Below, piece after piece: positions 1 through 64,000 of a DNA stretch of 64,000 nt (position 1 is its first letter; every line of letters starts with the position of its first letter). The notes under the pieces were generated by a model. It worked only from the letters and a program-made list of their open reading frames with translations, had not been told where the DNA came from and did not search any database. Origin of the DNA: Leptotrichia sp. oral taxon 847 (GTDB taxonomy: Bacteria; Fusobacteriota; Fusobacteriia; Fusobacteriales; Leptotrichiaceae). The translations under genes were made by a program, and so were the position numbers. Location: positions 1,116,001 through 1,180,000 of the forward strand of contig NZ_CP014231.1 in assembly GCF_001553645.1 (NCBI RefSeq), given 5' to 3'.

Positions 1-1280
<1,280 letters not shown>

Positions 1281-1394
1281 TTTTTTATTAACAGAATAAA
1301 CTATTTTGTTGTAATCTTTTACCTACTATTCATTTCCCATTGTCCTTTAAAAGAAAAACTGTAAAGAAGAAGAAAGTGTAGAAACAAACTCCTT

Positions 1395-2907
<1,513 letters not shown>

Positions 2908-3012
2908 ACAATATATTAAATTTCACCTTACATATTTTTTTAATCTATCACACTTAAATTCTTCTTCTTTTTTCATTGTCCTTTTGCGACACTTTTTGTA
3001 TCGACGAAATAT

Positions 3013-3041
3013 ATTATATCAAAGTTTCTTTTCCTTGTCAA
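3013..3041 (-). promoter_or_regulatory. rRNA operon promoter
   Basis: On the minus strand TTGACA (3036-3041) and TATAAT (3013-3018) are both perfect sigma-70 consensus boxes with a 17-bp spacer, about 105 bp upstream of the 16S 5' end. A strong consensus promoter at this place is what an rRNA operon needs. Confidence 0.9.
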
Positions 3042-3090
3042 CTACTTTTTTCTTATTTTTTTGGTTTTTTATCGCAATTCATACTTTTAA

Positions 3091-3140
3091 AAAAAAATAC
3101 AGTCAAACAAACTTTATTAAAAAGACTTTGCTTGACTGCT
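3091..3140 (-). terminator. Intrinsic terminator downstream of gpmA
   Basis: Read on the minus strand, CAGTCAAgCAAA and TTTGtTTGACTG form a stem that is followed by a T tract (the A run at about 3088-3097 on the plus strand). It ends transcripts coming from gpmA and so shields the rRNA promoter. Nearly the same hairpin ends cstA at 10071-10117. Confidence 0.8.
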
Positions 3141-3199
3141 TTATTATAAAAATTAATGTGCTTTATTTTATCTTTGTTTAGAACTATTTCTTTTTCAGA

Positions 3200-3886
3200 C
3201 TAAAAAGAATCAGGGGATGACACTACATTCAAATCTTTATCTATTTCAAAAACTAAAGGTTTTCCTGTTGTCAAATTTAATTTTAAAATATCTTCATCTG
3301 AAATATTTAATAAATATTTTATTAAAGCTCTTAAACTGTTTCCGTGAGCTGCTACAATAACATTTTTTCCTTCTTGCAAACTTTTTGAAATATCTGAATG
3401 CCAATAAGGTAATACTCTTGCAATTGTATCTTTTAAGCTTTCTCCAAGTGGAGCTTCGGCATCAGATAAATCAGCGTATCTTCTGTCTGATTTTGGATAA
3501 TATTCACTTGATTTTTCTATTGCAGGTGGTGCAACATCAAAACTTCTTCTCCAGATAAGAACTTGTTCGTCTCCGTATTTTTTGGCAGTTTCAGCTTTGT
3601 TCAACCCTTGTAATGCTCCATAATGACGTTCGTTCAATCTCCATGATTTGTAAACTGGAATATACAATTCATCCAATTCTTCCAATACATAATTTAAAGT
3701 TTTTATCGCTCTTTTTAAATAAGATGTGTAAGCGATGTCAAAAACTAATCCCATTTCTTTTAATGCTTTCCCTCCAGCTTTTGCTTCTTCAATTCCTTTT
3801 GGACTCAAATCCACGTCTTTCCATCCAGTAAATTTGTTTTCCAAGTTCCACTGGCTTTCACCGTGTCTAATTAGTACTAATTTCAT
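3200..3886 (-). CDS. gpmA: 2,3-bisphosphoglycerate-dependent phosphoglycerate mutase
   Basis: This 228-residue protein interconverts 3- and 2-phosphoglycerate in lower glycolysis in the cytoplasm. The N-terminus has the histidine phosphatase signature [10 protein letters not shown], in which His8 is the phosphorylated residue, followed by the [13 protein letters not shown] segment typical of dPGM. A second catalytic His lies in [15 protein letters not shown] near residues 181-195, and the glutamate of [11 protein letters not shown] near 85-95 is present. Length matches the family (about 228-250). A strong AGGAGG stands before the ATG. It is the last gene of the leftward run that starts with the HMA_2/ATPase cluster; the 47-bp gap to the 95-residue gene leaves open whether it is cotranscribed. 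A terminator follows at 3091-3140. Confidence 0.97.
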
Positions 3887-3933
3887 AATATTTTCCTCCT
3901 AAATTTTATATTTTTTATTATTTTATTATTTCA

Positions 3934-4221
3934 TTATTTTGTTTCAGCTTTAACTACTGTTTCTACAACAGCTGCATTCGTAGAAAGTTCTTTTTCGGCA
4001 ATTAAATCTTCAAGATGTTCCTTTACTGTCATCAATTCTTCAAGATTCATATTATCATAAGCCGCTTGGGAAGATGTTTTTATATTTATTCCCTGTTTTC
4101 TTAAAAAACTGTCGACTTTACTTTGATTTTTTTTATATAGGTAATAACCTACTGCAACTGTTCCCACTCCGATTGCTGCTCCCACTAAATGTTCTTTTTT
4201 TACACTTCCAAATTTTATCAT
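3934..4221 (-). CDS. Small membrane-anchored protein of the HMA_2/ATPase cluster, function unknown
   Basis: I do not recognise this 95-residue protein. It has one glycine/alanine-rich hydrophobic segment (about residues 11-30, VGAAIGVGTVAVGYYLYKK), followed by a basic stretch and a soluble, probably helical C-terminus with LEELMTVKEHLEDLIAEKEL (about 60-79) that could form a coiled coil. The shape is reminiscent of YtxH-like small membrane proteins, but I see no diagnostic motif. GGAGG stands seven bases before the ATG. It lies 39 bp after the 248-residue HMA_2 protein in the same orientation, so it probably belongs to the metal cluster. Its role there is only inferred from position. Confidence 0.75.
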   Translation of the reverse strand: MIKFGSVKKEHLVGAAIGVGTVAVGYYLYKKNQSKVDSFLRKQGINIKTSSQAAYDNMNLEELMTVKEHLEDLIAEKELSTNAAVVETVVKAETK

Positions 4222-4260
4222 ATTTTTACCTCCAAATTTTATTTATTATTTTTAATTTTT

Positions 4261-5007
4261 TTATTTTAAAGCTATATATTTGTCATCTGACTCATTTCCC
4301 GTTCTGTTGTTAAAAAATATATGGTCTATTAAGTCGCTCAAATTTTCAATGGAATTGTCATCTTTTACGTCTACAACATAATGAAACTTGCCATTTTCAG
4401 CTTTTAGACGATAAATTCTCACTTCTTTATTTGAAAAATTATTTAGCACAAGATGTCGCCCAAAAGTTGTAAACCACATAAGCGCTATTGCTACAACCGA
4501 TCTATTTGCCATGTAGGATTTAAGCAAATACAAGGCAGGTAATATTTCTATATCAAAAAAGCCTTTTCGCCGTGTTTCCATATAGGCGTGTTCTATGATT
4601 GCCGCCGTTGTCAGTCCTGCCGCAAAATTATTTATATCCAGCTGCAACTTTTCAATTTTACTTTTTCCCAGTCCGTACAAAAAGGAAAGAAGTATCGCCG
4701 CTCCAGAATACACAGACAGTGAATCTATTGATTTTTCTTCAAAATCTTCTACCAATTTTACCGAAGTCATTTCGTGCTCGACTGACAGTGCTGTTGCTGT
4801 TCGATAAATTACTTCATCTATCGTGATTTCTTCAGGTTCAAAAGTTACAAGTAATGTATTTATAATTTCGTTATATCGTAAATTTGTATTTTGAGTCCCA
4901 ACTTTTATTGTTTCAAAAAATTTTTTTATATTAATAATTCTGTGAGAAACTTTAAATCTGACACGATTTGGTAATTTATGAAGTACCGTTAAAGTTAATT
5001 TTTTCAT
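4261..5007 (-). CDS. HMA_2-like domain membrane protein (metal cluster)
   Basis: This 248-residue protein starts with an HMA_2-like ferredoxin-fold region (residues 1-75) carrying the motif LHKLPNRVRFK, a variant of the H-x(4)-G-R-[IL]-R motif seen in the three other small proteins of the cluster. It has no CxxC metal site. Residues 95-165 hold two or three hydrophobic segments (AAILLSFLYGLG, AAGLTTAAIIEHAY, SVVAIALMWFTTFG), and the C-terminus is soluble. I chose the ATG at 5005-5007 because GGAGG lies upstream at the right distance; a longer ORF upstream to 5049 lacks a ribosome site. It lies 48 bp behind the P-type ATPase and is likely cotranscribed. By family it would be an accessory or regulatory partner of the pump; that is an inference. 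Confidence 0.8.
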   Translation of the reverse strand: MKKLTLTVLHKLPNRVRFKVSHRIINIKKFFETIKVGTQNTNLRYNEIINTLLVTFEPEEITIDEVIYRTATALSVEHEMTSVKLVEDFEEKSIDSLSVYSGAAILLSFLYGLGKSKIEKLQLDINNFAAGLTTAAIIEHAYMETRRKGFFDIEILPALYLLKSYMANRSVVAIALMWFTTFGRHLVLNNFSNKEVRIYRLKAENGKFHYVVDVKDDNSIENLSDLIDHIFFNNRTGNESDDKYIALK

Positions 5008-5054
5008 ATAAATTCCTCCAAAAGTAAACTGTAAAGATACAAAAAACAAAAACT

Positions 5055-6938
5055 CTATTTATTGACGTCATATTTTAGAAGTCTCAACGAATTTCCAACC
5101 ACTAAAATTGTTATCGAATTATGCAAAACCGAGCTATATATAGCCGGAAGCAATCCCGTTGCTCCCAATACAAGAGCAAAACTGTTTATTCCAATTGCCA
5201 TTGCAAAATTTTGCTTTATTATTTTTACAGTATTTTTAGCTAAACCTATTACACCTGGTATCAACAGCGGATCGTCAGAAGTTATTGTAACATCGGCAGC
5301 TTCCATTGCAACATCTGTTCTTGTGCTCCCAAGCGCTATTCCTACATTTGCATAAGAAAGAGCTGGAGCATCGTTTATTCCATCTCCGATCATAATGACT
5401 TTTGAGCCAATTGAGCGGAATTTTAAAATATCTTTAGCTTTGTCTTCTGGCAATAACTCAGATTCATATCTGTCCATCGACATTCTTGACGCAATAGTTT
5501 CAGCTTGCTGTCTTAAATCTCCTGTAAGCAGTACGATATCGTCTATTCCCTGATTTCTAAGCCGATTTATTGCTTTTTTTATATTTTCTCTCGGAGGATC
5601 AGAAACTCCAATGACACCGATTAAATTATCATTCTTAGCTACATAAATAACTATTTCACCACGATTTTGCATTCCTTTTACCGTATCAGCTGATATTTCC
5701 ACAGAAATGTCATTTTCTTTCATATACCTTAGACTTCCCACACGAATGATGTCCTTATTCACAAAAGTCTCAATTCCTCTTGCAACTTTAATCACATTTT
5801 CCTTGTGTCGCGGTATTTTTAACCCTCTATTCTTTATTTCATTCAAAATTGCACTTGCCAAAGGATGAGTCGAAGTTTCTTCAGCAGCCGCAGCTAACAC
5901 AAGCATTCTGTCATCTTTCATATTTTTAGCAAAAGTTCTTACAGTCTGAACTTTCGGTCTTCCTTCAGTAATTGTCCCCGTTTTATCAAATATAACCGTA
6001 TCAGATTTTGAAAGCTCTTCCAAATAGTTGCTTCCTTTAATCAAAATCCCATTTTTAGCAGCTGTATTAATTGAAGCGGAAAAAGCCGTTGCAGTTGACA
6101 ATCTTATTCCGCATGAATAGTCAATTACAAGCATACTTAACGCTTTTTGTAAATTTCTTGTTGAAAAATAAACTATTCCAGCAAGAAAAAAGTTTAGCGG
6201 AATTAATTGTGCAGAAAATGTATCAGCATAGGATTGAATATCCGCTTTGTTAAATGAAGCATCTTCAACCAATTTTATAATTCTTGAAGCAGTCCTGTCA
6301 TCACCTACTTTTTCAGCTCTCACAGTAATATTTCCATTTTTTAAAAGTGTCCCGGCAAAAACTTCCTGTCCAACTTCCTTTTTTACAGGCATATATTCTC
6401 CTGTAATCGCCGATTGGTCGATAACTGCACTACCTTTTTCGATTGTTCCGTCAACACTTATCTTTTCTCCAGTCTGAACAAGAATTAAATCCCCTTTTTT
6501 TATTTCTTCAATCGGAACTTTTTTAGTAATTTCATCATCATTGTCCGATTGCTTCCAAACATAACTCTCTCCAACACTCAACATATCTTTAATAACGCCA
6601 CGAGTCTTTTTCATTGTATAAACAGTCAAAAGCTCCGCAAATCTTTCCAAAATCATAATTGTCAAAGCTGTTCTTTCACTTCCTAAAGCAATGCTGCTGA
6701 TAATTGCTGTGGAACTCAACGTATCTGCGTTAGGACGTTTATTTTTAATCAACGAATAAATTCCATTTTTTAAAACAGGTACTGCTAGAAAAATTGTCGA
6801 TAAAGTTTTATAATTAAACAGTCGTCTAAATCCTGTAAATTTGGTTTTCGGACTTGGAATCAAAAGCAGTAATACTGCAGCTCCAATTCTTTTTAAAATT
6901 TTTTGCGGAGATTCTTCCTGCAATCGTCTTTCTATCAC
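5055..6938 (-). CDS. P1B-type metal-translocating ATPase with SCG membrane motif
   Basis: This 627-residue ATP-driven cation pump has all P-type landmarks: TGE (179-181) in the actuator domain, the phosphorylated aspartate in DKTGT (318-322), the P1B-specific STHPL (His358-Pro359) and GDGINDAPAL (518-527). Six hydrophobic segments precede the P domain and two follow it, as in P1B pumps. The membrane metal motif, normally CPC, CPH or SPC, reads DYSCGIRLSTATA (273-285), and the last helix carries LHNSITILVVGNSLRLL (605-621). It has no N-terminal HMA domain; separate HMA_2 proteins encoded on both sides may replace it. The start is GTG at 6938, overlapping the TGA of the upstream HMA gene, which suggests translational coupling. 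Substrate is not evident; the SCG motif argues against an ordinary Cu or Zn/Cd pump. Confidence 0.93.
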   Translation of the reverse strand: MIERRLQEESPQKILKRIGAAVLLLLIPSPKTKFTGFRRLFNYKTLSTIFLAVPVLKNGIYSLIKNKRPNADTLSSTAIISSIALGSERTALTIMILERFAELLTVYTMKKTRGVIKDMLSVGESYVWKQSDNDDEITKKVPIEEIKKGDLILVQTGEKISVDGTIEKGSAVIDQSAITGEYMPVKKEVGQEVFAGTLLKNGNITVRAEKVGDDRTASRIIKLVEDASFNKADIQSYADTFSAQLIPLNFFLAGIVYFSTRNLQKALSMLVIDYSCGIRLSTATAFSASINTAAKNGILIKGSNYLEELSKSDTVIFDKTGTITEGRPKVQTVRTFAKNMKDDRMLVLAAAAEETSTHPLASAILNEIKNRGLKIPRHKENVIKVARGIETFVNKDIIRVGSLRYMKENDISVEISADTVKGMQNRGEIVIYVAKNDNLIGVIGVSDPPRENIKKAINRLRNQGIDDIVLLTGDLRQQAETIASRMSMDRYESELLPEDKAKDILKFRSIGSKVIMIGDGINDAPALSYANVGIALGSTRTDVAMEAADVTITSDDPLLIPGVIGLAKNTVKIIKQNFAMAIGINSFALVLGATGLLPAIYSSVLHNSITILVVGNSLRLLKYDVNK

Positions 6939-7237
6939 ATATTTGTTTGATGTCTCTTTTTTTCATTTTTATAAATTTCAACAAGATGTGTACTTAATGT
7001 ATTTTGAACTAACGATACTAAATTTTCACCAGTCAATGTAAAATTATCAAAATAAATGAGAACAGTTCCTATAATATTGTTAATTTTAACACTTTTGACA
7101 TAATGAACATTTTGCAGCTGATTTATTATTTCTTCTTTATGAACCCCAAGATATTTTAATGCTCTCGATTTTATTCTGATTCTTCCACGAATTTCATGTA
7201 AAATTTCACAATCCAATAAATAATTTTTATTTAACAT
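6935..7237 (-). CDS. HMA_2-like small protein coupled to the ATPase
   Basis: This 100-residue soluble protein has the pattern CEILHEIRGRIRIK (residues 10-23), the H-x(3)-G-R-[IL]-R signature of HMA_2-type domains. It is followed by predicted helix-strand elements with VKSVKINNIIGTVLIYFD (48-65), the usual second half of the ferredoxin-like fold. CxxC is absent, so a classical thiolate metal site is lacking. The ATG follows AGAAAGGAA. Its stop codon overlaps the GTG start of the ATPase, so the two are almost certainly cotranslated. Position suggests that it serves as a detached N-terminal domain of the pump, but binding of any metal or other ligand is inference. Confidence 0.82.
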   Translation of the reverse strand: MLNKNYLLDCEILHEIRGRIRIKSRALKYLGVHKEEIINQLQNVHYVKSVKINNIIGTVLIYFDNFTLTGENLVSLVQNTLSTHLVEIYKNEKKRHQTNM

Positions 7238-7275
7238 AAAAATTCCTTTCTATCTTTCTTTCATTCAAGCGATAC

Positions 7276-7647
7276 TCAAAGCTCTTTAACTATATCATAA
7301 AAGGCATCTAAATTATTCTCTATTTCCTCCAAAGATTTATTTTCATATAATTCAGAATGATTAATTGCTGCTTTCCAGACTTTATTTAACCAGTCCAATA
7401 TTTCTTTTTCCGAAGTTAACTTTGTATCATAGTAAAGTAAAATTTTATTTGTTATATATGAATATTCAATACTTTTTATACCTCTTTTGGATAAAATAAA
7501 TTTTGTAACTTTGTAATCATACTTTTTCAGCTGTTCTGGCACATCTGATAAATTTGGAACAAAAAGTCTAAGTCTTCCAGGAATACTGTGTACAACCTTT
7601 ATCTGATTAAACATCAAATACGTGGCTTTAAATAAATTTTCTAACAT
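7276..7647 (-). CDS. HMA_2-like small protein
   Basis: This 123-residue protein carries VVHSIPGRLRLFVPNL (residues 19-34), the best copy of the HMA_2 H-x(3)-G-R-L-R motif in the window, followed by GIKSIEYSYITNKILLYYD (55-73), the expected beta strands of the fold. A soluble helical C-terminus follows (EIDWLNKVWKAAINH region). No cysteine pair is present. The ATG is preceded by AAAGGGA. It sits between the 161- and 100-residue HMA_2 genes with gaps of 58 and 38 bp, in line with an operon. The function is not known to me beyond membership in a family that accompanies P-type ATPases. Confidence 0.8.
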   Translation of the reverse strand: MLENLFKATYLMFNQIKVVHSIPGRLRLFVPNLSDVPEQLKKYDYKVTKFILSKRGIKSIEYSYITNKILLYYDTKLTSEKEILDWLNKVWKAAINHSELYENKSLEEIENNLDAFYDIVKEL

Positions 7648-7705
7648 TATTTTTCCCTTTCAATTTTTCCGTTTGTTTTTTTTTCTTTTATTTTCACAGC
7701 ACTTT

Positions 7706-8191
7706 TTATTTTCTTTTTCCTTCTGATAATAGACTGGAAGCCCACCATAATAATGTAGCGCCTGTGGGTAATACTGGAACTTTTCTCAACTTTTTAAGTC
7801 CATAAAAAATAAAAATTCCAGAAATCAATGTTTTCAAATCCAAATAACCTTTACTCTTATTATAAATAGTCATATCCATCGCTTCAAATATCTGCTTTAG
7901 CATTACTTTCACTTTTCCAGATTTACTTTTCAAGGCTTCTTCATCCAAATGAAGTAATTTTAGCACTATTAAATACAGAAAAGAACTCTCAAGCACTTTT
8001 TCATCGAAATAAATTAGGATACTTCCAATGACAGAATTTATTTTTACTTCATTTATTCCCGATAATTGTTTCATATTATTTAAAAATTCTTGCTCTAATT
8101 CCACATTTTCCTTTAGTACATCCGCTTGAAGCCTTAAACGTCCAGTTTGGTAATGTTTTACCTGTATAACGCCGTAAAAACTTTGTAACAT
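7706..8191 (-). CDS. HMA_2-like protein with C-terminal membrane segments, first gene of metal cluster
   Basis: This 161-residue protein opens the leftward cluster. Residues 8-25 hold VKHYQTGRLRLQADVL, again the H-x(3)-G-R-L-R motif, and residues 45-68 hold INEVKINSVIGSILIYFD, closely parallel to the 100-residue protein, which suggests duplication within the cluster. The C-terminus (about 118-155) has two hydrophobic segments (TLISGIFIFYGLKKL and TGATLLWWASSLL), so this copy is probably membrane-attached. AAGGAG stands before the ATG. CxxC is missing. I cannot name a ligand; haem, manganese or iron are as possible as copper or zinc. Confidence 0.8.
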   Translation of the reverse strand: MLQSFYGVIQVKHYQTGRLRLQADVLKENVELEQEFLNNMKQLSGINEVKINSVIGSILIYFDEKVLESSFLYLIVLKLLHLDEEALKSKSGKVKVMLKQIFEAMDMTIYNKSKGYLDLKTLISGIFIFYGLKKLRKVPVLPTGATLLWWASSLLSEGKRK

Positions 8192-8274
8192 AATCGACTC
8201 CTTAAATATTTTTCTAATTTATTATATAACTTTTTATTTTAAATTACAAGGTCATTTTTGTAAACTGACAAAGT

Positions 8275-8430
8275 ACGAATTTTAGAGTCAGATTTTTAGT
8301 TTCAATATTTTTTATCTATTTCTGATTACGAGATGTTATTTTACTTAATATAATTTTTTCTATTTTTTTACATAAAAGGAAAACTTCTCCATTTTCCTTT
8401 ATAATCTTCACACTCGTCTAAGCATTTTGT
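8275..8430 (+). repeat. Decayed left-half copy of the dispersed MITE-like element
   Basis: This stretch matches the first third of the elements at 44496 and 52651 in the same order: attttagagtcagattttt, then gattacgagatgttatttt, the hairpin, and cactcgtctaagcatttt. Identity is clearly lower than between the two full copies. The hairpin is kept although its bases differ: AAAGGAAAA (8375-8383) pairs with TTTTCCTTT (8392-8400), where the full copies have TAAGGGGAAA and TTTCCCCTTA. It fills most of the 385-bp gap between the metal cluster and cstA. No right end and no flanking duplication can be seen. Confidence 0.75.
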
Positions 8431-8576
8431 CCCTATCTTTTAAATCAATGTTAAATTTTTTCAAAAAATACTCTTGTTTTTTTTTAAAATCAGGCTATTA
8501 TATTATTAGCAAAATAAATTTTAAAATTTTTATACAATAAATAAACGAATATTCAAAACTATAGGAGGTTTTCATT

Positions 8577-10052
8577 ATGATTTCTTTTATTTTAGCAATA
8601 GTTGCTCTTATTTTGGGTTACGCATTTTACAGTAAATTTGTAGAAAAAGTTTTTGGAATAGAACCTGATAGAATACCGCCCTCAATTGAATATTACGACG
8701 GTGTCGATTATGTGCAAATTAGCACTCCAAAAGCATTTTTGATTCAATTCTTAAATATTGCCGGAACAGGACCGATATTTGGAGCGATTGCAGGGGCTTT
8801 GTGGGGACCGGCCGCATTTTTGTGGATTGTTTTTGGATGTATATTTGGAGGAGCAGTTCACGATTTCTTGATTGGTATGCTTTCGCTTAGGGATAAGGGA
8901 AGCAGTATTGGTGAACTCGTAGGACAAAATCTGGGCGTTGTAATGCAGCAGATTATGAGAGTTTTTTCAATTGTATTGCTTCTTTTAGTTGGAGTAGTAT
9001 TTATAAAATCGCCTGCCGACATTCTTCATAATTTGATTCCAGGCGTAAGCGCTATGACTTTTACAATTATTATAATTGCTTATTACATTTTGGCGACAAT
9101 TCTCCCGCTTGATAAAATCATTGCCAAAATTTATCCAATTTTTGGTTTTGCATTGTTATTTATGGCGATTGGTATTGGGACAATGTTAATTTACGGACAA
9201 TTTACAGGAGCTTTTGCAATTCCTGAAGTTACCGAAATTTTTAAGGGAAATCCGCATCCTAAAGGAGTTTCAATGTTCCCTTACTTATTTATCTCTATTG
9301 CCTGCGGTGCAGTAAGCGGGTTCCACGCTACTCAATCCCCAATGGTTGCACGTTGCCTAAAAAATGAAACTGAAGGAAGAAAAGTTTTTTATGGCGCTAT
9401 GATTGCAGAAGGTGTTGTTGCGTTGGTATGGGCTGCCGCTGCGATGACTGTGTTTGGCGGAATTAAAGAACTTGCCGCTGCCGGAACTCCTGCGGTTGTT
9501 GTAAATAAGGCATCTATTCAGTTGCTTGGTGTATTTGGGGCGTTTCTAGCTGTACTAGGTGTTGTTGCTTGTCCTATTACTTCGGGAGATACTGCCTTTA
9601 GAGGTTCACGGTTAATTATTGCCGACATTTTCAAAATTAAGCAAAGTCCAATAAAAAATAGATTTTTAATCGCAATACCTTTATTTATCATTGGTATTTA
9701 TTTAACAACTATCGACTTTAACGTTATTTGGAGATATTTTGCATGGGCAAATCAAACTTTGGCGGCCGTTTCATTGTGGACTGCAACAGTATGGCTTGTT
9801 AAAAAAGGAAAACCATTCTTATTCGCATTAATTCCATCAATATTTATGACAATGGTTGTTACAACCTATATTGTAATCGCTCCAGAAGGATTTGTAAGAT
9901 TTTTCAAGAACGTTCCTGTTCACACTATTGAATTTTATGGAATATTAATCGCAAGTGTAGTTACGATTATCTGTACAGCATTACTATTTAACTATAAACA
10001 TCATTTGCATGGAAAATCTCATCACGCTGGACATTTACATGTTGCCAAATAA
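8577..10052 (+). CDS. cstA: CstA-family carbon starvation / pyruvate-peptide transporter
   Basis: This is a 491-residue polytopic inner-membrane protein, with about 13 hydrophobic segments, of the CstA/BtsT family, whose members import pyruvate or peptides. Diagnostic segments are AGTGPIFGAIAGALWGP near residues 62-78, the VHDFLIGMLSLRDKGSSIGE loop (about 97-116), SGFHATQSPMVARC (about 247-260) and ITSGDTAFRGSRLIIAD (about 337-353). It is the short form; E. coli CstA is about 700 residues. AGGAGG precedes the ATG. A histidine-rich tail (HHLHGKSHHAGHLH) ends the protein and could bind metal, though such tails are not required in the family. It is monocistronic, ending at a strong bidirectional terminator. 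Pyruvate or peptide as substrate is a family-level guess. Confidence 0.93.
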   Translation: MISFILAIVALILGYAFYSKFVEKVFGIEPDRIPPSIEYYDGVDYVQISTPKAFLIQFLNIAGTGPIFGAIAGALWGPAAFLWIVFGCIFGGAVHDFLIGMLSLRDKGSSIGELVGQNLGVVMQQIMRVFSIVLLLLVGVVFIKSPADILHNLIPGVSAMTFTIIIIAYYILATILPLDKIIAKIYPIFGFALLFMAIGIGTMLIYGQFTGAFAIPEVTEIFKGNPHPKGVSMFPYLFISIACGAVSGFHATQSPMVARCLKNETEGRKVFYGAMIAEGVVALVWAAAAMTVFGGIKELAAAGTPAVVVNKASIQLLGVFGAFLAVLGVVACPITSGDTAFRGSRLIIADIFKIKQSPIKNRFLIAIPLFIIGIYLTTIDFNVIWRYFAWANQTLAAVSLWTATVWLVKKGKPFLFALIPSIFMTMVVTTYIVIAPEGFVRFFKNVPVHTIEFYGILIASVVTIICTALLFNYKHHLHGKSHHAGHLHVAK

Positions 10053-10070
10053 ATAAAGAAAGAAAAAATT

Positions 10071-10117
10071 ACAGTCAAACAAGGTTTTTCAGAAATCTTT
10101 GCTTGACTGTTTTTTTA
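10071..10117. terminator. Bidirectional intrinsic terminator between cstA and a convergent gene
   Basis: ACAGTCAA (10071-10078) pairs with TTGACTGT (10103-10110), extended inward by CAA/TTG, with a T run at 10111-10117 on the plus strand and an A run upstream that serves the minus strand. Its stem is nearly the same as that of the gpmA terminator at 3091-3140. Confidence 0.85.
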
Positions 10118-10126
10118 TATTTTCTA

Positions 10127-10768
10127 TTACTTCAACGGATTCCAGCTTCTTTCAACATTTTTTTGCATTTCACCCACATTTTGAGGCGAACCTTCAACAC
10201 TTATTAAATAAATCTTTCCATTATATCCAATATAGTTACTTATCCAGCTCTTTCCCGAAATTCTTTTAACTTTTACCTGTTTACCTTTATACCCATTTAT
10301 TATAATACTTCTCATTTCAAGGTTATCTCTTGTATGCCCAGCGTTCAAAAGTCCACTATACTGATTTTTTGCCACTTCATCTACTAAATCTATCAAATTA
10401 TTATTTTTATTATTTAAATAAATTATATCAAGCGTGTAAATATCAATCCCGTCCTTTGTTATCTGCATAGTTGTTTTACCCGAATCTGCATCTACAAACA
10501 TTTTCCACCCTCTCGGAAAATCAATAAATCCAACAGTTTTATTTCCAAATCTACCATTTTTCAAACTTTCTTGCGATTTTTCAAAAAGTTCTGATTTTTG
10601 TTTTTTCATCTCATTTAATTTTTTCTTTCCAGTTTCAATTGTTATATCTGTTACGCAAGTCAGTTCACCCTTCGGAATATAACAGCCTTTTTTGCTATTT
10701 GTTGCAGCATTTGAATTAATAATAATTCCAAAACTTATAAGTAAAATTATTAAATTTATTTTTTTCAT
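10127..10768 (-). CDS. Secreted or periplasmic protein of unknown function
   Basis: I do not recognise this 213-residue protein. A signal peptide is clear: MKK, a hydrophobic core of about 15 residues (INLIILLISFGIIINS) and a probable cleavage site after SNA-A (about 22-23). The mature part has two cysteines near its start (GCYIPKGELTCVTD), which could form a disulfide, then a charged helical region and a beta-rich C-terminus that contains MFVDADSGKTTMQITKDGIDIYTLD split over two strands (residues about 90-115). Shape and length resemble small periplasmic lipid- or ligand-binding proteins, but no motif supports that. AGGAGG precedes the ATG. It faces cstA across a shared terminator and appears monocistronic. 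Confidence 0.8.
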   Translation of the reverse strand: MKKINLIILLISFGIIINSNAATNSKKGCYIPKGELTCVTDITIETGKKKLNEMKKQKSELFEKSQESLKNGRFGNKTVGFIDFPRGWKMFVDADSGKTTMQITKDGIDIYTLDIIYLNNKNNNLIDLVDEVAKNQYSGLLNAGHTRDNLEMRSIIINGYKGKQVKVKRISGKSWISNYIGYNGKIYLISVEGSPQNVGEMQKNVERSWNPLK

Positions 10769-10902
10769 TTTGATACCTCCTTTCCTATTTTAAAAAAATA
10801 TAGCAATTTTAATTTAAAACATAAGTAGAAAGTTACTTTTTACATATTTTTATTCCCATTTTTAAGTGGATTGACTACAATTCCCACTTTATTTTTTATA
10901 AA

Positions 10903-12441
10903 TTAATACTCTGAACATTTTATAATCAGTCGCACTATAAAAATTACAATTCCAAATATTATCCAGAAATTTGATTTTTTTCTTTCATAAGTTTCTTCTT
11001 TTATATTTCTGCCTTTAGAATTTTTTTCTATAAAATATATTAAATCGTCATCGTATTCAATTTCATAATTTTTTTCTGAAATTTTATCACCCGTATATTC
11101 TCCCATTTCTTGCAGAAAATCCTGTGCATTTCTTATTGCTTCTCTCCCAAGTTCAATCAATCCTGTTTCATTTAATACTTTAAATGCCCAATCCTTTGAC
11201 TTATTCCTGTCTTCCTGTCTATCATTGTAATATATCATATCACTAATTGCAGGAGCATATTTCATATTAGCGGCTTTTTCATATAGCTTGTATGCTTCCT
11301 CTTCACTTTTTCCAAATTCCTTACTGCATTCATAAAGTATCCCAAGTTCATAAATAGATTTTGCATCTCCCAGCTCCTGCCCAATTTTATACCATTTTTC
11401 AGCTTCTTTCTCATTTTCTTCAACCGTATCAAAATATTTCCCCAGTTCATAAGCCGCCTCTTTCACTCCTAAAGAATAAGCCTTTTCATACGTATCTTTG
11501 GCTTTTTCTCCATTGCCTGCAACATAATATGATTTTGCAAGCGACAAATATCCTCTTTCATTATACTGTGTTGCTTCAAGAAACAGTTTTTGAGCATTTC
11601 CCTTATCTCTCTTTTCCAAAAGTTCATTTCCCCGATTAATCAGTTCCACGTATTTTCTGTCTTTTTCATTTCCAAGCATAAATTCAATATTCTTGATTAT
11701 TTCAGAATTCAATCCCATAATTTGCTTTTCATTTAACAATTTTTCCTGCCATTCTAATATTTTTTCTCTTTTATTCTGCTTAAAGTAAATTCTTACAAGA
11801 TTGTATATTAATTCAGCATTTTTTGTATCAGCAATTTTTAAATAAATACTTTCTGCTTCTTCATAATCCTTCTTTTCTTCAGCAATTTTTCCTAGCCTAA
11901 TTATTGAATTAATTTCGCCATTTTTTGCACCCTCGTTATACCAGTCCTGTGCAAGCTCATCATTTTCCGCTCCCTCTTCAATCATTCCAAGATAATAAGC
12001 CGCTTCTTTTACTCCATCATTGTACGCAAAATTGAACATATTAATCGCATTTTGTATATCCTTTTTACAATAATAATAAAATTTACCCAGCTCATAATTC
12101 CCTCTCATCTTCAATCCTGCTGCTCTTTCCAGCTCTTTCTTCGCCCTCTCAAAATTTCCCAGGATTATACTCTGATGTGTAAAAAAAATACTTTTCTGAT
12201 ACTCTTCATTTCTTTCTTCTTCATTTCCTTCATAATTTTGTGAATAATCCACTTCAACAATATCATCTATCGAAACAACCCTATGCCCAAATCTATCCAC
12301 ATTATCTGATTCCTCTTCATTTTCCCTGTTTTCTTTTTTTCTCGAAAAATCATCAAATTCATACATTTTTTTACGATTTCTAAAATTTATCACTATAAAA
12401 ATTATAACTATTCCAATTATTATTGCTGTTACTATTTCCAT
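10903..12441 (-). CDS. Membrane-anchored Sel1/TPR repeat protein
   Basis: This 512-residue protein has an N-terminal membrane anchor (about residues 3-20, IVTAIIIGIVIIFIVINF), an acidic linker, then a long array of Sel1-like/TPR repeats (about residues 85-440). The repeats show the recurring pattern A-x(2)-LG-x(3)-E....A..WY..(A/G)...G, for example ELGKYFDTVEENEKEAEKWY. A second hydrophobic segment near the C-terminus (FWIIFGIVIFIVRLIIK) may anchor the other end. Such proteins are protein-interaction scaffolds. The ATG at 12439-12441 has AAGGAG at the right distance; a GTG two codons upstream overlaps the ribosome site and is less likely. It lies 62 bp behind the Fic gene, perhaps in one operon. 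The partner is unknown. Confidence 0.85.
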   Translation of the reverse strand: MEIVTAIIIGIVIIFIVINFRNRKKMYEFDDFSRKKENRENEEESDNVDRFGHRVVSIDDIVEVDYSQNYEGNEEERNEEYQKSIFFTHQSIILGNFERAKKELERAAGLKMRGNYELGKFYYYCKKDIQNAINMFNFAYNDGVKEAAYYLGMIEEGAENDELAQDWYNEGAKNGEINSIIRLGKIAEEKKDYEEAESIYLKIADTKNAELIYNLVRIYFKQNKREKILEWQEKLLNEKQIMGLNSEIIKNIEFMLGNEKDRKYVELINRGNELLEKRDKGNAQKLFLEATQYNERGYLSLAKSYYVAGNGEKAKDTYEKAYSLGVKEAAYELGKYFDTVEENEKEAEKWYKIGQELGDAKSIYELGILYECSKEFGKSEEEAYKLYEKAANMKYAPAISDMIYYNDRQEDRNKSKDWAFKVLNETGLIELGREAIRNAQDFLQEMGEYTGDKISEKNYEIEYDDDLIYFIEKNSKGRNIKEETYERKKSNFWIIFGIVIFIVRLIIKCSEY

Positions 12442-12503
12442 ACCCACGCTCCTTACTCTTTTGAAACTTCTCCTGTAAACTAGCCCAATTCTAAATATTT
12501 ACT

Positions 12504-13127
12504 TTATATGTTTAACACATCATATTTCCTCATATTCTCATATTCATAAGACTGATTAATACCATTCATAAATATATCTCTACTTTCCACATCTTCCGTC
12601 AAATTCTCCTTCAAAAGTATCTTTAGTTCCAAATCATTAATCACACTTCTTTTCATTGCCGATAAATAATCATTTCTATTAATATTTTGCCAATTTACAC
12701 ACATTCCAAGACTTCTTATCAACATCTGATCCAGCCAAATCCTAGTCGTTCTTCCATTTCCCTCATAAAACGGATGCATTATATTCATTTCAACATATTT
12801 CTCAATTATTTCCTCAAAATTATTTTCAGGCATTTTTGAAACCGTCTTTAAATTATCTTCAAGATACATCGCACGACAAAATACTGTATCGCCTTTCTGA
12901 ATATCATGTTTTCGCACTTCTCCAGCACTTCCATAACATTCTTGAAACAAATACCGATGTATTTCCTTCAAGCCTTCAAAAGTTCCCACTTGAATATTTT
13001 TTAATATTCCATTATCAAATAATTCCCTTGCCCTTCTTTTACTCAAAAATTCTTCTTCGTCTTGAGAAACTAGCCTTTTTAAGATTTTGTCACTTTCGTT
13101 TTCCCAATTGTATTTGCTATTTGTCAT
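12504..13127 (-). CDS. Fic-domain protein adenylyltransferase, probable self-inhibited class III
   Basis: Fic enzymes transfer AMP (or a related nucleotide part) to hydroxyl side chains of target proteins. The active-site loop HPFYEGNGRTTR (residues 118-129) fits HPFx[D/E]GNGRxxR with all catalytic residues kept, including His118. The C-terminal helix contains S-Y-E-Y-E-N (193-198), which fits the inhibitory [S/T]xxxE[G/N] motif; its C-terminal position is that of class III Fic proteins such as the Neisseria enzyme. Length (207) agrees. No separate antitoxin gene is adjacent: the upstream neighbour is a TPR gene and the downstream one a Sel1 protein. It should therefore be a regulated enzyme rather than half of a FicTA pair. 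The ribosome site (AAAGAGA) is weak. Confidence 0.92.
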   Translation of the reverse strand: MTNSKYNWENESDKILKRLVSQDEEEFLSKRRARELFDNGILKNIQVGTFEGLKEIHRYLFQECYGSAGEVRKHDIQKGDTVFCRAMYLEDNLKTVSKMPENNFEEIIEKYVEMNIMHPFYEGNGRTTRIWLDQMLIRSLGMCVNWQNINRNDYLSAMKRSVINDLELKILLKENLTEDVESRDIFMNGINQSYEYENMRKYDVLNI

Positions 13128-13335
13128 TTATTTTTCTCTTTCTTTTCTAAATATAATTATGCTAACCAAAAATAGTATATAATTTTCTCTATATTTTTTC
13201 TACCTATTTTTTATGTTTTTTGGAAAAGTCTTATTCAAAATCTAAATGATTTTCAAAGTATTTATTACTGTAGTTTTTTACTCCTTTTTTATTTTAATAT
13301 TTGTCGCAATATACTATAAAATTTATGATATTAAA

Positions 13336-13374
13336 AAAGACTAGAATTTTCTATATTTTTTTCTAGCCTTTTTT
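13336..13374 (-). terminator. Intrinsic terminator after the TPR gene
   Basis: Read leftward, GGCTAGAAAAAAATATAGAAAATTCTAGTC forms a stem (GGCTAGAA with TTCTAGTC) followed by a T run. To be within limits it is best located by position: left arm 13340-13349, right arm 13363-13371. It lies directly after the stop of the 206-residue TPR gene. Confidence 0.7.
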
Positions 13375-13375
13375 A

Positions 13376-13996
13376 TTAGTCATTATTGCAACTGCAAACC
13401 TCATCATTTAATACATGAAAAAGTACATGCTCTGCTTCTTTATTTCCTTTACTTATTGCTAATTTTAAATATTTTATTGCTTCATTTTTATTTTCATAAT
13501 AATTTAGATAAAGATATGCCAAATTTATTAAACAAACTGTATCTTCTGTTTCTTCAAAACATTTCTGATATAATTTTTCCGCTTCTTCATATTTTTGATA
13601 AACATTTTCATATAATCCACCTAAATTGTTATATGCAAAACTACATTTTTTATCTATTGCTAATAAAAAATACTTCTCCGCATCTTCGTAATTATTCTTG
13701 TCGATATTAAGTACTCCAAGATTATTTATTGCAACTATATTTCCTTTTTCCACTGCTTTATTAAAATATTTTTCTGCTTCTTCAAAATTATTTTCAATTT
13801 CTAAAAAATAAAATCCTATATTATTTATAGCCATATCACTTCCTAATTTAGATGCTTTTTCAAAATATTCTAATGCTTCTTTATAATTTCCTTCTTGAAA
13901 TTTCCTTTCTCCAAGTTCATTTATTGCATAGTAATCATTTTTTAGTACTAAATTTTCTAATTCTTTATATCCTTTTTCTTTATATTCTTTATACAA
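13376..13996 (-). CDS. Cytoplasmic TPR/Sel1 repeat protein
   Basis: This 206-residue protein is almost wholly made of TPR/Sel1-like repeats of about 36 residues: ALEYFEKASKLGSDMAINNIG, then AEKYFNKAVEKGNIVAINNLG, AEKYFLLAIDKKCSFAYNNLG and AEKLYQKCFEETEDTVCLINLA (each at the same spacing, residues about 38-165). No signal peptide or membrane segment is present, so it is cytoplasmic. The start is TTG at 13994-13996, with GGGAG eight bases upstream; no ATG stands nearby. Together with the Fic gene and the other Sel1 protein it forms a leftward group. No function can be given beyond protein binding. Confidence 0.8.
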   Translation of the reverse strand: MYKEYKEKGYKELENLVLKNDYYAINELGERKFQEGNYKEALEYFEKASKLGSDMAINNIGFYFLEIENNFEEAEKYFNKAVEKGNIVAINNLGVLNIDKNNYEDAEKYFLLAIDKKCSFAYNNLGGLYENVYQKYEEAEKLYQKCFEETEDTVCLINLAYLYLNYYENKNEAIKYLKLAISKGNKEAEHVLFHVLNDEVCSCNND

Positions 13997-14041
13997 TCTT
14001 ATTCTCCCTAAAATAATATAATATATTTTTATAAATATAAA

Positions 14042-14073
14042 GAGAGTAAGAAAATAAAATTTCTATACTCTCC
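14042..14073 (-). terminator. Intrinsic terminator after the 44-residue zinc-ribbon-like gene
   Basis: GAGAGTA (14042-14048) pairs with TACTCTC (about 14066-14072). On the minus strand the stem is followed by TTTATATTTAT. It lies 10 bp past the stop of the small gene. Confidence 0.6.
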
Positions 14074-14082
14074 CTATAAAAA

Positions 14083-14217
14083 TTATCCTTGTTGTTGCCA
14101 TATATGATTTCCACTTGATGTATCAGGACATCTTCCTCCTGCTTTACCAGTTGGTCTTAAAGATGAATATATTATGCTACCACATGCCGAACATTGCCAA
14201 GTTACAACTGCTCCCAT
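14083..14217 (-). CDS. 44-residue zinc-ribbon-like protein
   Basis: This small ORF starts at ATG 14215-14217 behind a near-perfect AGGAGGTG ribosome site and ends with TAA at 14083-14085. The product has WQCSACGS near its N-terminus (Cys9 and Cys12) and a third cysteine in GGRCPDTSSGNHIW (Cys30) with a histidine six residues later, so a C-x2-C...C...H zinc site is possible. The pattern of aromatic ends and SxRP middle resembles short single-domain zinc-ribbon proteins found in phages and bacteria. It has its own terminator and stands alone in a 490-bp gap between a TPR gene and the ABC-F gene. No function can be given. Confidence 0.75.
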   Translation of the reverse strand: MGAVVTWQCSACGSIIYSSLRPTGKAGGRCPDTSSGNHIWQQQG

Positions 14218-14384
14218 TTTCTCACACCTCCTCTCAAAATTATTTATTATCAAATTTACCTATTTTGATAATAAATTAGTTTTTCTTACTTTTTACAGAT
14301 TAACTAACATAACATTAGTATAATCTTTTTTTTTACTTTGTCAATAATTTGTATTTGTTTTTTTTAAATTTTTTAAAAATAAAA

Positions 14385-14417
14385 AAGGCTAATACTCCCC
14401 CTATTTTTTCTAGCCTT
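14385..14417 (-). terminator. Intrinsic terminator after the ABC-F gene
   Basis: AAGGCTA (about 14385-14391) pairs with TAGCCTT (about 14411-14417). On the minus strand it is followed by a T-rich tract. It lies about 70 bp behind the ABC-F stop codon. Confidence 0.75.
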
Positions 14418-14485
14418 CAAAAATCACACTCAAATTAATTCATAAAAATATAACAAATATTTTTAATTTAATAAATATTTTTTAT

Positions 14486-16420
14486 CTATAACTCCATTTT
14501 TTCCAACTCCTCACTCTTCAAATCCCACTCTTCCATCTTCTCCATCTCTTCTTCTTCCAGCCTATCCAGTTTTTCCTGCATTTCCATCAGTTTTTCCATA
14601 TTGTTTTCTTTTCCAGCCTTTTCGTATTCAGTATTTAAATTTTCTCTCATTTCTGTGATTTTTTCCATTTCCTTTTCCAGTTTTTCAATATCACGTTTCA
14701 ATTTTGCGATTTTTCTTGACTGTTCCTTTTGCTCCTGATATGAGAGTTTTTTCTCTTCCTTCGTTTCGAGGTCTGTTCCTTGAGAAGCTGATTTTGCTGT
14801 TTTTAGGCTTTCTTTGTAGTCTTCGTAATTTCCCTTAAATTTCGTAAGACCATTTTCATCAAGATAGTAAATTGTGTTGCAGATTGTGTCTAAAAAGTGT
14901 CTATTGTGGGAAACAACAAGCATTGTTCCGTCAAAATCTTCCAATGCGTCTTCTAAAACTTCAATTGAGTAAATATCCAGATGGTTTGTCGGCTCGTCTA
15001 AAATTAGGAAATTCGCTCTTTGCATATACAATTTTAAGAATGAAACTCTAACTTTTTCTCCACCGCTCAATTTTTCTACTTTTTTCAAAACATCGTCGCC
15101 TGAAAACAAGAAAGCTCCCGCAAGTGTTCGCAAATATTCTTCCGTCAAATTCAGAGAATTATTAATTTCCTGTAAAATATTGTTTGCTGGAGTCAAATCC
15201 ATGTGATTTTGGTCGTAATAACCGACTTTTACACGAGAACCAAACTCAACTGTTCCTGAATCCTGCTTCAATTTATTTACCAAAATTTTTAGCAAAGTCG
15301 ACTTCCCAATTCCGTTTTTTCCAATAATTCCAACTCTTTCGCCACGAAATAGCTGAAAACTCACATTATTCAACACTTTTTTGTTGTCGAAACTTTTTGA
15401 AATTCCATTCACTTTTAAAACATTGTCCCCAGTAATCGTGTCTGTTTCAAATTTTAATTTCATTCTTTGCGGATTAAAAACAGGGTCATCCATTCGCTCG
15501 ATTCTGTCCAGAATTTTTTGTCGTCCTTTTGCTTGTCTAGCCTTTATTCCAGCACGGAATCTGTCGATATATTCCTCCATTTTCTTAATTTTTTCCTGCT
15601 CTTTTTCGTAACGCTTCATTTCCCCTTTTAAAATCATCTCTTTTTGAATGATAAACGCAGAAAAATTCCCATCATACTTATGCAATTTCTTATTCTCAAT
15701 TTCAAAAATTTTGTTACAAACATTATCCAAAAAAATCCTATCATGTGAAACAAGCAAAAACGCCTTCGCATACTGTTTCAAATAGTTTTCTAGCCACTCA
15801 ATTGAAACCAAGTCCAAATGGTTTGTCGGCTCATCTAAAATTAGCAAATCTGGCTCAGATAGCAGCAATTTTGCAAGTGAAACCCTAGTTTGCTCTCCAC
15901 CACTCAAATCTTTAATTACCAAATTGTAATATTCCTCAGTTAGCTCCAACCCAGTCAAAATCTGCTTTATCTTATACTCAATATCATATCCGCCCTTCGC
16001 CTCATAAAACGACGATAACTCCGCAGACTTATTAATCAATTTTTCCAGCTCATCATCTTCAGCCGTTCCCAAAAGCAAATTAACCTTCTGAAGTTCATGC
16101 CAAATTTCCCTCTCTTCTGCAAAAACTGACATCATTTCTTCATAAATCGTATTTTTTTCATCTGAAAACTCATGATTTTGCGACAAATATCCAATTTTCA
16201 TCGAAGTACTTTTCACAATATTCCCAATTTCATTCAAATTATCTTCCGCCCCATCAATCCGCTCTCTATCAAGCAACATCCGAATAATCGTCGACTTCCC
16301 AGCTCCATTCACCCCAACAAGCCCAATCTTATCTCTCTCCTCAATCGTAAAATTAATATCCTTCAATATATATTCCCCAGCAAACTGCTTATACACCTTA
16401 TTAAATTGCACTAAACTCAT
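14486..16420 (-). CDS. ABC-F family ATPase (ribosome-associated)
   Basis: This is a 644-residue soluble protein with two ABC ATPase domains and no membrane segments. Domain 1 has Walker A GVNGAGKST (about 36-44), the signature LSGGEQTR and Walker B LLILDEPTNHLD (about 190-201); domain 2 repeats them as GKNGIGKST, LSGGEKVR and LILDEPTNHLD (about 478-488). Between them is the basic helical P-site interaction linker (about 260-320). The C-terminus (about 545-644) is a long charged coiled coil like that of Uup/YdiF. ABC-F proteins act on the ribosomal E site in translation quality control or antibiotic protection; which subgroup cannot be told. I start at ATG 16418-16420 because GGAAGGG lies six bases upstream; a TTG just before it is less likely. 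Confidence 0.95.
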   Translation of the reverse strand: MSLVQFNKVYKQFAGEYILKDINFTIEERDKIGLVGVNGAGKSTIIRMLLDRERIDGAEDNLNEIGNIVKSTSMKIGYLSQNHEFSDEKNTIYEEMMSVFAEEREIWHELQKVNLLLGTAEDDELEKLINKSAELSSFYEAKGGYDIEYKIKQILTGLELTEEYYNLVIKDLSGGEQTRVSLAKLLLSEPDLLILDEPTNHLDLVSIEWLENYLKQYAKAFLLVSHDRIFLDNVCNKIFEIENKKLHKYDGNFSAFIIQKEMILKGEMKRYEKEQEKIKKMEEYIDRFRAGIKARQAKGRQKILDRIERMDDPVFNPQRMKLKFETDTITGDNVLKVNGISKSFDNKKVLNNVSFQLFRGERVGIIGKNGIGKSTLLKILVNKLKQDSGTVEFGSRVKVGYYDQNHMDLTPANNILQEINNSLNLTEEYLRTLAGAFLFSGDDVLKKVEKLSGGEKVRVSFLKLYMQRANFLILDEPTNHLDIYSIEVLEDALEDFDGTMLVVSHNRHFLDTICNTIYYLDENGLTKFKGNYEDYKESLKTAKSASQGTDLETKEEKKLSYQEQKEQSRKIAKLKRDIEKLEKEMEKITEMRENLNTEYEKAGKENNMEKLMEMQEKLDRLEEEEMEKMEEWDLKSEELEKMEL

Positions 16421-16549
16421 CAAATTCCCTTCCTTTTCTCTATTTTATCAAATTATTTTTTCATATTTTATATTTTAATTTTATTCGTTAAATTATATCA
16501 TTTTTGATATTTGTTTACAATGTTTGAGAAATTTTCAAAATATTTAAGT

Positions 16550-16578
16550 TTGACAAAAATATTAAACTGTGATACTAT
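16550..16578 (+). promoter_or_regulatory. Promoter of the SemiSWEET gene
   Basis: TTGACA (16550-16555) and TACTAT (16573-16578) are separated by 17 bp, 36 bp upstream of the ATG. Confidence 0.75.
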
Positions 16579-16613
16579 ATTACCTATAAATTTTTAAGAA
16601 AGAAGGTAATTTT

Positions 16614-16877
16614 ATGAACAAAAAGAAAATTAACACTATTGTTGGTTCAATTGGAGCATTTATTGGAGTTTTTGTGTTTATAACCTATATTCCTCAAATT
16701 ATCGCTAATTTAGGAGGAGAAAAAGCTCAGCCTTGGCAACCGCTCACAGCTTCAATTTCTTGTCTAATTTGGGTTATTTATGGATGGACTAAAGAACCTA
16801 AAAAAGATTTCATCCTTATTGTTCCAAATTTAGCTGGTGTAATATTAGGATTTTTAACTTTTATTACAGCTTTATAA
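16614..16877 (+). CDS. SemiSWEET family sugar transporter
   Basis: This 87-residue protein has three transmembrane helices (about residues 8-28, 41-59 and 66-86), the single 3-TM bundle of bacterial SemiSWEETs, which dimerise to move sugars across the membrane. The first helix has the PQ-loop TYIPQI (about 24-29) with the conserved proline and glutamine. The second ends in CLIWVIYGW, and the third contains PNLAGVILGF with the asparagine that lines the sugar pocket in known structures (family knowledge). AAGAAGG precedes the ATG. The gene is monocistronic, framed by its own promoter and terminator. Sugar specificity cannot be read from sequence. Confidence 0.9.
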   Translation: MNKKKINTIVGSIGAFIGVFVFITYIPQIIANLGGEKAQPWQPLTASISCLIWVIYGWTKEPKKDFILIVPNLAGVILGFLTFITAL

Positions 16878-16942
16878 ATTTTTATTTATAAAAAATGAAA
16901 TTTACTATTAAATATTTTTATTATACTTTTATATTAAAAGCA

Positions 16943-16968
16943 AAAAGAGGTTTTATGCCTCTTTTTTT
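16943..16968 (+). terminator. Intrinsic terminator after the SemiSWEET gene
   Basis: AAAAGAGG (16943-16950) pairs with CCTCTTTT (16958-16965), with loop ttttatg and a T run behind. Confidence 0.85.
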
Positions 16969-17109
16969 ATTTTATCAGAAATTTTTATTTATTTTTTCTA
17001 TTATATAATTAAAAAATACATTATTTTGAAAAGTTTTTCTAGTATAAGTTGAAAAATTTTTTAATTTGGTATATAATTTCTTGTATATGTTAATATAGGT
17101 GGTGATAGA

Positions 17110-18324
17110 ATGATAAAAAGAGAGCAATATTTAAAAGAAATTAGAAAATTTATGGATAAGCCGATAATAAAAGTTATTACTGGTATGCGTAGAAGCGGGA
17201 AATCTATGATTTTAAAATTAATATCTAAAGAACTTGAAGAAAAGAGAATTAATAAAGAAAATATTATTTTTATTAATTTTGAGTCTTTAATGTTCGCTGA
17301 ATTTACAAATTTTCAAAAATTATATAGCTATATTATTGAAAAATCAAAAAATTTAGCTGGTAAAATTTATATTTTACTCGATGAGATTCAAGAAGTTGCT
17401 TCTTGGGAAAAAGTGATAAATTCATTGCTACTCGACTTAGATTGTGATATTTATATCACTGGTTCAAATGCTAATTTATTGTCTTCGGAGTTGTCTACCT
17501 ACATTGCAGGAAGATATGTTGAAATAAAGGTTTTTCCTTTATCTTTTAAAGAATTTATAGATTTTTCCAAAATTCAAAATCCAGAAAAAATTTACAGCAA
17601 TGAAGAATATTTTGAAAAATATTTGCAATTTGGAGGTTTACCTGCCATCCACAATTTTAATCAAGATAAGAATTCAATTTATCAATATTTGACTGATATA
17701 TATAATTCTGTCTTGCTAAAAGATGTTGTTGCAAGAAATAATATAAGGGATATTGAACTTTTAGAACGAATAATTTTATACATTTTCGACAATATTGGAA
17801 ATATTTTTTCTGCCAAAAAAATTTCAGATTTTTTGAAAAACCAAGGTAGAAAATTAAGTGTTGAAACCGTTTACAATTATTTAAAAGCACTTGAGAATGC
17901 ATATATAATTTCAAAAGTTCAAAGATACGACATAAAAGGAAAATCCATTTTAGAAACACAAGAAAAATTTTATCTTCTTGACTTAGGTTTAAAACATTCT
18001 CAATTAGGATACAAAGCAAATGACATCGCTGGTCATCTTGAAAACATCATCTATTTAGAACTGTTAAGAAGAAAATACAATGTAAATATCGGAAAATTAA
18101 AAACAAAAGAAATTGATTTCATCGCACAAAAAGAAGATAAAAAATTATATATTCAAGTAACTTATCTTTTAGCCTCAGAAAATACCATTGACCGAGAATT
18201 TTCTCCATTAAAAAACATTGAAGACAACTATCCAAAATATGTTCTTTCTATGGATAATTTAGATGAATATAATATAAATGGAATTCAGCGAAAACGGATT
18301 ATTGATTTTTTATTGGATTCATGA
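17110..18324 (+). CDS. AAA-14 / DUF4143 family ATPase
   Basis: This 404-residue protein has an N-terminal AAA_14 ATPase domain with Walker A GMRRSGKS (about residues 25-32) and Walker B-like IYILLDEIQE (about 86-95), then a conserved ITGSNANLLSSELSTYIAGRY segment split over the sensor region (residues about 117-137). The C-terminal DUF4143 part (about 200-360) resembles a PD-(D/E)XK nuclease-like fold with KTKEIDFIAQ near 335-345. Such proteins are common in anaerobes, often in many copies; their role is poorly known. AGGTGGTG stands before the ATG. The gene is alone between terminators. GC content and codon use look like the neighbours. Confidence 0.92.
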   Translation: MIKREQYLKEIRKFMDKPIIKVITGMRRSGKSMILKLISKELEEKRINKENIIFINFESLMFAEFTNFQKLYSYIIEKSKNLAGKIYILLDEIQEVASWEKVINSLLLDLDCDIYITGSNANLLSSELSTYIAGRYVEIKVFPLSFKEFIDFSKIQNPEKIYSNEEYFEKYLQFGGLPAIHNFNQDKNSIYQYLTDIYNSVLLKDVVARNNIRDIELLERIILYIFDNIGNIFSAKKISDFLKNQGRKLSVETVYNYLKALENAYIISKVQRYDIKGKSILETQEKFYLLDLGLKHSQLGYKANDIAGHLENIIYLELLRRKYNVNIGKLKTKEIDFIAQKEDKKLYIQVTYLLASENTIDREFSPLKNIEDNYPKYVLSMDNLDEYNINGIQRKRIIDFLLDS

Positions 18325-18430
18325 TTTTGGAATTATAGTAAAAATTTTTATCTTACAATATTTTATTTTACTGACTTTTATAATATAATAATTTTATCCA
18401 AAAATTTTCATAATAAATAGATAAAAATAA

Positions 18431-18465
18431 AAGAGAACCAACAAAATCAGTTCTCTTTTTTCTAT
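18431..18465. terminator. Bidirectional terminator between the AAA ATPase and a convergent gene
   Basis: AAGAGAAC (about 18433-18440) pairs with GTTCTCTT (about 18452-18459), followed by a T run on the plus strand and preceded by A residues that serve the minus strand. Confidence 0.8.
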
Positions 18466-18484
18466 AACAAACAAATCCATAGTT

Positions 18485-19453
18485 TTAACCCACGATTCTC
18501 AAAACTCTACAATTTCTCACAAATAAAAACGAAATATCTTCAATCAATATTTCTGATTTAGAAACAAAAATTCCACTTCCCTTATCTATTTCCCGCAAAA
18601 TCAATCTATCATTCTCAAATTTTTCAATTATCCCAAATTTCTCAAAATATGATTTTTCATACTCAAAATGTACTAATATTTTATTTTCAAAACATTTTTT
18701 CAAGATTTCCTTTATTTCCATATTTGAAATATCAGGCAAAATTTCTTCTAAAGATACATTCTCTGTTTCTATACGATAAACTTTTTCTGTAATTTCCCAA
18801 ATGTCTGATGTTTTTATTATTATAAACTTGCAATCTGCCCAGAACAAATCATTTTCATAAATTAACGTGTAATTTTCATCTTGAAAAATAACACTTCCTT
18901 GAATATCATTTCTCGCTATTACAATTTTATTTTTCTGAATTTTATCATCTTTAACGATAATATCTTTAACAACATTTTTCCCTATCTCTATACTTTTCAT
19001 TTCACTTTTTCTTATAAATTCTTCTGATTCCCTATCACCTTCATCACACCATTGAAAGTGTAAAATTTCTTTTGATTCTTTTACTAAATATCCTTCTCTC
19101 TGATAGTCATCTTCATAAAATAATCTTAATTTAATTTTATTCTTTTTGAAATATTTAAACAATTCCTTAAAAAATTTATTTTTTTCAAGTTCAATAATTT
19201 TTCTGTCACTAGATTTTCTTTCTTCTATTTTTTCCTTCATTAATTCCAAATATTCTGTATTTTTCCCAAATTTTTTCAAATCATCTATCTTTATAAATCT
19301 AAATCCACCATTTTTCCCATACGGACTGATTGATGTAAAAATAGCAAATTCACCATTAATTCCTACAAAATTCCCAGCATCAAATCTCCCTTTAGACAAA
19401 CGCCAATATTCCAACAACTCATCTTTCCCAATTTTTTCTAAAAATTTTTTCAT
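18485..19453 (-). CDS. Protein of unknown function, coupled to the upstream DUF2207-like gene
   Basis: I do not recognise this 322-residue soluble protein. It has no signal peptide or membrane segments. The N-terminal part (to about residue 90) contains AGNFVGINGEFAIFTSISPYG, a short beta-rich stretch, and the middle and end hold two similar parts, each built around a phrase of the type KI.LRLFYEDDYQREGYLV and KILVHFEYEKSYFEKFGIIE (about 110-128 and 270-290). This suggests an internal duplication of a small beta-barrel-like unit that reads ligands or RNA; that is only an impression. The start at ATG 19451-19453 has GGGAGG upstream; a longer reading frame lacks one. It follows the membrane protein gene by 20 bp and is probably cotranscribed with it. 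Confidence 0.75.
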   Translation of the reverse strand: MKKFLEKIGKDELLEYWRLSKGRFDAGNFVGINGEFAIFTSISPYGKNGGFRFIKIDDLKKFGKNTEYLELMKEKIEERKSSDRKIIELEKNKFFKELFKYFKKNKIKLRLFYEDDYQREGYLVKESKEILHFQWCDEGDRESEEFIRKSEMKSIEIGKNVVKDIIVKDDKIQKNKIVIARNDIQGSVIFQDENYTLIYENDLFWADCKFIIIKTSDIWEITEKVYRIETENVSLEEILPDISNMEIKEILKKCFENKILVHFEYEKSYFEKFGIIEKFENDRLILREIDKGSGIFVSKSEILIEDISFLFVRNCRVLRIVG

Positions 19454-19473
19454 AAAATTTCCTCCCTTAAAAA

Positions 19474-20832
19474 TCATCTTCCCATAACATTAAGTTTCAA
19501 TTCCCCCAATAATTTTTTATCACAAAAAACAGTCGAAATCCAAAGTTTTTCATAAATAAATTCTTTTCTCCCAGCAAAATTATTTTTCTCCAAAGTAATA
19601 TCCAAAAAATTCAAAAATCTTTTTTCAATTCCCAAAGCAAAAGCGTAAATATACATTTGCTGAAAATTTTCGATTAATTCATCTTCACTTGAAAAAGTAG
19701 GAACTTCTAATTTTTCAAAATTTAAAATGTATTTTTTGAATGATTCAATTTCATTCATAGCCAAAAGTCCATTTTCAGTATATCGCACGATTAACTTTTT
19801 GTAAATAAAAAATAAAATTACGAACGTAAGTGGAATTAAAATATAGAATCTTAGTCCAAATATGAACGAAATATTTGGTAACATAAAACTATACAACGAA
19901 AATAAGAATACCAATGCAATAAGGATTTTTAGTATTTTTGAGGTATATTTAGAAAGTATTAGTAAAAATAATATTCTTAGCCAAAAAATTTCCAAGAAAA
20001 AAACAATTATTACAATTAAAACTAAAAGTCCAAAATTTCCTTCTCCACTTCCAAATTTTACATCTTTACTTGTCATTATAATTGAAGCTAAAATAACTCC
20101 AAAATAAAAAATATAAAATCCTGAATTTTTCTTGTAAATTATAAATTCTTCCAATTTTTCAGGCGACCAAAATGAACCCAAAAACTTTTTCTTCGTCCTT
20201 TTATAAATTTCAAACATTTTTTGAAAAAAAGAATCTAAAGGTTTTTGATTCGACGAACTTCTCGAATAATTGCCGCTTGAACTACTCGATGAAGAACCCT
20301 TTAAAATTACATTTATCAAAAAAGCTACTAAAAAAGTTATTAACACTTGCAAGACTTCTCTAAAAATCTCTTTTCTTCTATCAATATTTTTTTCATCCAT
20401 TTTTGGCAATTTCTCTCTATTCCCAAAACTTTGATAATCACTTAAAATCCCATTTTCAGAATCCGACAAGCTATCTAAAACCCATCGCTCTTCCGCAAAA
20501 AGCTCATCTTGTCTGTAATAATTACTTTTAGATTTTTCCAAATTTTTCTTATACAAAATATCCGATTGAAAATCCATATTTTCAAAAAGCTTTTCTTTTT
20601 TCGCAATTATAAAATTTTTCTCAACCAAAGAAAATATTCCAATATGAAAATTTTTCTCCGTCCTCGAATTATTCAAAATCCCCACTCCCATTGCAGAAAT
20701 GCTTTTCGGAACTTTCAATTTTGGAATGACATCTTTTTTGAAAAAATTTTTACCCCAAAATTTTACTGTCCAAAAGCAGTAAATTAGTAAGATTGTTATT
20801 GCAATTATATAAATAATCGTTATTTCTTTCAT
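19474..20832 (-). CDS. DUF2207-like membrane protein
   Basis: This 452-residue protein has an N-terminal transmembrane helix (about 4-22), a soluble region, a further helix near 150-165 followed by a serine-rich, low-complexity loop (eight serines in a row, about 170-180), and a cluster of four hydrophobic segments (about 240-345). The C-terminus ends with a soluble part including FQQMYIYAFALGIEKRFLNFL (split by position, about 408-428), which recalls the Ala-Leu-Gly-hydrophobic tail of DUF2207 predicted membrane proteins. The usual DUF2207 N-terminal domain is not evident, so the assignment is tentative. The ATG at 20830-20832 has GGAGAG upstream. It forms a two-gene unit with the following unknown gene. 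Confidence 0.7.
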   Translation of the reverse strand: MKEITIIYIIAITILLIYCFWTVKFWGKNFFKKDVIPKLKVPKSISAMGVGILNNSRTEKNFHIGIFSLVEKNFIIAKKEKLFENMDFQSDILYKKNLEKSKSNYYRQDELFAEERWVLDSLSDSENGILSDYQSFGNREKLPKMDEKNIDRRKEIFREVLQVLITFLVAFLINVILKGSSSSSSSGNYSRSSSNQKPLDSFFQKMFEIYKRTKKKFLGSFWSPEKLEEFIIYKKNSGFYIFYFGVILASIIMTSKDVKFGSGEGNFGLLVLIVIIVFFLEIFWLRILFLLILSKYTSKILKILIALVFLFSLYSFMLPNISFIFGLRFYILIPLTFVILFFIYKKLIVRYTENGLLAMNEIESFKKYILNFEKLEVPTFSSEDELIENFQQMYIYAFALGIEKRFLNFLDITLEKNNFAGRKEFIYEKLWISTVFCDKKLLGELKLNVMGR

Positions 20833-20920
20833 AAAACTCTCCAGTAATAACCGTAAAATTATCAAATAATACTTATTATATCATATTTTAAAACGATTGA
20901 ATAAAAATTTTATAAACAAT

Positions 20921-21030
20921 GACGAAATAAAATATTTAGTGATAAATAAAAACTTCTATTTTAAGTTTTTTATTCAACCCGTGAAATTACTAAAACAATT
21001 TCTTATTTTTTAAGCAGTCTCTTTGGTCGT
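20921..21030 (-). repeat. Decayed right-end copy of the MITE-like element, inverted
   Basis: The reverse complement of this stretch corresponds to the right end of the elements at 44957 and 53131: the terminus gacgaaataaaat, then ttagtgataaataaaaacttctattttaag (read in pieces), tattcaaccc, and tttttaagcag near 21012-21021. It fills most of the 305-bp gap between the DUF2207-like gene and the small lipoprotein promoter. The left part of the element is missing. Confidence 0.7.
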
Positions 21031-21072
21031 CAAACAGCTTAAGTTACTCATAAAAATAAATTTATAACGGAC

Positions 21073-21101
21073 TTGAAATTGAGAGAAAATTGGAATATAA
21101 T
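21073..21101 (+). promoter_or_regulatory. Promoter of the 52-residue lipoprotein
   Basis: TTGAAA (21073-21078) and TATAAT (21096-21101) with a 17-bp spacer, 36 bp before the ATG. Confidence 0.75.
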
Positions 21102-21137
21102 GTAAAAAAACATATAGAAAGTTGAGGAGAGTGTAAA

Positions 21138-21296
21138 ATGAAAAAATTGGTATTTGCAATAATAATTTTAATGTTTGCAAGTAGTTGCGGATTAATTCAA
21201 AGAGTAAACATGCGAAGAGCTATAAAAAATAGTGGCGGTTCTTGTGAATATGTACAAGGTGTCGGTGAAATTTGCTCAGTTCCTGTAACACAATAA
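21138..21296 (+). CDS. 52-residue small lipoprotein
   Basis: This short gene has a consensus promoter, GAGGAGA before the ATG and a typical lipoprotein signal: MKK, a hydrophobic core (LVFAIIILMFA) and lipobox ASSC with the lipidated Cys near residue 18. The mature part is only about 35 residues and carries two more cysteines (SCEYVQGVGEIC, about 38-49) that could form a disulfide. It resembles entericidin-type or other tiny lipoproteins only in build. The neighbours give no clue. It is followed by a 95-bp stretch with a long-range inverted repeat (21369-21463). Confidence 0.75.
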   Translation: MKKLVFAIIILMFASSCGLIQRVNMRRAIKNSGGSCEYVQGVGEICSVPVTQ

Positions 21297-21368
21297 ATAT
21301 TATTTCTAATGCTAACAATAAAATTGTTAAAATCATATCTATGATACAAAATAGGAAAATAGAAAGTA

Positions 21369-21463
21369 TTGAGAGTGTCTAAAGTTTTGCATAAATTATA
21401 TATCGAATAATATAGAGATTTTTTACTTTAATTACATAAAAAAAACTTACACTCTCAAAATTT
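21369..21463. other. Long-range inverted repeat downstream of the small lipoprotein
   Basis: TTGAGAGTGT (about 21368-21378) is complementary to ACACTCTCAA (about 21452-21461), and the inner parts AGTTTT and AAAACT extend the pairing. A T run follows on the plus strand. The 70-base loop contains a further small palindrome (tatatcgaataatata). It may be a terminator with a large loop or a structured RNA. Confidence 0.5.
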
Positions 21464-21501
21464 TTTTAAAATTTTATAGAAATATTTGTTCTAAAATAAA
21501 A

Positions 21502-21557
21502 ATGTACTAATCCAAACTGTTTTTATCAATAAAAATAATTAGTTCGAATTAGTACAT
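21502..21557 (-). terminator. Intrinsic terminator after the META-domain gene
   Basis: ATGTACTAAT (21502-21511) pairs with ATTAGTACAT (21548-21557). On the minus strand the stem is followed by TTTTTATTTT. It lies 25 bp beyond the stop of the META protein gene. Confidence 0.7.
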
Positions 21558-21581
21558 AATCATAATTATAAGTTTTATATT

Positions 21582-22424
21582 TTATTTCACTTTTTTCATT
21601 GTTATTGTATCGCCTGTTTCTGTCGAAAGAATTATAGTGTTAGCATCAACTAATCTTGTGTATTTCACATCTTTTAATATATTTATGAATTTATCTTCTA
21701 TTTCCATTACATCGTTCGGACCTAACATTGCTGTAAGCATTAATTCAGAAACGATACGAATGTTATTATTTTTTATCTCATAATTTCCAGAATATGAATT
21801 TACTCCAGAGTTTCCACTAATTCTTCCTCCATCAAAATTTACTGTAATTCCTTTACCTTTTAAATTTACTCTTTTCCCAGAAATATTTGTAACTTTCCAT
21901 TGAGACGATGAAATTGTTTTTTCAATATTACCTTTTGATGAATTGTTGGAATTATTATTAGTTATATTTTTAAAAGTTAGAGTTTCACCTCTATCAGTTT
22001 CCAAAACTAAAGTATTTTTAGTGTATCTAACTTTTTCCACATTTTGTAAAATTTTCATAAATTTACTTTCCAACTTCATCATTTTTCTAGAACCTGCCAT
22101 TTCAGTTATACCTGCATCAGACATAAGAATACCACCATTCTGACTTAAAGCATAAGTTCCAAAAAAATTATTCACTCCCGAAGTTCCGTTAAAACCATCT
22201 TCTGTAAAATTAATTTTAATTTTACTTACTCCATCAGTTATTGCAGGTTTAAATCTTCTTTCTTTAATACTAGTCAACTGCCATGAAGTTCCTCTCAAAT
22301 AATCTGTATCTGTACTTACTATATTTTGTTCCGAGTTACTCTGAGCTTTTTGTGTTACTGCCGAAGAAGTTGTATAATTAAATGCAAAAACCACGGCCAA
22401 AATCAACAAAATTTTTCTTTTCAT
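21582..22424 (-). CDS. Secreted protein with two META (HslJ-like) domains
   Basis: This 280-residue protein has a signal peptide (MKRKILLILAVVFAFNYTTSSA, cleaved near residue 22) and two copies of the META/DUF306 fold. Copy 1 (about 45-155) has LRGTSWQLTSI and FNGTSGVNNFFGTYAL; copy 2 (about 170-280) has ISSSQWKVTNISG and ISGNSGVNSYSGNYEI. The W-x-[LV] start and the G-x-S-G-x-N-x-[FY]-x-G-x-Y core are the family signature. E. coli HslJ, with one copy, is an outer-membrane lipoprotein linked to novobiocin resistance; the role here is unknown. The ATG at 22422-22424 has AGAAGG upstream; a longer frame to 22484 lacks a ribosome site. It appears monocistronic. Confidence 0.88.
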   Translation of the reverse strand: MKRKILLILAVVFAFNYTTSSAVTQKAQSNSEQNIVSTDTDYLRGTSWQLTSIKERRFKPAITDGVSKIKINFTEDGFNGTSGVNNFFGTYALSQNGGILMSDAGITEMAGSRKMMKLESKFMKILQNVEKVRYTKNTLVLETDRGETLTFKNITNNNSNNSSKGNIEKTISSSQWKVTNISGKRVNLKGKGITVNFDGGRISGNSGVNSYSGNYEIKNNNIRIVSELMLTAMLGPNDVMEIEDKFINILKDVKYTRLVDANTIILSTETGDTITMKKVK

Positions 22425-22704
22425 AATAAAAACCTTCTTTCTAAAATTTTTAAAATAAAAATATCTTTGATTAATTTCACTCATTATGAACTATCCGCAA
22501 GCAAAGTTATAGGCTCCAACTTCATTGAAAATTTCTAAAAAAATTGAAACAGATTTCACTTTTTAGGTATTTATAAATCCTATGACTAATCGCCGCTTTC
22601 ATTCAATACAAGGGTACCACATTAAATACAAAATGTCAATATTGAATTAAATTTTTATACTTAGAAAATAAGTATCATAAAAAATATAGTTTTTGATTTT
22701 TTAA

Positions 22705-23283
22705 TTATTTATTCCCACCTAAAAATTTTCCTATCATTCCAGTTAGATCGTCTACTACATTTCCATCCTTATTCGTATCCAAAAGATTTGTAATCATATT
22801 CATAATTCCTCCATCTCCTGAAAAACTTGCAGAAAGATTTGAAGTTAAGTTACTAATTCCTTGTGCATCCAGATTATTTTCTTTTTTTTGCTGTCCCAAC
22901 GCACCTAGTACAAGTGGTGCCAAAGTTTCTAGTATTTTTAGACTCCCTTTTGTATCCAGACCACTTGATTGTGAGATGGCATTTGCCACGTTTTGTGTAT
23001 TATTTCCAAATAAATGATTTAAAATTCCTGCTCCATCTTTTAAATCAGGATTTTGTAAATATCCTTCCACATTGTTTAAAACAGAGCCATCATGTTGTGT
23101 AAGTGCATTATTCAAATTTTTTGCTCCTTCAGGTGTGCTTGAAGTTTTGTTTAAAGCGGAAAGTAGTGCAGGAACTGCTGCGAGTATTCCATTTTTTGTA
23201 GAGTCAGCTGTTCCACCTATTTGTTTTGATAAATTTTCTAAATTTTGATTTTGCAATAATCCTAATAATGCTTCTAAATTCAT
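22705..23283 (-). CDS. DUF937 family protein
   Basis: This 192-residue protein shows the DUF937 pattern: an N-terminal helix pair with MNLEALLGLLQNQNLENLSKQIG, then GILAAVPALLSALNK (about 33-47), HLFGNNTQNVANAISQSSGLD (in the middle, about 88-108) and a GALGQQKKEN loop. The C-terminus has the DTNKDGNVVDDLTGMIGKFLGG tail (read in parts, about 168-190) that resembles a calcium-binding loop and is common in this family. There is no signal peptide. Function is unknown in all organisms I know of. It follows the 216-residue lipoprotein gene by 18 bp and is probably cotranscribed with it. A perfect small inverted repeat (ATACTTA and TAAGTAT, 22659-22677) lies behind the stop. Confidence 0.88.
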   Translation of the reverse strand: MNLEALLGLLQNQNLENLSKQIGGTADSTKNGILAAVPALLSALNKTSSTPEGAKNLNNALTQHDGSVLNNVEGYLQNPDLKDGAGILNHLFGNNTQNVANAISQSSGLDTKGSLKILETLAPLVLGALGQQKKENNLDAQGISNLTSNLSASFSGDGGIMNMITNLLDTNKDGNVVDDLTGMIGKFLGGNK

Positions 23284-23301
23284 AATTTCTCCTAATTAAT
23301 T

Positions 23302-23952
23302 TTATTTCTTGTTATTTTCTTCTGCAAAAATTTTTATTTTCCCATTGATATCAATATCTTGCAACTCCATTGATGCATTTTGTGTATCGTTTTCTTTTGC
23401 AAAAAACACAAATTCTCCTGTTGTGCTATTTATTTGTAATCCGTAAGTTATTCCATTTGAATATGTAAGTGTACTTGAAAGCTCGTTATCTTTTAATTTG
23501 GACAAAATTTCAGCATAAATTGCTCTTGCTTCAGAGTCTTTTAATTTACTGTCGGACACCTGTATCAAATTTGCCACTAAATTTTCAATTACTCCCAAAT
23601 TTGCCCTATCCACCTTGTTTACTTTTAAGAATATTCCTGTTGCGTTTATTCCACTATAATCAAGCGCATAAATTGAATCTTCTTTAGAATTTATTTTAGA
23701 GTAATAATAATTTCTATTTTCAAAAATTAATTTTTCAAATTTGTTAATGCTTATTCTATTTTTTTCAGATTTTTCAGAAAATATTTTAAGTACCGCTTCA
23801 ATTGAATTATTTGAAAAAATATTTTCCCTTTTTGCAATATTTTCTATATTTTTTCTTTCTTTATTTTTTTTAGCATTGACATTTTCCGTATTTTTTCCAC
23901 AAGCAACCAAAAACACACTTGATAAAATAATGACTTCAAAAATCTTTTTCAT
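23302..23952 (-). CDS. Lipoprotein of unknown function
   Basis: This 216-residue protein has a clear lipoprotein signal: MKKIFEVIILSSVFLVACG, with the lipidated Cys at residue 18, followed by a lysine/asparagine-rich spacer. The mature part has mixed helix and strand without cysteines and includes YALDYSGINATGIFLKVNKV (about 100-119) and a C-terminal strand region. I find no family. The ATG at 23950-23952 has GGAG six bases upstream; the longer reading frame to 23964 uses weak codons and is not supported. It is probably the first gene of a two-gene unit with the DUF937 gene. Confidence 0.78.
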   Translation of the reverse strand: MKKIFEVIILSSVFLVACGKNTENVNAKKNKERKNIENIAKRENIFSNNSIEAVLKIFSEKSEKNRISINKFEKLIFENRNYYYSKINSKEDSIYALDYSGINATGIFLKVNKVDRANLGVIENLVANLIQVSDSKLKDSEARAIYAEILSKLKDNELSSTLTYSNGITYGLQINSTTGEFVFFAKENDTQNASMELQDIDINGKIKIFAEENNKK

Positions 23953-24072
23953 TTTCAACTCCAAAATCTTGATTAATTTACAAATTTTTTTACATCTCTA
24001 ATCAAATAAATTATTTTTAAAAATTGTTTTTATACGCTTATTATACAACAAAAAAAAATTTTTTTCTATATT

Positions 24073-24215
24073 TTTTTGATTATTATTTTATTTAATATTA
24101 CTTTTATTCTCTCTTTTTCTCTGGTATTAAAATTTAAACTATTAACAAAACTGTCTGAGTAAAAGTAAATTTTTGGTGGTATATAAAATACCAAAGATTA
24201 ATTGAGAGGATAGTA
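24073..24215 (+). repeat. Decayed internal copy of the MITE-like element
   Basis: The block attaaaatttaaac..aacaaaactgtctgagtaaaag..aaatttttggtggtatataaaa (24128-24188, in pieces) follows the order of the element core in the copies at 44730-44830 and 52900-52990, with a deletion of the catttttatgtgc arm. The preceding gattattattttatttaatatta may be the left part. It fills part of the 423-bp gap before the PhnD-like gene. The rest of this gap is AT-rich without other features I can see except the promoter at 24312. Confidence 0.55.
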
Positions 24216-24311
24216 TTACAATAATAATATTTCTACTAAAAAAACTGAAAAATTTTACTTAAAAAAAATAGAAAAATATCAAATAAATTCAGTGAAATAA
24301 AAAAATCAATA

Positions 24312-24340
24312 TTGACTATAAAAATAACAAGTGTTATAAT
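24312..24340 (+). promoter_or_regulatory. Promoter of the PhnD-like gene
   Basis: TTGACT (24312-24317) and TATAAT (24335-24340) with a 17-bp spacer, 35 bp before the ATG. Confidence 0.8.
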
Positions 24341-24375
24341 AAATTAATTTAAATTTTTGATACTTAGGAGGTCTT

Positions 24376-25383
24376 ATGAAAAAAAATATTTTTAAAATTT
24401 TAACTTTGGCTATTGCACTATTTTTTATGGTAAGCTGTTCTAAAAAAAGCGACACTATAAAAATCGTCTTTTTACCAAATGAAGCAAATGAGTCATTAAA
24501 AAAATCACGAGATGAATTTGCAAATATTATTCAAAAAGCAACAGGAAAAAAAGTGGAAATTATAACTACTACGGATTATAATATCACAGTTGAAAATATC
24601 GTATCTGGACAAGCACAAATTACTTATCTCGGTGCTGAAGCCTATTTAAAAGCAAGAGAGCGCTCAAAAGATATTGAAGCTGTTCTTACAAATGCTGGGG
24701 AAAGCGGAACTCTAAAAGATTCCCTATATTACAGCTTTATCGCCGTTCGTAGTGAAGATGCCGCTAAATATAAAACTGGAAACATCTTTGACTTAAAAAA
24801 ATTAAAAGGAAAAACAATTGGATTTGTTACAAACAGTTCAACTTCAGGGTTTAAAATTCCTGGAAAAGTCATAGCTGATGAATTTGGAATAAAAAATACA
24901 GATGAATTAATTGAGCCAAATAAAGTATTCTCAAAAGTTGTCTTTGGTGCTTCACATCCTGGAACGCAAGTTTTACTATTTAAAGGAGATGTTGATGTGG
25001 CAACATTTGCCATTCCAAAATCATTTACAACTTATGAATTGACTTCTGGTACTGACTTTAGAGCTGGTGCAACTTACACAGTTAAAAAGGGAGCTGTTGC
25101 GCCATTCGGACAATACGCTGGAAAAAGTTTCACTGTAATTCGTTCAATTCCTGTTTACAACGGGCCTATTGTATTTAACACAAAAACTTTGTCAAAAGAA
25201 GATCAAGAAAAAATCAAAAAAGCTTTGATGTCTAAAGAAGTTACTAATAATCCATATATTTTTAGCCCAAAAGAAACAACAAAAACTTCTAAAATAAGAG
25301 GATTATTTTTAAGAGAAAATCCAAATATTGGATTCATTGAAACAAATACCGCTTGGTACGAAAGCATGAAAGGTATCAAATAA
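24376..25383 (+). CDS. PhnD-like ABC transporter substrate-binding lipoprotein
   Basis: This 335-residue lipoprotein (signal peptide with FFMVSC, lipidated Cys21) belongs to the phosphate/phosphite/phosphonate-binding (PhnD) family of periplasmic-type type II binding proteins. Family landmarks are IKIVFLPNEA (about 28-37), the VSGQAQITYLGAEAYLKA segment (about 75-92) that shapes the ligand pocket, LKGKTIGFVTNSSTSGF (about 140-156) with the serine-threonine run that binds the phosphonate oxygens, and GDVDVATFAIPKS. AGGAGG precedes the ATG. No ATPase or permease gene lies nearby, so it must work with a transporter encoded elsewhere. RqcP follows with a one-base gap in the same transcript. Ligand chemistry is a family-level inference. 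Confidence 0.9.
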   Translation: MKKNIFKILTLAIALFFMVSCSKKSDTIKIVFLPNEANESLKKSRDEFANIIQKATGKKVEIITTTDYNITVENIVSGQAQITYLGAEAYLKARERSKDIEAVLTNAGESGTLKDSLYYSFIAVRSEDAAKYKTGNIFDLKKLKGKTIGFVTNSSTSGFKIPGKVIADEFGIKNTDELIEPNKVFSKVVFGASHPGTQVLLFKGDVDVATFAIPKSFTTYELTSGTDFRAGATYTVKKGAVAPFGQYAGKSFTVIRSIPVYNGPIVFNTKTLSKEDQEKIKKALMSKEVTNNPYIFSPKETTKTSKIRGLFLRENPNIGFIETNTAWYESMKGIK

Positions 25384-25384
25384 A

Positions 25385-25630
25385 ATGAGATTAGATAAAT
25401 TTTTAAAAGTTACAAGAATTATAAAAAGAAGAACTGTAGCAAAAGAATTGGCCGACAATGGCAATATCACTGTAAATGGTGAAGTAAAAAAATCTTCTTA
25501 TGAAGTGAAAAAAAATGATATTTTTGAAATAAAATATTTTAACAAAAATATAAAAGTAAAAGTTTTGGATTTGCCACCAGAAAGCTTGAAAAAAGAGCTT
25601 ATAGAAAATTATATACAAATTATTCAATAA
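25385..25630 (+). CDS. rqcP: S4-domain RNA-binding protein RqcP
   Basis: This 81-residue protein is a single S4 domain (MRLDKFLKVTRIIKRRTVAKEL, then GNITVNGEVKKSSYEVKKND), the length and pattern of RqcP/YabO. In Bacillus RqcP binds stalled 50S subunits and helps RqcH add alanine tails to blocked nascent chains; no RqcH gene is in this window. The ATG lies one base after the TAA of the PhnD-like gene, so it is translationally coupled. A terminator follows. Confidence 0.9.
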   Translation: MRLDKFLKVTRIIKRRTVAKELADNGNITVNGEVKKSSYEVKKNDIFEIKYFNKNIKVKVLDLPPESLKKELIENYIQIIQ

Positions 25631-25635
25631 TTTCA

Positions 25636-25666
25636 AATAGCCGAAATAAACTCGGCTATTTTTTAT
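25636..25666. terminator. Bidirectional terminator between rqcP and the FUSC gene
   Basis: AATAGCCGA (about 25637-25645) pairs with TCGGCTATT (about 25653-25661), followed by a T run; an A/T-rich stretch on the other side serves the minus strand. It reaches into the end of the convergent FUSC gene. Confidence 0.85.
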
Positions 25667-26702
25667 AAAAAATTTTCTTTCCTTCAGTAAATATTAAAAA
25701 CCCACCTATCAAACCTAATATACTTCCAATTATGGTATTTTCAAAACGACTGAAAATAAACAAAAAATGATTATTTAATGTAAGACTTCCAGCTTCTGAC
25801 AGTAAAATTGTAAGTGGTGTTATAAAAATTACAGCTATTCCATAATTTCTCGGCACTAAATATTCCACAATAAACTGCAAAACAACTATTGAAACACATA
25901 TATAAAATATATTATTTTGGGAAACGATAAGTATTAAATAACAAAATCCAACTCCCAAAATTGTTCCACACATTCTTTGAATACTTCGTTTAAACACATG
26001 AATTTTAGATGTCCCTTGCATGATTGCAATACAAGCTACACAAATCCAATAAGGATTTTTGATTTTTAACAAAAATCCTATTGCAAGAGAGAGACTCATA
26101 AAAATTCCAACTATAAGACTTTCAATTTTTTTATTTTTTTCATCTTCCAAATTAATTTTCTTTTCAAGTTTTACTAAATTTAATTTTTTATTTTTTATTT
26201 TGTTTTGAAAAAACAAGCTATAAACAAAAGCTATGACACAAGTAGAAAGTGTTCCAAATGTTAAATAACCGACATTTTCCGCTATTTTTGAAATTGGTAA
26301 GTGCGGAAGGGAACTTGCAGTTGCACAAACCATAATAAAGAAAAAACTTCTAGGTGGCTTTAACTCAAAATGTAAAACTACATAATGTATGATAAAAGAA
26401 GCAAATCCCAAAATAAAAACGATTATAATTTTATTAAAACTAAAGATAAGTCCTGCCGAATATGAAAATATAAATCCAAATGAACACCCCAAAAGAACAG
26501 ACATTTTTTCTTTTAAGCTCCCAAAAAGTGGAAAATAAACAACTATAATTCCCGCTAACGCTGAAATCATCGCATTTCTAAAATTATTTGTAAAATATCC
26601 AGTAAATATCGGAATTGCCATACATAAGCTACAAAGTATTGGTAAATCCATTGTTGCATCGATTCTTCTTATTTTAAAAAAATCTTTAATGTAATTTTTC
26701 AT
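25656..26702 (-). CDS. FUSC family membrane protein
   Basis: This 348-residue protein has about ten hydrophobic segments in two clusters of five (about 15-150 and 195-335), separated by a charged loop (about 165-195). That is the duplicated half-module seen in FUSC/YccS/AaeB-type efflux proteins. The second cluster contains GTSKIHVFKRSIQRMCGTILG, the R-x(2)-GT-x(2)-G signature of the family (about 228-248, shown in part), and PRNYGIAVIFITPLTILL. These proteins are thought to export aromatic acids or similar compounds. The large cytoplasmic domain of AaeB is not present. The gene stands alone. The start has CCTCC complement 6-12 bases upstream. Substrate unknown. Confidence 0.88.
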   Translation of the reverse strand: MKNYIKDFFKIRRIDATMDLPILCSLCMAIPIFTGYFTNNFRNAMISALAGIIVVYFPLFGSLKEKMSVLLGCSFGFIFSYSAGLIFSFNKIIIVFILGFASFIIHYVVLHFELKPPRSFFFIMVCATASSLPHLPISKIAENVGYLTFGTLSTCVIAFVYSLFFQNKIKNKKLNLVKLEKKINLEDEKNKKIESLIVGIFMSLSLAIGFLLKIKNPYWICVACIAIMQGTSKIHVFKRSIQRMCGTILGVGFCYLILIVSQNNIFYICVSIVVLQFIVEYLVPRNYGIAVIFITPLTILLSEAGSLTLNNHFLFIFSRFENTIIGSILGLIGGFLIFTEGKKIFYKK

Positions 26703-26762
26703 AATACCTCCTTTATTTTAAAATTTTTTATCAAAAAAGAATTTAACAAAGAAAAAAAGAAA

Positions 26763-26790
26763 AATCGACTAGAATTAGCCGATTTAACTT
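26763..26790 (-). terminator. Intrinsic terminator after gapA
   Basis: On the minus strand AATCGGCTA and TAGTCGATT (26776-26784 and 26763-26771) form a nine-pair stem with one G-T pair, followed by a T-rich tract. Confidence 0.8.
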
Positions 26791-26831
26791 TTGTTACAAC
26801 TTGACCTTTAAAAAACTTTAAAAGCAATTAA

Positions 26832-27845
26832 TTATTTAGAAATTTTACTTGCAAAATATCCTAAAGTTCTGATTAATTGAGAAGTATAAGACATTTCATT
26901 GTCATACCAAGATACTGTTTTAACTAATTGAGTATCTCCATTTTGAACAATTTTAGTTTGAGTTGCATCAAATAATGATCCAAAGTGAATTCCAACGATG
27001 TCAGAAGATACTAATGGTTCTTCAGTATATCCGAATGATTCAGTTGATGCTGCTTTCATTGCTGCATTTACTTCATCAACAGTTACTTTTTTGTTTAAGA
27101 TAGATACTAATTCAGTTAATGAACCAGTTGGAACAGGTACTCTTTGAGCAGCTCCATCTAATTTTCCGTTTAATTCAGGTACTACTAATCCAATTGCTTT
27201 TGCAGCTCCTGTTGAGTTAGGTACGATATTTACTGCAGCAGCTCTTGCTCTTCTTAAATCACCTTTTCTGTGTGGTGCATCTAATGTATTTTGGTCTCCT
27301 GTGTAAGCGTGGATAGTTGTCATTGTTCCAGTTACAATTCCAAATTTATCATTTAATGCTTTAGCCATTGGTGCTAAACAGTTAGTTGTACAAGAAGCTC
27401 CTGAAATAACTGTTTCTGAACCATCCAAGATTTCGTGGTTTACGTTGTAAACTACAGTTTTAACATCGTTTCCACCAGGTGCAGTAATAACTACTTTTTT
27501 AGCTCCTGCTTTTACGTGTTTTTCAGCTTTTTCTTTAGTTGCAAAGAAACCTGTTGCTTCTAATACTACGTCTACTCCTAATTTACCCCAAGGTAATTTT
27601 TCAGGATCAGCTTCTGCGAAAACTTTAATTTCATTTCCGTTTACTACGAAAGCTCCTTCTTTAACTTCAATAGTTCCGTTGAATCTTCCTTGAGATGAAT
27701 CGTATTTGAATAAATGAGCTAACATTTTAGAATCTGTTAAGTCATTAATTGCTACAACTTCAAATTTATCTGTTTGTTCAGACATTAATCTTAATGCTAA
27801 TCTCCCAATTCTTCCAAATCCATTAATTGCTACTTTAACTGCCAT
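26832..27845 (-). CDS. gapA: Glyceraldehyde-3-phosphate dehydrogenase
   Basis: This 337-residue NAD-dependent enzyme oxidises glyceraldehyde 3-phosphate to 1,3-bisphosphoglycerate. The N-terminal NAD-binding motif INGFGRIGR (7-15) and the catalytic [12 protein letters not shown] with Cys152 (149-158) are intact, with the phosphate-binding [22 protein letters not shown] region after it. Asp36-like INDLTD (34-38) suggests NAD rather than NADP. Codon use is regular and uses more frequent codons than most of its neighbours, as expected for a highly expressed gene. AGGAGG precedes the ATG. It is monocistronic with its own promoter (27905-27933) and terminator. With gpmA it covers two glycolytic steps in this window, though they are not linked. 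Confidence 0.98.
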
Positions 27846-27904
27846 TTTAATAATACCTCCTAAAAATTTTATATATTAAAATTTAATATATTTATTACAC
27901 TTTG

Positions 27905-27933
27905 AGTATAACATACTTTTAATAAATTTTCAA
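27905..27933 (-). promoter_or_regulatory. gapA promoter
   Basis: On the minus strand TTGAAA (27928-27933) and TATACT (27905-27910) with a 17-bp spacer, 60 bp upstream of the ATG. It lies just past the end of ftsZ, so gapA does not depend on dcw read-through. Confidence 0.75.
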
Positions 27934-27949
27934 TATCAAAAAGTGAATT

Positions 27950-29101
27950 TTACTCTTGAAAAAATGGTGGCAATACAAAATCAGACATATTGTCTTCATC
28001 CGAATCTTCTTCATCATATTCTTCTTTGTTATCTTCTTTATTTTCTGCAAAAACATTTGGTTTTTCCAAATCTTCATCTATTGATTCTGAATTTATCTCA
28101 ACTTTTTTTTCTTCAGGTGCAAATCTTACAGTTTTTGAAACATTGTCACTTTCTCCAAGATTTGGCAAAACGTTATCCTGAAAATCTGTGGCTACAATTG
28201 ATACACTTATTGTTCCTTCCAGTTCTTCTTCCAAAATATATCCCCAAATTAAGTTAGGTTCACTTCCAGCTTTAGCTGTAACTGTATTTGCAACTTCGTT
28301 TATTTCATTTAATGAAACATCTGGTCCAGCTGTAATATTTATCAATATCTTTCTTGCACCTTCTATTGATTTTTCCAACAATGGACTATTTAATGCCTGA
28401 GTTGTAGCGCTCTTCGCTTTTTCGTCTCCATTTGCTTCCCCGAAACCAAGCATAGCGATACCAGAATTCTGCATAATTGATCTAATATCCGCAAAATCAA
28501 GATTTATTACTCCTTGTTTCATAATTAAATCAGAAATTCCTTTTATTCCTATTTTTAATATACTGTTTGCCTCTTTAAAAGCGTTTAACAAAGTGATATT
28601 CATTCCTGGAATTTCAAATAATTTATCATTTGGGATGGCAATTAATGTATCCACATTTTCTTTTAAATTTTTAATCCCAGCTAGAGCGTTATTTTTTTTG
28701 ATAGGCCCTTCAAAACTAAAAGGTTTTGTTACAATTGCAACAGTTAAGATTCCCATTGACTTCGCTACTTCCGCTATAATTGGTGAAGCTCCTGTCCCTG
28801 TTCCACCACCCATTCCTGCTGTGATGAATAACATATCTGTACCTTCTAGCACTTCTTTTATTTTATCTTCAGAATCTCTTGCGGCACTTCTCCCTTTTTC
28901 AGGATCTGCACCCGCACCTGTTCCTCTTCCTAAAAGAACTTTTGATGTCGCTTTTGATCTATCTAAATCTTGCTGATCTGTATTTATAGCTACAAACTCT
29001 ACAGTTGTTATGTTACTTTCAATCATATCATTTATTGCGTTACCACCAGCTCCGCCTACTCCTACTACTTTTAATTTCACTGTACTATTAAAATTTTCCA
29101 T
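27950..29101 (-). CDS. ftsZ: Cell division GTPase FtsZ
   Basis: FtsZ, 383 residues, polymerises into the cytokinetic ring. The GTP-binding signature GMGGGTGTGASP (96-107), the GVGGAGGNAINDM start (14-26) and the T7 loop NLDFADIRSIM (about 207-217) with catalytic aspartate are present. An acidic linker (about 318-372) precedes a C-terminal peptide ending DFVLPPFF, which replaces the common DDIDIPAFL-type tail that binds FtsA and ZipA/SepF. It is the last gene of the dcw run. FtsA is not encoded upstream of it. The ribosome site is weak. The start fits family length. Confidence 0.98.
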   Translation of the reverse strand: MENFNSTVKLKVVGVGGAGGNAINDMIESNITTVEFVAINTDQQDLDRSKATSKVLLGRGTGAGADPEKGRSAARDSEDKIKEVLEGTDMLFITAGMGGGTGTGASPIIAEVAKSMGILTVAIVTKPFSFEGPIKKNNALAGIKNLKENVDTLIAIPNDKLFEIPGMNITLLNAFKEANSILKIGIKGISDLIMKQGVINLDFADIRSIMQNSGIAMLGFGEANGDEKAKSATTQALNSPLLEKSIEGARKILINITAGPDVSLNEINEVANTVTAKAGSEPNLIWGYILEEELEGTISVSIVATDFQDNVLPNLGESDNVSKTVRFAPEEKKVEINSESIDEDLEKPNVFAENKEDNKEEYDEEDSDEDNMSDFVLPPFFQE

Positions 29102-29173
29102 TATTTATTTGCTACTTAAAAATCTTATTTTAATTTTAAAAATAGCATCTCCTTTCTCTAAACTCTTTTAAGA

Positions 29174-29842
29174 TTATTTTTTATAGATGTCTTTAAATCT
29201 CAAATCTATATAAGTCAATGGTCCTTCTTTCCTTATTATTTGGTCATACGCTTTATACGTATCATCGTATTTTTTTTCAGTTACATCAGTATCTGTTCTA
29301 AATATCACACCATTTACGAGTAATATTTCGTAACTTTTAGGAGTTTTTCTTATTTCTGAAATCATTGAATAAAAATCTTTATTTTTTATTTTGGAAATTA
29401 TAATTTTAATTCCTTCCAAGCTTGCTTCATCTGTGTATTCGATAATCGGCATACTCTTTGGTGAATCTTCTAATTTATCTCCATAAATATTTAACTCATC
29501 ATCTGCCAGAAATAAATTTTCTCCTTTTCTTACATACGCATAAGGTTGTCTTTCCTCAATGTTAAATAATATTTTGCTCGGAAACTGTTTTGTAATTGAA
29601 ACTTTTTTTACTCTCGCATCATTTCTTAAAAAATTTTCAATTTCTTTGGTATTTAAATAAACAATATTTTTTCCTTTCATTTTTTCAACTTGTTCTGTCA
29701 CATCCCGCTGTAAAAGTTTTGTGTTTCCATTTACTACAACTTCTTGGACTTTAAAATAATCGGAATCAATAAATCTCTTGCAAAAAAATATAATTCCTAA
29801 CAGCAAAAATAATATAAACAATATTTTAATTATATTTTTCAT
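29174..29842 (-). CDS. ftsQ: Cell division protein FtsQ/DivIB
   Basis: This 222-residue bitopic protein has a short cytoplasmic start, one transmembrane helix (about 4-21, IIKILFILFLLLGIIFFC) and a POTRA domain right after it (about 27-95: YFKVQEVVVNGNTKLLQRDV ... VKKVSITKQFPSKILFNIEERQPYAYV, seen in parts), followed by the FtsQ beta domain with RKGENLFLADDELNIYG. It is smaller than E. coli FtsQ (276) but similar to Gram-positive DivIB forms. It joins FtsL and FtsB in the divisome. The position between murB and ftsZ is the usual one. Confidence 0.9.
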   Translation of the reverse strand: MKNIIKILFILFLLLGIIFFCKRFIDSDYFKVQEVVVNGNTKLLQRDVTEQVEKMKGKNIVYLNTKEIENFLRNDARVKKVSITKQFPSKILFNIEERQPYAYVRKGENLFLADDELNIYGDKLEDSPKSMPIIEYTDEASLEGIKIIISKIKNKDFYSMISEIRKTPKSYEILLVNGVIFRTDTDVTEKKYDDTYKAYDQIIRKEGPLTYIDLRFKDIYKK

Positions 29843-29931
29843 CTTAATTTAACTCCACTTTTTTAATATTATTATACACTGTTTTTGGATTTTATTCAAT
29901 TATTTTTAAAAAAAATTTAAATAATTTAATT

Positions 29932-30783
29932 TTATTTTAAAATAATAATTTCTGTGTCCAACTGTATGTCAAATTTTTCTAAAACTACTTTTTTTACGTG
30001 TTCAATTACTGAAATTACGTCATTAAAAGTAGCATTTCCCACATTGGTGATAAAGTTTGGATGCTTTTCAGAAATTCTGGCACCTCCCACTTGATATCCC
30101 TTTAATCCAGCATCCGATATAAGTCTTGCCGCAAATTTTCCTTTTGGATTTTTAAATGTGCTTCCTAAATTTGGCAAATCAAGTGGATGTTTTAATTTTC
30201 TTTGCTCCCTTTTATCCTCTGAGACAGCCTTATCAAATCCAAATTTAAATTTAAATAGCGCTGAAATGACAATCCATTTATTTTCTTTTATTTCAGTTGT
30301 TCTGTATTTAAAATGTAAATCTTTTGTCTTTATTCTTTCTATTTTTCCATCATGTTTACATACTTCCACTTCCTCTATGCAATCAAAAATTTCAGTTCCA
30401 TAAGCTCCGCCGTTCATATTGACAAGTCCTCCGACAGAACCAGGAATTCCTGTAATATTTTCAAGTCCAGTGTAGTTATTTTCTTCCATAAATTTGATTA
30501 AATCATCCAAATCCAAGCCAGATTCCACTCTCACTAAATCAAAATCTTTATTTTTTTCCTCCACAGAAATTTTTTGTAATTTTTTTAATGAAATAAAACT
30601 TATATCAAGATTTCCATCATATATTAAAGTATTTGTTCCGTTTCCTAAAATGAAAAATTTTTTTCTCGTATCTATGATTTCTTTTAATTCATTTTTTTCT
30701 TCCACAAAAATCAATTCCTTGGCTATTCCTCCAACTTTCATATTGGAATATTCACTCATTTGTGCGTTTTTTATAACTTCCAT
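29932..30783 (-). CDS. murB: UDP-N-acetylenolpyruvoylglucosamine reductase
   Basis: MurB is a FAD enzyme that reduces UDP-GlcNAc-enolpyruvate to UDP-MurNAc in peptidoglycan synthesis. Residues 32-70 contain the FAD-binding FILGNGTNTLIYDGN, and GLENITGIPGSVGGLVNMNGGAYG (about 100-123, seen in parts) holds the conserved flavin loop. The C-terminus has LISDAGLKGYQVGGARISEKHPNFI with the type II MurB serine/glutamate layout (Lys-Gly-Tyr, and the GNAT tail). At 283 residues it is of the short, type II group. It lies 32 bp after murC. Confidence 0.97.
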   Translation of the reverse strand: MEVIKNAQMSEYSNMKVGGIAKELIFVEEKNELKEIIDTRKKFFILGNGTNTLIYDGNLDISFISLKKLQKISVEEKNKDFDLVRVESGLDLDDLIKFMEENNYTGLENITGIPGSVGGLVNMNGGAYGTEIFDCIEEVEVCKHDGKIERIKTKDLHFKYRTTEIKENKWIVISALFKFKFGFDKAVSEDKREQRKLKHPLDLPNLGSTFKNPKGKFAARLISDAGLKGYQVGGARISEKHPNFITNVGNATFNDVISVIEHVKKVVLEKFDIQLDTEIIILK

Positions 30784-30815
30784 AAAACTTCCTTTCGCTT
30801 TTTCTCAACAATATT

Positions 30816-32165
30816 TTATAATTTTTCTAAATCTTTTGCTATCTCATGAGCTAGTTTTGAAACGCTTCCCGCACCCATAAATACGTAAGTGTTACCGCTG
30901 TCTTTTTCACTTTTCAAAAGATTTTCAATCTCTTCTTTTGTCTGAACTCTCACATTTCCGCCAATTTTTTTGGCCAACATTTCTGAACTTACACCATAGA
31001 TATTGTCTTCACTTGCCGCATAAATTGGAAGTAGTATCAAGTCGTCAGCATGTTTTAGAGCTTCTACAAAATCATCAAAGAAAAATTTTGTCCGGCTGTA
31101 TCTGTGTGGCTCAAAAATTACTATAACTTTTCCTTTTTCTGTCTTATGCGCCGCTTTTATCGTAACTCTCACTTCTGTTGGATGATGCGCATAATCATCT
31201 ATTATTCTAATACCATTGTCATAAATAACTTGATATCTTCTGTTTGCACCTTTAAATTTTTGAATTCTTTCTTTTACTTTTTTCATATTGCAGCCAAATT
31301 CATGTGCAAAATAAATCACAGGAAGTGAATTTGAAACATTATGTTCTCCTGGAATGCTCAAATTAAATGTTCCAAGATTTTCTCCTTTTTTCACAACTTC
31401 AAAACTGGTTATTCCATCTTTTACTCTTATATTTTCGGCATAGATGTCAGCAGTTTTATCTTTTATGCTGTACCAGACGATGTTTTTATTTTTAAGTTTC
31501 AAATTTAGCTTTTCAACCGTATCTTTACATAAAATTGCAATTCTTTCGGTGCTGTCAATAAATTTTTCAAACGATTTTTTTATATTTTCAAATGTTCCGT
31601 GATGGTCCAGATGGTCTGGTTCCACATTTGTAACAACCGAATATTTTGGTTTTATGTACAAAAATGAGTTGTCACTTTCATCGGCTTCCGCTATAAAATA
31701 TTCCGAATTCCCAATTTTACTGTTGCTTTGAATTTCTGGAATAAATCCTCCAACTACGATAAATGGCTCTTTTTCTAGTAGTGCCACGCTTAACATTGAG
31801 CTTGTAGTTGTCTTTCCATGAGTTCCTGCAACAGCAATTCCGTCGAAACGGTTCATTATTTCAGCTAACAATTCCCCTCTTTTTACTTTTTTTATGTTGT
31901 TTTCAACGACATATTTATATTCGGGATTTGTTTCTCTTATCGCTGTTGAATAGACAAATAAATCAATTCCTTTATCTTTTACATTTTCTTCAACTTGTCC
32001 AATGTAAACTTTTATTCCCAAGTCTTCCATATCTTTAGTTACAGGTTTTCTAACCAAATCTGAACCCGCTACGTTAAATCCGTCGGCTGCAAGTATTTTT
32101 GCAAGTCCGCTCATTCCCACTCCGTTTATTCCACTAAAATATATATTGTTTACTTTCGTTAACAT
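30816..32165 (-). CDS. murC: UDP-N-acetylmuramate-L-alanine ligase
   Basis: MurC adds L-Ala to UDP-MurNAc. The N-terminal Rossmann domain shows FSGINGVGMSGLAKIL (10-25), the ATP loop AVAGTHGKTTTSSML (about 110-124) is perfect, and the central DHLDHHGTFENI with the substrate-binding histidines lies near 189-200. The C-terminal Mur ligase domain has DDYAHHPTEVRVTIKA (about 324-339). Length 449 matches the family. CGGAGG precedes the ATG. Confidence 0.97.
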   Translation of the reverse strand: MLTKVNNIYFSGINGVGMSGLAKILAADGFNVAGSDLVRKPVTKDMEDLGIKVYIGQVEENVKDKGIDLFVYSTAIRETNPEYKYVVENNIKKVKRGELLAEIMNRFDGIAVAGTHGKTTTSSMLSVALLEKEPFIVVGGFIPEIQSNSKIGNSEYFIAEADESDNSFLYIKPKYSVVTNVEPDHLDHHGTFENIKKSFEKFIDSTERIAILCKDTVEKLNLKLKNKNIVWYSIKDKTADIYAENIRVKDGITSFEVVKKGENLGTFNLSIPGEHNVSNSLPVIYFAHEFGCNMKKVKERIQKFKGANRRYQVIYDNGIRIIDDYAHHPTEVRVTIKAAHKTEKGKVIVIFEPHRYSRTKFFFDDFVEALKHADDLILLPIYAASEDNIYGVSSEMLAKKIGGNVRVQTKEEIENLLKSEKDSGNTYVFMGAGSVSKLAHEIAKDLEKL

Positions 32166-32182
32166 TTTATTTCCTCCGTTTT

Positions 32183-33232
32183 TTATAGTCCCATTTCTTT
32201 TATTATTAGTTCTGACGCATTTCCTTTTTTCAAATTTTTTATATTTCCACTCATAAATTCCAAAGTTGTCTTTTGTTTTACAAGTGATAACGCTTCATCA
32301 ATGGCATCTTCCGCAGTTTCGTTCGTAAATATTTTGGCTGCATTTTCAAATTCCAAGACATCCGCATTTTCTTTTTGTCCAACAAAATCATAAGGTATCA
32401 AGATTGACGGTTTTTCTAACTCAATCAATTCTGAAATTGTCGAAGCACCAGCACGGCAAACGACTAAATCACATGCTGCCATTAACTGTGGTACATTTTC
32501 AAAATAAGGTTTTACAATAGCTTTTCCAAAATCTCTCATTCTATAAGTCGCTTCTTCAAAATTATCTTTTCCAGTTGCCCAAAATAATTTCAACTTGGTG
32601 TCAGCCAGTATCTTTTTCCATTTTTTGGAAACTGCCTCATTTATATTTTTTGCTCCAAGACTTCCACCAATAATAAGTATTCCATGCTCATCATCCTCTA
32701 TTCCCAGTTTTTTTCTCTCTTCTTTTTTATTTTTTGTATAAAACTCGTCTCTAAGTGGATTTCCAGTTACAACAAATTTAGATTTTTGATTTTCTTTTAC
32801 ACTATCTATCGTATTTTTAAATGCAACAAACACTTTTTTGGCACCTTTGTAAAACCATCTGTTAGCTTGTCCCATCGTATGATTTTGCTCCTGCAGGTAA
32901 TATGGAATCTTTAAAACATTTGCAGCTACCAGAACTGGAATTGTGATGTAATTTCCAAATCCAATTATTTTTTGTGGTTTTTCTTTTTTTAATAACTTTA
33001 TTGTACTAAAAATCGCTTTTAACATCTTAAATCCAGATTTTACTGAATTTAATGGCAACACATCAAGTCCAATAAATCTAAAATTTTCACGGGGAATTAT
33101 TTCTTTTTCCATTCGGTGTTTTGTCCCTATGAATAAAATATCTATATTTTTTTCTCTCATTTTTTTTGCAATAGCAAGAGCAGGATAAATATGACCGCCT
33201 GTCCCGCCAGTAGTAAACACCACTTTTTCCAT
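32183..33232 (-). CDS. murG: Lipid II synthase MurG
   Basis: MurG transfers GlcNAc from UDP-GlcNAc to lipid I on the inner face of the membrane. The GT28 N-terminal motif FTTGGTGGHIYPALAIA (4-20) and the second-domain LLIIGGSLGAKNINEAV region (about 181-197) are present, as is the C-terminal CRAGASTISELIELEKPSILIPY nucleotide-sugar site (about 258-280, seen in parts). I place the start at ATG 33230-33232, behind AAAGGA, giving 349 residues; the upstream extension (to 33253) lacks a ribosome site. It lies between ftsW and murC as in the usual dcw order. Confidence 0.97.
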   Translation of the reverse strand: MEKVVFTTGGTGGHIYPALAIAKKMREKNIDILFIGTKHRMEKEIIPRENFRFIGLDVLPLNSVKSGFKMLKAIFSTIKLLKKEKPQKIIGFGNYITIPVLVAANVLKIPYYLQEQNHTMGQANRWFYKGAKKVFVAFKNTIDSVKENQKSKFVVTGNPLRDEFYTKNKKEERKKLGIEDDEHGILIIGGSLGAKNINEAVSKKWKKILADTKLKLFWATGKDNFEEATYRMRDFGKAIVKPYFENVPQLMAACDLVVCRAGASTISELIELEKPSILIPYDFVGQKENADVLEFENAAKIFTNETAEDAIDEALSLVKQKTTLEFMSGNIKNLKKGNASELIIKEMGL

Positions 33233-33260
33233 CTTTTTTCCTTTCGTCTTCAAAAAATTT

Positions 33261-34403
33261 TTACATCATATATTCCACTTCATTAATTTCATCCAATTCA
33301 TCGCCCATCTCCTGCTTGTACAATGCCCTTATAACGTTGTAAACTATTCCTAGTGCAAACATACTGACAAATACGGAACTTCCACCATAACTCATAAGTG
33401 GCAATGGAATTCCCGTTGATGGCACTACATCACTTACAACGGCAATATTTCCCAATATCTGAGTTGCAAACATCACAAAAATTCCCATAAGCAGATATTT
33501 TGCGAACATATCTTTAATTTTACAGGCTACGATTAAAATTATAGCGAGTAGACATACATAAATTAATATTAAAATTAGCGCTCCTATAAACCCATTTTCT
33601 TCTGCAAATCCAGAAAATATATAATCCGTATGAATTTCAGGCAAGAATTTATATTTTTGAAGCCCATTTCCATAACCTCTTCCAGTCAAATTTCCACTTC
33701 CTATAGCTATTAGTGACTGATGCGCCTGAAAAACCAATTCTCCTGATTCATGACTCTTGATTCTGTTTACCCTGTATGAAGCCAACTTTAATAAAAATTG
33801 CCCCAAAATTATCAAAAATGAAAATATTATCGTGAAAACTGACAAATTAATACCTGAAATAAATAACATTAAAATCCCGATAATTGCTACTTGAGCCATA
33901 CTCGTATACGATTTTTCCATAAGTATAAGGAGTGAGTAAACTCCTGTCGTTCCTAAAATTATAGCTGCCGAAGTCCAAGGTTTTGTAGCTATCATATTTT
34001 TATTTTTTAATCGGTCGATTAACACGGCAACAGTTATGATTATTATAAGTTTGGCAAATTCTGATGGCTGTATTTTAAATCCAAATACATTTATCCAACG
34101 AACTGCTCCTTTTGTCTTGCCTCCCAAAATTAACACCATAAAAAGTCCCACTATTCCGATTATGTAAAGTGCTGCAAAAAATTTAAATTCTTTGTATCTT
34201 TTATAATTCATAAGCGCCGTAAAACTAAAACAAATTAAGCCCAAAAATATCCAAAGTGCCTGCTTTGACAAATAATAGTAACTTGATTTCCCTTTCGGAA
34301 CAACTGGAAAACTAAGGCTTGCCATTGTAAGAAGCCCCGTTACCAAAAGAAGTAAAATAACTATTATAAATGCCGTTCCCAAAAATTTCTTATTTCTAAA
34401 CAA
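33261..34403 (-). CDS. ftsW: SEDS peptidoglycan glycosyltransferase FtsW
   Basis: This 380-residue protein has ten hydrophobic segments and SEDS-family signatures: GAVRWINVFGFKIQPSEFAKL (about 104-124, parts seen), GRGYGNGLQKYKFLPEIHTDYIFSGFAEENG (about 234-264) with the catalytic aspartate in HTDYIF, and STGIPLPLMSYGGSSVFVSM near the end. It polymerises lipid II for septal wall. The location between murD and murG favours FtsW over RodA. The start is TTG at 34401-34403 with GGAG upstream. A cognate class B PBP is not encoded in the window. Confidence 0.95.
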   Translation of the reverse strand: MFRNKKFLGTAFIIVILLLLVTGLLTMASLSFPVVPKGKSSYYYLSKQALWIFLGLICFSFTALMNYKRYKEFKFFAALYIIGIVGLFMVLILGGKTKGAVRWINVFGFKIQPSEFAKLIIIITVAVLIDRLKNKNMIATKPWTSAAIILGTTGVYSLLILMEKSYTSMAQVAIIGILMLFISGINLSVFTIIFSFLIILGQFLLKLASYRVNRIKSHESGELVFQAHQSLIAIGSGNLTGRGYGNGLQKYKFLPEIHTDYIFSGFAEENGFIGALILILIYVCLLAIILIVACKIKDMFAKYLLMGIFVMFATQILGNIAVVSDVVPSTGIPLPLMSYGGSSVFVSMFALGIVYNVIRALYKQEMGDELDEINEVEYMM

Positions 34404-34421
34404 TTTTAATTTCTCCTATTT

Positions 34422-35801
34422 TTATTTTCCTAAAATTTTTACAGTTAATTCCTTAAAAACTTTTCCTCTGTGCTCAAAACTTTTGAATTGGCAAAAACTT
34501 GAAGTTGCTGGAGAAAAAAGTACAGTCTGATCTTTTTCAAAATCTAAATTTTCTTTTAAATCCAAAAGTACATTTTCAACAGTTTTCAAATTTTTGTAGT
34601 TTTTGTAATTGACTTTTTCCATATCGTCTATCAAAATTTGTGCATTATCCCCAATTAAATAAACAAAGTCCACCTTTTTACTAACTTCTTTTATAAGTGG
34701 CATATTATCAATTTTTTTATCATCTCCACCTAAAATCATCACAATTTTGTTATCAAAAGAATCTAACGCTTTTAAAGTAGACTCCACATTTGTTCCTTTT
34801 GAATCGTTTATAAAAGTTGTATTTCCTTTTACAAAAAAATTTTCAAGTCTGTGTTCAAGTGGTGCTGTCAATTTCAAAAACTCTGAAATTTTTTCATTTG
34901 AGACATTCAAAATTTTGGCAGCTAAAATCAAAAACAGCATATTTTCCAGATTGTGCTTTCCTTTTAGCGACATTTCAGTAGTTCCCATCAAAATTTCTGA
35001 ATTTTTTTTAATATATTCGTCTGAAATATTATTTTCGTCAATTTTTTTACTCAAATCTTTCATAATATGAATATTATTTTTATAAACGAACGCAGTTCCT
35101 CTTGTCTCTTTGCTTAAATAAACTTTTTTTGCTTTTATTTTATCTTTTAAACTTTCCTTTTTTTCACAAAGCTCAAAAAATTCTGCATCATCCAAATTTA
35201 TAATTGCAAAGTCATCATTTGTTTGCTTTGTAAAAATATTAAATTTTGTTGAATAATAGTCTTCCAATGTAGCGTATCTTGTCAGGTGGTCAGGAGTCAA
35301 ATTTATGATTCCAGCGATATTCGAGTGGATTTGTGGATTATTTTCTAGTTGATAGCTGCTTAACTCTAAAACTACATAGTCTAGCTTTGTTTCATCTGCC
35401 ACCAATTTTGCAAATGAAAAACCTGCGTTTCCAGCAAGTTTTGCTCTAAATCCCGCAAAATTTAAAAGTTCTGCCATTTTCGTGCAAGTTGTTGTCTTTC
35501 CATTTGTTCCTGTAAATGAAATAATTTTTATATTTTTGTTGACATATTTGTACGCAAGATCAATTTCTGAAATTATTTTTACATTTTTATCTTCTGAAAC
35601 TTTTAATAGTTTGGCTTTCCAAGGTATTCCAGGACTTTTTACAACAAATTCTATCTTTTCTTCGTTTAAAATTTTTATTCCTTCTTCTGAAGTTAGCGCA
35701 ACTTTATCATCCACTAAATATACTTTGTAACCTTTTTTTTCAAGTAATTCTTTTGCTCCGAGACCGCTTAGTCCCGCTCCAAAAACTATCGCTTTATTCA
35801 T
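34422..35801 (-). CDS. murD: UDP-N-acetylmuramoyl-L-alanine-D-glutamate ligase
   Basis: MurD adds D-Glu to UDP-MurNAc-L-Ala. The Rossmann start AIVFGAGLSGLGAKELL (4-20), ATP loop ISFTGTNGKTTTCTKM (about 92-107), the LSSYQLENNP segment (about 147-156) and the NLTPDHLTRYATLEDYYSTKF strand with the metal-binding His (about 166-186, parts seen) are all as expected. The C-terminal ligase domain has FINDSKGTNVESTLKAL. Length 459 is normal. It lies 18 bp upstream of ftsW. A 145-bp gap to mraY contains a hairpin (35899-35923). Confidence 0.97.
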   Translation of the reverse strand: MNKAIVFGAGLSGLGAKELLEKKGYKVYLVDDKVALTSEEGIKILNEEKIEFVVKSPGIPWKAKLLKVSEDKNVKIISEIDLAYKYVNKNIKIISFTGTNGKTTTCTKMAELLNFAGFRAKLAGNAGFSFAKLVADETKLDYVVLELSSYQLENNPQIHSNIAGIINLTPDHLTRYATLEDYYSTKFNIFTKQTNDDFAIINLDDAEFFELCEKKESLKDKIKAKKVYLSKETRGTAFVYKNNIHIMKDLSKKIDENNISDEYIKKNSEILMGTTEMSLKGKHNLENMLFLILAAKILNVSNEKISEFLKLTAPLEHRLENFFVKGNTTFINDSKGTNVESTLKALDSFDNKIVMILGGDDKKIDNMPLIKEVSKKVDFVYLIGDNAQILIDDMEKVNYKNYKNLKTVENVLLDLKENLDFEKDQTVLFSPATSSFCQFKSFEHRGKVFKELTVKILGK

Positions 35802-35898
35802 ATGACTATTCCTCTCTTTATTATTACATATTTATTTAATTTTTGTAACTAGTTTTTTTAAAAAAATTAAATAAACATACAATTTTTTTATTTTTTTT

Positions 35899-35923
35899 GC
35901 AAAGGATGAAAATCATCCCTTGC
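35899..35923. other. Hairpin in the mraY-murD gap
   Basis: GCAAAGGATGA (35899-35909) pairs with TCATCCCTTGC (35913-35923) around a three-base loop. On the minus strand the hairpin is followed by an A run, not T, so it is not a standard terminator for this operon. It could be an mRNA-stability or processing element. Confidence 0.55.
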
Positions 35924-35945
35924 TTTTGCTTTTCTTTACTCAATT

Positions 35946-37034
35946 TTATCTCATTTTTAGAATTAAAAATGTGATTAGACAGGTCATAATGGACACTATC
36001 CAAAATCTTATCGTAACTTTTGTTTCAGGAAGTCCCAGTAATTCAAAATGATGGTGAATTGGCGCCATTTTAAACACTCTTTTTCCAAAAGTCTTGTAGT
36101 GCCAAACTTGAATCATAACGGACACAGCTTCTACGATAAATATAAATCCTGCAATTGGAAGCAGTAATTCCTGTTTTAAGAAAATAACTACTATTCCTAG
36201 TATTCCACCAAGTGTAAGTGAACCGGTATCTCCCATAAACACTTGCGCCGGATAAAAATTAAACCACAAAAAACCAGTTAATGCTCCGACAACAGACGCA
36301 AGATAAATACAAATTTCTGCTGAATCTCTAACATAATACAAATTCAAATATTTGGCATACTCATAATGTCCTGTCAAATATGTAACTATAAATAATGTTA
36401 TACTTACAACAATTATAGGCCCGCTCACTAATCCGTCAAGTCCATCTGTCAAATTCACCGCATTTGACGAACCAATTATAACAAATCCCATAAACACGAA
36501 AAATAAAATTGGTGTTATATACAAATATGAATTTTTAATTATAGGGTTTACTATTGAAAAATCAATTGTTTTATTAATCATTCCAAATTTATAGACAAAC
36601 CAAAAAGTTATTGCAGTTATGATAAGTTGTCCCACAATTTTCTTTTTCCCTGAAAGTCCACTTTTGTGCCGTGTCAATTTCAAGTAATCGTCATAAAATC
36701 CAATTGTTGTAAACAGTATTGTTATAAAAAATAAAAATATTACAAACTTATTTTCATAATTTCCTGCAACTAATGTTGCAAAAAGTATAGCTGCTATTAT
36801 TAAAATTCCACCCATTGTAGGAGTTCCAGATTTGTCAAAATGAGATTTAGGCCCTTCCTCCCTTGCCGTATCTCCATACTTCTTCTTTTTCAGCCAAGTA
36901 ATAAATGGCTTTCCAAACACAATCATAAACAAAAATGCCACGGCAAACGCTACAGAAGATCTAACTATAATAGATTTAAAAATTCTAAGCGTACCAAAAT
37001 TGTTTATAAATAACCTTTGTAATAAATATAACAT
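35946..37034 (-). CDS. mraY: Phospho-N-acetylmuramoyl-pentapeptide transferase
   Basis: MraY makes lipid I from UDP-MurNAc-pentapeptide and undecaprenyl phosphate. It has about ten transmembrane helices. Signatures are the loop EGPKSHFDKSGTPTMGGILI (61-80), FYDDYLKLTRHKSGLSGKKK with the catalytic aspartates (about 112-131, parts), NAVNLTDGLDGLVSGP (about 195-210), VFMGDTGSLTLGGILG (about 265-280) and the HHHFELLG histidine triad near the C-terminus. Length 362 is normal. It lies 34 bp downstream of murF. Confidence 0.98.
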   Translation of the reverse strand: MLYLLQRLFINNFGTLRIFKSIIVRSSVAFAVAFLFMIVFGKPFITWLKKKKYGDTAREEGPKSHFDKSGTPTMGGILIIAAILFATLVAGNYENKFVIFLFFITILFTTIGFYDDYLKLTRHKSGLSGKKKIVGQLIITAITFWFVYKFGMINKTIDFSIVNPIIKNSYLYITPILFFVFMGFVIIGSSNAVNLTDGLDGLVSGPIIVVSITLFIVTYLTGHYEYAKYLNLYYVRDSAEICIYLASVVGALTGFLWFNFYPAQVFMGDTGSLTLGGILGIVVIFLKQELLLPIAGFIFIVEAVSVMIQVWHYKTFGKRVFKMAPIHHHFELLGLPETKVTIRFWIVSIMTCLITFLILKMR

Positions 37035-37068
37035 TATCTTTTTAGAATTAAAAAATTCTGTCTCCTTT

Positions 37069-38454
37069 CTATTCTTCTATAATTTCTTCCAGTTTTATTC
37101 CTCTCGATGCCTTTAGTAAAACAACTTTATTCTCTTTTATTTCATTTATTTTTTCTTTTATTTCAGATTTTTTATTAAAATAAATAATTTCTTTATTGTT
37201 CAATTTTTCGTTTTCAATTTTTTCAAACAAACTTTTCATTCTTTTTCCAAACAAATAAAGTTTGTCAAATTTCACATTTTTTAAGACATAGTAAATATCT
37301 GCGTGATATTTTAACTCATTTTCTCCCAGTTCCAACATATCACCCAAAACTATAATTTTTTTTACGCTATCTTCATTATAAATTTTTGAAAATGTTTCAA
37401 GTGATTTTTCTATAGAACTTGGACTCGCATTATATGCATCATTAATATAGACAGTTTTCCCCTTTTCTATTATTTGAAATCTCATATCAGTCAAATTTAT
37501 ATTTTTTATTGCATCCTCAATTACTTTATCTTCAACTCCAAATTGTTTTGCAACCGCTATTGCCATTGTTAAATTTAATATGTTATGTTCCCCTAAAACA
37601 TTTGTTACATAATTCCGTGTAACATTTTTTTTGCAGATTTGTCCAAAATATTTTAATGTAAATCTCGTATTATTTTTATCAAAATCAATATCTCCGTAAT
37701 AAAAATTTTCCGAATTTTCCAAAAAGTCATTTTTTTCTAAATTTAATGCTTTTATGACTTTTATCTTTTCGGATTTTATACTTTTTAAATATTTGTCATC
37801 TCCGTTTACAATCAGTGCATCTTTTATATACGGTAAAATTTCCGTTTTAGCACGAAAAACATTTTCTTTTGTTTTTAAAAATTCAAGATGTGATTCTCCG
37901 ATATTTGTTATGACGTTTATATCGGGATTTGCAATTTGTCCTAGTAAGTCAATTTCCCCAAAATCACTCATTCCCATTTCCAAAATAATAAATTTATCAT
38001 CCGTTGCGCTCCGAAGTAAAGTAAACGGCAATCCAATATGGTTATTATAATTTCCCAATGTCTTTTTACCTTTAAATTTTTGCGATAAAATATGATAAAT
38101 CATATCTTTAACTGTAGTTTTCCCATTGCTTCCTGTAATTCCTATCACTTTTATACTAAGACTTTCTCGCCATTTTTTTGCAAGTTTTTGTAAAAATTTG
38201 ATACTATCGTCCACAAAAAAAGCCTTTTTTTCAAAGCCTTTTTTTATCTCTATATCAGAATTATCATAAATTACAAACGCACCTTTACTAAGTGCTTCGT
38301 TCACAAAATTATTTCCACCTCTAATTGCAATAAATAAATCTTTATTCTTTACTTTTTTTGAATTCATCTCGATGTTGTTGATATCTATTATTTCTCTTTC
38401 AAATTCTATGTTCTCTTCCTCTAGTAAGGCAACAAAAACATCCCTTTTTTTCAT
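37069..38454 (-). CDS. murF: UDP-N-acetylmuramoyl-tripeptide-D-alanyl-D-alanine ligase
   Basis: MurF adds D-Ala-D-Ala to complete the UDP-MurNAc-pentapeptide. Landmarks are the ATP loop VIGITGSNGKTTVKDMIYH (about 103-121), EMGMSDFGEIDLL (about 155-167), NIGESHLEFL (about 184-193) and INDAYNASPSSIEKSLETF (about 331-349), whose ASP-S motif is typical for MurF. It opens the dcw transcript; mraZ, rsmH, ftsL, ftsI and murE, which usually come first, are absent here. It has a consensus promoter at 38497-38525. Confidence 0.97.
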   Translation of the reverse strand: MKKRDVFVALLEEENIEFEREIIDINNIEMNSKKVKNKDLFIAIRGGNNFVNEALSKGAFVIYDNSDIEIKKGFEKKAFFVDDSIKFLQKLAKKWRESLSIKVIGITGSNGKTTVKDMIYHILSQKFKGKKTLGNYNNHIGLPFTLLRSATDDKFIILEMGMSDFGEIDLLGQIANPDINVITNIGESHLEFLKTKENVFRAKTEILPYIKDALIVNGDDKYLKSIKSEKIKVIKALNLEKNDFLENSENFYYGDIDFDKNNTRFTLKYFGQICKKNVTRNYVTNVLGEHNILNLTMAIAVAKQFGVEDKVIEDAIKNINLTDMRFQIIEKGKTVYINDAYNASPSSIEKSLETFSKIYNEDSVKKIIVLGDMLELGENELKYHADIYYVLKNVKFDKLYLFGKRMKSLFEKIENEKLNNKEIIYFNKKSEIKEKINEIKENKVVLLKASRGIKLEEIIEE

Positions 38455-38496
38455 AATCTAATTCTCCATTTTTTTACTTATACATTTCCTTGTAGG

Positions 38497-38525
38497 ATTA
38501 TATCATTTGACAACCATTTTTTCAA
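38497..38525 (-). promoter_or_regulatory. dcw operon promoter upstream of murF
   Basis: On the minus strand TTGAAA (38520-38525) and TATAAT (38497-38502) with a 17-bp spacer, about 43 bp upstream of the murF ATG. Confidence 0.75.
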
Positions 38526-38652
38526 TATATTTTTGAAATTAATTTTTTTTTAATACTATTTCAAATCTTTTACAGCTTCACTCAAAGAATTGAAAATTCA
38601 AAACCTTTTTTATTTCAAAAATATAAATAAAACTATTATTTACACATATCTG

Positions 38653-39171
38653 TTAATCACTTGCCTCAGAAAAGTTTTCTAAAATCAAAAGAATTTCTCT
38701 ACCGTATTCTTTCGTTTTTTTTCGTCCCATTCCCTTTATTTTTTCCAATTCTTCAAAATTTTTAGGTCTTGCTTTTATTATATCCACAAGAAGCTTATTA
38801 GAAGCGATTATATATGGTGGATACCCTAAATCTTGCGATTGCTCCATTCGCCACTCCCTTAAAATATCATAGAGCTCTTTTTCATATTGAGTTTGAAGTT
38901 CCTCTTCCAGTAGGCGTTTTTTATTTTCCAGAGCCGAAGTTCTTTCCAAATCATTATTTTTTTTACAAAGATTATTTTCTTTTTCCGTTTTTTTCTTTTT
39001 CTCATATTCGATAAAAACTGTCCAGTAATGTCTTCCATCTATTTCCACCAATTCTGGCTTATACCTTTTTATTTCAGAATCTTTTAACGCAAACAAAAAT
39101 TCCCGCTCCAGCCTATCTTGGTCAAATTCTTCCATATCCTCGTCAAACGGCAATGTTATAATTTTAAACAT
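38653..39171 (-). CDS. HRDC-domain protein
   Basis: This 172-residue protein ends in an HRDC domain (about 92-165): LREWRMEQSQDLGYPPYIIASNKLL, then FEELEKIKGMGRKKTKEYGREIL, which matches the fold found at the C-terminus of RecQ helicases and RNase D (nucleic-acid binding). The N-terminus (1-65) has a small alpha/beta part with ELVEIDGRHYWTVFIEYEKK, and a charged coil links the two. No helicase or nuclease part is present. It lies 34 bp behind pheT in the same direction and could be read with it. GGGGGA precedes the ATG. Function unknown beyond likely nucleic-acid contact. Confidence 0.88.
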   Translation of the reverse strand: MFKIITLPFDEDMEEFDQDRLEREFLFALKDSEIKRYKPELVEIDGRHYWTVFIEYEKKKKTEKENNLCKKNNDLERTSALENKKRLLEEELQTQYEKELYDILREWRMEQSQDLGYPPYIIASNKLLVDIIKARPKNFEELEKIKGMGRKKTKEYGREILLILENFSEASD

Positions 39172-39205
39172 AACCTTTTCCCCCTTTTATTTAACTTTTT
39201 TGACT

Positions 39206-41605
39206 TTATTGTCTCAAGATACCGTCAAAATCTTTTTTTACTTTGTTCACAATTTTATTTGAAATTTCCACAATTTCTTTTTCTTCAAGCGTTTTATTTT
39301 TATCTCTCAAAATTACACTAATAGCCACACTCTTCATGCCAGGTAAAACTCCCACGCCACGATAAACATCAAATAATTCCACTTTTTCAATCTTTTTATC
39401 AACTTTTTCAATTGCTTTCAAAATATCCCCAACCAACACATCTTCTTTTACAACAAAAGCAAAATCTCTTGGTACTGCCGGAAATTTAACAAGCGGTTCA
39501 TAAACAGTTTTTCTTCCAATATATTTTTTAATCAAATCAATACTAAATTCTGCAACTAAGACAGCTTTTTTATTCAAATCAAAATTTTCTAATACATCTG
39601 GATGAATTTCCCCGAAACTTCCGATTAATTCCCGTCCGACAAACACATCTGCCGATCTTCCTGGATGAAGTTCAGTCGCAGCACTTCTTTTTATCTGATA
39701 ATTTTTAAATCCCAATTTTGTAAAAATTTCCTGCACAATTCCTTTTAAGTCATAAAAATCGTAAGGCACAGGTTTTGCATTCCACAAAGTCTTATCGTTT
39801 TCCCCCGCAAGTATAAACGCTAGTTTAGTCTCTTCACTAGCAAGTTCTTCCCCTTTTTCAAAAGTTCTACTCGCTTCAAAAAATCTTATGTTTGATACAT
39901 TTTTATTCATATTATCTTTTGCATTTTTCAAAAGGCTATAAATTAGTGTTGGTCTCAATGTTGCAAAATCTTCTGTAATTGGTCTTGGCAAGTCTATCAA
40001 ATTTTTTCTTGGAACTTTTGTGAATTTAATTTTATCCATCGCATCTCTTGGCACAAAGCTGTAATTTATCACTTCTTTTAACCCCGCTTGAGAAGCGATA
40101 ACCTTTACTTTGTCATAAAGTCTTGTCGTATCTGTAATCGCTTTTGGATTGATATCAAGCCTTGGCAAAATATTTTCGATATTGTCAAAACCGTACATTC
40201 TAATAACTTCTTCAAAATAATCCTGCTCATTTTCCAAATCATCTCTGTAAGTTGGTGCAGTCAGTGTAAGGCTATCTCCATTATCTTTAACTTCCACTTC
40301 AAGTTTTGTAAGTATTCTAATAACTTCTTCTTTTGGAATAACTTTCCCAACAAATCTGTGAAGTTTTTCAAAACTAAGTGTTGCAACTCTTCTATTGTAA
40401 GGTTCTGGATAGACATCAACCGCTCCAGCTAAAATTTCTCCTCCAGCAACTTCTTGAATCAAGTTTGCAAGTCTATTAATCACATTTATAGCGTTACTTC
40501 TGTCAACTCTTCTCTCGAATCTATACGAAGAATCACTTATAAGTGCAAGTCTTCTCGATGTTCTTCTAATGTTTATTGGATTAAAATGAGCCACTTCAAG
40601 TAATACATTTTTTGTATTTTCAGTAATTTGAGAATTTTTACCTCCCATCACTCCACCAAGTGCCACCACTTTTTCTGCGTCAGAAATAACAATGTCGTCT
40701 GTCGCAAGGTCTCTTTCCTCTTCATCTAAAGTAATAAGCTTCTCATTTTCTCGTGCACTTCTAACCGAAATTTTACTTCCAGCAATTTTATCAAAATCAA
40801 AAGTGTGATTTGGCTGATTCATTTCCATCATGACAAAATTTGAAGCATCCACAATATTATTTATACTTCTAATCCCAATTGACTCAACTCTTTCTTTAAG
40901 CCAAGCTGGACTTTCTTTCACAGTCACATTTTTTATAATTCTAGCCACATATCTTTTCGACAAATCGCTATTTTCAATTTCCACTTTTATATTATCTTCA
41001 GTTTTCTCACTAGTTTCACCGTTTATTTCTGTACTTGGATAATTAACTTCTTTGTTGTAATAAGCTCCAAGTTCTCTTGCAATCCCTATGTGAGAAAGAC
41101 AATCTGGTCTATTTGGCGTGATTTCCAGCTCAAATACGACATCGTTTACTCCAAGATATTCTTTTAACGGCATTCCAACAGGTGCATCTTCTGGCAAAAT
41201 CATAATTCCGCTAGAATCGCTTCCAAGCCCAAGCTCTTCTTCTGAACAAAGCATTCCACTTGATTCCACACCTCTAATTTTTCCTTTTTTTATGACAAAA
41301 TCTTCAGCCAGTCTTGCTCCAATCTGTGCCAGTGCAACTTTGTCCCCAGCTTTGTGATTAGGCGCTCCACACACAATCTGCAAAATTTCTTTTCCGTTGT
41401 CAACTTTACAAATTGTAAGGTGATCAGAATCAGGGTGCATCTCTTTTTCAACGATTTTTGCTGTCACAACTTTTTCAAGATTTTCCCCTTTTACATCTAT
41501 TTTTTCCACTTCCTGCCCAATCATAGTCAAGGCATTTTCTAATTCACTTATTTCAATTCCATCTAAATCTATATATTGCTTTAGCCAGTTTAACGAAATC
41601 AGCAT
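39206..41605 (-). CDS. pheT: Phenylalanyl-tRNA synthetase beta subunit
   Basis: PheT, 799 residues, forms the alpha2-beta2 PheRS. Domain order is complete: N-terminal B1, the tRNA-binding OB domain (about 40-150, VVTAKIVEKEMHPDSDHLTICKVD), the B3/B4 editing domain (about 205-400, with GGVMGGKNSQITENTKNVLLE and SRRLALISDSSYRFERRVD), B5 DNA-binding-like domain, the catalytic-like B6/B7 part and the C-terminal ferredoxin-fold anticodon-binding domain (about 705-799, KFPAVPRDFAFVV). It lies 75 bp after pheS and is cotranscribed. Confidence 0.98.
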   Translation of the reverse strand: MLISLNWLKQYIDLDGIEISELENALTMIGQEVEKIDVKGENLEKVVTAKIVEKEMHPDSDHLTICKVDNGKEILQIVCGAPNHKAGDKVALAQIGARLAEDFVIKKGKIRGVESSGMLCSEEELGLGSDSSGIMILPEDAPVGMPLKEYLGVNDVVFELEITPNRPDCLSHIGIARELGAYYNKEVNYPSTEINGETSEKTEDNIKVEIENSDLSKRYVARIIKNVTVKESPAWLKERVESIGIRSINNIVDASNFVMMEMNQPNHTFDFDKIAGSKISVRSARENEKLITLDEEERDLATDDIVISDAEKVVALGGVMGGKNSQITENTKNVLLEVAHFNPINIRRTSRRLALISDSSYRFERRVDRSNAINVINRLANLIQEVAGGEILAGAVDVYPEPYNRRVATLSFEKLHRFVGKVIPKEEVIRILTKLEVEVKDNGDSLTLTAPTYRDDLENEQDYFEEVIRMYGFDNIENILPRLDINPKAITDTTRLYDKVKVIASQAGLKEVINYSFVPRDAMDKIKFTKVPRKNLIDLPRPITEDFATLRPTLIYSLLKNAKDNMNKNVSNIRFFEASRTFEKGEELASEETKLAFILAGENDKTLWNAKPVPYDFYDLKGIVQEIFTKLGFKNYQIKRSAATELHPGRSADVFVGRELIGSFGEIHPDVLENFDLNKKAVLVAEFSIDLIKKYIGRKTVYEPLVKFPAVPRDFAFVVKEDVLVGDILKAIEKVDKKIEKVELFDVYRGVGVLPGMKSVAISVILRDKNKTLEEKEIVEISNKIVNKVKKDFDGILRQ

Positions 41606-41680
41606 TCTTTTCTTCTCCTTATTTTTTAAATTTTTCTATCTATTTTTTACTTTAAAACTCCCATTAGATTCTCAAAAATT

Positions 41681-42697
41681 CTAAAATTGATCCAAAAATC
41701 TTTCATCATTTTCAAAAAATGCTCTTAAATCATCAATTCCATATTTTAGCATCGTAATTCTTTCAAGCCCCAATCCAAATGCAAACCCTTGATATTTTTT
41801 TGCGTCAATTCCAGCATTTTCCAAAACTTTTGAGTTTACCATTCCGCTTCCAAGTATCTCAAGCCAGCCTGTACCTTTACATACACGGCAACCTTTTCCT
41901 TTACAAACTCCACATTCCACATCCATCTCAGCAGATGGCTCTGTAAATGGGAAAAAGTGTGGACGAAATCTCACATTTCTATCTTTTCCAAATATTTTTT
42001 TCACTATGTTTTCCAAAACCGCTTTAAAGTTAGCAAACGACACATCTTCTCCCACCATAAGCCCTTCAACTTGGTGAAACATAGGAGTATGCGACACATC
42101 ATAATCAGGACGGTACACTTTTCCAACAGAAATCATTCTAAATGGTGGAACTTTATCTTTCATATAACGAATTTGCATTCCCGAAGTCTGAGTTCTTAAA
42201 ACAACGTCATCTTTTATATAAAAAGTATCGGTAAGCTCTCTCGATGGATGTGTCTTAGGAATGTTTAAATCATCAAAATTATATTTGACAAATTCCACTT
42301 CTGGACCATCCACAATGTCAAATCCCATTTCAGATACAATATCTTTAATTTCCATAACAGTTTTTGTAATTGGATGAAGTGAACCAATATTAGCCACTCT
42401 TCCCGGCAAAGTTATATCAATAGTTTCATTTTTAAGTCTTTCCTGTTTTGCAATTTCTTTTAAATTAACTGTTGTTTCATCAAACTTAGTTTGAAGAACT
42501 TTTTTTATTTCATTAGTAGTTTTTCCAAATTCGGCTCTTTTTTCAGCGGCAATATTTGCCATTTCTTTCATAATCGCCGTAAATTCCCCTTTTTTACCCA
42601 ATATTTTGACTTTCAGATCATTAACTTCATCAAGAGTTTCTATTTCGTCAAGTTTTTTTAAAACATCCTGTCGAAGCTGTGCCAATTTTTCCAACAT
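41681..42697 (-). CDS. pheS: Phenylalanyl-tRNA synthetase alpha subunit
   Basis: PheS, 338 residues, holds the class II catalytic core. An N-terminal coiled coil (about 1-95) contacts tRNA. Motif 2 with RTQTSGMQIRYM (about 172-183) and VGKVYRPDYDVSHTPMFHQVEGL (about 191-213, shown in part), the FRPHFFPFTEPSAEMDV region (about 246-262) with phenylalanine-pocket residues, and motif 3 GFAFGLGLERITMLKYG (about 308-324) are present. The cysteine cluster CGVCKGKGCRVCKG (about 265-278), found in some bacterial PheS proteins, may bind zinc. AGGAGG precedes the ATG. It is divergent from ffs. Confidence 0.98.
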   Translation of the reverse strand: MLEKLAQLRQDVLKKLDEIETLDEVNDLKVKILGKKGEFTAIMKEMANIAAEKRAEFGKTTNEIKKVLQTKFDETTVNLKEIAKQERLKNETIDITLPGRVANIGSLHPITKTVMEIKDIVSEMGFDIVDGPEVEFVKYNFDDLNIPKTHPSRELTDTFYIKDDVVLRTQTSGMQIRYMKDKVPPFRMISVGKVYRPDYDVSHTPMFHQVEGLMVGEDVSFANFKAVLENIVKKIFGKDRNVRFRPHFFPFTEPSAEMDVECGVCKGKGCRVCKGTGWLEILGSGMVNSKVLENAGIDAKKYQGFAFGLGLERITMLKYGIDDLRAFFENDERFLDQF

Positions 42698-42754
42698 TAT
42701 ATCTATTTCCTCCTAATTTTATTCTATTTTTTATTTTTCTAAGGCTATTTTTTA

Positions 42755-42783
42755 ATTATACTACTATTTTAAATATTATGCAA
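42755..42783 (-). promoter_or_regulatory. pheST promoter
   Basis: On the minus strand TTGCAT (42778-42783) and TATAAT (42755-42760) with a 17-bp spacer, about 58 bp before the pheS ATG. The leader is too short for a T-box or an attenuator peptide. Confidence 0.7.
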
Positions 42784-42815
42784 GATTTCAACTATATCGA
42801 AACGAAGCAAAATAT

Positions 42816-42844
42816 TTGACAGTTTCAAAAAAAAATGATAAAAT
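42816..42844 (+). promoter_or_regulatory. ffs promoter
   Basis: TTGACA (42816-42821) and TAAAAT (42839-42844) with a 17-bp spacer, directly before the SRP RNA. Confidence 0.85.
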
Positions 42845-42847
42845 GAG

Positions 42848-43112
42848 TTGTCATACTAGCTGGGGAGATAGCGGTGCCCTGTATCTACAATCCGCTTTAG
42901 TAGAGGTGATGTCAAATTTGAGGAAAATTTTAGTGTCAACGCCTTATTTTAAAAATGTTGAGAAAACAGTCCTATATTGTAGAAAGCTTACGAATCGTGT
43001 CAGGTCGGGAACGAAGCAGCACTAAGTTAGTTTTTCTAGGTTTATGGGGTAGCTGTTTTTGAGTTTTTATCTTAAGAAACGGATGGTAAAATTTTTTCGA
43101 TTGTTTGGCGTA
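42848..43112 (+). ncRNA. ffs: Signal recognition particle RNA, large form with Alu domain
   Basis: The Alu-domain core ctagctggggagatagcggt followed by gccctgta (about 42857-42885) and the S-domain loop gtcaggtcgggaacgaagca (42998-43017) are the two hallmarks of the long SRP RNA of Bacillus and its relatives; E. coli has only the second. The two parts pair through a long AT-rich helix, for example aaaatttta (42929-42937) with taaaatttt (about 43086-43094). The apical sequence differs from the usual ggtccggaaggaagca by a compensating pair (c-c to g-g and g to c positions). Estimated length is about 265 nt; the 3' end is uncertain by ten bases or so. ORFs read across it on both strands are spurious. 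Confidence 0.93.
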
Positions 43113-43178
43113 TGACGCTTTTTTTGAAAATAAAATTATAAAATCCATAAAGAATAGCAAGTGCTATTCTATTTTTTA
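43111..43178 (+). terminator. Terminator hairpins after ffs
   Basis: GCGTATGACGC with a T run (about 43111-43128) and, further on, AGAATAGC (43151-43158) pairing with GCTATTCT (43163-43170) with a T run behind. Either or both can end the SRP RNA transcript. Confidence 0.7.
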
Positions 43179-43212
43179 TACTTAATTAGTTTAAATAATT
43201 TTGGAGGGAAAA

Positions 43213-44463
43213 ATGAGAGTTGAACACTGGGATAAAAAGTCACATATAACAAAAGAATTACAAAAATTCAGAACACTGGATATAAATTTTTCAATTGATT
43301 TAGACAATGACGAACTTTTTTTCATTTATAATGAAGAAAAGTTGTGTGGATATGCGACGATAAACTTGAAAAAAAATGCAAAACTGAAAAAGATTTTTAT
43401 AATTCCAAAATATAGAAATAATGGCTATGGAACGTTTTTGCTAAAATATATAATCAATTGGATAACTAAAGAAAAATGTGATTCATTGACTGTGACAAAT
43501 CATAAAAAGATGAACAATTTTTTGGAAAAGCAAAAATTTTTGCGAACGGAAGACGGATATATTTTAGATAAACTTCTGGAAATTCAAAAACAGGAAAAAA
43601 ATATGGTTTTTGTAGCAAAAGTGGCAATAATTATCAATATTATTTTGGCTTTCTTAAAAATATTTTCTGGAAAAATTTTTAACAGTATGTCGCTTTTAGC
43701 GGATGGATTAAACTCGTTTTCAGATTTGATTACAAATGTTTTGGTAATTGTTGGCTTGAAAGTTGGAAGCAATCCCGAAGACAAAGAACACCCTTTTGGA
43801 CACGGAAAAATAGAATCTGTCTTTAGCGTCATAATTGGAACATTTATTATGCTTTCTGCAGTTCATTTGATTCGAGAAAATGTAGAAAAAATTTTTTCAA
43901 AAAATGGAGAAGGAGAAAATGTGAAATTAAATAGCATCCTTATCACAATTTCAATAATTTCTATTTTAATAAAAGTTTTTCAACTAATTTTTATGAAAAA
44001 TAAAACAAAAAGTTACCGGGGCGCTTTGATAAATTCACTACTTCAAGATTACAAAAACGATATTATAATCTCAATTTCAGTACTAATAGGACTTTTATGC
44101 TCCGAAATTAATCCTGTTTTTGACACACTTATTGGACTTTTCGTTGCAATTTATATTTTAAAAAGCGGATACGAATTAATAAGAGATAATTCTTTAATCT
44201 TGATGGATTCCCAAGACGAAGGACTACTTTCCAAAATAAGAGATGAAATTTTAGAATTTGAGGAAATCGAAAATGCACACGACTTTAAAATGACGACTTC
44301 TGGAAAAGATATTCATATTTTTTTGGATGCGAGAATGAAAAAAGACAAGACAATAGAAGAAGCTCACGAAATCATAAATACAATTTCCAAAAAAATAAAA
44401 TATCAGCACCCTAATATAAAATCACTATTTGTACACATAGAGCCAATGTACGAAGGCGACTAA
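43213..44463 (+). CDS. GNAT acetyltransferase-cation diffusion facilitator fusion, probable Mn(II) exporter
   Basis: This 416-residue protein joins two families. Residues 1-125 form a small GNAT domain with acetyl-CoA-binding motif A KIFIIPKYRNNGYGTFLLKYI (60-80, parts) and NFLEKQKFLRTEDGYIL at the end. Residues 130-340 form a six-helix cation diffusion facilitator with SMSLLADGLNSFSDLITNV (158-176), HPFGHGKIE (193-201) and LLQDYKNDIIISI in TM5. The membrane site thus reads N-x3-D and D-x3-D rather than the H-x3-D of zinc carriers; N/D-D/D sites are known from manganese exporters such as MntE. The C-terminal cytoplasmic domain (about 345-416) has the dimer fold with HIFLDARM. The ATG at 43213 follows GGAGGG. 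I infer Mn(II) efflux; the acetyltransferase role is unknown. Confidence 0.92.
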   Translation: MRVEHWDKKSHITKELQKFRTLDINFSIDLDNDELFFIYNEEKLCGYATINLKKNAKLKKIFIIPKYRNNGYGTFLLKYIINWITKEKCDSLTVTNHKKMNNFLEKQKFLRTEDGYILDKLLEIQKQEKNMVFVAKVAIIINIILAFLKIFSGKIFNSMSLLADGLNSFSDLITNVLVIVGLKVGSNPEDKEHPFGHGKIESVFSVIIGTFIMLSAVHLIRENVEKIFSKNGEGENVKLNSILITISIISILIKVFQLIFMKNKTKSYRGALINSLLQDYKNDIIISISVLIGLLCSEINPVFDTLIGLFVAIYILKSGYELIRDNSLILMDSQDEGLLSKIRDEILEFEEIENAHDFKMTTSGKDIHIFLDARMKKDKTIEEAHEIINTISKKIKYQHPNIKSLFVHIEPMYEGD

Positions 44464-44495
44464 AAAATTTTTTTTAATTTTTTAAAAACAAAATA

Positions 44496-44957
44496 GATGG
44501 TTTAAAAATTTTAGGGGCAGATTTTTTAATTTCAAATTTTTTAGGTTATTCTTGATTACAAGATGTTATTTTGTTTAATATTATTTTTTTATTTTTTACA
44601 TAAGGGGAAAGGACCGCCATTTCCCCTTATAATCCCCACGCTCGTCTAAGCATTTTTTTGAAGCAAAGCCGAAACTCACTTCGTTCAGACAGTCGTCTTT
44701 ACTCCAAAAAAATCACGACACTTTTGTATGATAGTAAAATTTAAACCGTCGGAGCATTTTTATGTGCTGACAAAACTGTCTGAGCGTAAGCGAGTTTTTT
44801 GGCAGTGCATAAAAATGTCGAAGACTAGCCGGGGTGCAGGGGTGCGGCGATGAGCACTTCTGCTTAAAAAAATAAAAAAATATTTTAGTAACTTTCTGGA
44901 TTGAATGAAAAACTTAAAATAAGATTTTTTATTTACCCCTAACTATTTTACTCTGTC
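44496..44957 (+). mobile_element. MITE-like element, full copy A, with 10-bp target-site duplication
   Basis: This 462-bp non-coding element begins GATGGTTTAAAAATTTTAGG and ends with TTTTACTCTGTC. Its left 24 bp and the reverse complement of its right 24 bp agree at 17 positions, sharing TAAAA, TTTAGGGG and the GA start. It is flanked by perfect direct repeats AAACAAAATA (44486-44495 and 44958-44967). A ten-pair hairpin (44601-44610 with 44620-44629) and two distant complementary arms (44672-44692 with 44776-44797) are inside, as are catttttatgtgctg and cagtgcataaaaatg arms. No ORF of note is present, so movement would need a transposase from elsewhere. The right boundary lies 17 bp before the ssrA -35 box. 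It fills most of the 558-bp gap before ssrA. Confidence 0.85.
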
Positions 44958-44974
44958 AAACAAAATATTTTTAT

Positions 44975-45003
44975 TGAAAAATCAAAAAAAATGTGTTAAT
45001 ATA
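44975..45003 (+). promoter_or_regulatory. ssrA promoter
   Basis: TTGAAA (44975-44980) and TAATAT (44998-45003) with a 17-bp spacer and a TG just before the -10 box, 19 bp upstream of the mature tmRNA 5' end. Confidence 0.7.
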
Positions 45004-45021
45004 CACTTGAAATAAACATTT

Positions 45022-45360
45022 GGGAATGTTTTGGTTTCGACAGGATAGAAAACTTATTACTAGCAAGTAAGCGGGAGCTTTAAAATCCAACTAAAATATA
45101 ATCGGAAACGATAATTACGCATTAGCTGCCTAAGATAGCAGCTCATCACTTTTGGAAATGCCGTTTTTCCACTAGATGATGTTACTTTTTACGGCTTACT
45201 CAAATGTATGATTATGTCACTTGAGGAAAATTTATAATCTCGCTTTTAGACTTTTGTTTGTTTAATATCTAAAAGTTAAAAAGATAAATAAACTAAACTT
45301 GTAGAAGGTAATAAAGACTTTTTATTTTGGACACGGGTTCGATTCCCGTCATTTCCACCA
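45022..45360 (+). ncRNA. ssrA: Transfer-messenger RNA (tmRNA)
   Basis: tmRNA rescues stalled ribosomes. The 5' end gggaatgttttggtttcgac and the 3' end gggttcgattcccgtcatttccacca (parts) form the Ala-tRNA-like domain with encoded CCA. The reading frame for the proteolysis tag starts at the GGA at 45104 and ends with TAA at 45131-45133, coding GNDNYALAA, whose ALAA end is the standard degradation signal. Length is 339 nt. It has a promoter at 44975-45003 and a terminator at 45409-45431. Confidence 0.97.
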
Positions 45361-45408
45361 AAACAAAAATAAAATCTTTTTAAACGAATTAATAATTTTT
45401 CATAGCTG

Positions 45409-45437
45409 AATAAGTCTTTTTTAGACTTATTTTTTTA
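45409..45437 (+). terminator. ssrA terminator
   Basis: AATAAGTCT (45409-45417) pairs with AGACTTATT (45423-45431), followed by a T run. Confidence 0.88.
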
Positions 45438-45488
45438 TAAAATTTTTTCTTTGAAAAAGTTTTCTCTAAAAAAAATTTTTTAATATTC

Positions 45489-45517
45489 TTGATTTTGACA
45501 ATTATTTTTGATATAAT
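45489..45517 (+). promoter_or_regulatory. rpsF operon promoter
   Basis: TTGATT (45489-45494) and TATAAT (45512-45517) with a 17-bp spacer. A TTGACA at 45495-45500 is too close to the -10 box to be used with it. Confidence 0.7.
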
Positions 45518-45526
45518 TATATAAAA

Positions 45527-45572
45527 CCTGCTCTATTTGGAAGTAGGGCTAAAAAGCCGAAGGAAAGGAGAA
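45527..45572 (+). promoter_or_regulatory. Candidate S6:S18 autoregulatory leader of rpsF
   Basis: The leader has a hairpin in which CCTGCT (about 45527-45532) pairs with AGTAGG (about 45542-45547), followed by GGGCTAAAAAGCCGAAGG with a short GGC/GCC stem and an exposed CCG next to the ribosome site. The S6:S18 complex is known to bind leaders with a conserved CCG bulge that mimics its 16S site. The fit is by eye; covariation was not tested. Confidence 0.55.
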
Positions 45573-45577
45573 AATCA

Positions 45578-45862
45578 ATGAGAAATTACGAAATTATGTT
45601 TATTTTATCTACACAATTGACAGAAGAAGAAAAAAATGCTGGAGTTGAATTTGTAGAAAATACTTTAAAAGCTGCTGGAGCAGTTGAAGTAAAAACAGAA
45701 GTTTGGGGAGATAGAAAATTAGCTTATCCTATCAAGAAAAAAGAAAATGGATACTACGTATTAACTACATTCCAAACAGATGGAACAAGATTTACAGAAA
45801 TTGAATCAAAATTAAATATCAATGAATCAATTTTAAAATACATGATTGTCAAAAATGACTAA
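45578..45862 (+). CDS. rpsF: 30S ribosomal protein S6
   Basis: S6, 94 residues, has the ferredoxin-like fold start MRNYEIMFILSTQLTEEEKN and the strand KTEVWGDRKLAYPIKKKENGYYVL (parts, about 40-60), both typical of the family. S6 binds S18 on the platform of the 30S subunit. It is the first gene of the rpsF-ssb-rpsR operon; AAAGGAG precedes the ATG. Confidence 0.98.
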   Translation: MRNYEIMFILSTQLTEEEKNAGVEFVENTLKAAGAVEVKTEVWGDRKLAYPIKKKENGYYVLTTFQTDGTRFTEIESKLNINESILKYMIVKND

Positions 45863-45892
45863 TAAATAGTAAAAACAAGGGGGACAAGTAAA

Positions 45893-46384
45893 ATGAATAA
45901 TGTTATATTGATGGGAAGATTGACGAGAGATCCAGAATTAAATCAAAGTTCGGGTGGAAAAGCGTTTGTTAGGTTTACTGTAGCAATAAATAGAATCGGT
46001 GAAGGAACTGATTTTATAAACTGCGTAGCTTGGGAAAAAACTGCCAAAACTATTTCTGACTATTTTAAAAAGGGTCAAAGAATTTTAGTGCAAGGAAGCA
46101 TTAGAACAGGAAGTTACGAGAAAAATGGTCAAACTATTTACACGACAGACATTTTAGTAAATAGATTTGAATTTATCGAAAGTTCTGGTAACAATACAAA
46201 CAATGGAAATTATAGTGACGAATATCAAAATTCTTATAAAAAATCTAAAAAGTCTTTTAAACAGCAGGAAGAAATTTTTGAAGATAAAGATTCAAAAGCT
46301 GATGAAGATGATTTTCTTAACAAGGATTCTAATGATTTTGATGATAATGACGACGATGAAGATGATGATCAGTTTCCATTTTAA
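45893..46384 (+). CDS. ssb: Single-stranded DNA-binding protein
   Basis: SSB, 163 residues, has an N-terminal OB fold (about 1-105) with NNVILMGRLTRDPELNQSSG, FINCVAWEKTA and FFKKGQRILVQGSIRTGSY (parts), a variable asparagine/lysine-rich linker, an acidic stretch and the C-terminal tip DDQFPF that binds partner proteins. The position between rpsF and rpsR is the classic Gram-positive/fusobacterial order and allows ssb to be linked with ribosome synthesis. Confidence 0.97.
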   Translation: MNNVILMGRLTRDPELNQSSGGKAFVRFTVAINRIGEGTDFINCVAWEKTAKTISDYFKKGQRILVQGSIRTGSYEKNGQTIYTTDILVNRFEFIESSGNNTNNGNYSDEYQNSYKKSKKSFKQQEEIFEDKDSKADEDDFLNKDSNDFDDNDDDEDDDQFPF

Positions 46385-46421
46385 AAAATAAATTTAAAAA
46401 AATTTTAGGAGGTGTAAACTA

Positions 46422-46661
46422 ATGAGAGCAAAACCAGCTACTGTATTTAAAAGAAGAAAAAGAAGACCAAAAGTAAAATTTAAAGTAGAAGATATTAATT
46501 ATAAAAATGTTGAATTATTAAAAAATTTTATGAACGATAAAGGTAAAATTTCTCCTGCAAGAGTAACAGGATTAGAAGCTAAAATTCAGAGAAAAATTGC
46601 AAAAGCAATAAAAAGAGCAAGACAAATAGCTTTAATGCCTTACACAAAAATTGAAAAATAA
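46422..46661 (+). CDS. rpsR: 30S ribosomal protein S18
   Basis: S18, 79 residues, has the basic N-terminus [20 protein letters not shown], then [20 protein letters not shown] (about 29-48) and the helical end [14 protein letters not shown], all typical. AGGAGGTG precedes the ATG. It ends the operon; a terminator follows at 46676-46717. Confidence 0.98.
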
Positions 46662-46675
46662 TTAGACATCTAAAA

Positions 46676-46722
46676 GACTATCTAGTAAATAATATAATTT
46701 ATTTTTTAGATAGTTTTTTTAT
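46676..46722 (+). terminator. rpsF-ssb-rpsR operon terminator
   Basis: GACTATCTA (about 46675-46683) pairs with TAGATAGT (about 46706-46713), extended by AAATAA/TTTATT inside, then a run of seven T. Confidence 0.88.
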
Positions 46723-46774
46723 AACAAATATTTGGAATTTTATAAAAGTCCTAAAGTATTTCAAAAAAAAATAC

Positions 46775-46803
46775 TTGACATAAAAGTGCATATATAGTAT
46801 AAT
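46775..46803 (+). promoter_or_regulatory. tRNA promoter
   Basis: Perfect TTGACA (46775-46780) and TATAAT (46798-46803) with a 17-bp spacer, about 130 bp before the first tRNA. The intervening leader (46810-46933) holds no tRNA that I can fold. Confidence 0.85.
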
Positions 46804-46933
46804 TATTTTTGTAAATTTACTTTGGTAACGAAGTTTAGGAATGCGCTAAAGATTTAAAATTTTATGAAATGCTATTCTGTTTTAATTTAAATCCGATACT
46901 AGTATGTTTGTGTCATAGTAAATTTTCATTTGT

Positions 46934-47010
<77 letters not shown>

Positions 47011-47015
47011 ATTAC

Positions 47016-47092
47016 GCCTAGATAGCTCAGTTGGCTAGAGCATACGGTTCATACCCGTAGGGTCGGAAGTTCAAATCTTCTTCTAGGCACCA
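47016..47092 (+). tRNA. tRNA-Met (CAT), elongator; tRNA-Ile2 not excluded
   Basis: This 77-nt tRNA starts gcctagatagctcagttggc and ends ttctaggcacca; the acceptor stem pairs fully. Anticodon CAT sits in tacggttcatacccgta. Elongator tRNA-Met and the lysidine-modified tRNA-Ile2 share this anticodon; the sequence alone does not settle it for me, but pairing with the initiator favours Met. It lies five bases after the initiator tRNA in one transcript. Confidence 0.9.
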
Positions 47093-47115
47093 CTTCATAA
47101 GAATAGATTAAGTCA

Positions 47116-47142
47116 GGAAGTTAGAGCACTTTCTTTTTTTTT
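47116..47142 (+). terminator. Terminator after the tRNA pair
   Basis: GGAAGT (47116-47121) can pair with ACTTTC (47128-47133) around tagagc, followed by nine T. The stem is short, and an outer repeat TTAAGTCA...TGACTTAA encloses it. Confidence 0.6.
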
Positions 47143-47212
47143 GGTTAAAAACTTGACTTAATTTGATATTCGATGGAAAAAATTATAAAATATAAATAAA
47201 AGGAATATATTT

Positions 47213-48265
47213 ATGAAAATTTTGATAATGAGATTTAGCTCATTTGGTGATGTTTTACTAACGACACCTGTAATTACTGCGATCAAAAAAAAATATCCGA
47301 AAGCAGCAGTTGACTTTATTGTGTATGACACTTTTTCTCAAGCGATTTCGCAAAATCCTAATATCCGAAAACTTGTGATATTTGAGAGAAAAAAAAGTCG
47401 AAATAAAGAATATATAAAAAACATGATTGAGCAATTAAAAAAAGAAAAATATGATTTTGTGATTGATTTACATTCTAAAATTTTATCACGGATAATTGGA
47501 AAAAAATTAAAAAACAAAAAAACTAAGTATTGCCGTTACAAAAAGAGAAAATGGTGGAAAACTCTTTTAGTTAAAGCCAAAATTATTGATTATAAAGCAG
47601 ATTGTACAATTGTAGAAAGTTATTTTTCTGCTCTTAAAAAAATGGGAATTGAATTTTCTCTAGAAAATAGAAGAAATGGACTTGGAGATGCTTTGGAGTT
47701 TTATGTGGAAAATTCGGTGGAAAAAAATTTGATTGAAAAATACAATTTTAGAAATGAGAATTACTTTGTCCTTGCGCCAGGTGCTTCTAAATTCACGAAA
47801 AAATGGCCATTTTATAATGAACTGGCGGGAGATTTGTTAAAACATTTTTCAGAAAAAAATATAAAAATTTTTGTGATTGGCGGAAAAGAAGATGAAAAAA
47901 TTGTGCAAGATAGTGAAAATGATCGAGTCATCAATTTATGTGGAAAAATTTCTTTTAAAGAAAGTGGTGTTATCTTAAAATATGCAAAAATTGCCGTTGT
48001 TAATGATTCTGGTCCATTCCACATCGCTCGTGCTGTTGGAACTCCAACTTTTGTATTTTTTGGACCGACGGATCCAAATTTATTTTCTTTTGAAAAAAAT
48101 ACTTTTTTGATAAAAAATCCAAATTGTAAACCTCATTCACTCTATGGGGATGACAAATTTCCGAAAAAGTATAGGGACTGTATGTCTGGAATTCCTGTTT
48201 CAGAAGTGCTAAAAAAAATAATCTTGGAATATGAAAAAATCACCAAAAATAAAAATAATTTATAA
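47213..48265 (+). CDS. Glycosyltransferase family 9 (LPS heptosyltransferase-like)
   Basis: This 350-residue GT-B enzyme is of the ADP-heptose:LPS heptosyltransferase family. The N-terminus MKILIMRFSSFGDVLLTTPV is the family start that binds the acceptor, the middle has FVLAPGASKFTKKWPFYNELAG (about 183-204, parts), and the nucleotide-sugar loop VVNDSGPFHIARAVGTPTFVFFGPTDP (about 263-289, parts) is typical. It fits an inner-core LPS role and thus a diderm cell envelope. AAAGGAA precedes the ATG. It begins a rightward run with tsaD 11 bp behind. Donor and acceptor are family inference. Confidence 0.93.
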   Translation: MKILIMRFSSFGDVLLTTPVITAIKKKYPKAAVDFIVYDTFSQAISQNPNIRKLVIFERKKSRNKEYIKNMIEQLKKEKYDFVIDLHSKILSRIIGKKLKNKKTKYCRYKKRKWWKTLLVKAKIIDYKADCTIVESYFSALKKMGIEFSLENRRNGLGDALEFYVENSVEKNLIEKYNFRNENYFVLAPGASKFTKKWPFYNELAGDLLKHFSEKNIKIFVIGGKEDEKIVQDSENDRVINLCGKISFKESGVILKYAKIAVVNDSGPFHIARAVGTPTFVFFGPTDPNLFSFEKNTFLIKNPNCKPHSLYGDDKFPKKYRDCMSGIPVSEVLKKIILEYEKITKNKNNL

Positions 48266-48276
48266 AGGGAGAAAAA

Positions 48277-49281
48277 ATGAAAATACTTGCAATCGAATCT
48301 TCCTGCGATGAGACTTCTGTCGCTGTTGTAGAAGATGGAAAAAAAGTGTTGAGCAACATTATTTCAACACAAATTGATATTCACAAAGAATTTGGTGGAG
48401 TTGTGCCTGAAATTGCCTCTCGCCACCACATTGAAAATATTTTACCTGTTTTCACACAGGCGCTAAAAAAAGCGAATGTAACTCTTAAAGACATTGACTA
48501 CATCGCCGTTACAAATACACCGGGACTTATTGGATCACTTTTGGTGGGGCTTATGTTTGCAAAATCTGTAAGCTTTGCCAATGATATTCCACTTATTCCG
48601 ATAAATCATATAGACGGACACATTTTTTCAAGCTTTATTGAAAGTGATGTAAAACTTCCTGCAATTTCCTTAGTTGTTTCGGGTGGACACACAAATTTGT
48701 ACTACATTTATGAAAAAGATGAAAAAATTGTGACAGAACTTTTGGGAGAAACTCTGGACGACGCAGTTGGAGAGACTTATGACAAAATTGCTAGAATTTT
48801 AGGACTTTTGTATCCTGGCGGTCCACAAATCGACAGACTTTCTGTTGATGGAAAAGATATTTTAAAAATAAAAAAACCTAAAGTTGATGGATATAATTTT
48901 AGTTTTAGCGGAGTTAAAACTTTTATTACAAACTATGTAAATCACGAAAGAATGAAAAAAAATGAAATTTCAAAAGAAGATATTTCAAAGTCGCTTCAAG
49001 AAGCTATCGTAAACATTTTGTATGACAAAGTTAAAAAAGCTATAAAGGAAAAAAATGTTAAAACTTTGCTTGTTGCTGGAGGAGTTTCAGCGAACAAAGG
49101 TCTTCGGAAAAAATTTGAAGATTTTTCAAATATTGAAGTTCATTTTCCAAAAATGGAATATTGTACGGATAATGCTGCAATGATTGGAGTTGCGGCTTAC
49201 TACGAACTAAAAAATAAAAAAATTGACGACAAAAAAAATAATTATGACGTCGATGCGATTTCAACAAAAGTAAAAAAATAA
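48277..49281 (+). CDS. tsaD: tRNA N6-adenosine threonylcarbamoyltransferase
   Basis: TsaD, 334 residues, transfers the threonylcarbamoyl group to A37 of ANN-decoding tRNAs together with TsaB and TsaE. The start MKILAIESSCDETSVAVVED, the metal-binding His111 and His115 in INHIDGHIFSSF, the VSGGHTNLYYI segment (about 131-141), GETLDDAVGETYDKIARILGL (parts, about 154-174) and the later YCTDNAAMIGVAAYY with the third ligand are intact. AAAGGGAG precedes the ATG. It lies between the heptosyltransferase and the MATE gene. Confidence 0.97.
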   Translation: MKILAIESSCDETSVAVVEDGKKVLSNIISTQIDIHKEFGGVVPEIASRHHIENILPVFTQALKKANVTLKDIDYIAVTNTPGLIGSLLVGLMFAKSVSFANDIPLIPINHIDGHIFSSFIESDVKLPAISLVVSGGHTNLYYIYEKDEKIVTELLGETLDDAVGETYDKIARILGLLYPGGPQIDRLSVDGKDILKIKKPKVDGYNFSFSGVKTFITNYVNHERMKKNEISKEDISKSLQEAIVNILYDKVKKAIKEKNVKTLLVAGGVSANKGLRKKFEDFSNIEVHFPKMEYCTDNAAMIGVAAYYELKNKKIDDKKNNYDVDAISTKVKK

Positions 49282-49299
49282 ATTTTGAGAGGAAAAAAA

Positions 49300-50665
49300 A
49301 TGGAAAAAAATAAGTTTCAAACACAAAGTATTCCAAGACTGTTAGCTTCTCTGGCAATTCCAGCGATAGTTGCAAATTTGGTAAACGCTCTTTACAACGT
49401 TGTAGACCAAATTTTTATTGGACAAAAAATAGGATTTCTTGGAAACGCTGCAACCAATGTAGCTTTTCCACTTACGACAATTTGTCTTGCAATTGGGCTT
49501 ATGACTGGAGTCGGAGCTGCAACTAACTTTAATTTGGAATTGGGAAGAAAACGTCCGAAAAGAGCAAAAAGTGTAGCAGGAACAGCGGCAACAATGCTAC
49601 TTTTAAGTGGAATTATTTTATGTATATTAGTTAATCTTTTTTTAAAGCCAATGCTTCTCGCATTTGGAGCAACAAATCAAATTTTTGATTATGCGATTGA
49701 ATATACCAAGATTACATCGCTTGGAATACCATTTTTATTATTTTCAGTAGGAGGAAATCCTATGGTAAGAGCTGATGGGAATGCCTTTTATTCAATGCTT
49801 GCAATAGTTATTGGAGCACTTACAAATACGATTACTTGATCCGCTGTTTATGTTTTATTTTGACATGGGAATGGATGGTGCCGCCTGGGCAACTGTCATT
49901 GGACAATTTATTTCAGCAGTTATGCTAGCTTCTTATTTTTTTAGATTTAAAAGCGTAAAGTTTGAATTGAAAGATTTTAAAATAAAAATACGAGAAATCT
50001 GGATTTTATTTGCATTGGGAACATCACCTTTTATTTTCCAATGTTCTGCACTAATCATTCAAATTGTAACAAATAATTTACTGAAAATATATGGTGCAAA
50101 ATCTATTTACGGAAGTGAAATCCCCATTGCTGTGGCAGGAATTGTCATGAAAATAAATGTCATATTTATAGCGATTCTTTTAGATCTGGCACAAGGAGCA
50201 CAACCCATTGCGGGATTTAATTATGGAGCAAAAAAATATAGAAGAGTTCGGGAAATATTAAAATTAACGCTAAAAGTGGCTTTTATTATTTCTTTGGTGG
50301 CATTTATAATTGTTCAAATTTTCCCTGTTCAGATAATTTCTGTTTTTGATAGTGGAAGTAAGCTCTATTTTAAATATGGGACAAAATATATGAGAGTATT
50401 TTTATTTTTCATATTTTTAAATGGTATTCAAGGTGCGATCACAATGTTTTTAACATCAATCGGAAGAGCCTCTAAAGGAGCCTTTTTGTCACTTGTAAGA
50501 CAAATTATATCACTTTTGCCATTACTTATAATTTTACCATATTTTATGGGAATTGACGGAATTATGTTCGCATTTCCAATAGCAGATTTGGTAGCTTTTA
50601 TTGTGTCCGTAATTATTTTAAAAAGTGAAATGAAAAAAATTCCAAAAATAGATGAGACTGATTAA
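49300..50665 (+). pseudogene. MATE family efflux transporter, frameshifted
   Basis: Two adjoining reading frames together make one MATE (multidrug/Na+ antiporter) protein of about 450 residues. The first (from ATG 49300, GAGAGG upstream) ends at the stop near 49838; it has LLASLAIPAIVANLVNALYNVVDQIFIG (parts), the family start, and ends AIVIGALTNTIT. The second continues, in the next frame, with LLDPLFMFYFDMGMDGAAWATVIGQ, which directly follows TNTI in intact MATE proteins. One extra base around 49831-49835 explains the break: removing an A in attacttgat restores NTILDPLF. The rest (twelve hydrophobic segments in all) looks undamaged, so it is a recent mutation or a sequencing error; the site is not a long homopolymer. 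Confidence 0.88.
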
Positions 50666-50738
50666 AAAAATAAAAAGTCTTAAAAATTGAAATCTATAAA
50701 CTTTTACAAATAACTAAAAAAATAAGGAGAAAATTTTA

Positions 50739-51308
50739 ATGAAATTAATAGTGGGACTTGGAAATCCTGGAGAACAATATAAATTAACCCGTCATAATGT
50801 AGGATTTATATTTATTGACGAATATTTGAAAAAAAATAATATAAGTGATATGAGAGAAAAATTTAAATCATTATTTATTCAGACAAATTATAATGGGGAT
50901 AAAGTCTTTTATCAAAAACCTTTAACTTTCATGAATTTAAGTGGAGAAGCGATTGGAGAAGCGGTAAGATTTTTTAAGATTGATCCAAAAACCGAGCTTT
51001 TTGTAATTCACGACGATATGGATATGCAGTTTGGAAAATTGAAAATTAAGTCAAATGGAAGCGCAGGTGGACATAATGGAATAAAATCCATTATTTCTCA
51101 TGTTGGAAATGAATTTGTGCGGATAAAATTTGGAATTGGAAAACCAAAGACAAAAGAAGAAACATTAGGATTTGTGCTTGGAAAGTTTTTGCCTGAAGAA
51201 AAGGAAGTTTTAAGAGATTCGAGAGAAAAAATTTTTAATTTGATTGACGATATAAAAGATGATATGCCAATTCAAAAAATTATGAATAAATATAACTCCA
51301 AAAAATAA
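50739..51308 (+). CDS. pth: Peptidyl-tRNA hydrolase
   Basis: Pth, 189 residues, frees tRNA from peptidyl-tRNA that has dropped off ribosomes. LIVGLGNPGEQYKLTRHNVGF (parts, 3-23) holds Asn9 and catalytic His19; the middle has PLTFMNLSGEAIGE (about 66-79), FVIHDDMDMQFGKLKIK with the conserved aspartate (about 89-105) and GSAGGHNGIKSII (about 107-119). AGGAG stands before the ATG. The gene lies 73 bp behind the MATE gene. Confidence 0.97.
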   Translation: MKLIVGLGNPGEQYKLTRHNVGFIFIDEYLKKNNISDMREKFKSLFIQTNYNGDKVFYQKPLTFMNLSGEAIGEAVRFFKIDPKTELFVIHDDMDMQFGKLKIKSNGSAGGHNGIKSIISHVGNEFVRIKFGIGKPKTKEETLGFVLGKFLPEEKEVLRDSREKIFNLIDDIKDDMPIQKIMNKYNSKK

Positions 51309-51342
51309 TTTTTTTATTTTAGACAAATTGTATATAAAAATG

Positions 51343-51370
51343 TTGACTTATACAGTTATTGTGATATAAT
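51343..51370 (+). promoter_or_regulatory. Promoter of the TlpA-like lipoprotein gene
   Basis: TTGACT (51343-51348) and TATAAT (51365-51370) with a 16-bp spacer, about 88 bp upstream of the ATG. Confidence 0.7.
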
Positions 51371-51457
51371 AATTTTGTAAAAAAATAAATAAACTGTAAC
51401 AATTGTATTTAATTGATATAAAAAAATACATTTGTTTACTTGGAAAGGAAGTAAAAA

Positions 51458-51949
51458 ATGAAAAAATTATTGATTATGTTGTCATTATTTATGACATTTG
51501 TACTAGGTTGTGCCAAAACTTTTGAAGTAAACACAGAACCTGGAAATAAAGTTCCAAATTTTGAGCTGAAAGATTTTAAAGGAGTTAAGACAAAAAGTAG
51601 AAAAATTTTTAACAATGGAAAGCCAACATTATTTATAGTGGCTGCTGAATGGTGTCCTGACTGTCACGCCGAATTACCTGATGTACAAAAATTTTATGAT
51701 GAAAATAAAGACAAAGTAAATGTAGTAGTTGTATTTACAAACAGAAAATCTTCATTACAAAATGCAAAAAAATATGTTGAAGCACAAAAATTTACTTTCC
51801 CTGTGTACTACGACTTTGATGGCTCAATTTCAAAAGGATTCAAAATAACTGAAGTTCCAACTAACGTTAAAATAGACAAATCTGTAATAGAAGATTTCCA
51901 AAAAGGAACTATGCAGATTGACGGATTAAACAAAATGTTTGCAAACTAA
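51458..51949 (+). CDS. TlpA-like thioredoxin-fold lipoprotein
   Basis: This 163-residue lipoprotein (signal peptide with VLGC lipobox, Cys18) has a thioredoxin fold of the TlpA/redoxin type: GNKVPNFELKDFKGVKTKSR at the start of the fold, AAEWCPDCHAELPDVQKFY with the CPDC active site (about 66-72), VVVVFTNRKSSLQNAKKYVE, and the cis-proline loop ITEVPTNVKIDK (about 136-147). It should act outside the cytoplasmic membrane in thiol-disulfide exchange, for instance in reducing surface disulfides. GGAAAGGAAG precedes the ATG. A convergent cytoplasmic CPDC protein lies beyond the terminator, an interesting pairing. Confidence 0.92.
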   Translation: MKKLLIMLSLFMTFVLGCAKTFEVNTEPGNKVPNFELKDFKGVKTKSRKIFNNGKPTLFIVAAEWCPDCHAELPDVQKFYDENKDKVNVVVVFTNRKSSLQNAKKYVEAQKFTFPVYYDFDGSISKGFKITEVPTNVKIDKSVIEDFQKGTMQIDGLNKMFAN

Positions 51950-51975
51950 TAAACTAATAAAAGTTTTTATAAAAA

Positions 51976-52016
51976 AATACAGGAATACTATTACTAATAA
52001 ATTTCCTGTATTTTTA
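51976..52016. terminator. Bidirectional terminator between the two CPDC protein genes
   Basis: AAATACAGGAA (51976-51986) pairs with TTCCTGTATTT (about 52003-52013), with T-rich sequence after it on the plus strand and A-rich sequence before it. Confidence 0.85.
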
Positions 52017-52082
52017 ATTTACTGAATTTCTCACGACTAAAGTTGCGAGTGTTCTGGCATAATTAATAAATCATAAGTTATT

Positions 52083-52565
52083 TTACAACGAAAGAAAATA
52101 TTTTACCAGTTCTTCTTCAATTTTTTCATTAAATTTTCCAATTCTATAATTGTATTTTAGATTTTCAAAATCATCTGGATTTTTGTCCATTTCTTCTCTT
52201 ACAGCTTTTGGAAATTCATTCCAAAATAATTCATAATTTTTACCCTTTTTAACAAATAAAGACGGTATTTTTATACTTTCTCCCTCTTTTAAATTTGGGA
52301 AAAATTCAGCGCCAGTTTCTCTATTTCTATAATCTACCTTAATTTTATCATTCAAATCACTAAATTTTTTTAAAAATGTGATTGCAGCACGGCAATCTGG
52401 ACAGTAAACTTGTGCAACTGCGACAATTTCAATCACTTTATCAATACTTTCTATCACTTTTTTCGTTTTTTCTGAAAGCTGTACTTTTTCTATAATTCTC
52501 AACTGTTTTTTATCTTCTTGCTCTTCAGTAACTCCAAACTTCAAATAATCTTCAAATGTAGCCAT
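52083..52565 (-). CDS. Cytoplasmic thioredoxin-family protein with CPDC site
   Basis: This 160-residue protein has no signal peptide. After a helical N-terminus (1-45) comes IVAVAQVYCPDCRAAITFLKKF (parts, 47-68) with a CPDC active site at Cys55/Cys58, KIKVDYRNRE, GESIKIPSLFVKKGKNYEL with the cis-proline before SLF (about 105-123), and a C-terminal helical part. It fits the thioredoxin_9-like group seen in Firmicutes. It is probably a reductase for low-molecular or protein disulfides. Promoter and a 24-bp palindrome lie just upstream, so expression is likely controlled by a dimeric repressor. GGGAGGA precedes the ATG. Confidence 0.85.
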   Translation of the reverse strand: MATFEDYLKFGVTEEQEDKKQLRIIEKVQLSEKTKKVIESIDKVIEIVAVAQVYCPDCRAAITFLKKFSDLNDKIKVDYRNRETGAEFFPNLKEGESIKIPSLFVKKGKNYELFWNEFPKAVREEMDKNPDDFENLKYNYRIGKFNEKIEEELVKYFLSL

Positions 52566-52584
52566 AAAATTTTATCCTCCCAAT

Positions 52585-52608
52585 CTATTCAATTATATAA
52601 TTGAATAG
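52585..52608 (-). promoter_or_regulatory. 24-bp perfect palindrome, candidate operator
   Basis: CTATTCAATTA and its mirror TAATTGAATAG join to a palindrome without mismatch (52585-52608). It overlaps the -10 box and the expected start point of the thioredoxin-like gene. A MarR- or HxlR-type dimer would fit such a site; no regulator gene is adjacent. Confidence 0.7.
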
Positions 52609-52633
52609 TATCATATTTTATTTTATAAGTCAA
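52605..52633 (-). promoter_or_regulatory. Promoter of the cytoplasmic thioredoxin-like gene
   Basis: On the minus strand TTGACT (52628-52633) and TACTAT (52605-52610) with a 17-bp spacer, 40 bp before the ATG. The MITE-like copy B starts 7 bp upstream of its -35 box (duplicated site at 52641). Confidence 0.75.
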
Positions 52634-52650
52634 GATTTTTTAACAGTCAG

Positions 52651-53131
52651 GATGGTTTAAAAATTTTAGGGGCAGATTTTTTAATTTCAAATTTTTTAGC
52701 TTGTTTTTGATTACAAGATGTTATTTTGTTTAATATTATTTTTTTATTTTTTACATAAGGGGAAAGGACCGCCATTTCCCCTTATAATCCCCACGCTCGT
52801 CTAAGCATTTTTTTGAAGCAAAGCCGAAACTCGCACTAAACGTGCTCAAACAGTCGTCTTTACTCCAAAAAAATCACGACACCTTTTATATAACAGTAAA
52901 ATTTAAACCGTCGGAGCATTTTTATGTGCTGACAAAACTGTCTGAGCACAATCAGTGCGAGTTTTTTGGCAGTGCATAAAAATGTCGAAGACTAGCCGGG
53001 GTGCAGGGGTGCGGCGATGAGCACTTCTGCTTAAAAAAGGAATAGAAAAAATTGTTATTTTAGCAACTTTCTGGATTGAATAAGAAACTTAAAATAGAAG
53101 TTTTTATTTCCCCTAAATATTTTACTCTGTC
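52651..53131 (+). mobile_element. MITE-like element, full copy B, with 10-bp target-site duplication
   Basis: This 481-bp copy is collinear with copy A (44496-44957) from GATGGTTTAAAA to TTTTACTCTGTC, nearly identical over most of its length. Perfect direct repeats TAACAGTCAG flank it (52641-52650 and 53132-53141), different in sequence from those around copy A. The hairpin TAAGGGGAAA/TTTCCCCTTA (52756-52765 and 52775-52784) is the same. The two distant arms (52827-52853 and 52938-52964) differ from those of copy A, yet in each copy the arms match each other: here AAACTCGCACT faces AGTGCGAGTTT. Local GCAC...GTGC hairpins are alternatives. No coding potential is seen. Together with the sRNA candidate it fills the 816-bp gap between the thioredoxin-like gene and mnmG. 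Confidence 0.88.
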
Positions 53132-53191
53132 TAACAGTCAGTAAAACGAAATTTAAAAATTGAAAAAATTAGAAAAAAATATTTATTTTTG

Positions 53192-53219
53192 TTGACTATT
53201 TTTAAAAATAAGGTATACT
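53192..53219 (+). promoter_or_regulatory. Promoter of candidate small RNA
   Basis: TTGACT (53192-53197) and TATACT (53214-53219) with a 16-bp spacer. No gene follows in this direction. Confidence 0.6.
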
Positions 53220-53225
53220 TTATTG

Positions 53226-53316
53226 TAAAAAATAATAAATTAAAACAAATTGTGGCTACGCAAAACTAAAAATTTTGAAAAATTATATTTTTTCTATTTT
53301 TAGTTTTGTTTTTTTA
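53226..53316 (+). ncRNA. Candidate small RNA with intrinsic terminator
   Basis: A plus-strand promoter at 53192-53219 is followed, 35-90 bases on, by the stem CAAAACTAAAAA (53261-53272) with TTTTTAGTTTTG (53297-53308) and a run of seven T. The transcript would be about 90 nt and antisense to nothing; it would converge on mnmG, whose stop is at 53382. No ORF of useful length is inside. It could also be a terminator for read-through from the left. Confidence 0.45.
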
Positions 53317-53381
53317 TCTATAAATTTATTTAACTTAATAATTTTGTTTTTCAAAAAAGTTTCTAGCATTACAAAACAATT

Positions 53382-55247
53382 TTATTGTAAACTTTTTAAC
53401 ATCGCAATTAAAATTGAAATATCATTGTAGGTTACCCCACTTATTCTACTCGCTTGTCCAATATTTTTAGGATTTCCGTAGATTAATCCAGAAATTGCTA
53501 TGTTACTCAGTCCTTTTACATTTTCATAATCAAAGTTTTTGGGAATTTCCATCTCTTCCAACTTTTTAAATTTTTCAATCTGAGCTTTTTCCCGCTCTAT
53601 AAAAATTTTATATTTCGCATTTATTTCCACTTGTTCTTTCGCCAATTTTGACAAATTCACAGTTTTGCAAAATTCACTTAAGTTATCGTAATTAATTTCT
53701 TTTCTTGCCAAAAAGTCAAACGCCGACACAGGACTATTCATACCATTTTCTTTGCCACCTTCAATACTTTTTAATTTCTCATTATTCTCTTTCGTCGGAT
53801 AAATTGTAATTTCTTTTAATCTTTTTGTTTCATCGTCAATTTCTTTTACGGCATCTTCTAATTTTTTTGTCGTATTTTTATCCAAAATTCCGATTTCTTT
53901 TGATTTTTCAAGAAGTCTTATAAAGACATTGTCCTGTCTTAATGTAAGCCTATATTCAGCTCTTGACGGCAGCACCCGATATGGTTCCGGTGTTTTTTTA
54001 TTAATTATATCGTCAATCAAAACTCCAATATATCCTTCACTCCTGTCAATCACAATTTCTTTTTTTCCCAAAATTTTTCTAGCCGCATTCACACCCGCAA
54101 TAAATCCTTGACATGCCGCTTCTTCATATCCACTTGTCCCATTAATTGTTCCCGCAGTATAAAGCCCTTCCAAAACCTTCGTTTCAAGCGTCAAATTGAG
54201 CTGATGAGCTGGAATGAAGTTATACTCCACAGCATACCCATATCGCACGATTTGAGCATTCTCCAAGCCTGTGATTGTATGCAGCATAGCTTCTTGTGCA
54301 AATGGCGGCATAGCAGTCGTAAATCCGTTTATATAAATCTCATCTGATTCTATAGATTCCTGCTCCAAAAATATCTGGTGGTCGGTTTTTTGCGGAAAAT
54401 TCATAATTTTTCTATCAAGTGAAGGACAATGTCTAGGTCCTTTAGTGCTTACAATTCCCGTTACAATCGGTGAATATTTTAACATTTCTTTTCCAACTTT
54501 TATCGTTTCTGGTGTTGTAAATGTAAGCCAGGTGGGAAGTGTTTCACTGTATTCCTTTTCAGTTTCATAAGAAAAATATCTTGGATCTTTCTCTCCGCCC
54601 AGTTTTTGCATTTTAGAAAAATCTATTGATTTTTTAGCAATTCTAGGTGGCGTTGCAGTCTGGTATCTGTCCAGCTCAAATCCATATTCTTCCAATCTAT
54701 TGGGTAAATCAACACTCGCAGGTTCCCCTACTCTTCCCGAAGAATATTTAACATCTCCCATAATGTATTCTCCGCCTAAAAATGTTCCTGTACAAAGTAC
54801 AACCGCTTTTGCCCCATATTCGATTCCAAAATTATCCACAACCCCGCATACTTTTTTATCACAAACTTTTAAATCCACGACAATTGCTTGAACAACCTCC
54901 ACATTTTCTTGATTTTCCACAATTTCTCTCATTTTAATTCTATATTTATATTTGTCGGCTTGAGCTCTCGTTATTCTTGAGGCAAGTCCCTTTGTATGAT
55001 TTAAGTTTTTAAGCTGTAAATTATATTTATCAATATGCCTTGCCATTTCTCCGCCAAGCATTCCCAATTCTGACACCAAATGACTTTTTCCAGGTCCTCC
55101 AATTGACGGATTGCACGACATCATAGCAATACTGTCCAAATAAATAGTAAATAAAGCTGTTTTTAGACCTTGTCTTGCTGAAGCCAAAGCTGCTTCCACT
55201 CCCGCATGTCCTGCTCCAACTATTATTACATCATAATTTTTACTCAT
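53382..55247 (-). CDS. mnmG: tRNA uridine 5-carboxymethylaminomethyl modification enzyme
   Basis: MnmG (GidA), 621 residues, works with MnmE to modify U34 of tRNAs. The FAD-binding start VIIVGAGHAGVEAALASARQG (parts, 7-27), the PROSITE GidA blocks CNPSIGGPGKSHLVSELG (about 46-63) and GPRHCPSLDRKIMNFP (about 271-286), and the INGTSGYEEAACQGFIAG region (about 364-381) are intact. The C-terminal helical domain that binds MnmE and tRNA is present. It is the last gene of the leftward dnaA-side run. MnmE is not encoded here. Confidence 0.98.
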   Translation of the reverse strand: MSKNYDVIIVGAGHAGVEAALASARQGLKTALFTIYLDSIAMMSCNPSIGGPGKSHLVSELGMLGGEMARHIDKYNLQLKNLNHTKGLASRITRAQADKYKYRIKMREIVENQENVEVVQAIVVDLKVCDKKVCGVVDNFGIEYGAKAVVLCTGTFLGGEYIMGDVKYSSGRVGEPASVDLPNRLEEYGFELDRYQTATPPRIAKKSIDFSKMQKLGGEKDPRYFSYETEKEYSETLPTWLTFTTPETIKVGKEMLKYSPIVTGIVSTKGPRHCPSLDRKIMNFPQKTDHQIFLEQESIESDEIYINGFTTAMPPFAQEAMLHTITGLENAQIVRYGYAVEYNFIPAHQLNLTLETKVLEGLYTAGTINGTSGYEEAACQGFIAGVNAARKILGKKEIVIDRSEGYIGVLIDDIINKKTPEPYRVLPSRAEYRLTLRQDNVFIRLLEKSKEIGILDKNTTKKLEDAVKEIDDETKRLKEITIYPTKENNEKLKSIEGGKENGMNSPVSAFDFLARKEINYDNLSEFCKTVNLSKLAKEQVEINAKYKIFIEREKAQIEKFKKLEEMEIPKNFDYENVKGLSNIAISGLIYGNPKNIGQASRISGVTYNDISILIAMLKSLQ

Positions 55248-55282
55248 CTTTTTTCCTTTCTAAAAAAATTTTTTTCTTAAAA

Positions 55283-56092
55283 TTATTTTTTCTTTTTAAA
55301 GGCTCTTCTAACTGGTCTAGTTAAATCCATTATAAACACATAATTTTTATGTTTTTTTATAAATTTATTTAAATTTTTGTAGACAACACTTTCAGGTAGT
55401 TTACAATATTTTGCATATTCATTGCAAAAAATTTTAGCTAGATTTTCATCTTCCATCATTCTTGAAACATTTTTCATCCGACTTTTAATACTCATCTTCA
55501 CATCAAATTTCATTCTGTTCAAATCCACAAGATAAAACTCATAATTTTTGCTTTTTTCCACAATTAACACATTTCCTGGCGAATAATCCTCAAAATAAAT
55601 CCCCTTTTCGTGCAGTTCATACGAAAATTTTGCAAACTGTCTTATAACTTTTTCTCGTTTTTCTTCAATTTTTTTGTACCAATTCTCCTCTTTAACTTCT
55701 TCGTAATCTTCAGGCCAAAATATCTCCCGACAGGTAAAATCATATTTTAAATCTTCACTTATATAATAATCCCTTTTATCTTTTCCAAATTTATCAAAAT
55801 AAGCAATTGGCTCCGGTGTTCCTATTTTTTTTTCCAAAAGCTTTTTGGCATATTCAAAAGAGCGCTTAGCCTTTGATCCTTTTATATATTTATAAATAAC
55901 ATTTGAAATAAAATTTGGCTTTTTAAATTTTTTTATGTTTAGCGTTTTATAAAAATTCTTTTCATCTACAACAATTCTTTTTATCTCATTCCGACCGGGT
56001 TCCACGACATATTCACCAATTTTATCAAAATTTTCTAATATTTTTACCAAAATTTCCTTTTCATAATTTTTATTTATTTCATAGTCATTCAT
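55283..56092 (-). CDS. LPS kinase (WaaP/KdkA-like) family protein
   Basis: This 269-residue protein has a eukaryotic-like small-molecule kinase fold of the lipopolysaccharide kinase family. The catalytic stretch FAKFSYELHEKGIYFEDYSPGNVLIV (parts, about 160-185) matches HxxGxxHxDhxxxNhhh, but with Glu-Asp-Tyr where the usual reading is H-x-D; FYLVDLNRMKFD (about 192-203) supplies the metal-binding aspartate. The N-terminal ATP lobe has FYKTLNIKKFKKPNF with the lysine. It would phosphorylate a core sugar such as Kdo or heptose. It overlaps the TPR gene by 8 bp. The substrate is inference from family. Confidence 0.82.
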   Translation of the reverse strand: MNDYEINKNYEKEILVKILENFDKIGEYVVEPGRNEIKRIVVDEKNFYKTLNIKKFKKPNFISNVIYKYIKGSKAKRSFEYAKKLLEKKIGTPEPIAYFDKFGKDKRDYYISEDLKYDFTCREIFWPEDYEEVKEENWYKKIEEKREKVIRQFAKFSYELHEKGIYFEDYSPGNVLIVEKSKNYEFYLVDLNRMKFDVKMSIKSRMKNVSRMMEDENLAKIFCNEYAKYCKLPESVVYKNLNKFIKKHKNYVFIMDLTRPVRRAFKKKK

Positions 56093-57104
56093 CTGTAACC
56101 TCTTTTTTTTTATTTTTTAAAGTTTTTTTATATTTTCTTCTACCTTCATTCAACTTTTTTTTGAGTTCTTTTAAAATATTTTCATTTGTCAAAATATTTT
56201 TATTGTTTTTTATGCACTCAAAAGCTTCATCATACTTGTGTTCCTTTTCCAAAACAAATATCAAATTGTAGTAATGTCTAGGAACTTCTGGCTCAATCAT
56301 TATCATCTTTCGACAAATTTTTTCAGCTTCACTAAATTTTTTTCTTGCAAGATAATATCGCCCTTTTAAATTTAATATTTTTATTCTGGGTAAACCAGAA
56401 CTTTCATAATTTAAAAACAACAGCTCAATTTCTTTATATTCCTTCGCTTGTATCAATATTTCAAAAAAATCTTCAAATATATAATCTTGTACATCTTCAC
56501 AGTTTACAGCGATATTGTAATACTCTATGGCCTTTTTAATATCATTTGAATAAACCATTGTATCTCCCATTCGAGCATATAGTTTAGCCAAATTTATTCC
56601 TTCAAAATTTACAAGGCTTTTATACTGCAAAATTGCACTGTCATATTTTTTCATCATTGTAAAAATGTCGCCTTTTTGCACATATGCTTCGACACTTTCT
56701 GGCTCTAATTCAATAGCTTTTTCCACATATTCCATCGCTTTTTTAAAATATTTTAAAAATGAATAGCACATTCCTAAATTCAAGTAAACAAAATAATTTT
56801 TCTCATCTTCCAAAAATTTTTTGTAAATAAAAATTGCTTTTTTAAACTTTCCCAATGTCTGATAAATGTATCCAAGAGAAAAAATGGCATCTTTATTTCT
56901 AGGATATTTTTCATAACGCTTCTTTGCATATTTTACTGCGTCCCCATACATTTCAAACTCAGAATACAATTCGACTATTTCAGTCAATGCCGCAAAATTG
57001 CTTTCATCTATTTCCAAAACTGTTTTTAAATAAAGCATAGCGCTGTCATATTCCTTTTTTTCTATCATTTTATTCGCTTCCAAAAGCAGTTGCTCCACAT
57101 TCAC
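56085..57104 (-). CDS. TPR-repeat protein
   Basis: This 339-residue protein is a row of eight or nine tetratricopeptide repeats, for example AMLYLKTVLEIDESNFAALTE, AVKYAKKRYEKYPRNKDAIFSLG, AIFIYKKFLEDEKNYFVYLNLG and AMEYVEKAIELEPESVEAYVQKG (each about 34 residues, from residue 20 to about 300; parts cited). No signal peptide or membrane part is present. The basic tail (KYKKTLKNKKK) may bind nucleic acid or the next protein. It overlaps the LPS kinase-like gene, so the two are made together. The precise role is not known. Confidence 0.85.
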   Translation of the reverse strand: MNVEQLLLEANKMIEKKEYDSAMLYLKTVLEIDESNFAALTEIVELYSEFEMYGDAVKYAKKRYEKYPRNKDAIFSLGYIYQTLGKFKKAIFIYKKFLEDEKNYFVYLNLGMCYSFLKYFKKAMEYVEKAIELEPESVEAYVQKGDIFTMMKKYDSAILQYKSLVNFEGINLAKLYARMGDTMVYSNDIKKAIEYYNIAVNCEDVQDYIFEDFFEILIQAKEYKEIELLFLNYESSGLPRIKILNLKGRYYLARKKFSEAEKICRKMIMIEPEVPRHYYNLIFVLEKEHKYDEAFECIKNNKNILTNENILKELKKKLNEGRRKYKKTLKNKKKEVTDE

Positions 57105-57162
57105 TTAACTTTTCCCTTTCTTTTAAATCTTTAGTTTATCATCAATTTCAAAAATTTTATTT

Positions 57163-58239
57163 TTATCTGTATCTGTATTTCATTCTGAATTCCACATCTT
57201 TTTTTAATTTTGACAAAATTCTTTTTCGCTCAATTTTAAAAACTTCTTTGTTATCACTCCCAATTTTACAATTAACATAACTTTTTATCATATCTTCCAT
57301 TTCTTTTTTAGCTTCGTTTCGTATTTCAAAGCTATATTCTTCGTTGTCGCCAATTTCTTTATTTTTTTCAATACAAAAGTATAAAAGTTCATTATAAATC
57401 TGCTGTGCCAAAACTTCCCGTGCCTTGTAATACGTCTTTTTATCCGTCTTTATAATTTTTAGTGCCTGTCTTTCCCCAATAAATGGCTTTTCCTGAATAA
57501 GCCCCATCATACTCTCAAAAATTTTATTTTTCTTTGCCATTTCGCACTCAAAACAAATTTTTTCATCGTTCATTGGCTTAAATAGACCTTTACACATTTT
57601 GCACTCCATATATCCAAGCTCTTTTAAACAAATTCTCCGCTTTTCCATCTTTATCAAAATGCTTTCCAATCTTTTTGAAAGATTTTTATCACGATTTGGA
57701 TTTTCAGTCATAGCTTTATGAATTTCGTCAACTACTCTTTGAGGTAAAATAACTTTATTTATATCAATTTCACCTTTTTTTTTAGATTTTTTAATAAAAA
57801 CTTTTTTTTTATTACTTCCCCATCTTCTTTTTGTAACTTCATGCTCTCTTAACATCTGTCCAACTTTTAGAGTCCCAAAATTTTCTTCATTTTCAATTAA
57901 TTCATCCAAAATTTCCCTTTTTATTTTATAGTTTACTTTATGAATCTCAATATTTCCTACAACATCTTCACCTAAAAATTTATTGATTCTGTCTTTTACC
58001 ACATTTTTATGTAGAAGAAATGTGTGATAAACCGTTGCATCTGTCAAATTTACTGTCAAAATTTTCTGAAACAGACTTTTTGGCTCAGACCTTTCAAAAA
58101 TTGGTCCCCCCACAAATATTTCCCAATTTTTTTTTATTTTTGACAAAATATAACTTTCATTTTTAAAAAATGACATTTTTTTCTTATCATACATATATTT
58201 TGCTAAATCTCTAAAGTTACTTACTTTCTTTTCCATCAT
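57163..58239 (-). CDS. DciA-like (DUF721) protein with extra zinc-finger domain
   Basis: Residues about 20-105 of this 358-residue protein fit the DUF721/DciA pattern: SKIKKNWEIFVGGPIFERSEPKSLF, then LTVNLTDATVYHTFLLHKNVVKDRINKFLG (seen in parts). DciA is the helicase loader/operator that helps DnaB in most bacteria without DnaC or DnaI. The protein is about twice the normal size; the extra C-terminal part has a C-x2-C...C-x2-C site (MECKMCKG and ICFECEM, 12 residues between pairs) and a helical end. The start is taken at ATG 58237-58239 behind AGGTG; a GTG at 58245 overlaps the ribosome site. It overlaps the end of recF. A place beside recF and dnaA supports a replication role. Confidence 0.78.
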   Translation of the reverse strand: MMEKKVSNFRDLAKYMYDKKKMSFFKNESYILSKIKKNWEIFVGGPIFERSEPKSLFQKILTVNLTDATVYHTFLLHKNVVKDRINKFLGEDVVGNIEIHKVNYKIKREILDELIENEENFGTLKVGQMLREHEVTKRRWGSNKKKVFIKKSKKKGEIDINKVILPQRVVDEIHKAMTENPNRDKNLSKRLESILIKMEKRRICLKELGYMECKMCKGLFKPMNDEKICFECEMAKKNKIFESMMGLIQEKPFIGERQALKIIKTDKKTYYKAREVLAQQIYNELLYFCIEKNKEIGDNEEYSFEIRNEAKKEMEDMIKSYVNCKIGSDNKEVFKIERKRILSKLKKDVEFRMKYRYR

Positions 58240-59325
58240 TTTCACCTACTTCAACTTTTCCAGCGTCAACAATAAATTTTTTACCACAAATTTTTAGGTC
58301 CTGTGTCGAAGTTATAAAACATTGAATTTTTTTATTTTTAAAATAATCCAAAATACTTTTTTTCCTAATTTCATCAAAATACGAAGAAATGTCGTCCATA
58401 ATAAAAATTGGATATTCTTTTTTTCTTTCATCAAAATGTCGATTTCTGCAATTTTTAGAGAAAAAATTATAGATTTCTTTTCTCCTTGAGAAGAGTAAGA
58501 TTTTGCATTTTTCCCATTTAACTCAAAGACAAAGTCATCTTTTTGCGGTCCTAATAAACTGTATCCCAAAAAACTTTCCCGCTCCATTTTTTTTAAGCAC
58601 TGCTCTTCAAACTTTTCTACCAATTCAGATTTACTTTTTTTTTCCACATCTCCCAGAAAACAATCGTACTTTAGCTGTAACTCGGCTTTTTCGTCAAACA
58701 GTTTCTGGTAATTGAGGTTTAGTAAAACTGATATGTTTTTTATAAATTCCCTTCTGTGAATTATAATATTTACGCCTTCATCAATAAATTTTTTATTATA
58801 AATTTTATAGATTTCTTCATAAGTTTTTTTTTCTTTTATCAGTTTATTCCGCACTTTTAATATTTTTTCAAAACTTACAATTGACTTCAAATAATCTTTT
58901 CTCGCCTGTGAAATTTCGTAATTAAAAAAACCCCTTCTAATATTTGGATTTCCCACAATTAGTTCAATATCTTCAGGAATAAAAGAAATTACATTTAAGT
59001 TTCCGATATAGTCTATATATTTATTTTTATTCTTATCTATGTAGTAATCTTTTTTTTCCTCGTTGACATCAATTGCAATCGTTTTATCTCCGTCATTTCT
59101 CTCAAATTTTCCAAAGACAATCATCCTATGAAAATTATACTTTCTCATTTCCTTAACTTTTTTTGTCCTAAAACTTTTTCCCGTTGCAACAAAATAAACA
59201 GCTTCAATAAGCGAAGTCTTTCCTTGTCCATTTTTCCCATAAATCAAGTTAAAATCTTTGCCAAATAACAATTTACTGTCTTTTAAGCAACGAAAATTAT
59301 TAAAATTTATCTGACTTAAATACAT
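58217..59325 (-). pseudogene. recF: RecF, interrupted by a frameshift at an A run (possible -1 frameshifting)
   Basis: RecF loads RecA at gaps. Residues 1-300 in the first frame are complete: Walker A GKNGQGKTS (30-38), VISFIPEDIELIVGNPNIRRGF (parts) and the ABC signature SSQGEKKSI (about 280-288). The frame then leaves family sequence after MKEKK and stops at 58312. In the -1 frame the protein goes on with EYPIFIMDDISSYFDEIRKKSILDYF (parts), which carries Walker B, to a stop at 58217; the total is about 370 residues, the family length. The break is at seven A followed by G (about 58420-58427), which reads A AAA AAG in phase, the dnaX-type slippery heptamer. Real mutation, sequencing error, slippage or programmed frameshifting all remain possible. 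Confidence 0.9.
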
Positions 59326-59349
59326 TATTTTTTCCCTTTTTTCTATTTT

Positions 59350-59577
59350 TTACGCTTCTTTTTTCACAACAATTTTTTCACCACTAAATTCCACAATATC
59401 ACCCGAATATATTTTTTTCCCTCTTCTAGTTTCAACTTTTCCATTTACTTTTACATTGCCATCCAAAATAATCATCTTTGCTGCGGCCCCAGATTCTACC
59501 AGATTTGCCCATTTTAGAAGTTGATCTAATTTTATAAATTCGGTGTTTATTTTTATTTCCTCAATTTTTTTGTCCAT
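59350..59577 (-). CDS. yaaA: S4-domain protein YaaA/RlbA
   Basis: This 75-residue protein is a single S4 RNA-binding domain with IKLDQLLKWANLVESGAAAKM and LDGNVKVNGKVETRRGKKIYSGD (parts), the usual YaaA/RlbA form that is encoded between dnaN/dnaA and recF in many bacteria. The role is in ribosome assembly by recent family work. GGAG precedes the ATG, and recF follows 24 bp on. The gene is at the edge of the oriC box cluster. dnaN, which often lies between dnaA and this gene, is absent. Confidence 0.9.
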   Translation of the reverse strand: MDKKIEEIKINTEFIKLDQLLKWANLVESGAAAKMIILDGNVKVNGKVETRRGKKIYSGDIVEFSGEKIVVKKEA

Positions 59578-59639
59578 CTTTATCTCCTTCTTCTACTTCA
59601 CTTATTATTATTTGCTATTATAAATTCTCAAAAATTTGT

Positions 59640-60285
59640 ATTTTAATATAGATACACTTTTCTCATTTCCCACAATCATTAATAATATTAATGTTTAAAT
59701 TTTAACTGTAAAAACCTTAATTTTATTGTGGAAAACTTTTTCCACATTTTTTCCACATCTTTTCCACAACATCGCTTTACTACTATTTTTAAAGTCTTTC
59801 AGCCATCATAAAATTTATTTTTTTAATTTCTATTATTTTTTAATTTTGTGGAAAACTTGATTTTTTCTTTTTATTTTTAATTTATTTTATAATTTTATTA
59901 AATCACATTTTAAATTATTTTGAGTCTTTCATAATGTGGAAAACTTTTCCCACTTTTCCACAATTTTGTAATTTAGTTTTCCACACAGTTTTCCACATCT
60001 CTAACTTTTTCTCATTAAAATAAAGATTTATATCCACTTTTTTCTAATATAAATTGTGGATAACTTATCTTTTTTTCCACATTTTTCAAATTTAGTTTTC
60101 CACAATTTAAAATATTTTTTTATTTTTTTTATGTTATAATAATTTTTATTTAATTTTATACAAACTATTTTTTTTATGTGGAAAACTTTTTCCACATTGT
60201 TGAAAACTCTCTAAAATTTTACCAAATTTTTCCACAATTTTTTCCACACTTCTAACTTTTTTTTCCACATATGAAATAAATAAAA
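59640..60285. other. oriC: Origin region, left DnaA-box cluster (downstream of dnaA)
   Basis: This non-coding stretch holds 17 nine-base DnaA boxes in both orientations. Sixteen read TTTTCCACA (or its complement), at about 59727, 59738, 59749, 59760, 59847, 59935, 59954, 59977, 59989, 60073, 60096, 60177, 60188, 60228, 60240 and 60261. One is the textbook TTATCCACA (60055-60063, complement). The form with T at position 3 is thus the local rule. A second cluster lies on the other side of dnaA. Together they make a bipartite origin, as in Bacillus. Confidence 0.88.
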
Positions 60286-60290
60286 AAACT

Positions 60291-61664
60291 CTACATTTTA
60301 AATATCTTTCTATTTAAATCTTCCACTTCTTTTTTAAACACGATATCCTCTTTTTTTGACTTTTCCACCTTTCTAATGCTACTTATTACAGTGCTGTGAT
60401 CTTTTCCTCCAAAAAGTCCGCCAATAGCGGTTAAACTTAAATCCAGTTCAGCATTATTTTTTAAAATAAACATTGCAATTTGTCTGGATTTTACTATTTT
60501 TTTTTGTCTTTTTTTAGATTTCATATCGGCAACACTTATGCCATAATGTGATGAAATCATCTCTATTACCTTTTGAGCGGTTATTTTTGAGCGTTCTCTT
60601 TTTATATTGTGAGATAACATTTCCTGCACCTGCTCTATTGTAATTGGTTCATTTAATAGCTTTGCTCTGGCGTTCAAATTTGTTAAGATTCCTTCAAGTT
60701 CTCTTACGTTTGAAACAACTGCGTCCGAAATATATTCCAAAATATCATCACCAATTTCTATATCTTGATTTTTTGCAATATTTTTTAAAATCATCATTCT
60801 AGTTTCAAAGCCTGGACGCTGAATTTCTACCGTAAGTCCCGATAAGAATCTTGATTCCAGCCTTTTAGATAAATTTTTTATTTCTTTAGGAGATTTGTCG
60901 CTTATCATAATAATTTGTTTTCCTAATTCCTGCAATTTATTAAAAGTGTGGAAAAACTCTTCTTCCACAGTCCCCTCACCACGTCCAAAAACTTTTTCAA
61001 AAAATTGAATATCATCTAACAAAAGCACATCCAAATTTCTAAATATATCCCTAAAATTCTGGATTCTTCCACTGTTTAAAACTTTAAAGAATTCATTTGC
61101 AAATTCTTCAGATGTGGAATAATATACTCTTTTTTCAGGATCTTTTCTAAGAATTTCATTTCCTACAGCTTGCATAAGATGAGTTTTTCCAAGTCCTGAA
61201 CTACCAAAAATAAAAAGCGGATTGTAAACGGGCTTGGGATTGTTTACGACAGCAAGACAGGCATTGTATGCAAGTCTACTGTTTTCACCAACTACAAAGT
61301 TATCCAATCTATGTTTTGGATTTAAACCCGTATTTTTGGGCTTTTCCTTTTGAATTTTTGTTTTTTCCATTTCTTTTGTGGGGAAAATCTTCATTTCAGG
61401 CTGCTTTATTTCTTTTTTCTGTTTTTTTACATCTATTTTTATCTCCATCTTTTCGTCGGTTACGAGTTCTAAAATCTCTTCCATTTCAGCTTTATAGTTT
61501 TCCACATTTTTTTTTATAACTTTTGAATTACAGGACAAAAACAATGTATTTTCCACAATGTTCACAGCTTTAACATTTTGAAAAAATGTTTCAAAAATTA
61601 CTTCTTCTACACTTTTTCTTATTAATTTTTTTAGCTTTTCCCACAATTTTTCAGCTTCTACCAC
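60291..61664 (-). CDS. dnaA: Chromosomal replication initiator DnaA
   Basis: DnaA, 457 residues, melts the origin and loads the helicase. The N-terminal domain I (1-85) and a lysine-rich linker (90-120) precede the AAA+ core with Walker A FGSSGLGKTHLMQ (about 156-168), Walker B DVLLLDDIQF (about 215-224), and the C-terminal helix-turn-helix with DMKSKKRQKKIVKSRQIAMF and the DnaA signature GGKDHSTVISSIRKVEK (parts, about 425-441). The start is GTG at 61662-61664 with GGAG nine bases upstream. It is transcribed leftward between two DnaA-box clusters, so its own promoter probably lies among boxes and is autoregulated. Confidence 0.98.
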   Translation of the reverse strand: MVEAEKLWEKLKKLIRKSVEEVIFETFFQNVKAVNIVENTLFLSCNSKVIKKNVENYKAEMEEILELVTDEKMEIKIDVKKQKKEIKQPEMKIFPTKEMEKTKIQKEKPKNTGLNPKHRLDNFVVGENSRLAYNACLAVVNNPKPVYNPLFIFGSSGLGKTHLMQAVGNEILRKDPEKRVYYSTSEEFANEFFKVLNSGRIQNFRDIFRNLDVLLLDDIQFFEKVFGRGEGTVEEEFFHTFNKLQELGKQIIMISDKSPKEIKNLSKRLESRFLSGLTVEIQRPGFETRMMILKNIAKNQDIEIGDDILEYISDAVVSNVRELEGILTNLNARAKLLNEPITIEQVQEMLSHNIKRERSKITAQKVIEMISSHYGISVADMKSKKRQKKIVKSRQIAMFILKNNAELDLSLTAIGGLFGGKDHSTVISSIRKVEKSKKEDIVFKKEVEDLNRKIFKM

Positions 61665-62350
61665 AACTTCATCTCCTTTTTAGTCAAAGTCTTAAAATAG
61701 CTACTATTCCAAATAAATAACTGCTTTTCTAAGTCATTTTTTTAGTTTTTATTTCATCACTTATCAAATTTAAATCTCCACTTTTCCACAAAAAATAATA
61801 ATTTTATAGTAATTTATAAAAAACTTTTTCTACAAGTTTTCCACAATTAATTTTTCGCAGTATTAAAAATTTTTTATTTATTTCCAAATAAATAAAAAAC
61901 ACTAGATAGTTTTCCACAGCTTTTAATTTTTTTTATCCATTTTTTTTAATTTGATACATTTTTATACTATGAATATAACATATATAAAATAAATAATCAA
62001 GATTTTGGAAAAAGTTTTCCACATAGTTTTCCACAATATTAAAACACTATATTTACTGTAATTGCACTGATTTTTCTTTTAAAGAAGTTCACTTTTCCAC
62101 ATTAAAACGAATAGCTTATATTACTCACTTTCCACACGTTTTCCACATTTTTTTGCTTTTCCACATTGAGTTGTTGAAAACTATGTTGATAAAATTGTGG
62201 AAAAAAGTTTTCCACAAAATCATTAAAAGTTTTCCACATCTTATTCTCTGGCAAATAAGCTATTTATCAGTATTTCCACATTTCCACAGAGTATAATAAT
62301 AATATATATAATAATATATAATATATTATATATAATAGGTTGTGGAAAAA
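61665..62350. other. oriC: Origin region, right DnaA-box cluster (upstream of dnaA)
   Basis: Twelve exact TTTTCCACA boxes (or complement) lie at about 61782, 61837, 61910, 62015, 62027, 62093, 62139, 62157, 62196, 62208, 62230 and 62341, with near matches (CTTTCCACA, ATTTCCACA) at about 62127, 62272 and 62280. The region contains no gene. Box density is highest from 62093 to 62240, directly beside the A/T-only run at 62292-62337. Confidence 0.85.
62292..62337. other. oriC: A/T-only run, candidate DNA unwinding element
   Basis: These 46 bp contain no G or C and consist of ataat/tatat steps, the weakest duplex in the neighbourhood. The run is bordered by DnaA boxes at 62280 and 62341, as expected for an origin unwinding element. 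Confidence 0.65.
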
Positions 62351-62484
62351 AGTGGAAAAATAAAAAATTGATAAACTAATTTAATAAGAAAAAACAGAAT
62401 GGAAACAGTTATTTTTTTTATTTATTTTTGTAACAAATGTTTAACACTTATACAAACCCTTATTATCCAATTTTCAGAAAAAAA

Positions 62485-62513
62485 TTGACAAGTCTAAAAA
62501 AATAGGGTAAAAT
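62485..62513 (+). promoter_or_regulatory. Promoter of the decayed right-end locus
   Basis: TTGACA (62485-62490) and TAAAAT (62508-62513) with a 17-bp spacer, 40 bp before the first broken ORF. It is directed away from oriC. Confidence 0.7.
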
Positions 62514-62552
62514 AAAAAAACATCTAACTAGAAATTACAAAAGGATAAACAT

Positions 62553-62947
62553 ATGGCAGGTAAAAATTTTAATTAATAGAACAATTCTATTAAAAAAGAT
62601 TAATCCTAAAAAGATGGATTTAATAACTTTAATTGATGATGCTAAAAATATAGATTTTCTTAATGATGAAAATCCCAAAAAATTAGAATTGGGAGATAAA
62701 CTTAATGCAAAATTTGAAAAAGCATCTCAAAACTACAGTAATGTCATCGAACAGTAACTCTTAAAATAAATATCTGCAGAGCAAATGACAAGAAAAATTG
62801 ATATGTCAAATGCCTTTGCTGTGGATTACGAAGAATCTTATAGTGATAAAACATGAACTAGAACATTTTTATTAAAGATTAAGCAAAAAAAAGAAAAAAA
62901 TTAAAGAAGTTGCAATTAAAGGTGGATATGCTGCACAAGAAGAATAG
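62553..62947 (+). pseudogene. Decayed small gene of unknown function
   Basis: An ATG at 62553 behind AAAGGA begins MAGKNFN and stops at once, but the next frames continue a plausible protein: INRTILLKKINPKKMDLITL, LIDDAKNIDFLNDENPKKLE, LNAKFEKASQNYSNVIEQ, then ISAEQMTRKIDMSNAF and YEESYSDKT, and finally KEVAIKGGYAAQEE before TAG. At least four frame changes or stops are needed for about 125 residues. I do not recognise the family; the build (SAEQMTRKID and a Gly-rich end) slightly recalls phage structural or secreted proteins. It is followed by a terminator. Confidence 0.6.
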
Positions 62948-62955
62948 GAAATAAC

Positions 62956-62992
62956 AAGAGGTAGACAATCCAGTCTATCTCTTTATTTTTTT
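62956..62992 (+). terminator. Terminator after the first decayed gene
   Basis: AAGAGGTAGAC (62956-62966) pairs with GTCTATCTCTT (62973-62983) with one mismatch, followed by ATTTTTTT. Confidence 0.8.
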
Positions 62993-63014
62993 ATAGGAGG
63001 AAGTTACAGAAATA

Positions 63015-63216
63015 ATGTCTATAAATAAACATCCAGTTTTTAAAAAAGGAAATGTACTGGAAAAGGCAGACTTAGACTTACTTAGAGACGATCCTTTAGA
63101 AATATTGAGTTTACTTTATTCTGATAAAAAAAATGAAATAATAAAGGGTTTTTGATTTGTTATCAAATCAAGAAGAAAAAACAGTTACTGTAACAAAAGG
63201 AGATATAAATGTATAA
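63015..63216 (+). pseudogene. Frameshifted small gene
   Basis: After AGGAGG the ATG at 63015 starts MSINKHPVFKKGNVLEKADL and goes on with DLLRDDPLEILSLLYSDKKN up to EIIKGF and TGA (63153-63155). At that place there are five T; with four, the frame continues DLLSNQEEKTVTVTKGDINV to TAA at 63214-63216, overlapping the next start. The protein would be about 67 residues, or the N-terminus of something longer. It reminds me of the N-terminal part of phage tail or baseplate-type proteins, which I cannot confirm. Confidence 0.6.
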
Positions 63217-63409
63217 AAAAATAGTAATTTCAATTTTAATATTTATCTTTTTGATAATGAGCTGTGGAAATTCGAAATTAAATGATGAAGAGAAAAAAAT
63301 AGTAAATAAAGCAAAAACTGAAGTCAAGGAATTGAAAAAAAATCCTTCAAAAGAGAAAGCGCAAGAACTGTTTAAAAAAGGTGGAATACAAAATGAGAAA
63401 AAAAACTAG
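63209..63409 (+). CDS. 66-residue small lipoprotein
   Basis: This protein has an intact lipoprotein signal, MYKKIVISILIFIFLIMSCGN, with lipidated Cys19 (MSC lipobox), followed by a short charged helix rich in lysine and glutamate (KIVNKAKTEVKELKKN). Its start overlaps the end of the preceding broken frame by 8 bp and AAAGGAGA is upstream. Such tiny lysine-rich lipoproteins occur in phage lysis and toxin loci as well as in ordinary envelopes. Role unknown; it may survive only because the locus broke recently. Confidence 0.7.
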   Translation: MYKKIVISILIFIFLIMSCGNSKLNDEEKKIVNKAKTEVKELKKNPSKEKAQELFKKGGIQNEKKN

Positions 63410-63513
63410 AAAGTATATTGATTCTAATATGTCCGAGATGTCAGTTAAAATATTCAAAAGAACAATTTTTAGAAGAAGTTAATCATGAATTAGGAGGAGC
63501 GTGGGACAAATGA
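63393..63513 (+). pseudogene. Small C-x2-C protein, frameshifted at an A run
   Basis: ATG at 63393 is followed by eight A (63398-63405). In the present frame the product is a basic 30-residue peptide with no sense. With one A fewer it reads MRKKLESILILICPRCQLKY and goes on with SKEQFLEEVNHELGGAWDK, ending in TGA at 63511-63513, which overlaps the ATG of the next gene as ATGA. A CPRC pair and this coupling argue that the second frame is the original gene. It would be a 39-residue zinc-binding-like protein. Confidence 0.55.
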
Positions 63514-64000
63514 AACAATGTACAAATAATGAAGAATTATTAGAGAATATCAATGAAGAAATATTAAAACATCAAATGGATTATGAAAAAAATGAAATAG
63601 AAAAAATAAAAAAAGTTTTTGAGGAAATTATAAATGTAAAAACAGAAAATGCAAATTCTATTGGTGATAAATTTATATCTCTTGTAGGAAGTGATCATAT
63701 GGCTGTTTATTATTTAAAAAGTATATGGATTATAGAATTATTAATTAAAATTCTAGAAAATTCAAAAGGGAATAAAACTAGAACTATATTTTGTGTTGCT
63801 GTTTTAGGGGATTTATATTATTTTGGACTTGATGATTTAGATGAGCTAAGCATTGAAGAATACGAAATTGAAGAAAAAAAAATAAAACAAAAACTATCTT
63901 TATATACAGGAAAAATTGGTAAGGAATTAATTAAAAAATGTGAGGATAAAGAAGAGACTTTGGATTTAAAATTAAAAAGAAAAGAGAATCAAAATCAATT
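63510..64000 (+). CDS. Unknown protein, 3' end beyond window
   Basis: An open frame runs from ATG 63510-63512 to the window edge without a stop: at least 163 codons. GGAGGAG lies 11-17 bases upstream. The product is acidic, helical and cytoplasmic, with no signal peptide; segments include HQMDYEKNEIEKIKKVFEE (about 22-40), SLVGSDHMAVYYLKSIWIIE (about 60-79) and DLYYFGLDDLDELSIEEYE (about 105-123). I do not recognise it. In a locus with broken small genes and a lipoprotein, an immunity-type role is one guess without motif support. Confidence 0.75.
   Translation, partial: MKQCTNNEELLENINEEILKHQMDYEKNEIEKIKKVFEEIINVKTENANSIGDKFISLVGSDHMAVYYLKSIWIIELLIKILENSKGNKTRTIFCVAVLGDLYYFGLDDLDELSIEEYEIEEKKIKQKLSLYTGKIGKELIKKCEDKEETLDLKLKRKENQNQ

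Follow-up and report, generated by a model that had tools for sequence, protein, structure and literature searches.

The recF gene of Leptotrichia sp. oral taxon 847 is divided between two reading frames in the available genome sequence, at a run of seven A's forming an in-phase A_AAA_AAG heptamer. The division most probably results from an erroneous one-base loss at a homopolymer in the assembled sequence; the organism itself would have an ordinary, full-length recF. This reading is favored because recF is intact in relatives and because essential genes of the same assembly are broken likewise at A-runs. The original prediction had set a sequencing error level with other possibilities, including recoding of the kind known from dnaX; it is the alternative to which the evidence points.

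The recF Locus and Its Frame Break

The window, the whole 64,000-nucleotide stretch of DNA analyzed (G000:C1:1116001-1180000), is taken from a single-contig genome of 2,194,935 bp. The minus-strand genes found here are dnaA, a gene for a YaaA-like S4 protein, recF, a DciA-domain gene, a TPR gene, a 269-aa ORF, and mnmG. The zero-frame ORF of recF (Table 1) has homology to RecF up to approximately residue 303, followed by 34 unrelated residues. It matches positions 1-302 of the 339-position TIGR00611 model (261 bits vs. a cut-off of 172), and the overlapping -1 frame matches positions 299-339 of the same model. The matches of both frames confirm the earlier observation that the zero frame lacks Walker B and that the -1 frame supplies the segment containing it. 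Walker A (YGKNGQGKTS), in the N-terminal ATPase part, is present in the zero frame. The SQGEKK signature and Walker B (MDD) are both present, in two frames in this assembly and in a single frame in all relatives read.

The placement of the break at the in-phase heptamer likewise stood, the frame being lost within G-A7-G at 58417-58425. The minus-strand junction reads ATG AAA GAA AAA AAG AAT ATC, and the tract is given in the assembly as GAAAAAAAGAATATCC. A -1 slip gives ...KEKK-EYPIFIMDDISSYFDEIRKK... with a stop at 58217, and the RecF so restored has a length of about 369 aa vs. 362 in the nearest relatives. The -1 frame had been credited with exactly the 60 missing residues; the tail is as described, but 66 residues follow the junction, and the figure of 60 is obtained by starting at the Met of MDD. 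The tail shares about 90% identity with the C-terminus of RecF in a sister species and can therefore be taken as certainly part of recF. No second copy of recF was found in the genome. The stop codon with which recF ends in the sister species (GAATAAAAATGG) is missing here (window 58217-58245), GAA-AATGATGG standing in its place, and the -1 tail therefore overlaps the following DciA-domain gene. The G013 row, on the wrong strand, was left out of the DNA alignment of this end.

Table 1. Features of the recF locus and other genes broken at A-runs (plain coordinates are those of the window, kb values those of the genome)
Feature	Position	Strand	Details
recF zero-frame ORF	58312..59325	-	ATG at 59325; 337 aa
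recF -1 frame tail (EYPIFIMDD...ESK)	58217..58417	-	66 residues plus stop; RecF C-terminus with Walker B
Walker B segment PIFIMDD	58391..58411	-	-1 frame
A7 run where frame is lost	58418..58424	-	within G-A7-G
Heptamer A_AAA_AAG	58417-58423	-	in phase
Heavy-metal P-type ATPase	5055..7237	-	split into 6935-7237 and 5055-6938 at G-A7-G; A7 at 6957-6963
Glycosyltransferase	1204.6 kb		A8 to A7; DNA otherwise ~99% identical to G005; name from reading the sequence
LptD-like protein	1092.4 kb		1230 aa; name from reading the sequence, without family search
Ribosomal protein S1	1344.4 kb (~1344360)		A7 to A6 (A7 in sister genomes)
RadC	1294.4 kb		A7 to A6
Macrodomain protein	1439.7 kb		A6 to A5

recF in Related Genomes

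Of 60 relatives, 59 yielded a recF gene; the exception, without a recF match, is a draft genome that is 82% complete. All 13 genomes examined for the genus carry the gene (12 of 12 when the genome under study is set aside). The frame runs uninterrupted through the junction in every relative whose fetched locus was read, and no conserved frame break was found at these junctions. Most genus-mates have GAA AAA AAG GAA, which is the same in-phase heptamer in an intact gene, the nearest two species (G005 and G007) have GAA AAA AAT GAA, and G013 has GAA AAA AAA GAA (A8G). Judged from these junctions, the heptamer stems from conserved Glu-Lys-Lys/Asn-Glu coding, unconnected with any change of frame. 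Relatives with eight A's and an uninterrupted frame had been named as evidence that would overturn the original prediction; the frame is indeed uninterrupted, but eight A's occur only in G013. Most relatives also have seven A's, plus one extra base after the run (A7GG or A7TG). The deficit of the window is one base within or after the run rather than a matter of any given run length. A scan of genome contigs for other strains of the species, with one genome per species, matched other species only, and a scan of viral contigs for recF of other strains gave no match.

A phase-variable A-run, switching recF on and off, is hardly to be expected. The run is a homopolymer in a coding region, but it is short, and relatives either interrupt it or stay in frame (A7GG, A7TG). 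Nor is RecF a surface or restriction protein, these being the usual phase-variable classes.

Selection on the Tail

Over the 51 codons after the junction, comparison with G005 and G007 gave dN of 0.016-0.032 and dS of 0.52-1.07; the corresponding values for recF before the junction are 0.052 and 0.71-0.79. The -1 tail has thus evolved under strong constraint, no less than the part before the junction, and its low dN indicates that it was read as RecF during nearly all of the time since the species split. Such constraint is compatible with an error, with a mutation of very recent date, or with reading that is restored; it speaks against an old pseudogene.

The main rival to an assembly error is a real and recent one-base deletion inactivating recF, with RecF truncated before Walker B or made full-length in traces through accidental slippage. 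Such a deletion would leave the same trace, and if young would leave the tail still apparently constrained. A-runs double as mutation hot spots, and matches to recO and recR were found, which would confine the loss to a single part of the pathway. Accidental bypass of homopolymer indels, including one in an 8-A repeat, is documented from a drift experiment with M.HaeIII (PMC3812077); the likeness lies in an A-run indel partly bypassable by slippage, although for recF an indel in the cell is only hypothetical. A real deletion is nevertheless unlikely, since loss of recF was seen in none of the relatives read and since several independent recent losses would be required in one genome, including those in the genes for S1 and the LptD-like protein described below.

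Signals of Recoding

The recoding that was originally proposed would consist of programmed -1 frameshifting, or transcriptional slippage, at A AAA AAG, yielding full-length RecF together with a truncated form. The heptamer and its register are the same as in dnaX of Escherichia coli, where A_AAA_AAG directs programmed -1 frameshifting, and the -1 frame of recF does restore the protein. The E. coli system, however, has stimulators and a conserved site, whereas neither was found for recF and the break occurs in one genome only. In folding predictions without pseudoknots, RNA downstream of the heptamer was no more stable than shuffled sequences (MFE z = +0.29), and an AGGAG-like motif that might act as a Shine-Dalgarno-like stimulator upstream was not seen by eye in CGACATTTTGATGAAAG. 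Slippery heptamers without stimulators reach at most about 10 times the background of 0.055% in E. coli (PMC4066793). In genus-mates with the heptamer the frame is intact, and a slip there would cut the protein short. By itself the heptamer is unremarkable: of 411 intact genes of the sister genome G005, 63 contain A_AAA_AAG in phase, with 75 copies in all. Three breaks besides recF in the 544 kb sampled share the A_AAA_AAR register, but three of seven fall outside the slippery register, in which -1 re-pairing restores the frame. Similar one-base losses at other A-runs of the assembly, some non-slippery and some in essential genes, also tell against recoding, which is very improbable. Single, unclustered, BLAST-validated frameshifts were expected by Antonov et al. 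(GeneTack) to be sequencing errors and not genuine mutations (PMC3711429).

Other Broken Genes in the Assembly

Stretches of the genome totaling 544 kb were sampled for comparison with G005 (580 kb) and G007 (540 kb), and the rates given here derive from these. Seven genes that are open in a sister genome are broken in the 544 kb through one missing base at an A-run (Table 1). The names of genes other than the glycosyltransferase and the LptD-like protein are based on family search. In both G005 and G007 the P-type ATPase is encoded in a single open frame (726-727 aa), and the runs in recF and the ATPase gene would originally have been eight A's long. The only long S1 gene is split into frames of 245 and 372 aa at a non-slippery run, and a second full-length copy of S1 was not found in the genome. 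Excluded from the seven were several short flagged ORFs and a +1 difference in nicotinate phosphoribosyltransferase (G000:C1 ~1354540). The latter lies amid several substitutions, without a clear homopolymer.

Losses per coding run are 1 in 1564 at length six, 2 in 733 at seven, and 4 in 251 at eight, with approximately 1.6% of coding runs of eight affected. Overall, the orthologous coding sequence comes to about 376 kb and contains seven breaks. Of the four A8 losses, three lie in the slippery register vs. 30% expected (P ~0.09), a weak bias. The presence of all the runs as A's on the sense strand was considered as a sign of RNA slippage and proved uninformative, coding A-runs far outnumbering T-runs (P for 7/7 = 0.21). 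The idea that the assembly had shortened its A8 runs wholesale was also rejected, A8 and G-A8-G being as common as in sister genomes.

Some ten similar breaks occur in the closed genome G007 and few in G005; the only full glmS gene of G007 is split at an A-run. Homopolymer breaks at G007:C1 ~1830980 and 2029550 include those in glmS and, at G-A7-G, in a gene of 1038 aa, tentatively Mfd. Since the breaks vary by assembly and strike normally essential genes (S1, glmS), they point to the records and not to biology. Broken frames in housekeeping genes, with rescue by slippage, have been described in A+T-rich insect endosymbionts. It is highly unlikely that in this A-rich lineage, too, real deletions at A-runs are tolerated, with slippage of RNA polymerase or the ribosome restoring enough product of several housekeeping genes, recF included.

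Probable Origin of the Break as a Homopolymer Error

An assembly error at recF probably arose as follows. The two nearest species have AAT (Asn) as the codon that follows Glu-Lys; its replacement by AAA (Lys) in this lineage would have placed eight consecutive A's in front of GAA. Base calling or polishing of long reads, presumably those used for sequencing, would then have reported seven A's rather than eight, and the base would be missing from the sequence record while still present in the cell. Long-read assemblies do contain false deletions at homopolymers 2-8 bases long (PMC12007338). The breaks resemble such errors in their single-base losses at A-runs, their steep increase with the length of the run, and their scatter over housekeeping genes, but differ in a low rate, which suggests that the assembly was probably polished. 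Two observations run counter to an error: normal A8 counts, and hence no wholesale shortening, and the slippery register of three of the four A8 losses. Extrapolated from the sample, such breaks probably number some tens in the whole assembly.

Implications for A+T-rich Genomes

Where a frame break in an A+T-rich genome coincides with an in-phase A AAA AAG, caution is called for. The motif only weakly indicates recoding, being ordinary coding sequence for Glu-Lys-Lys that also lies where homopolymer errors occur. Breaks of this kind in the assembly would mislead annotation.
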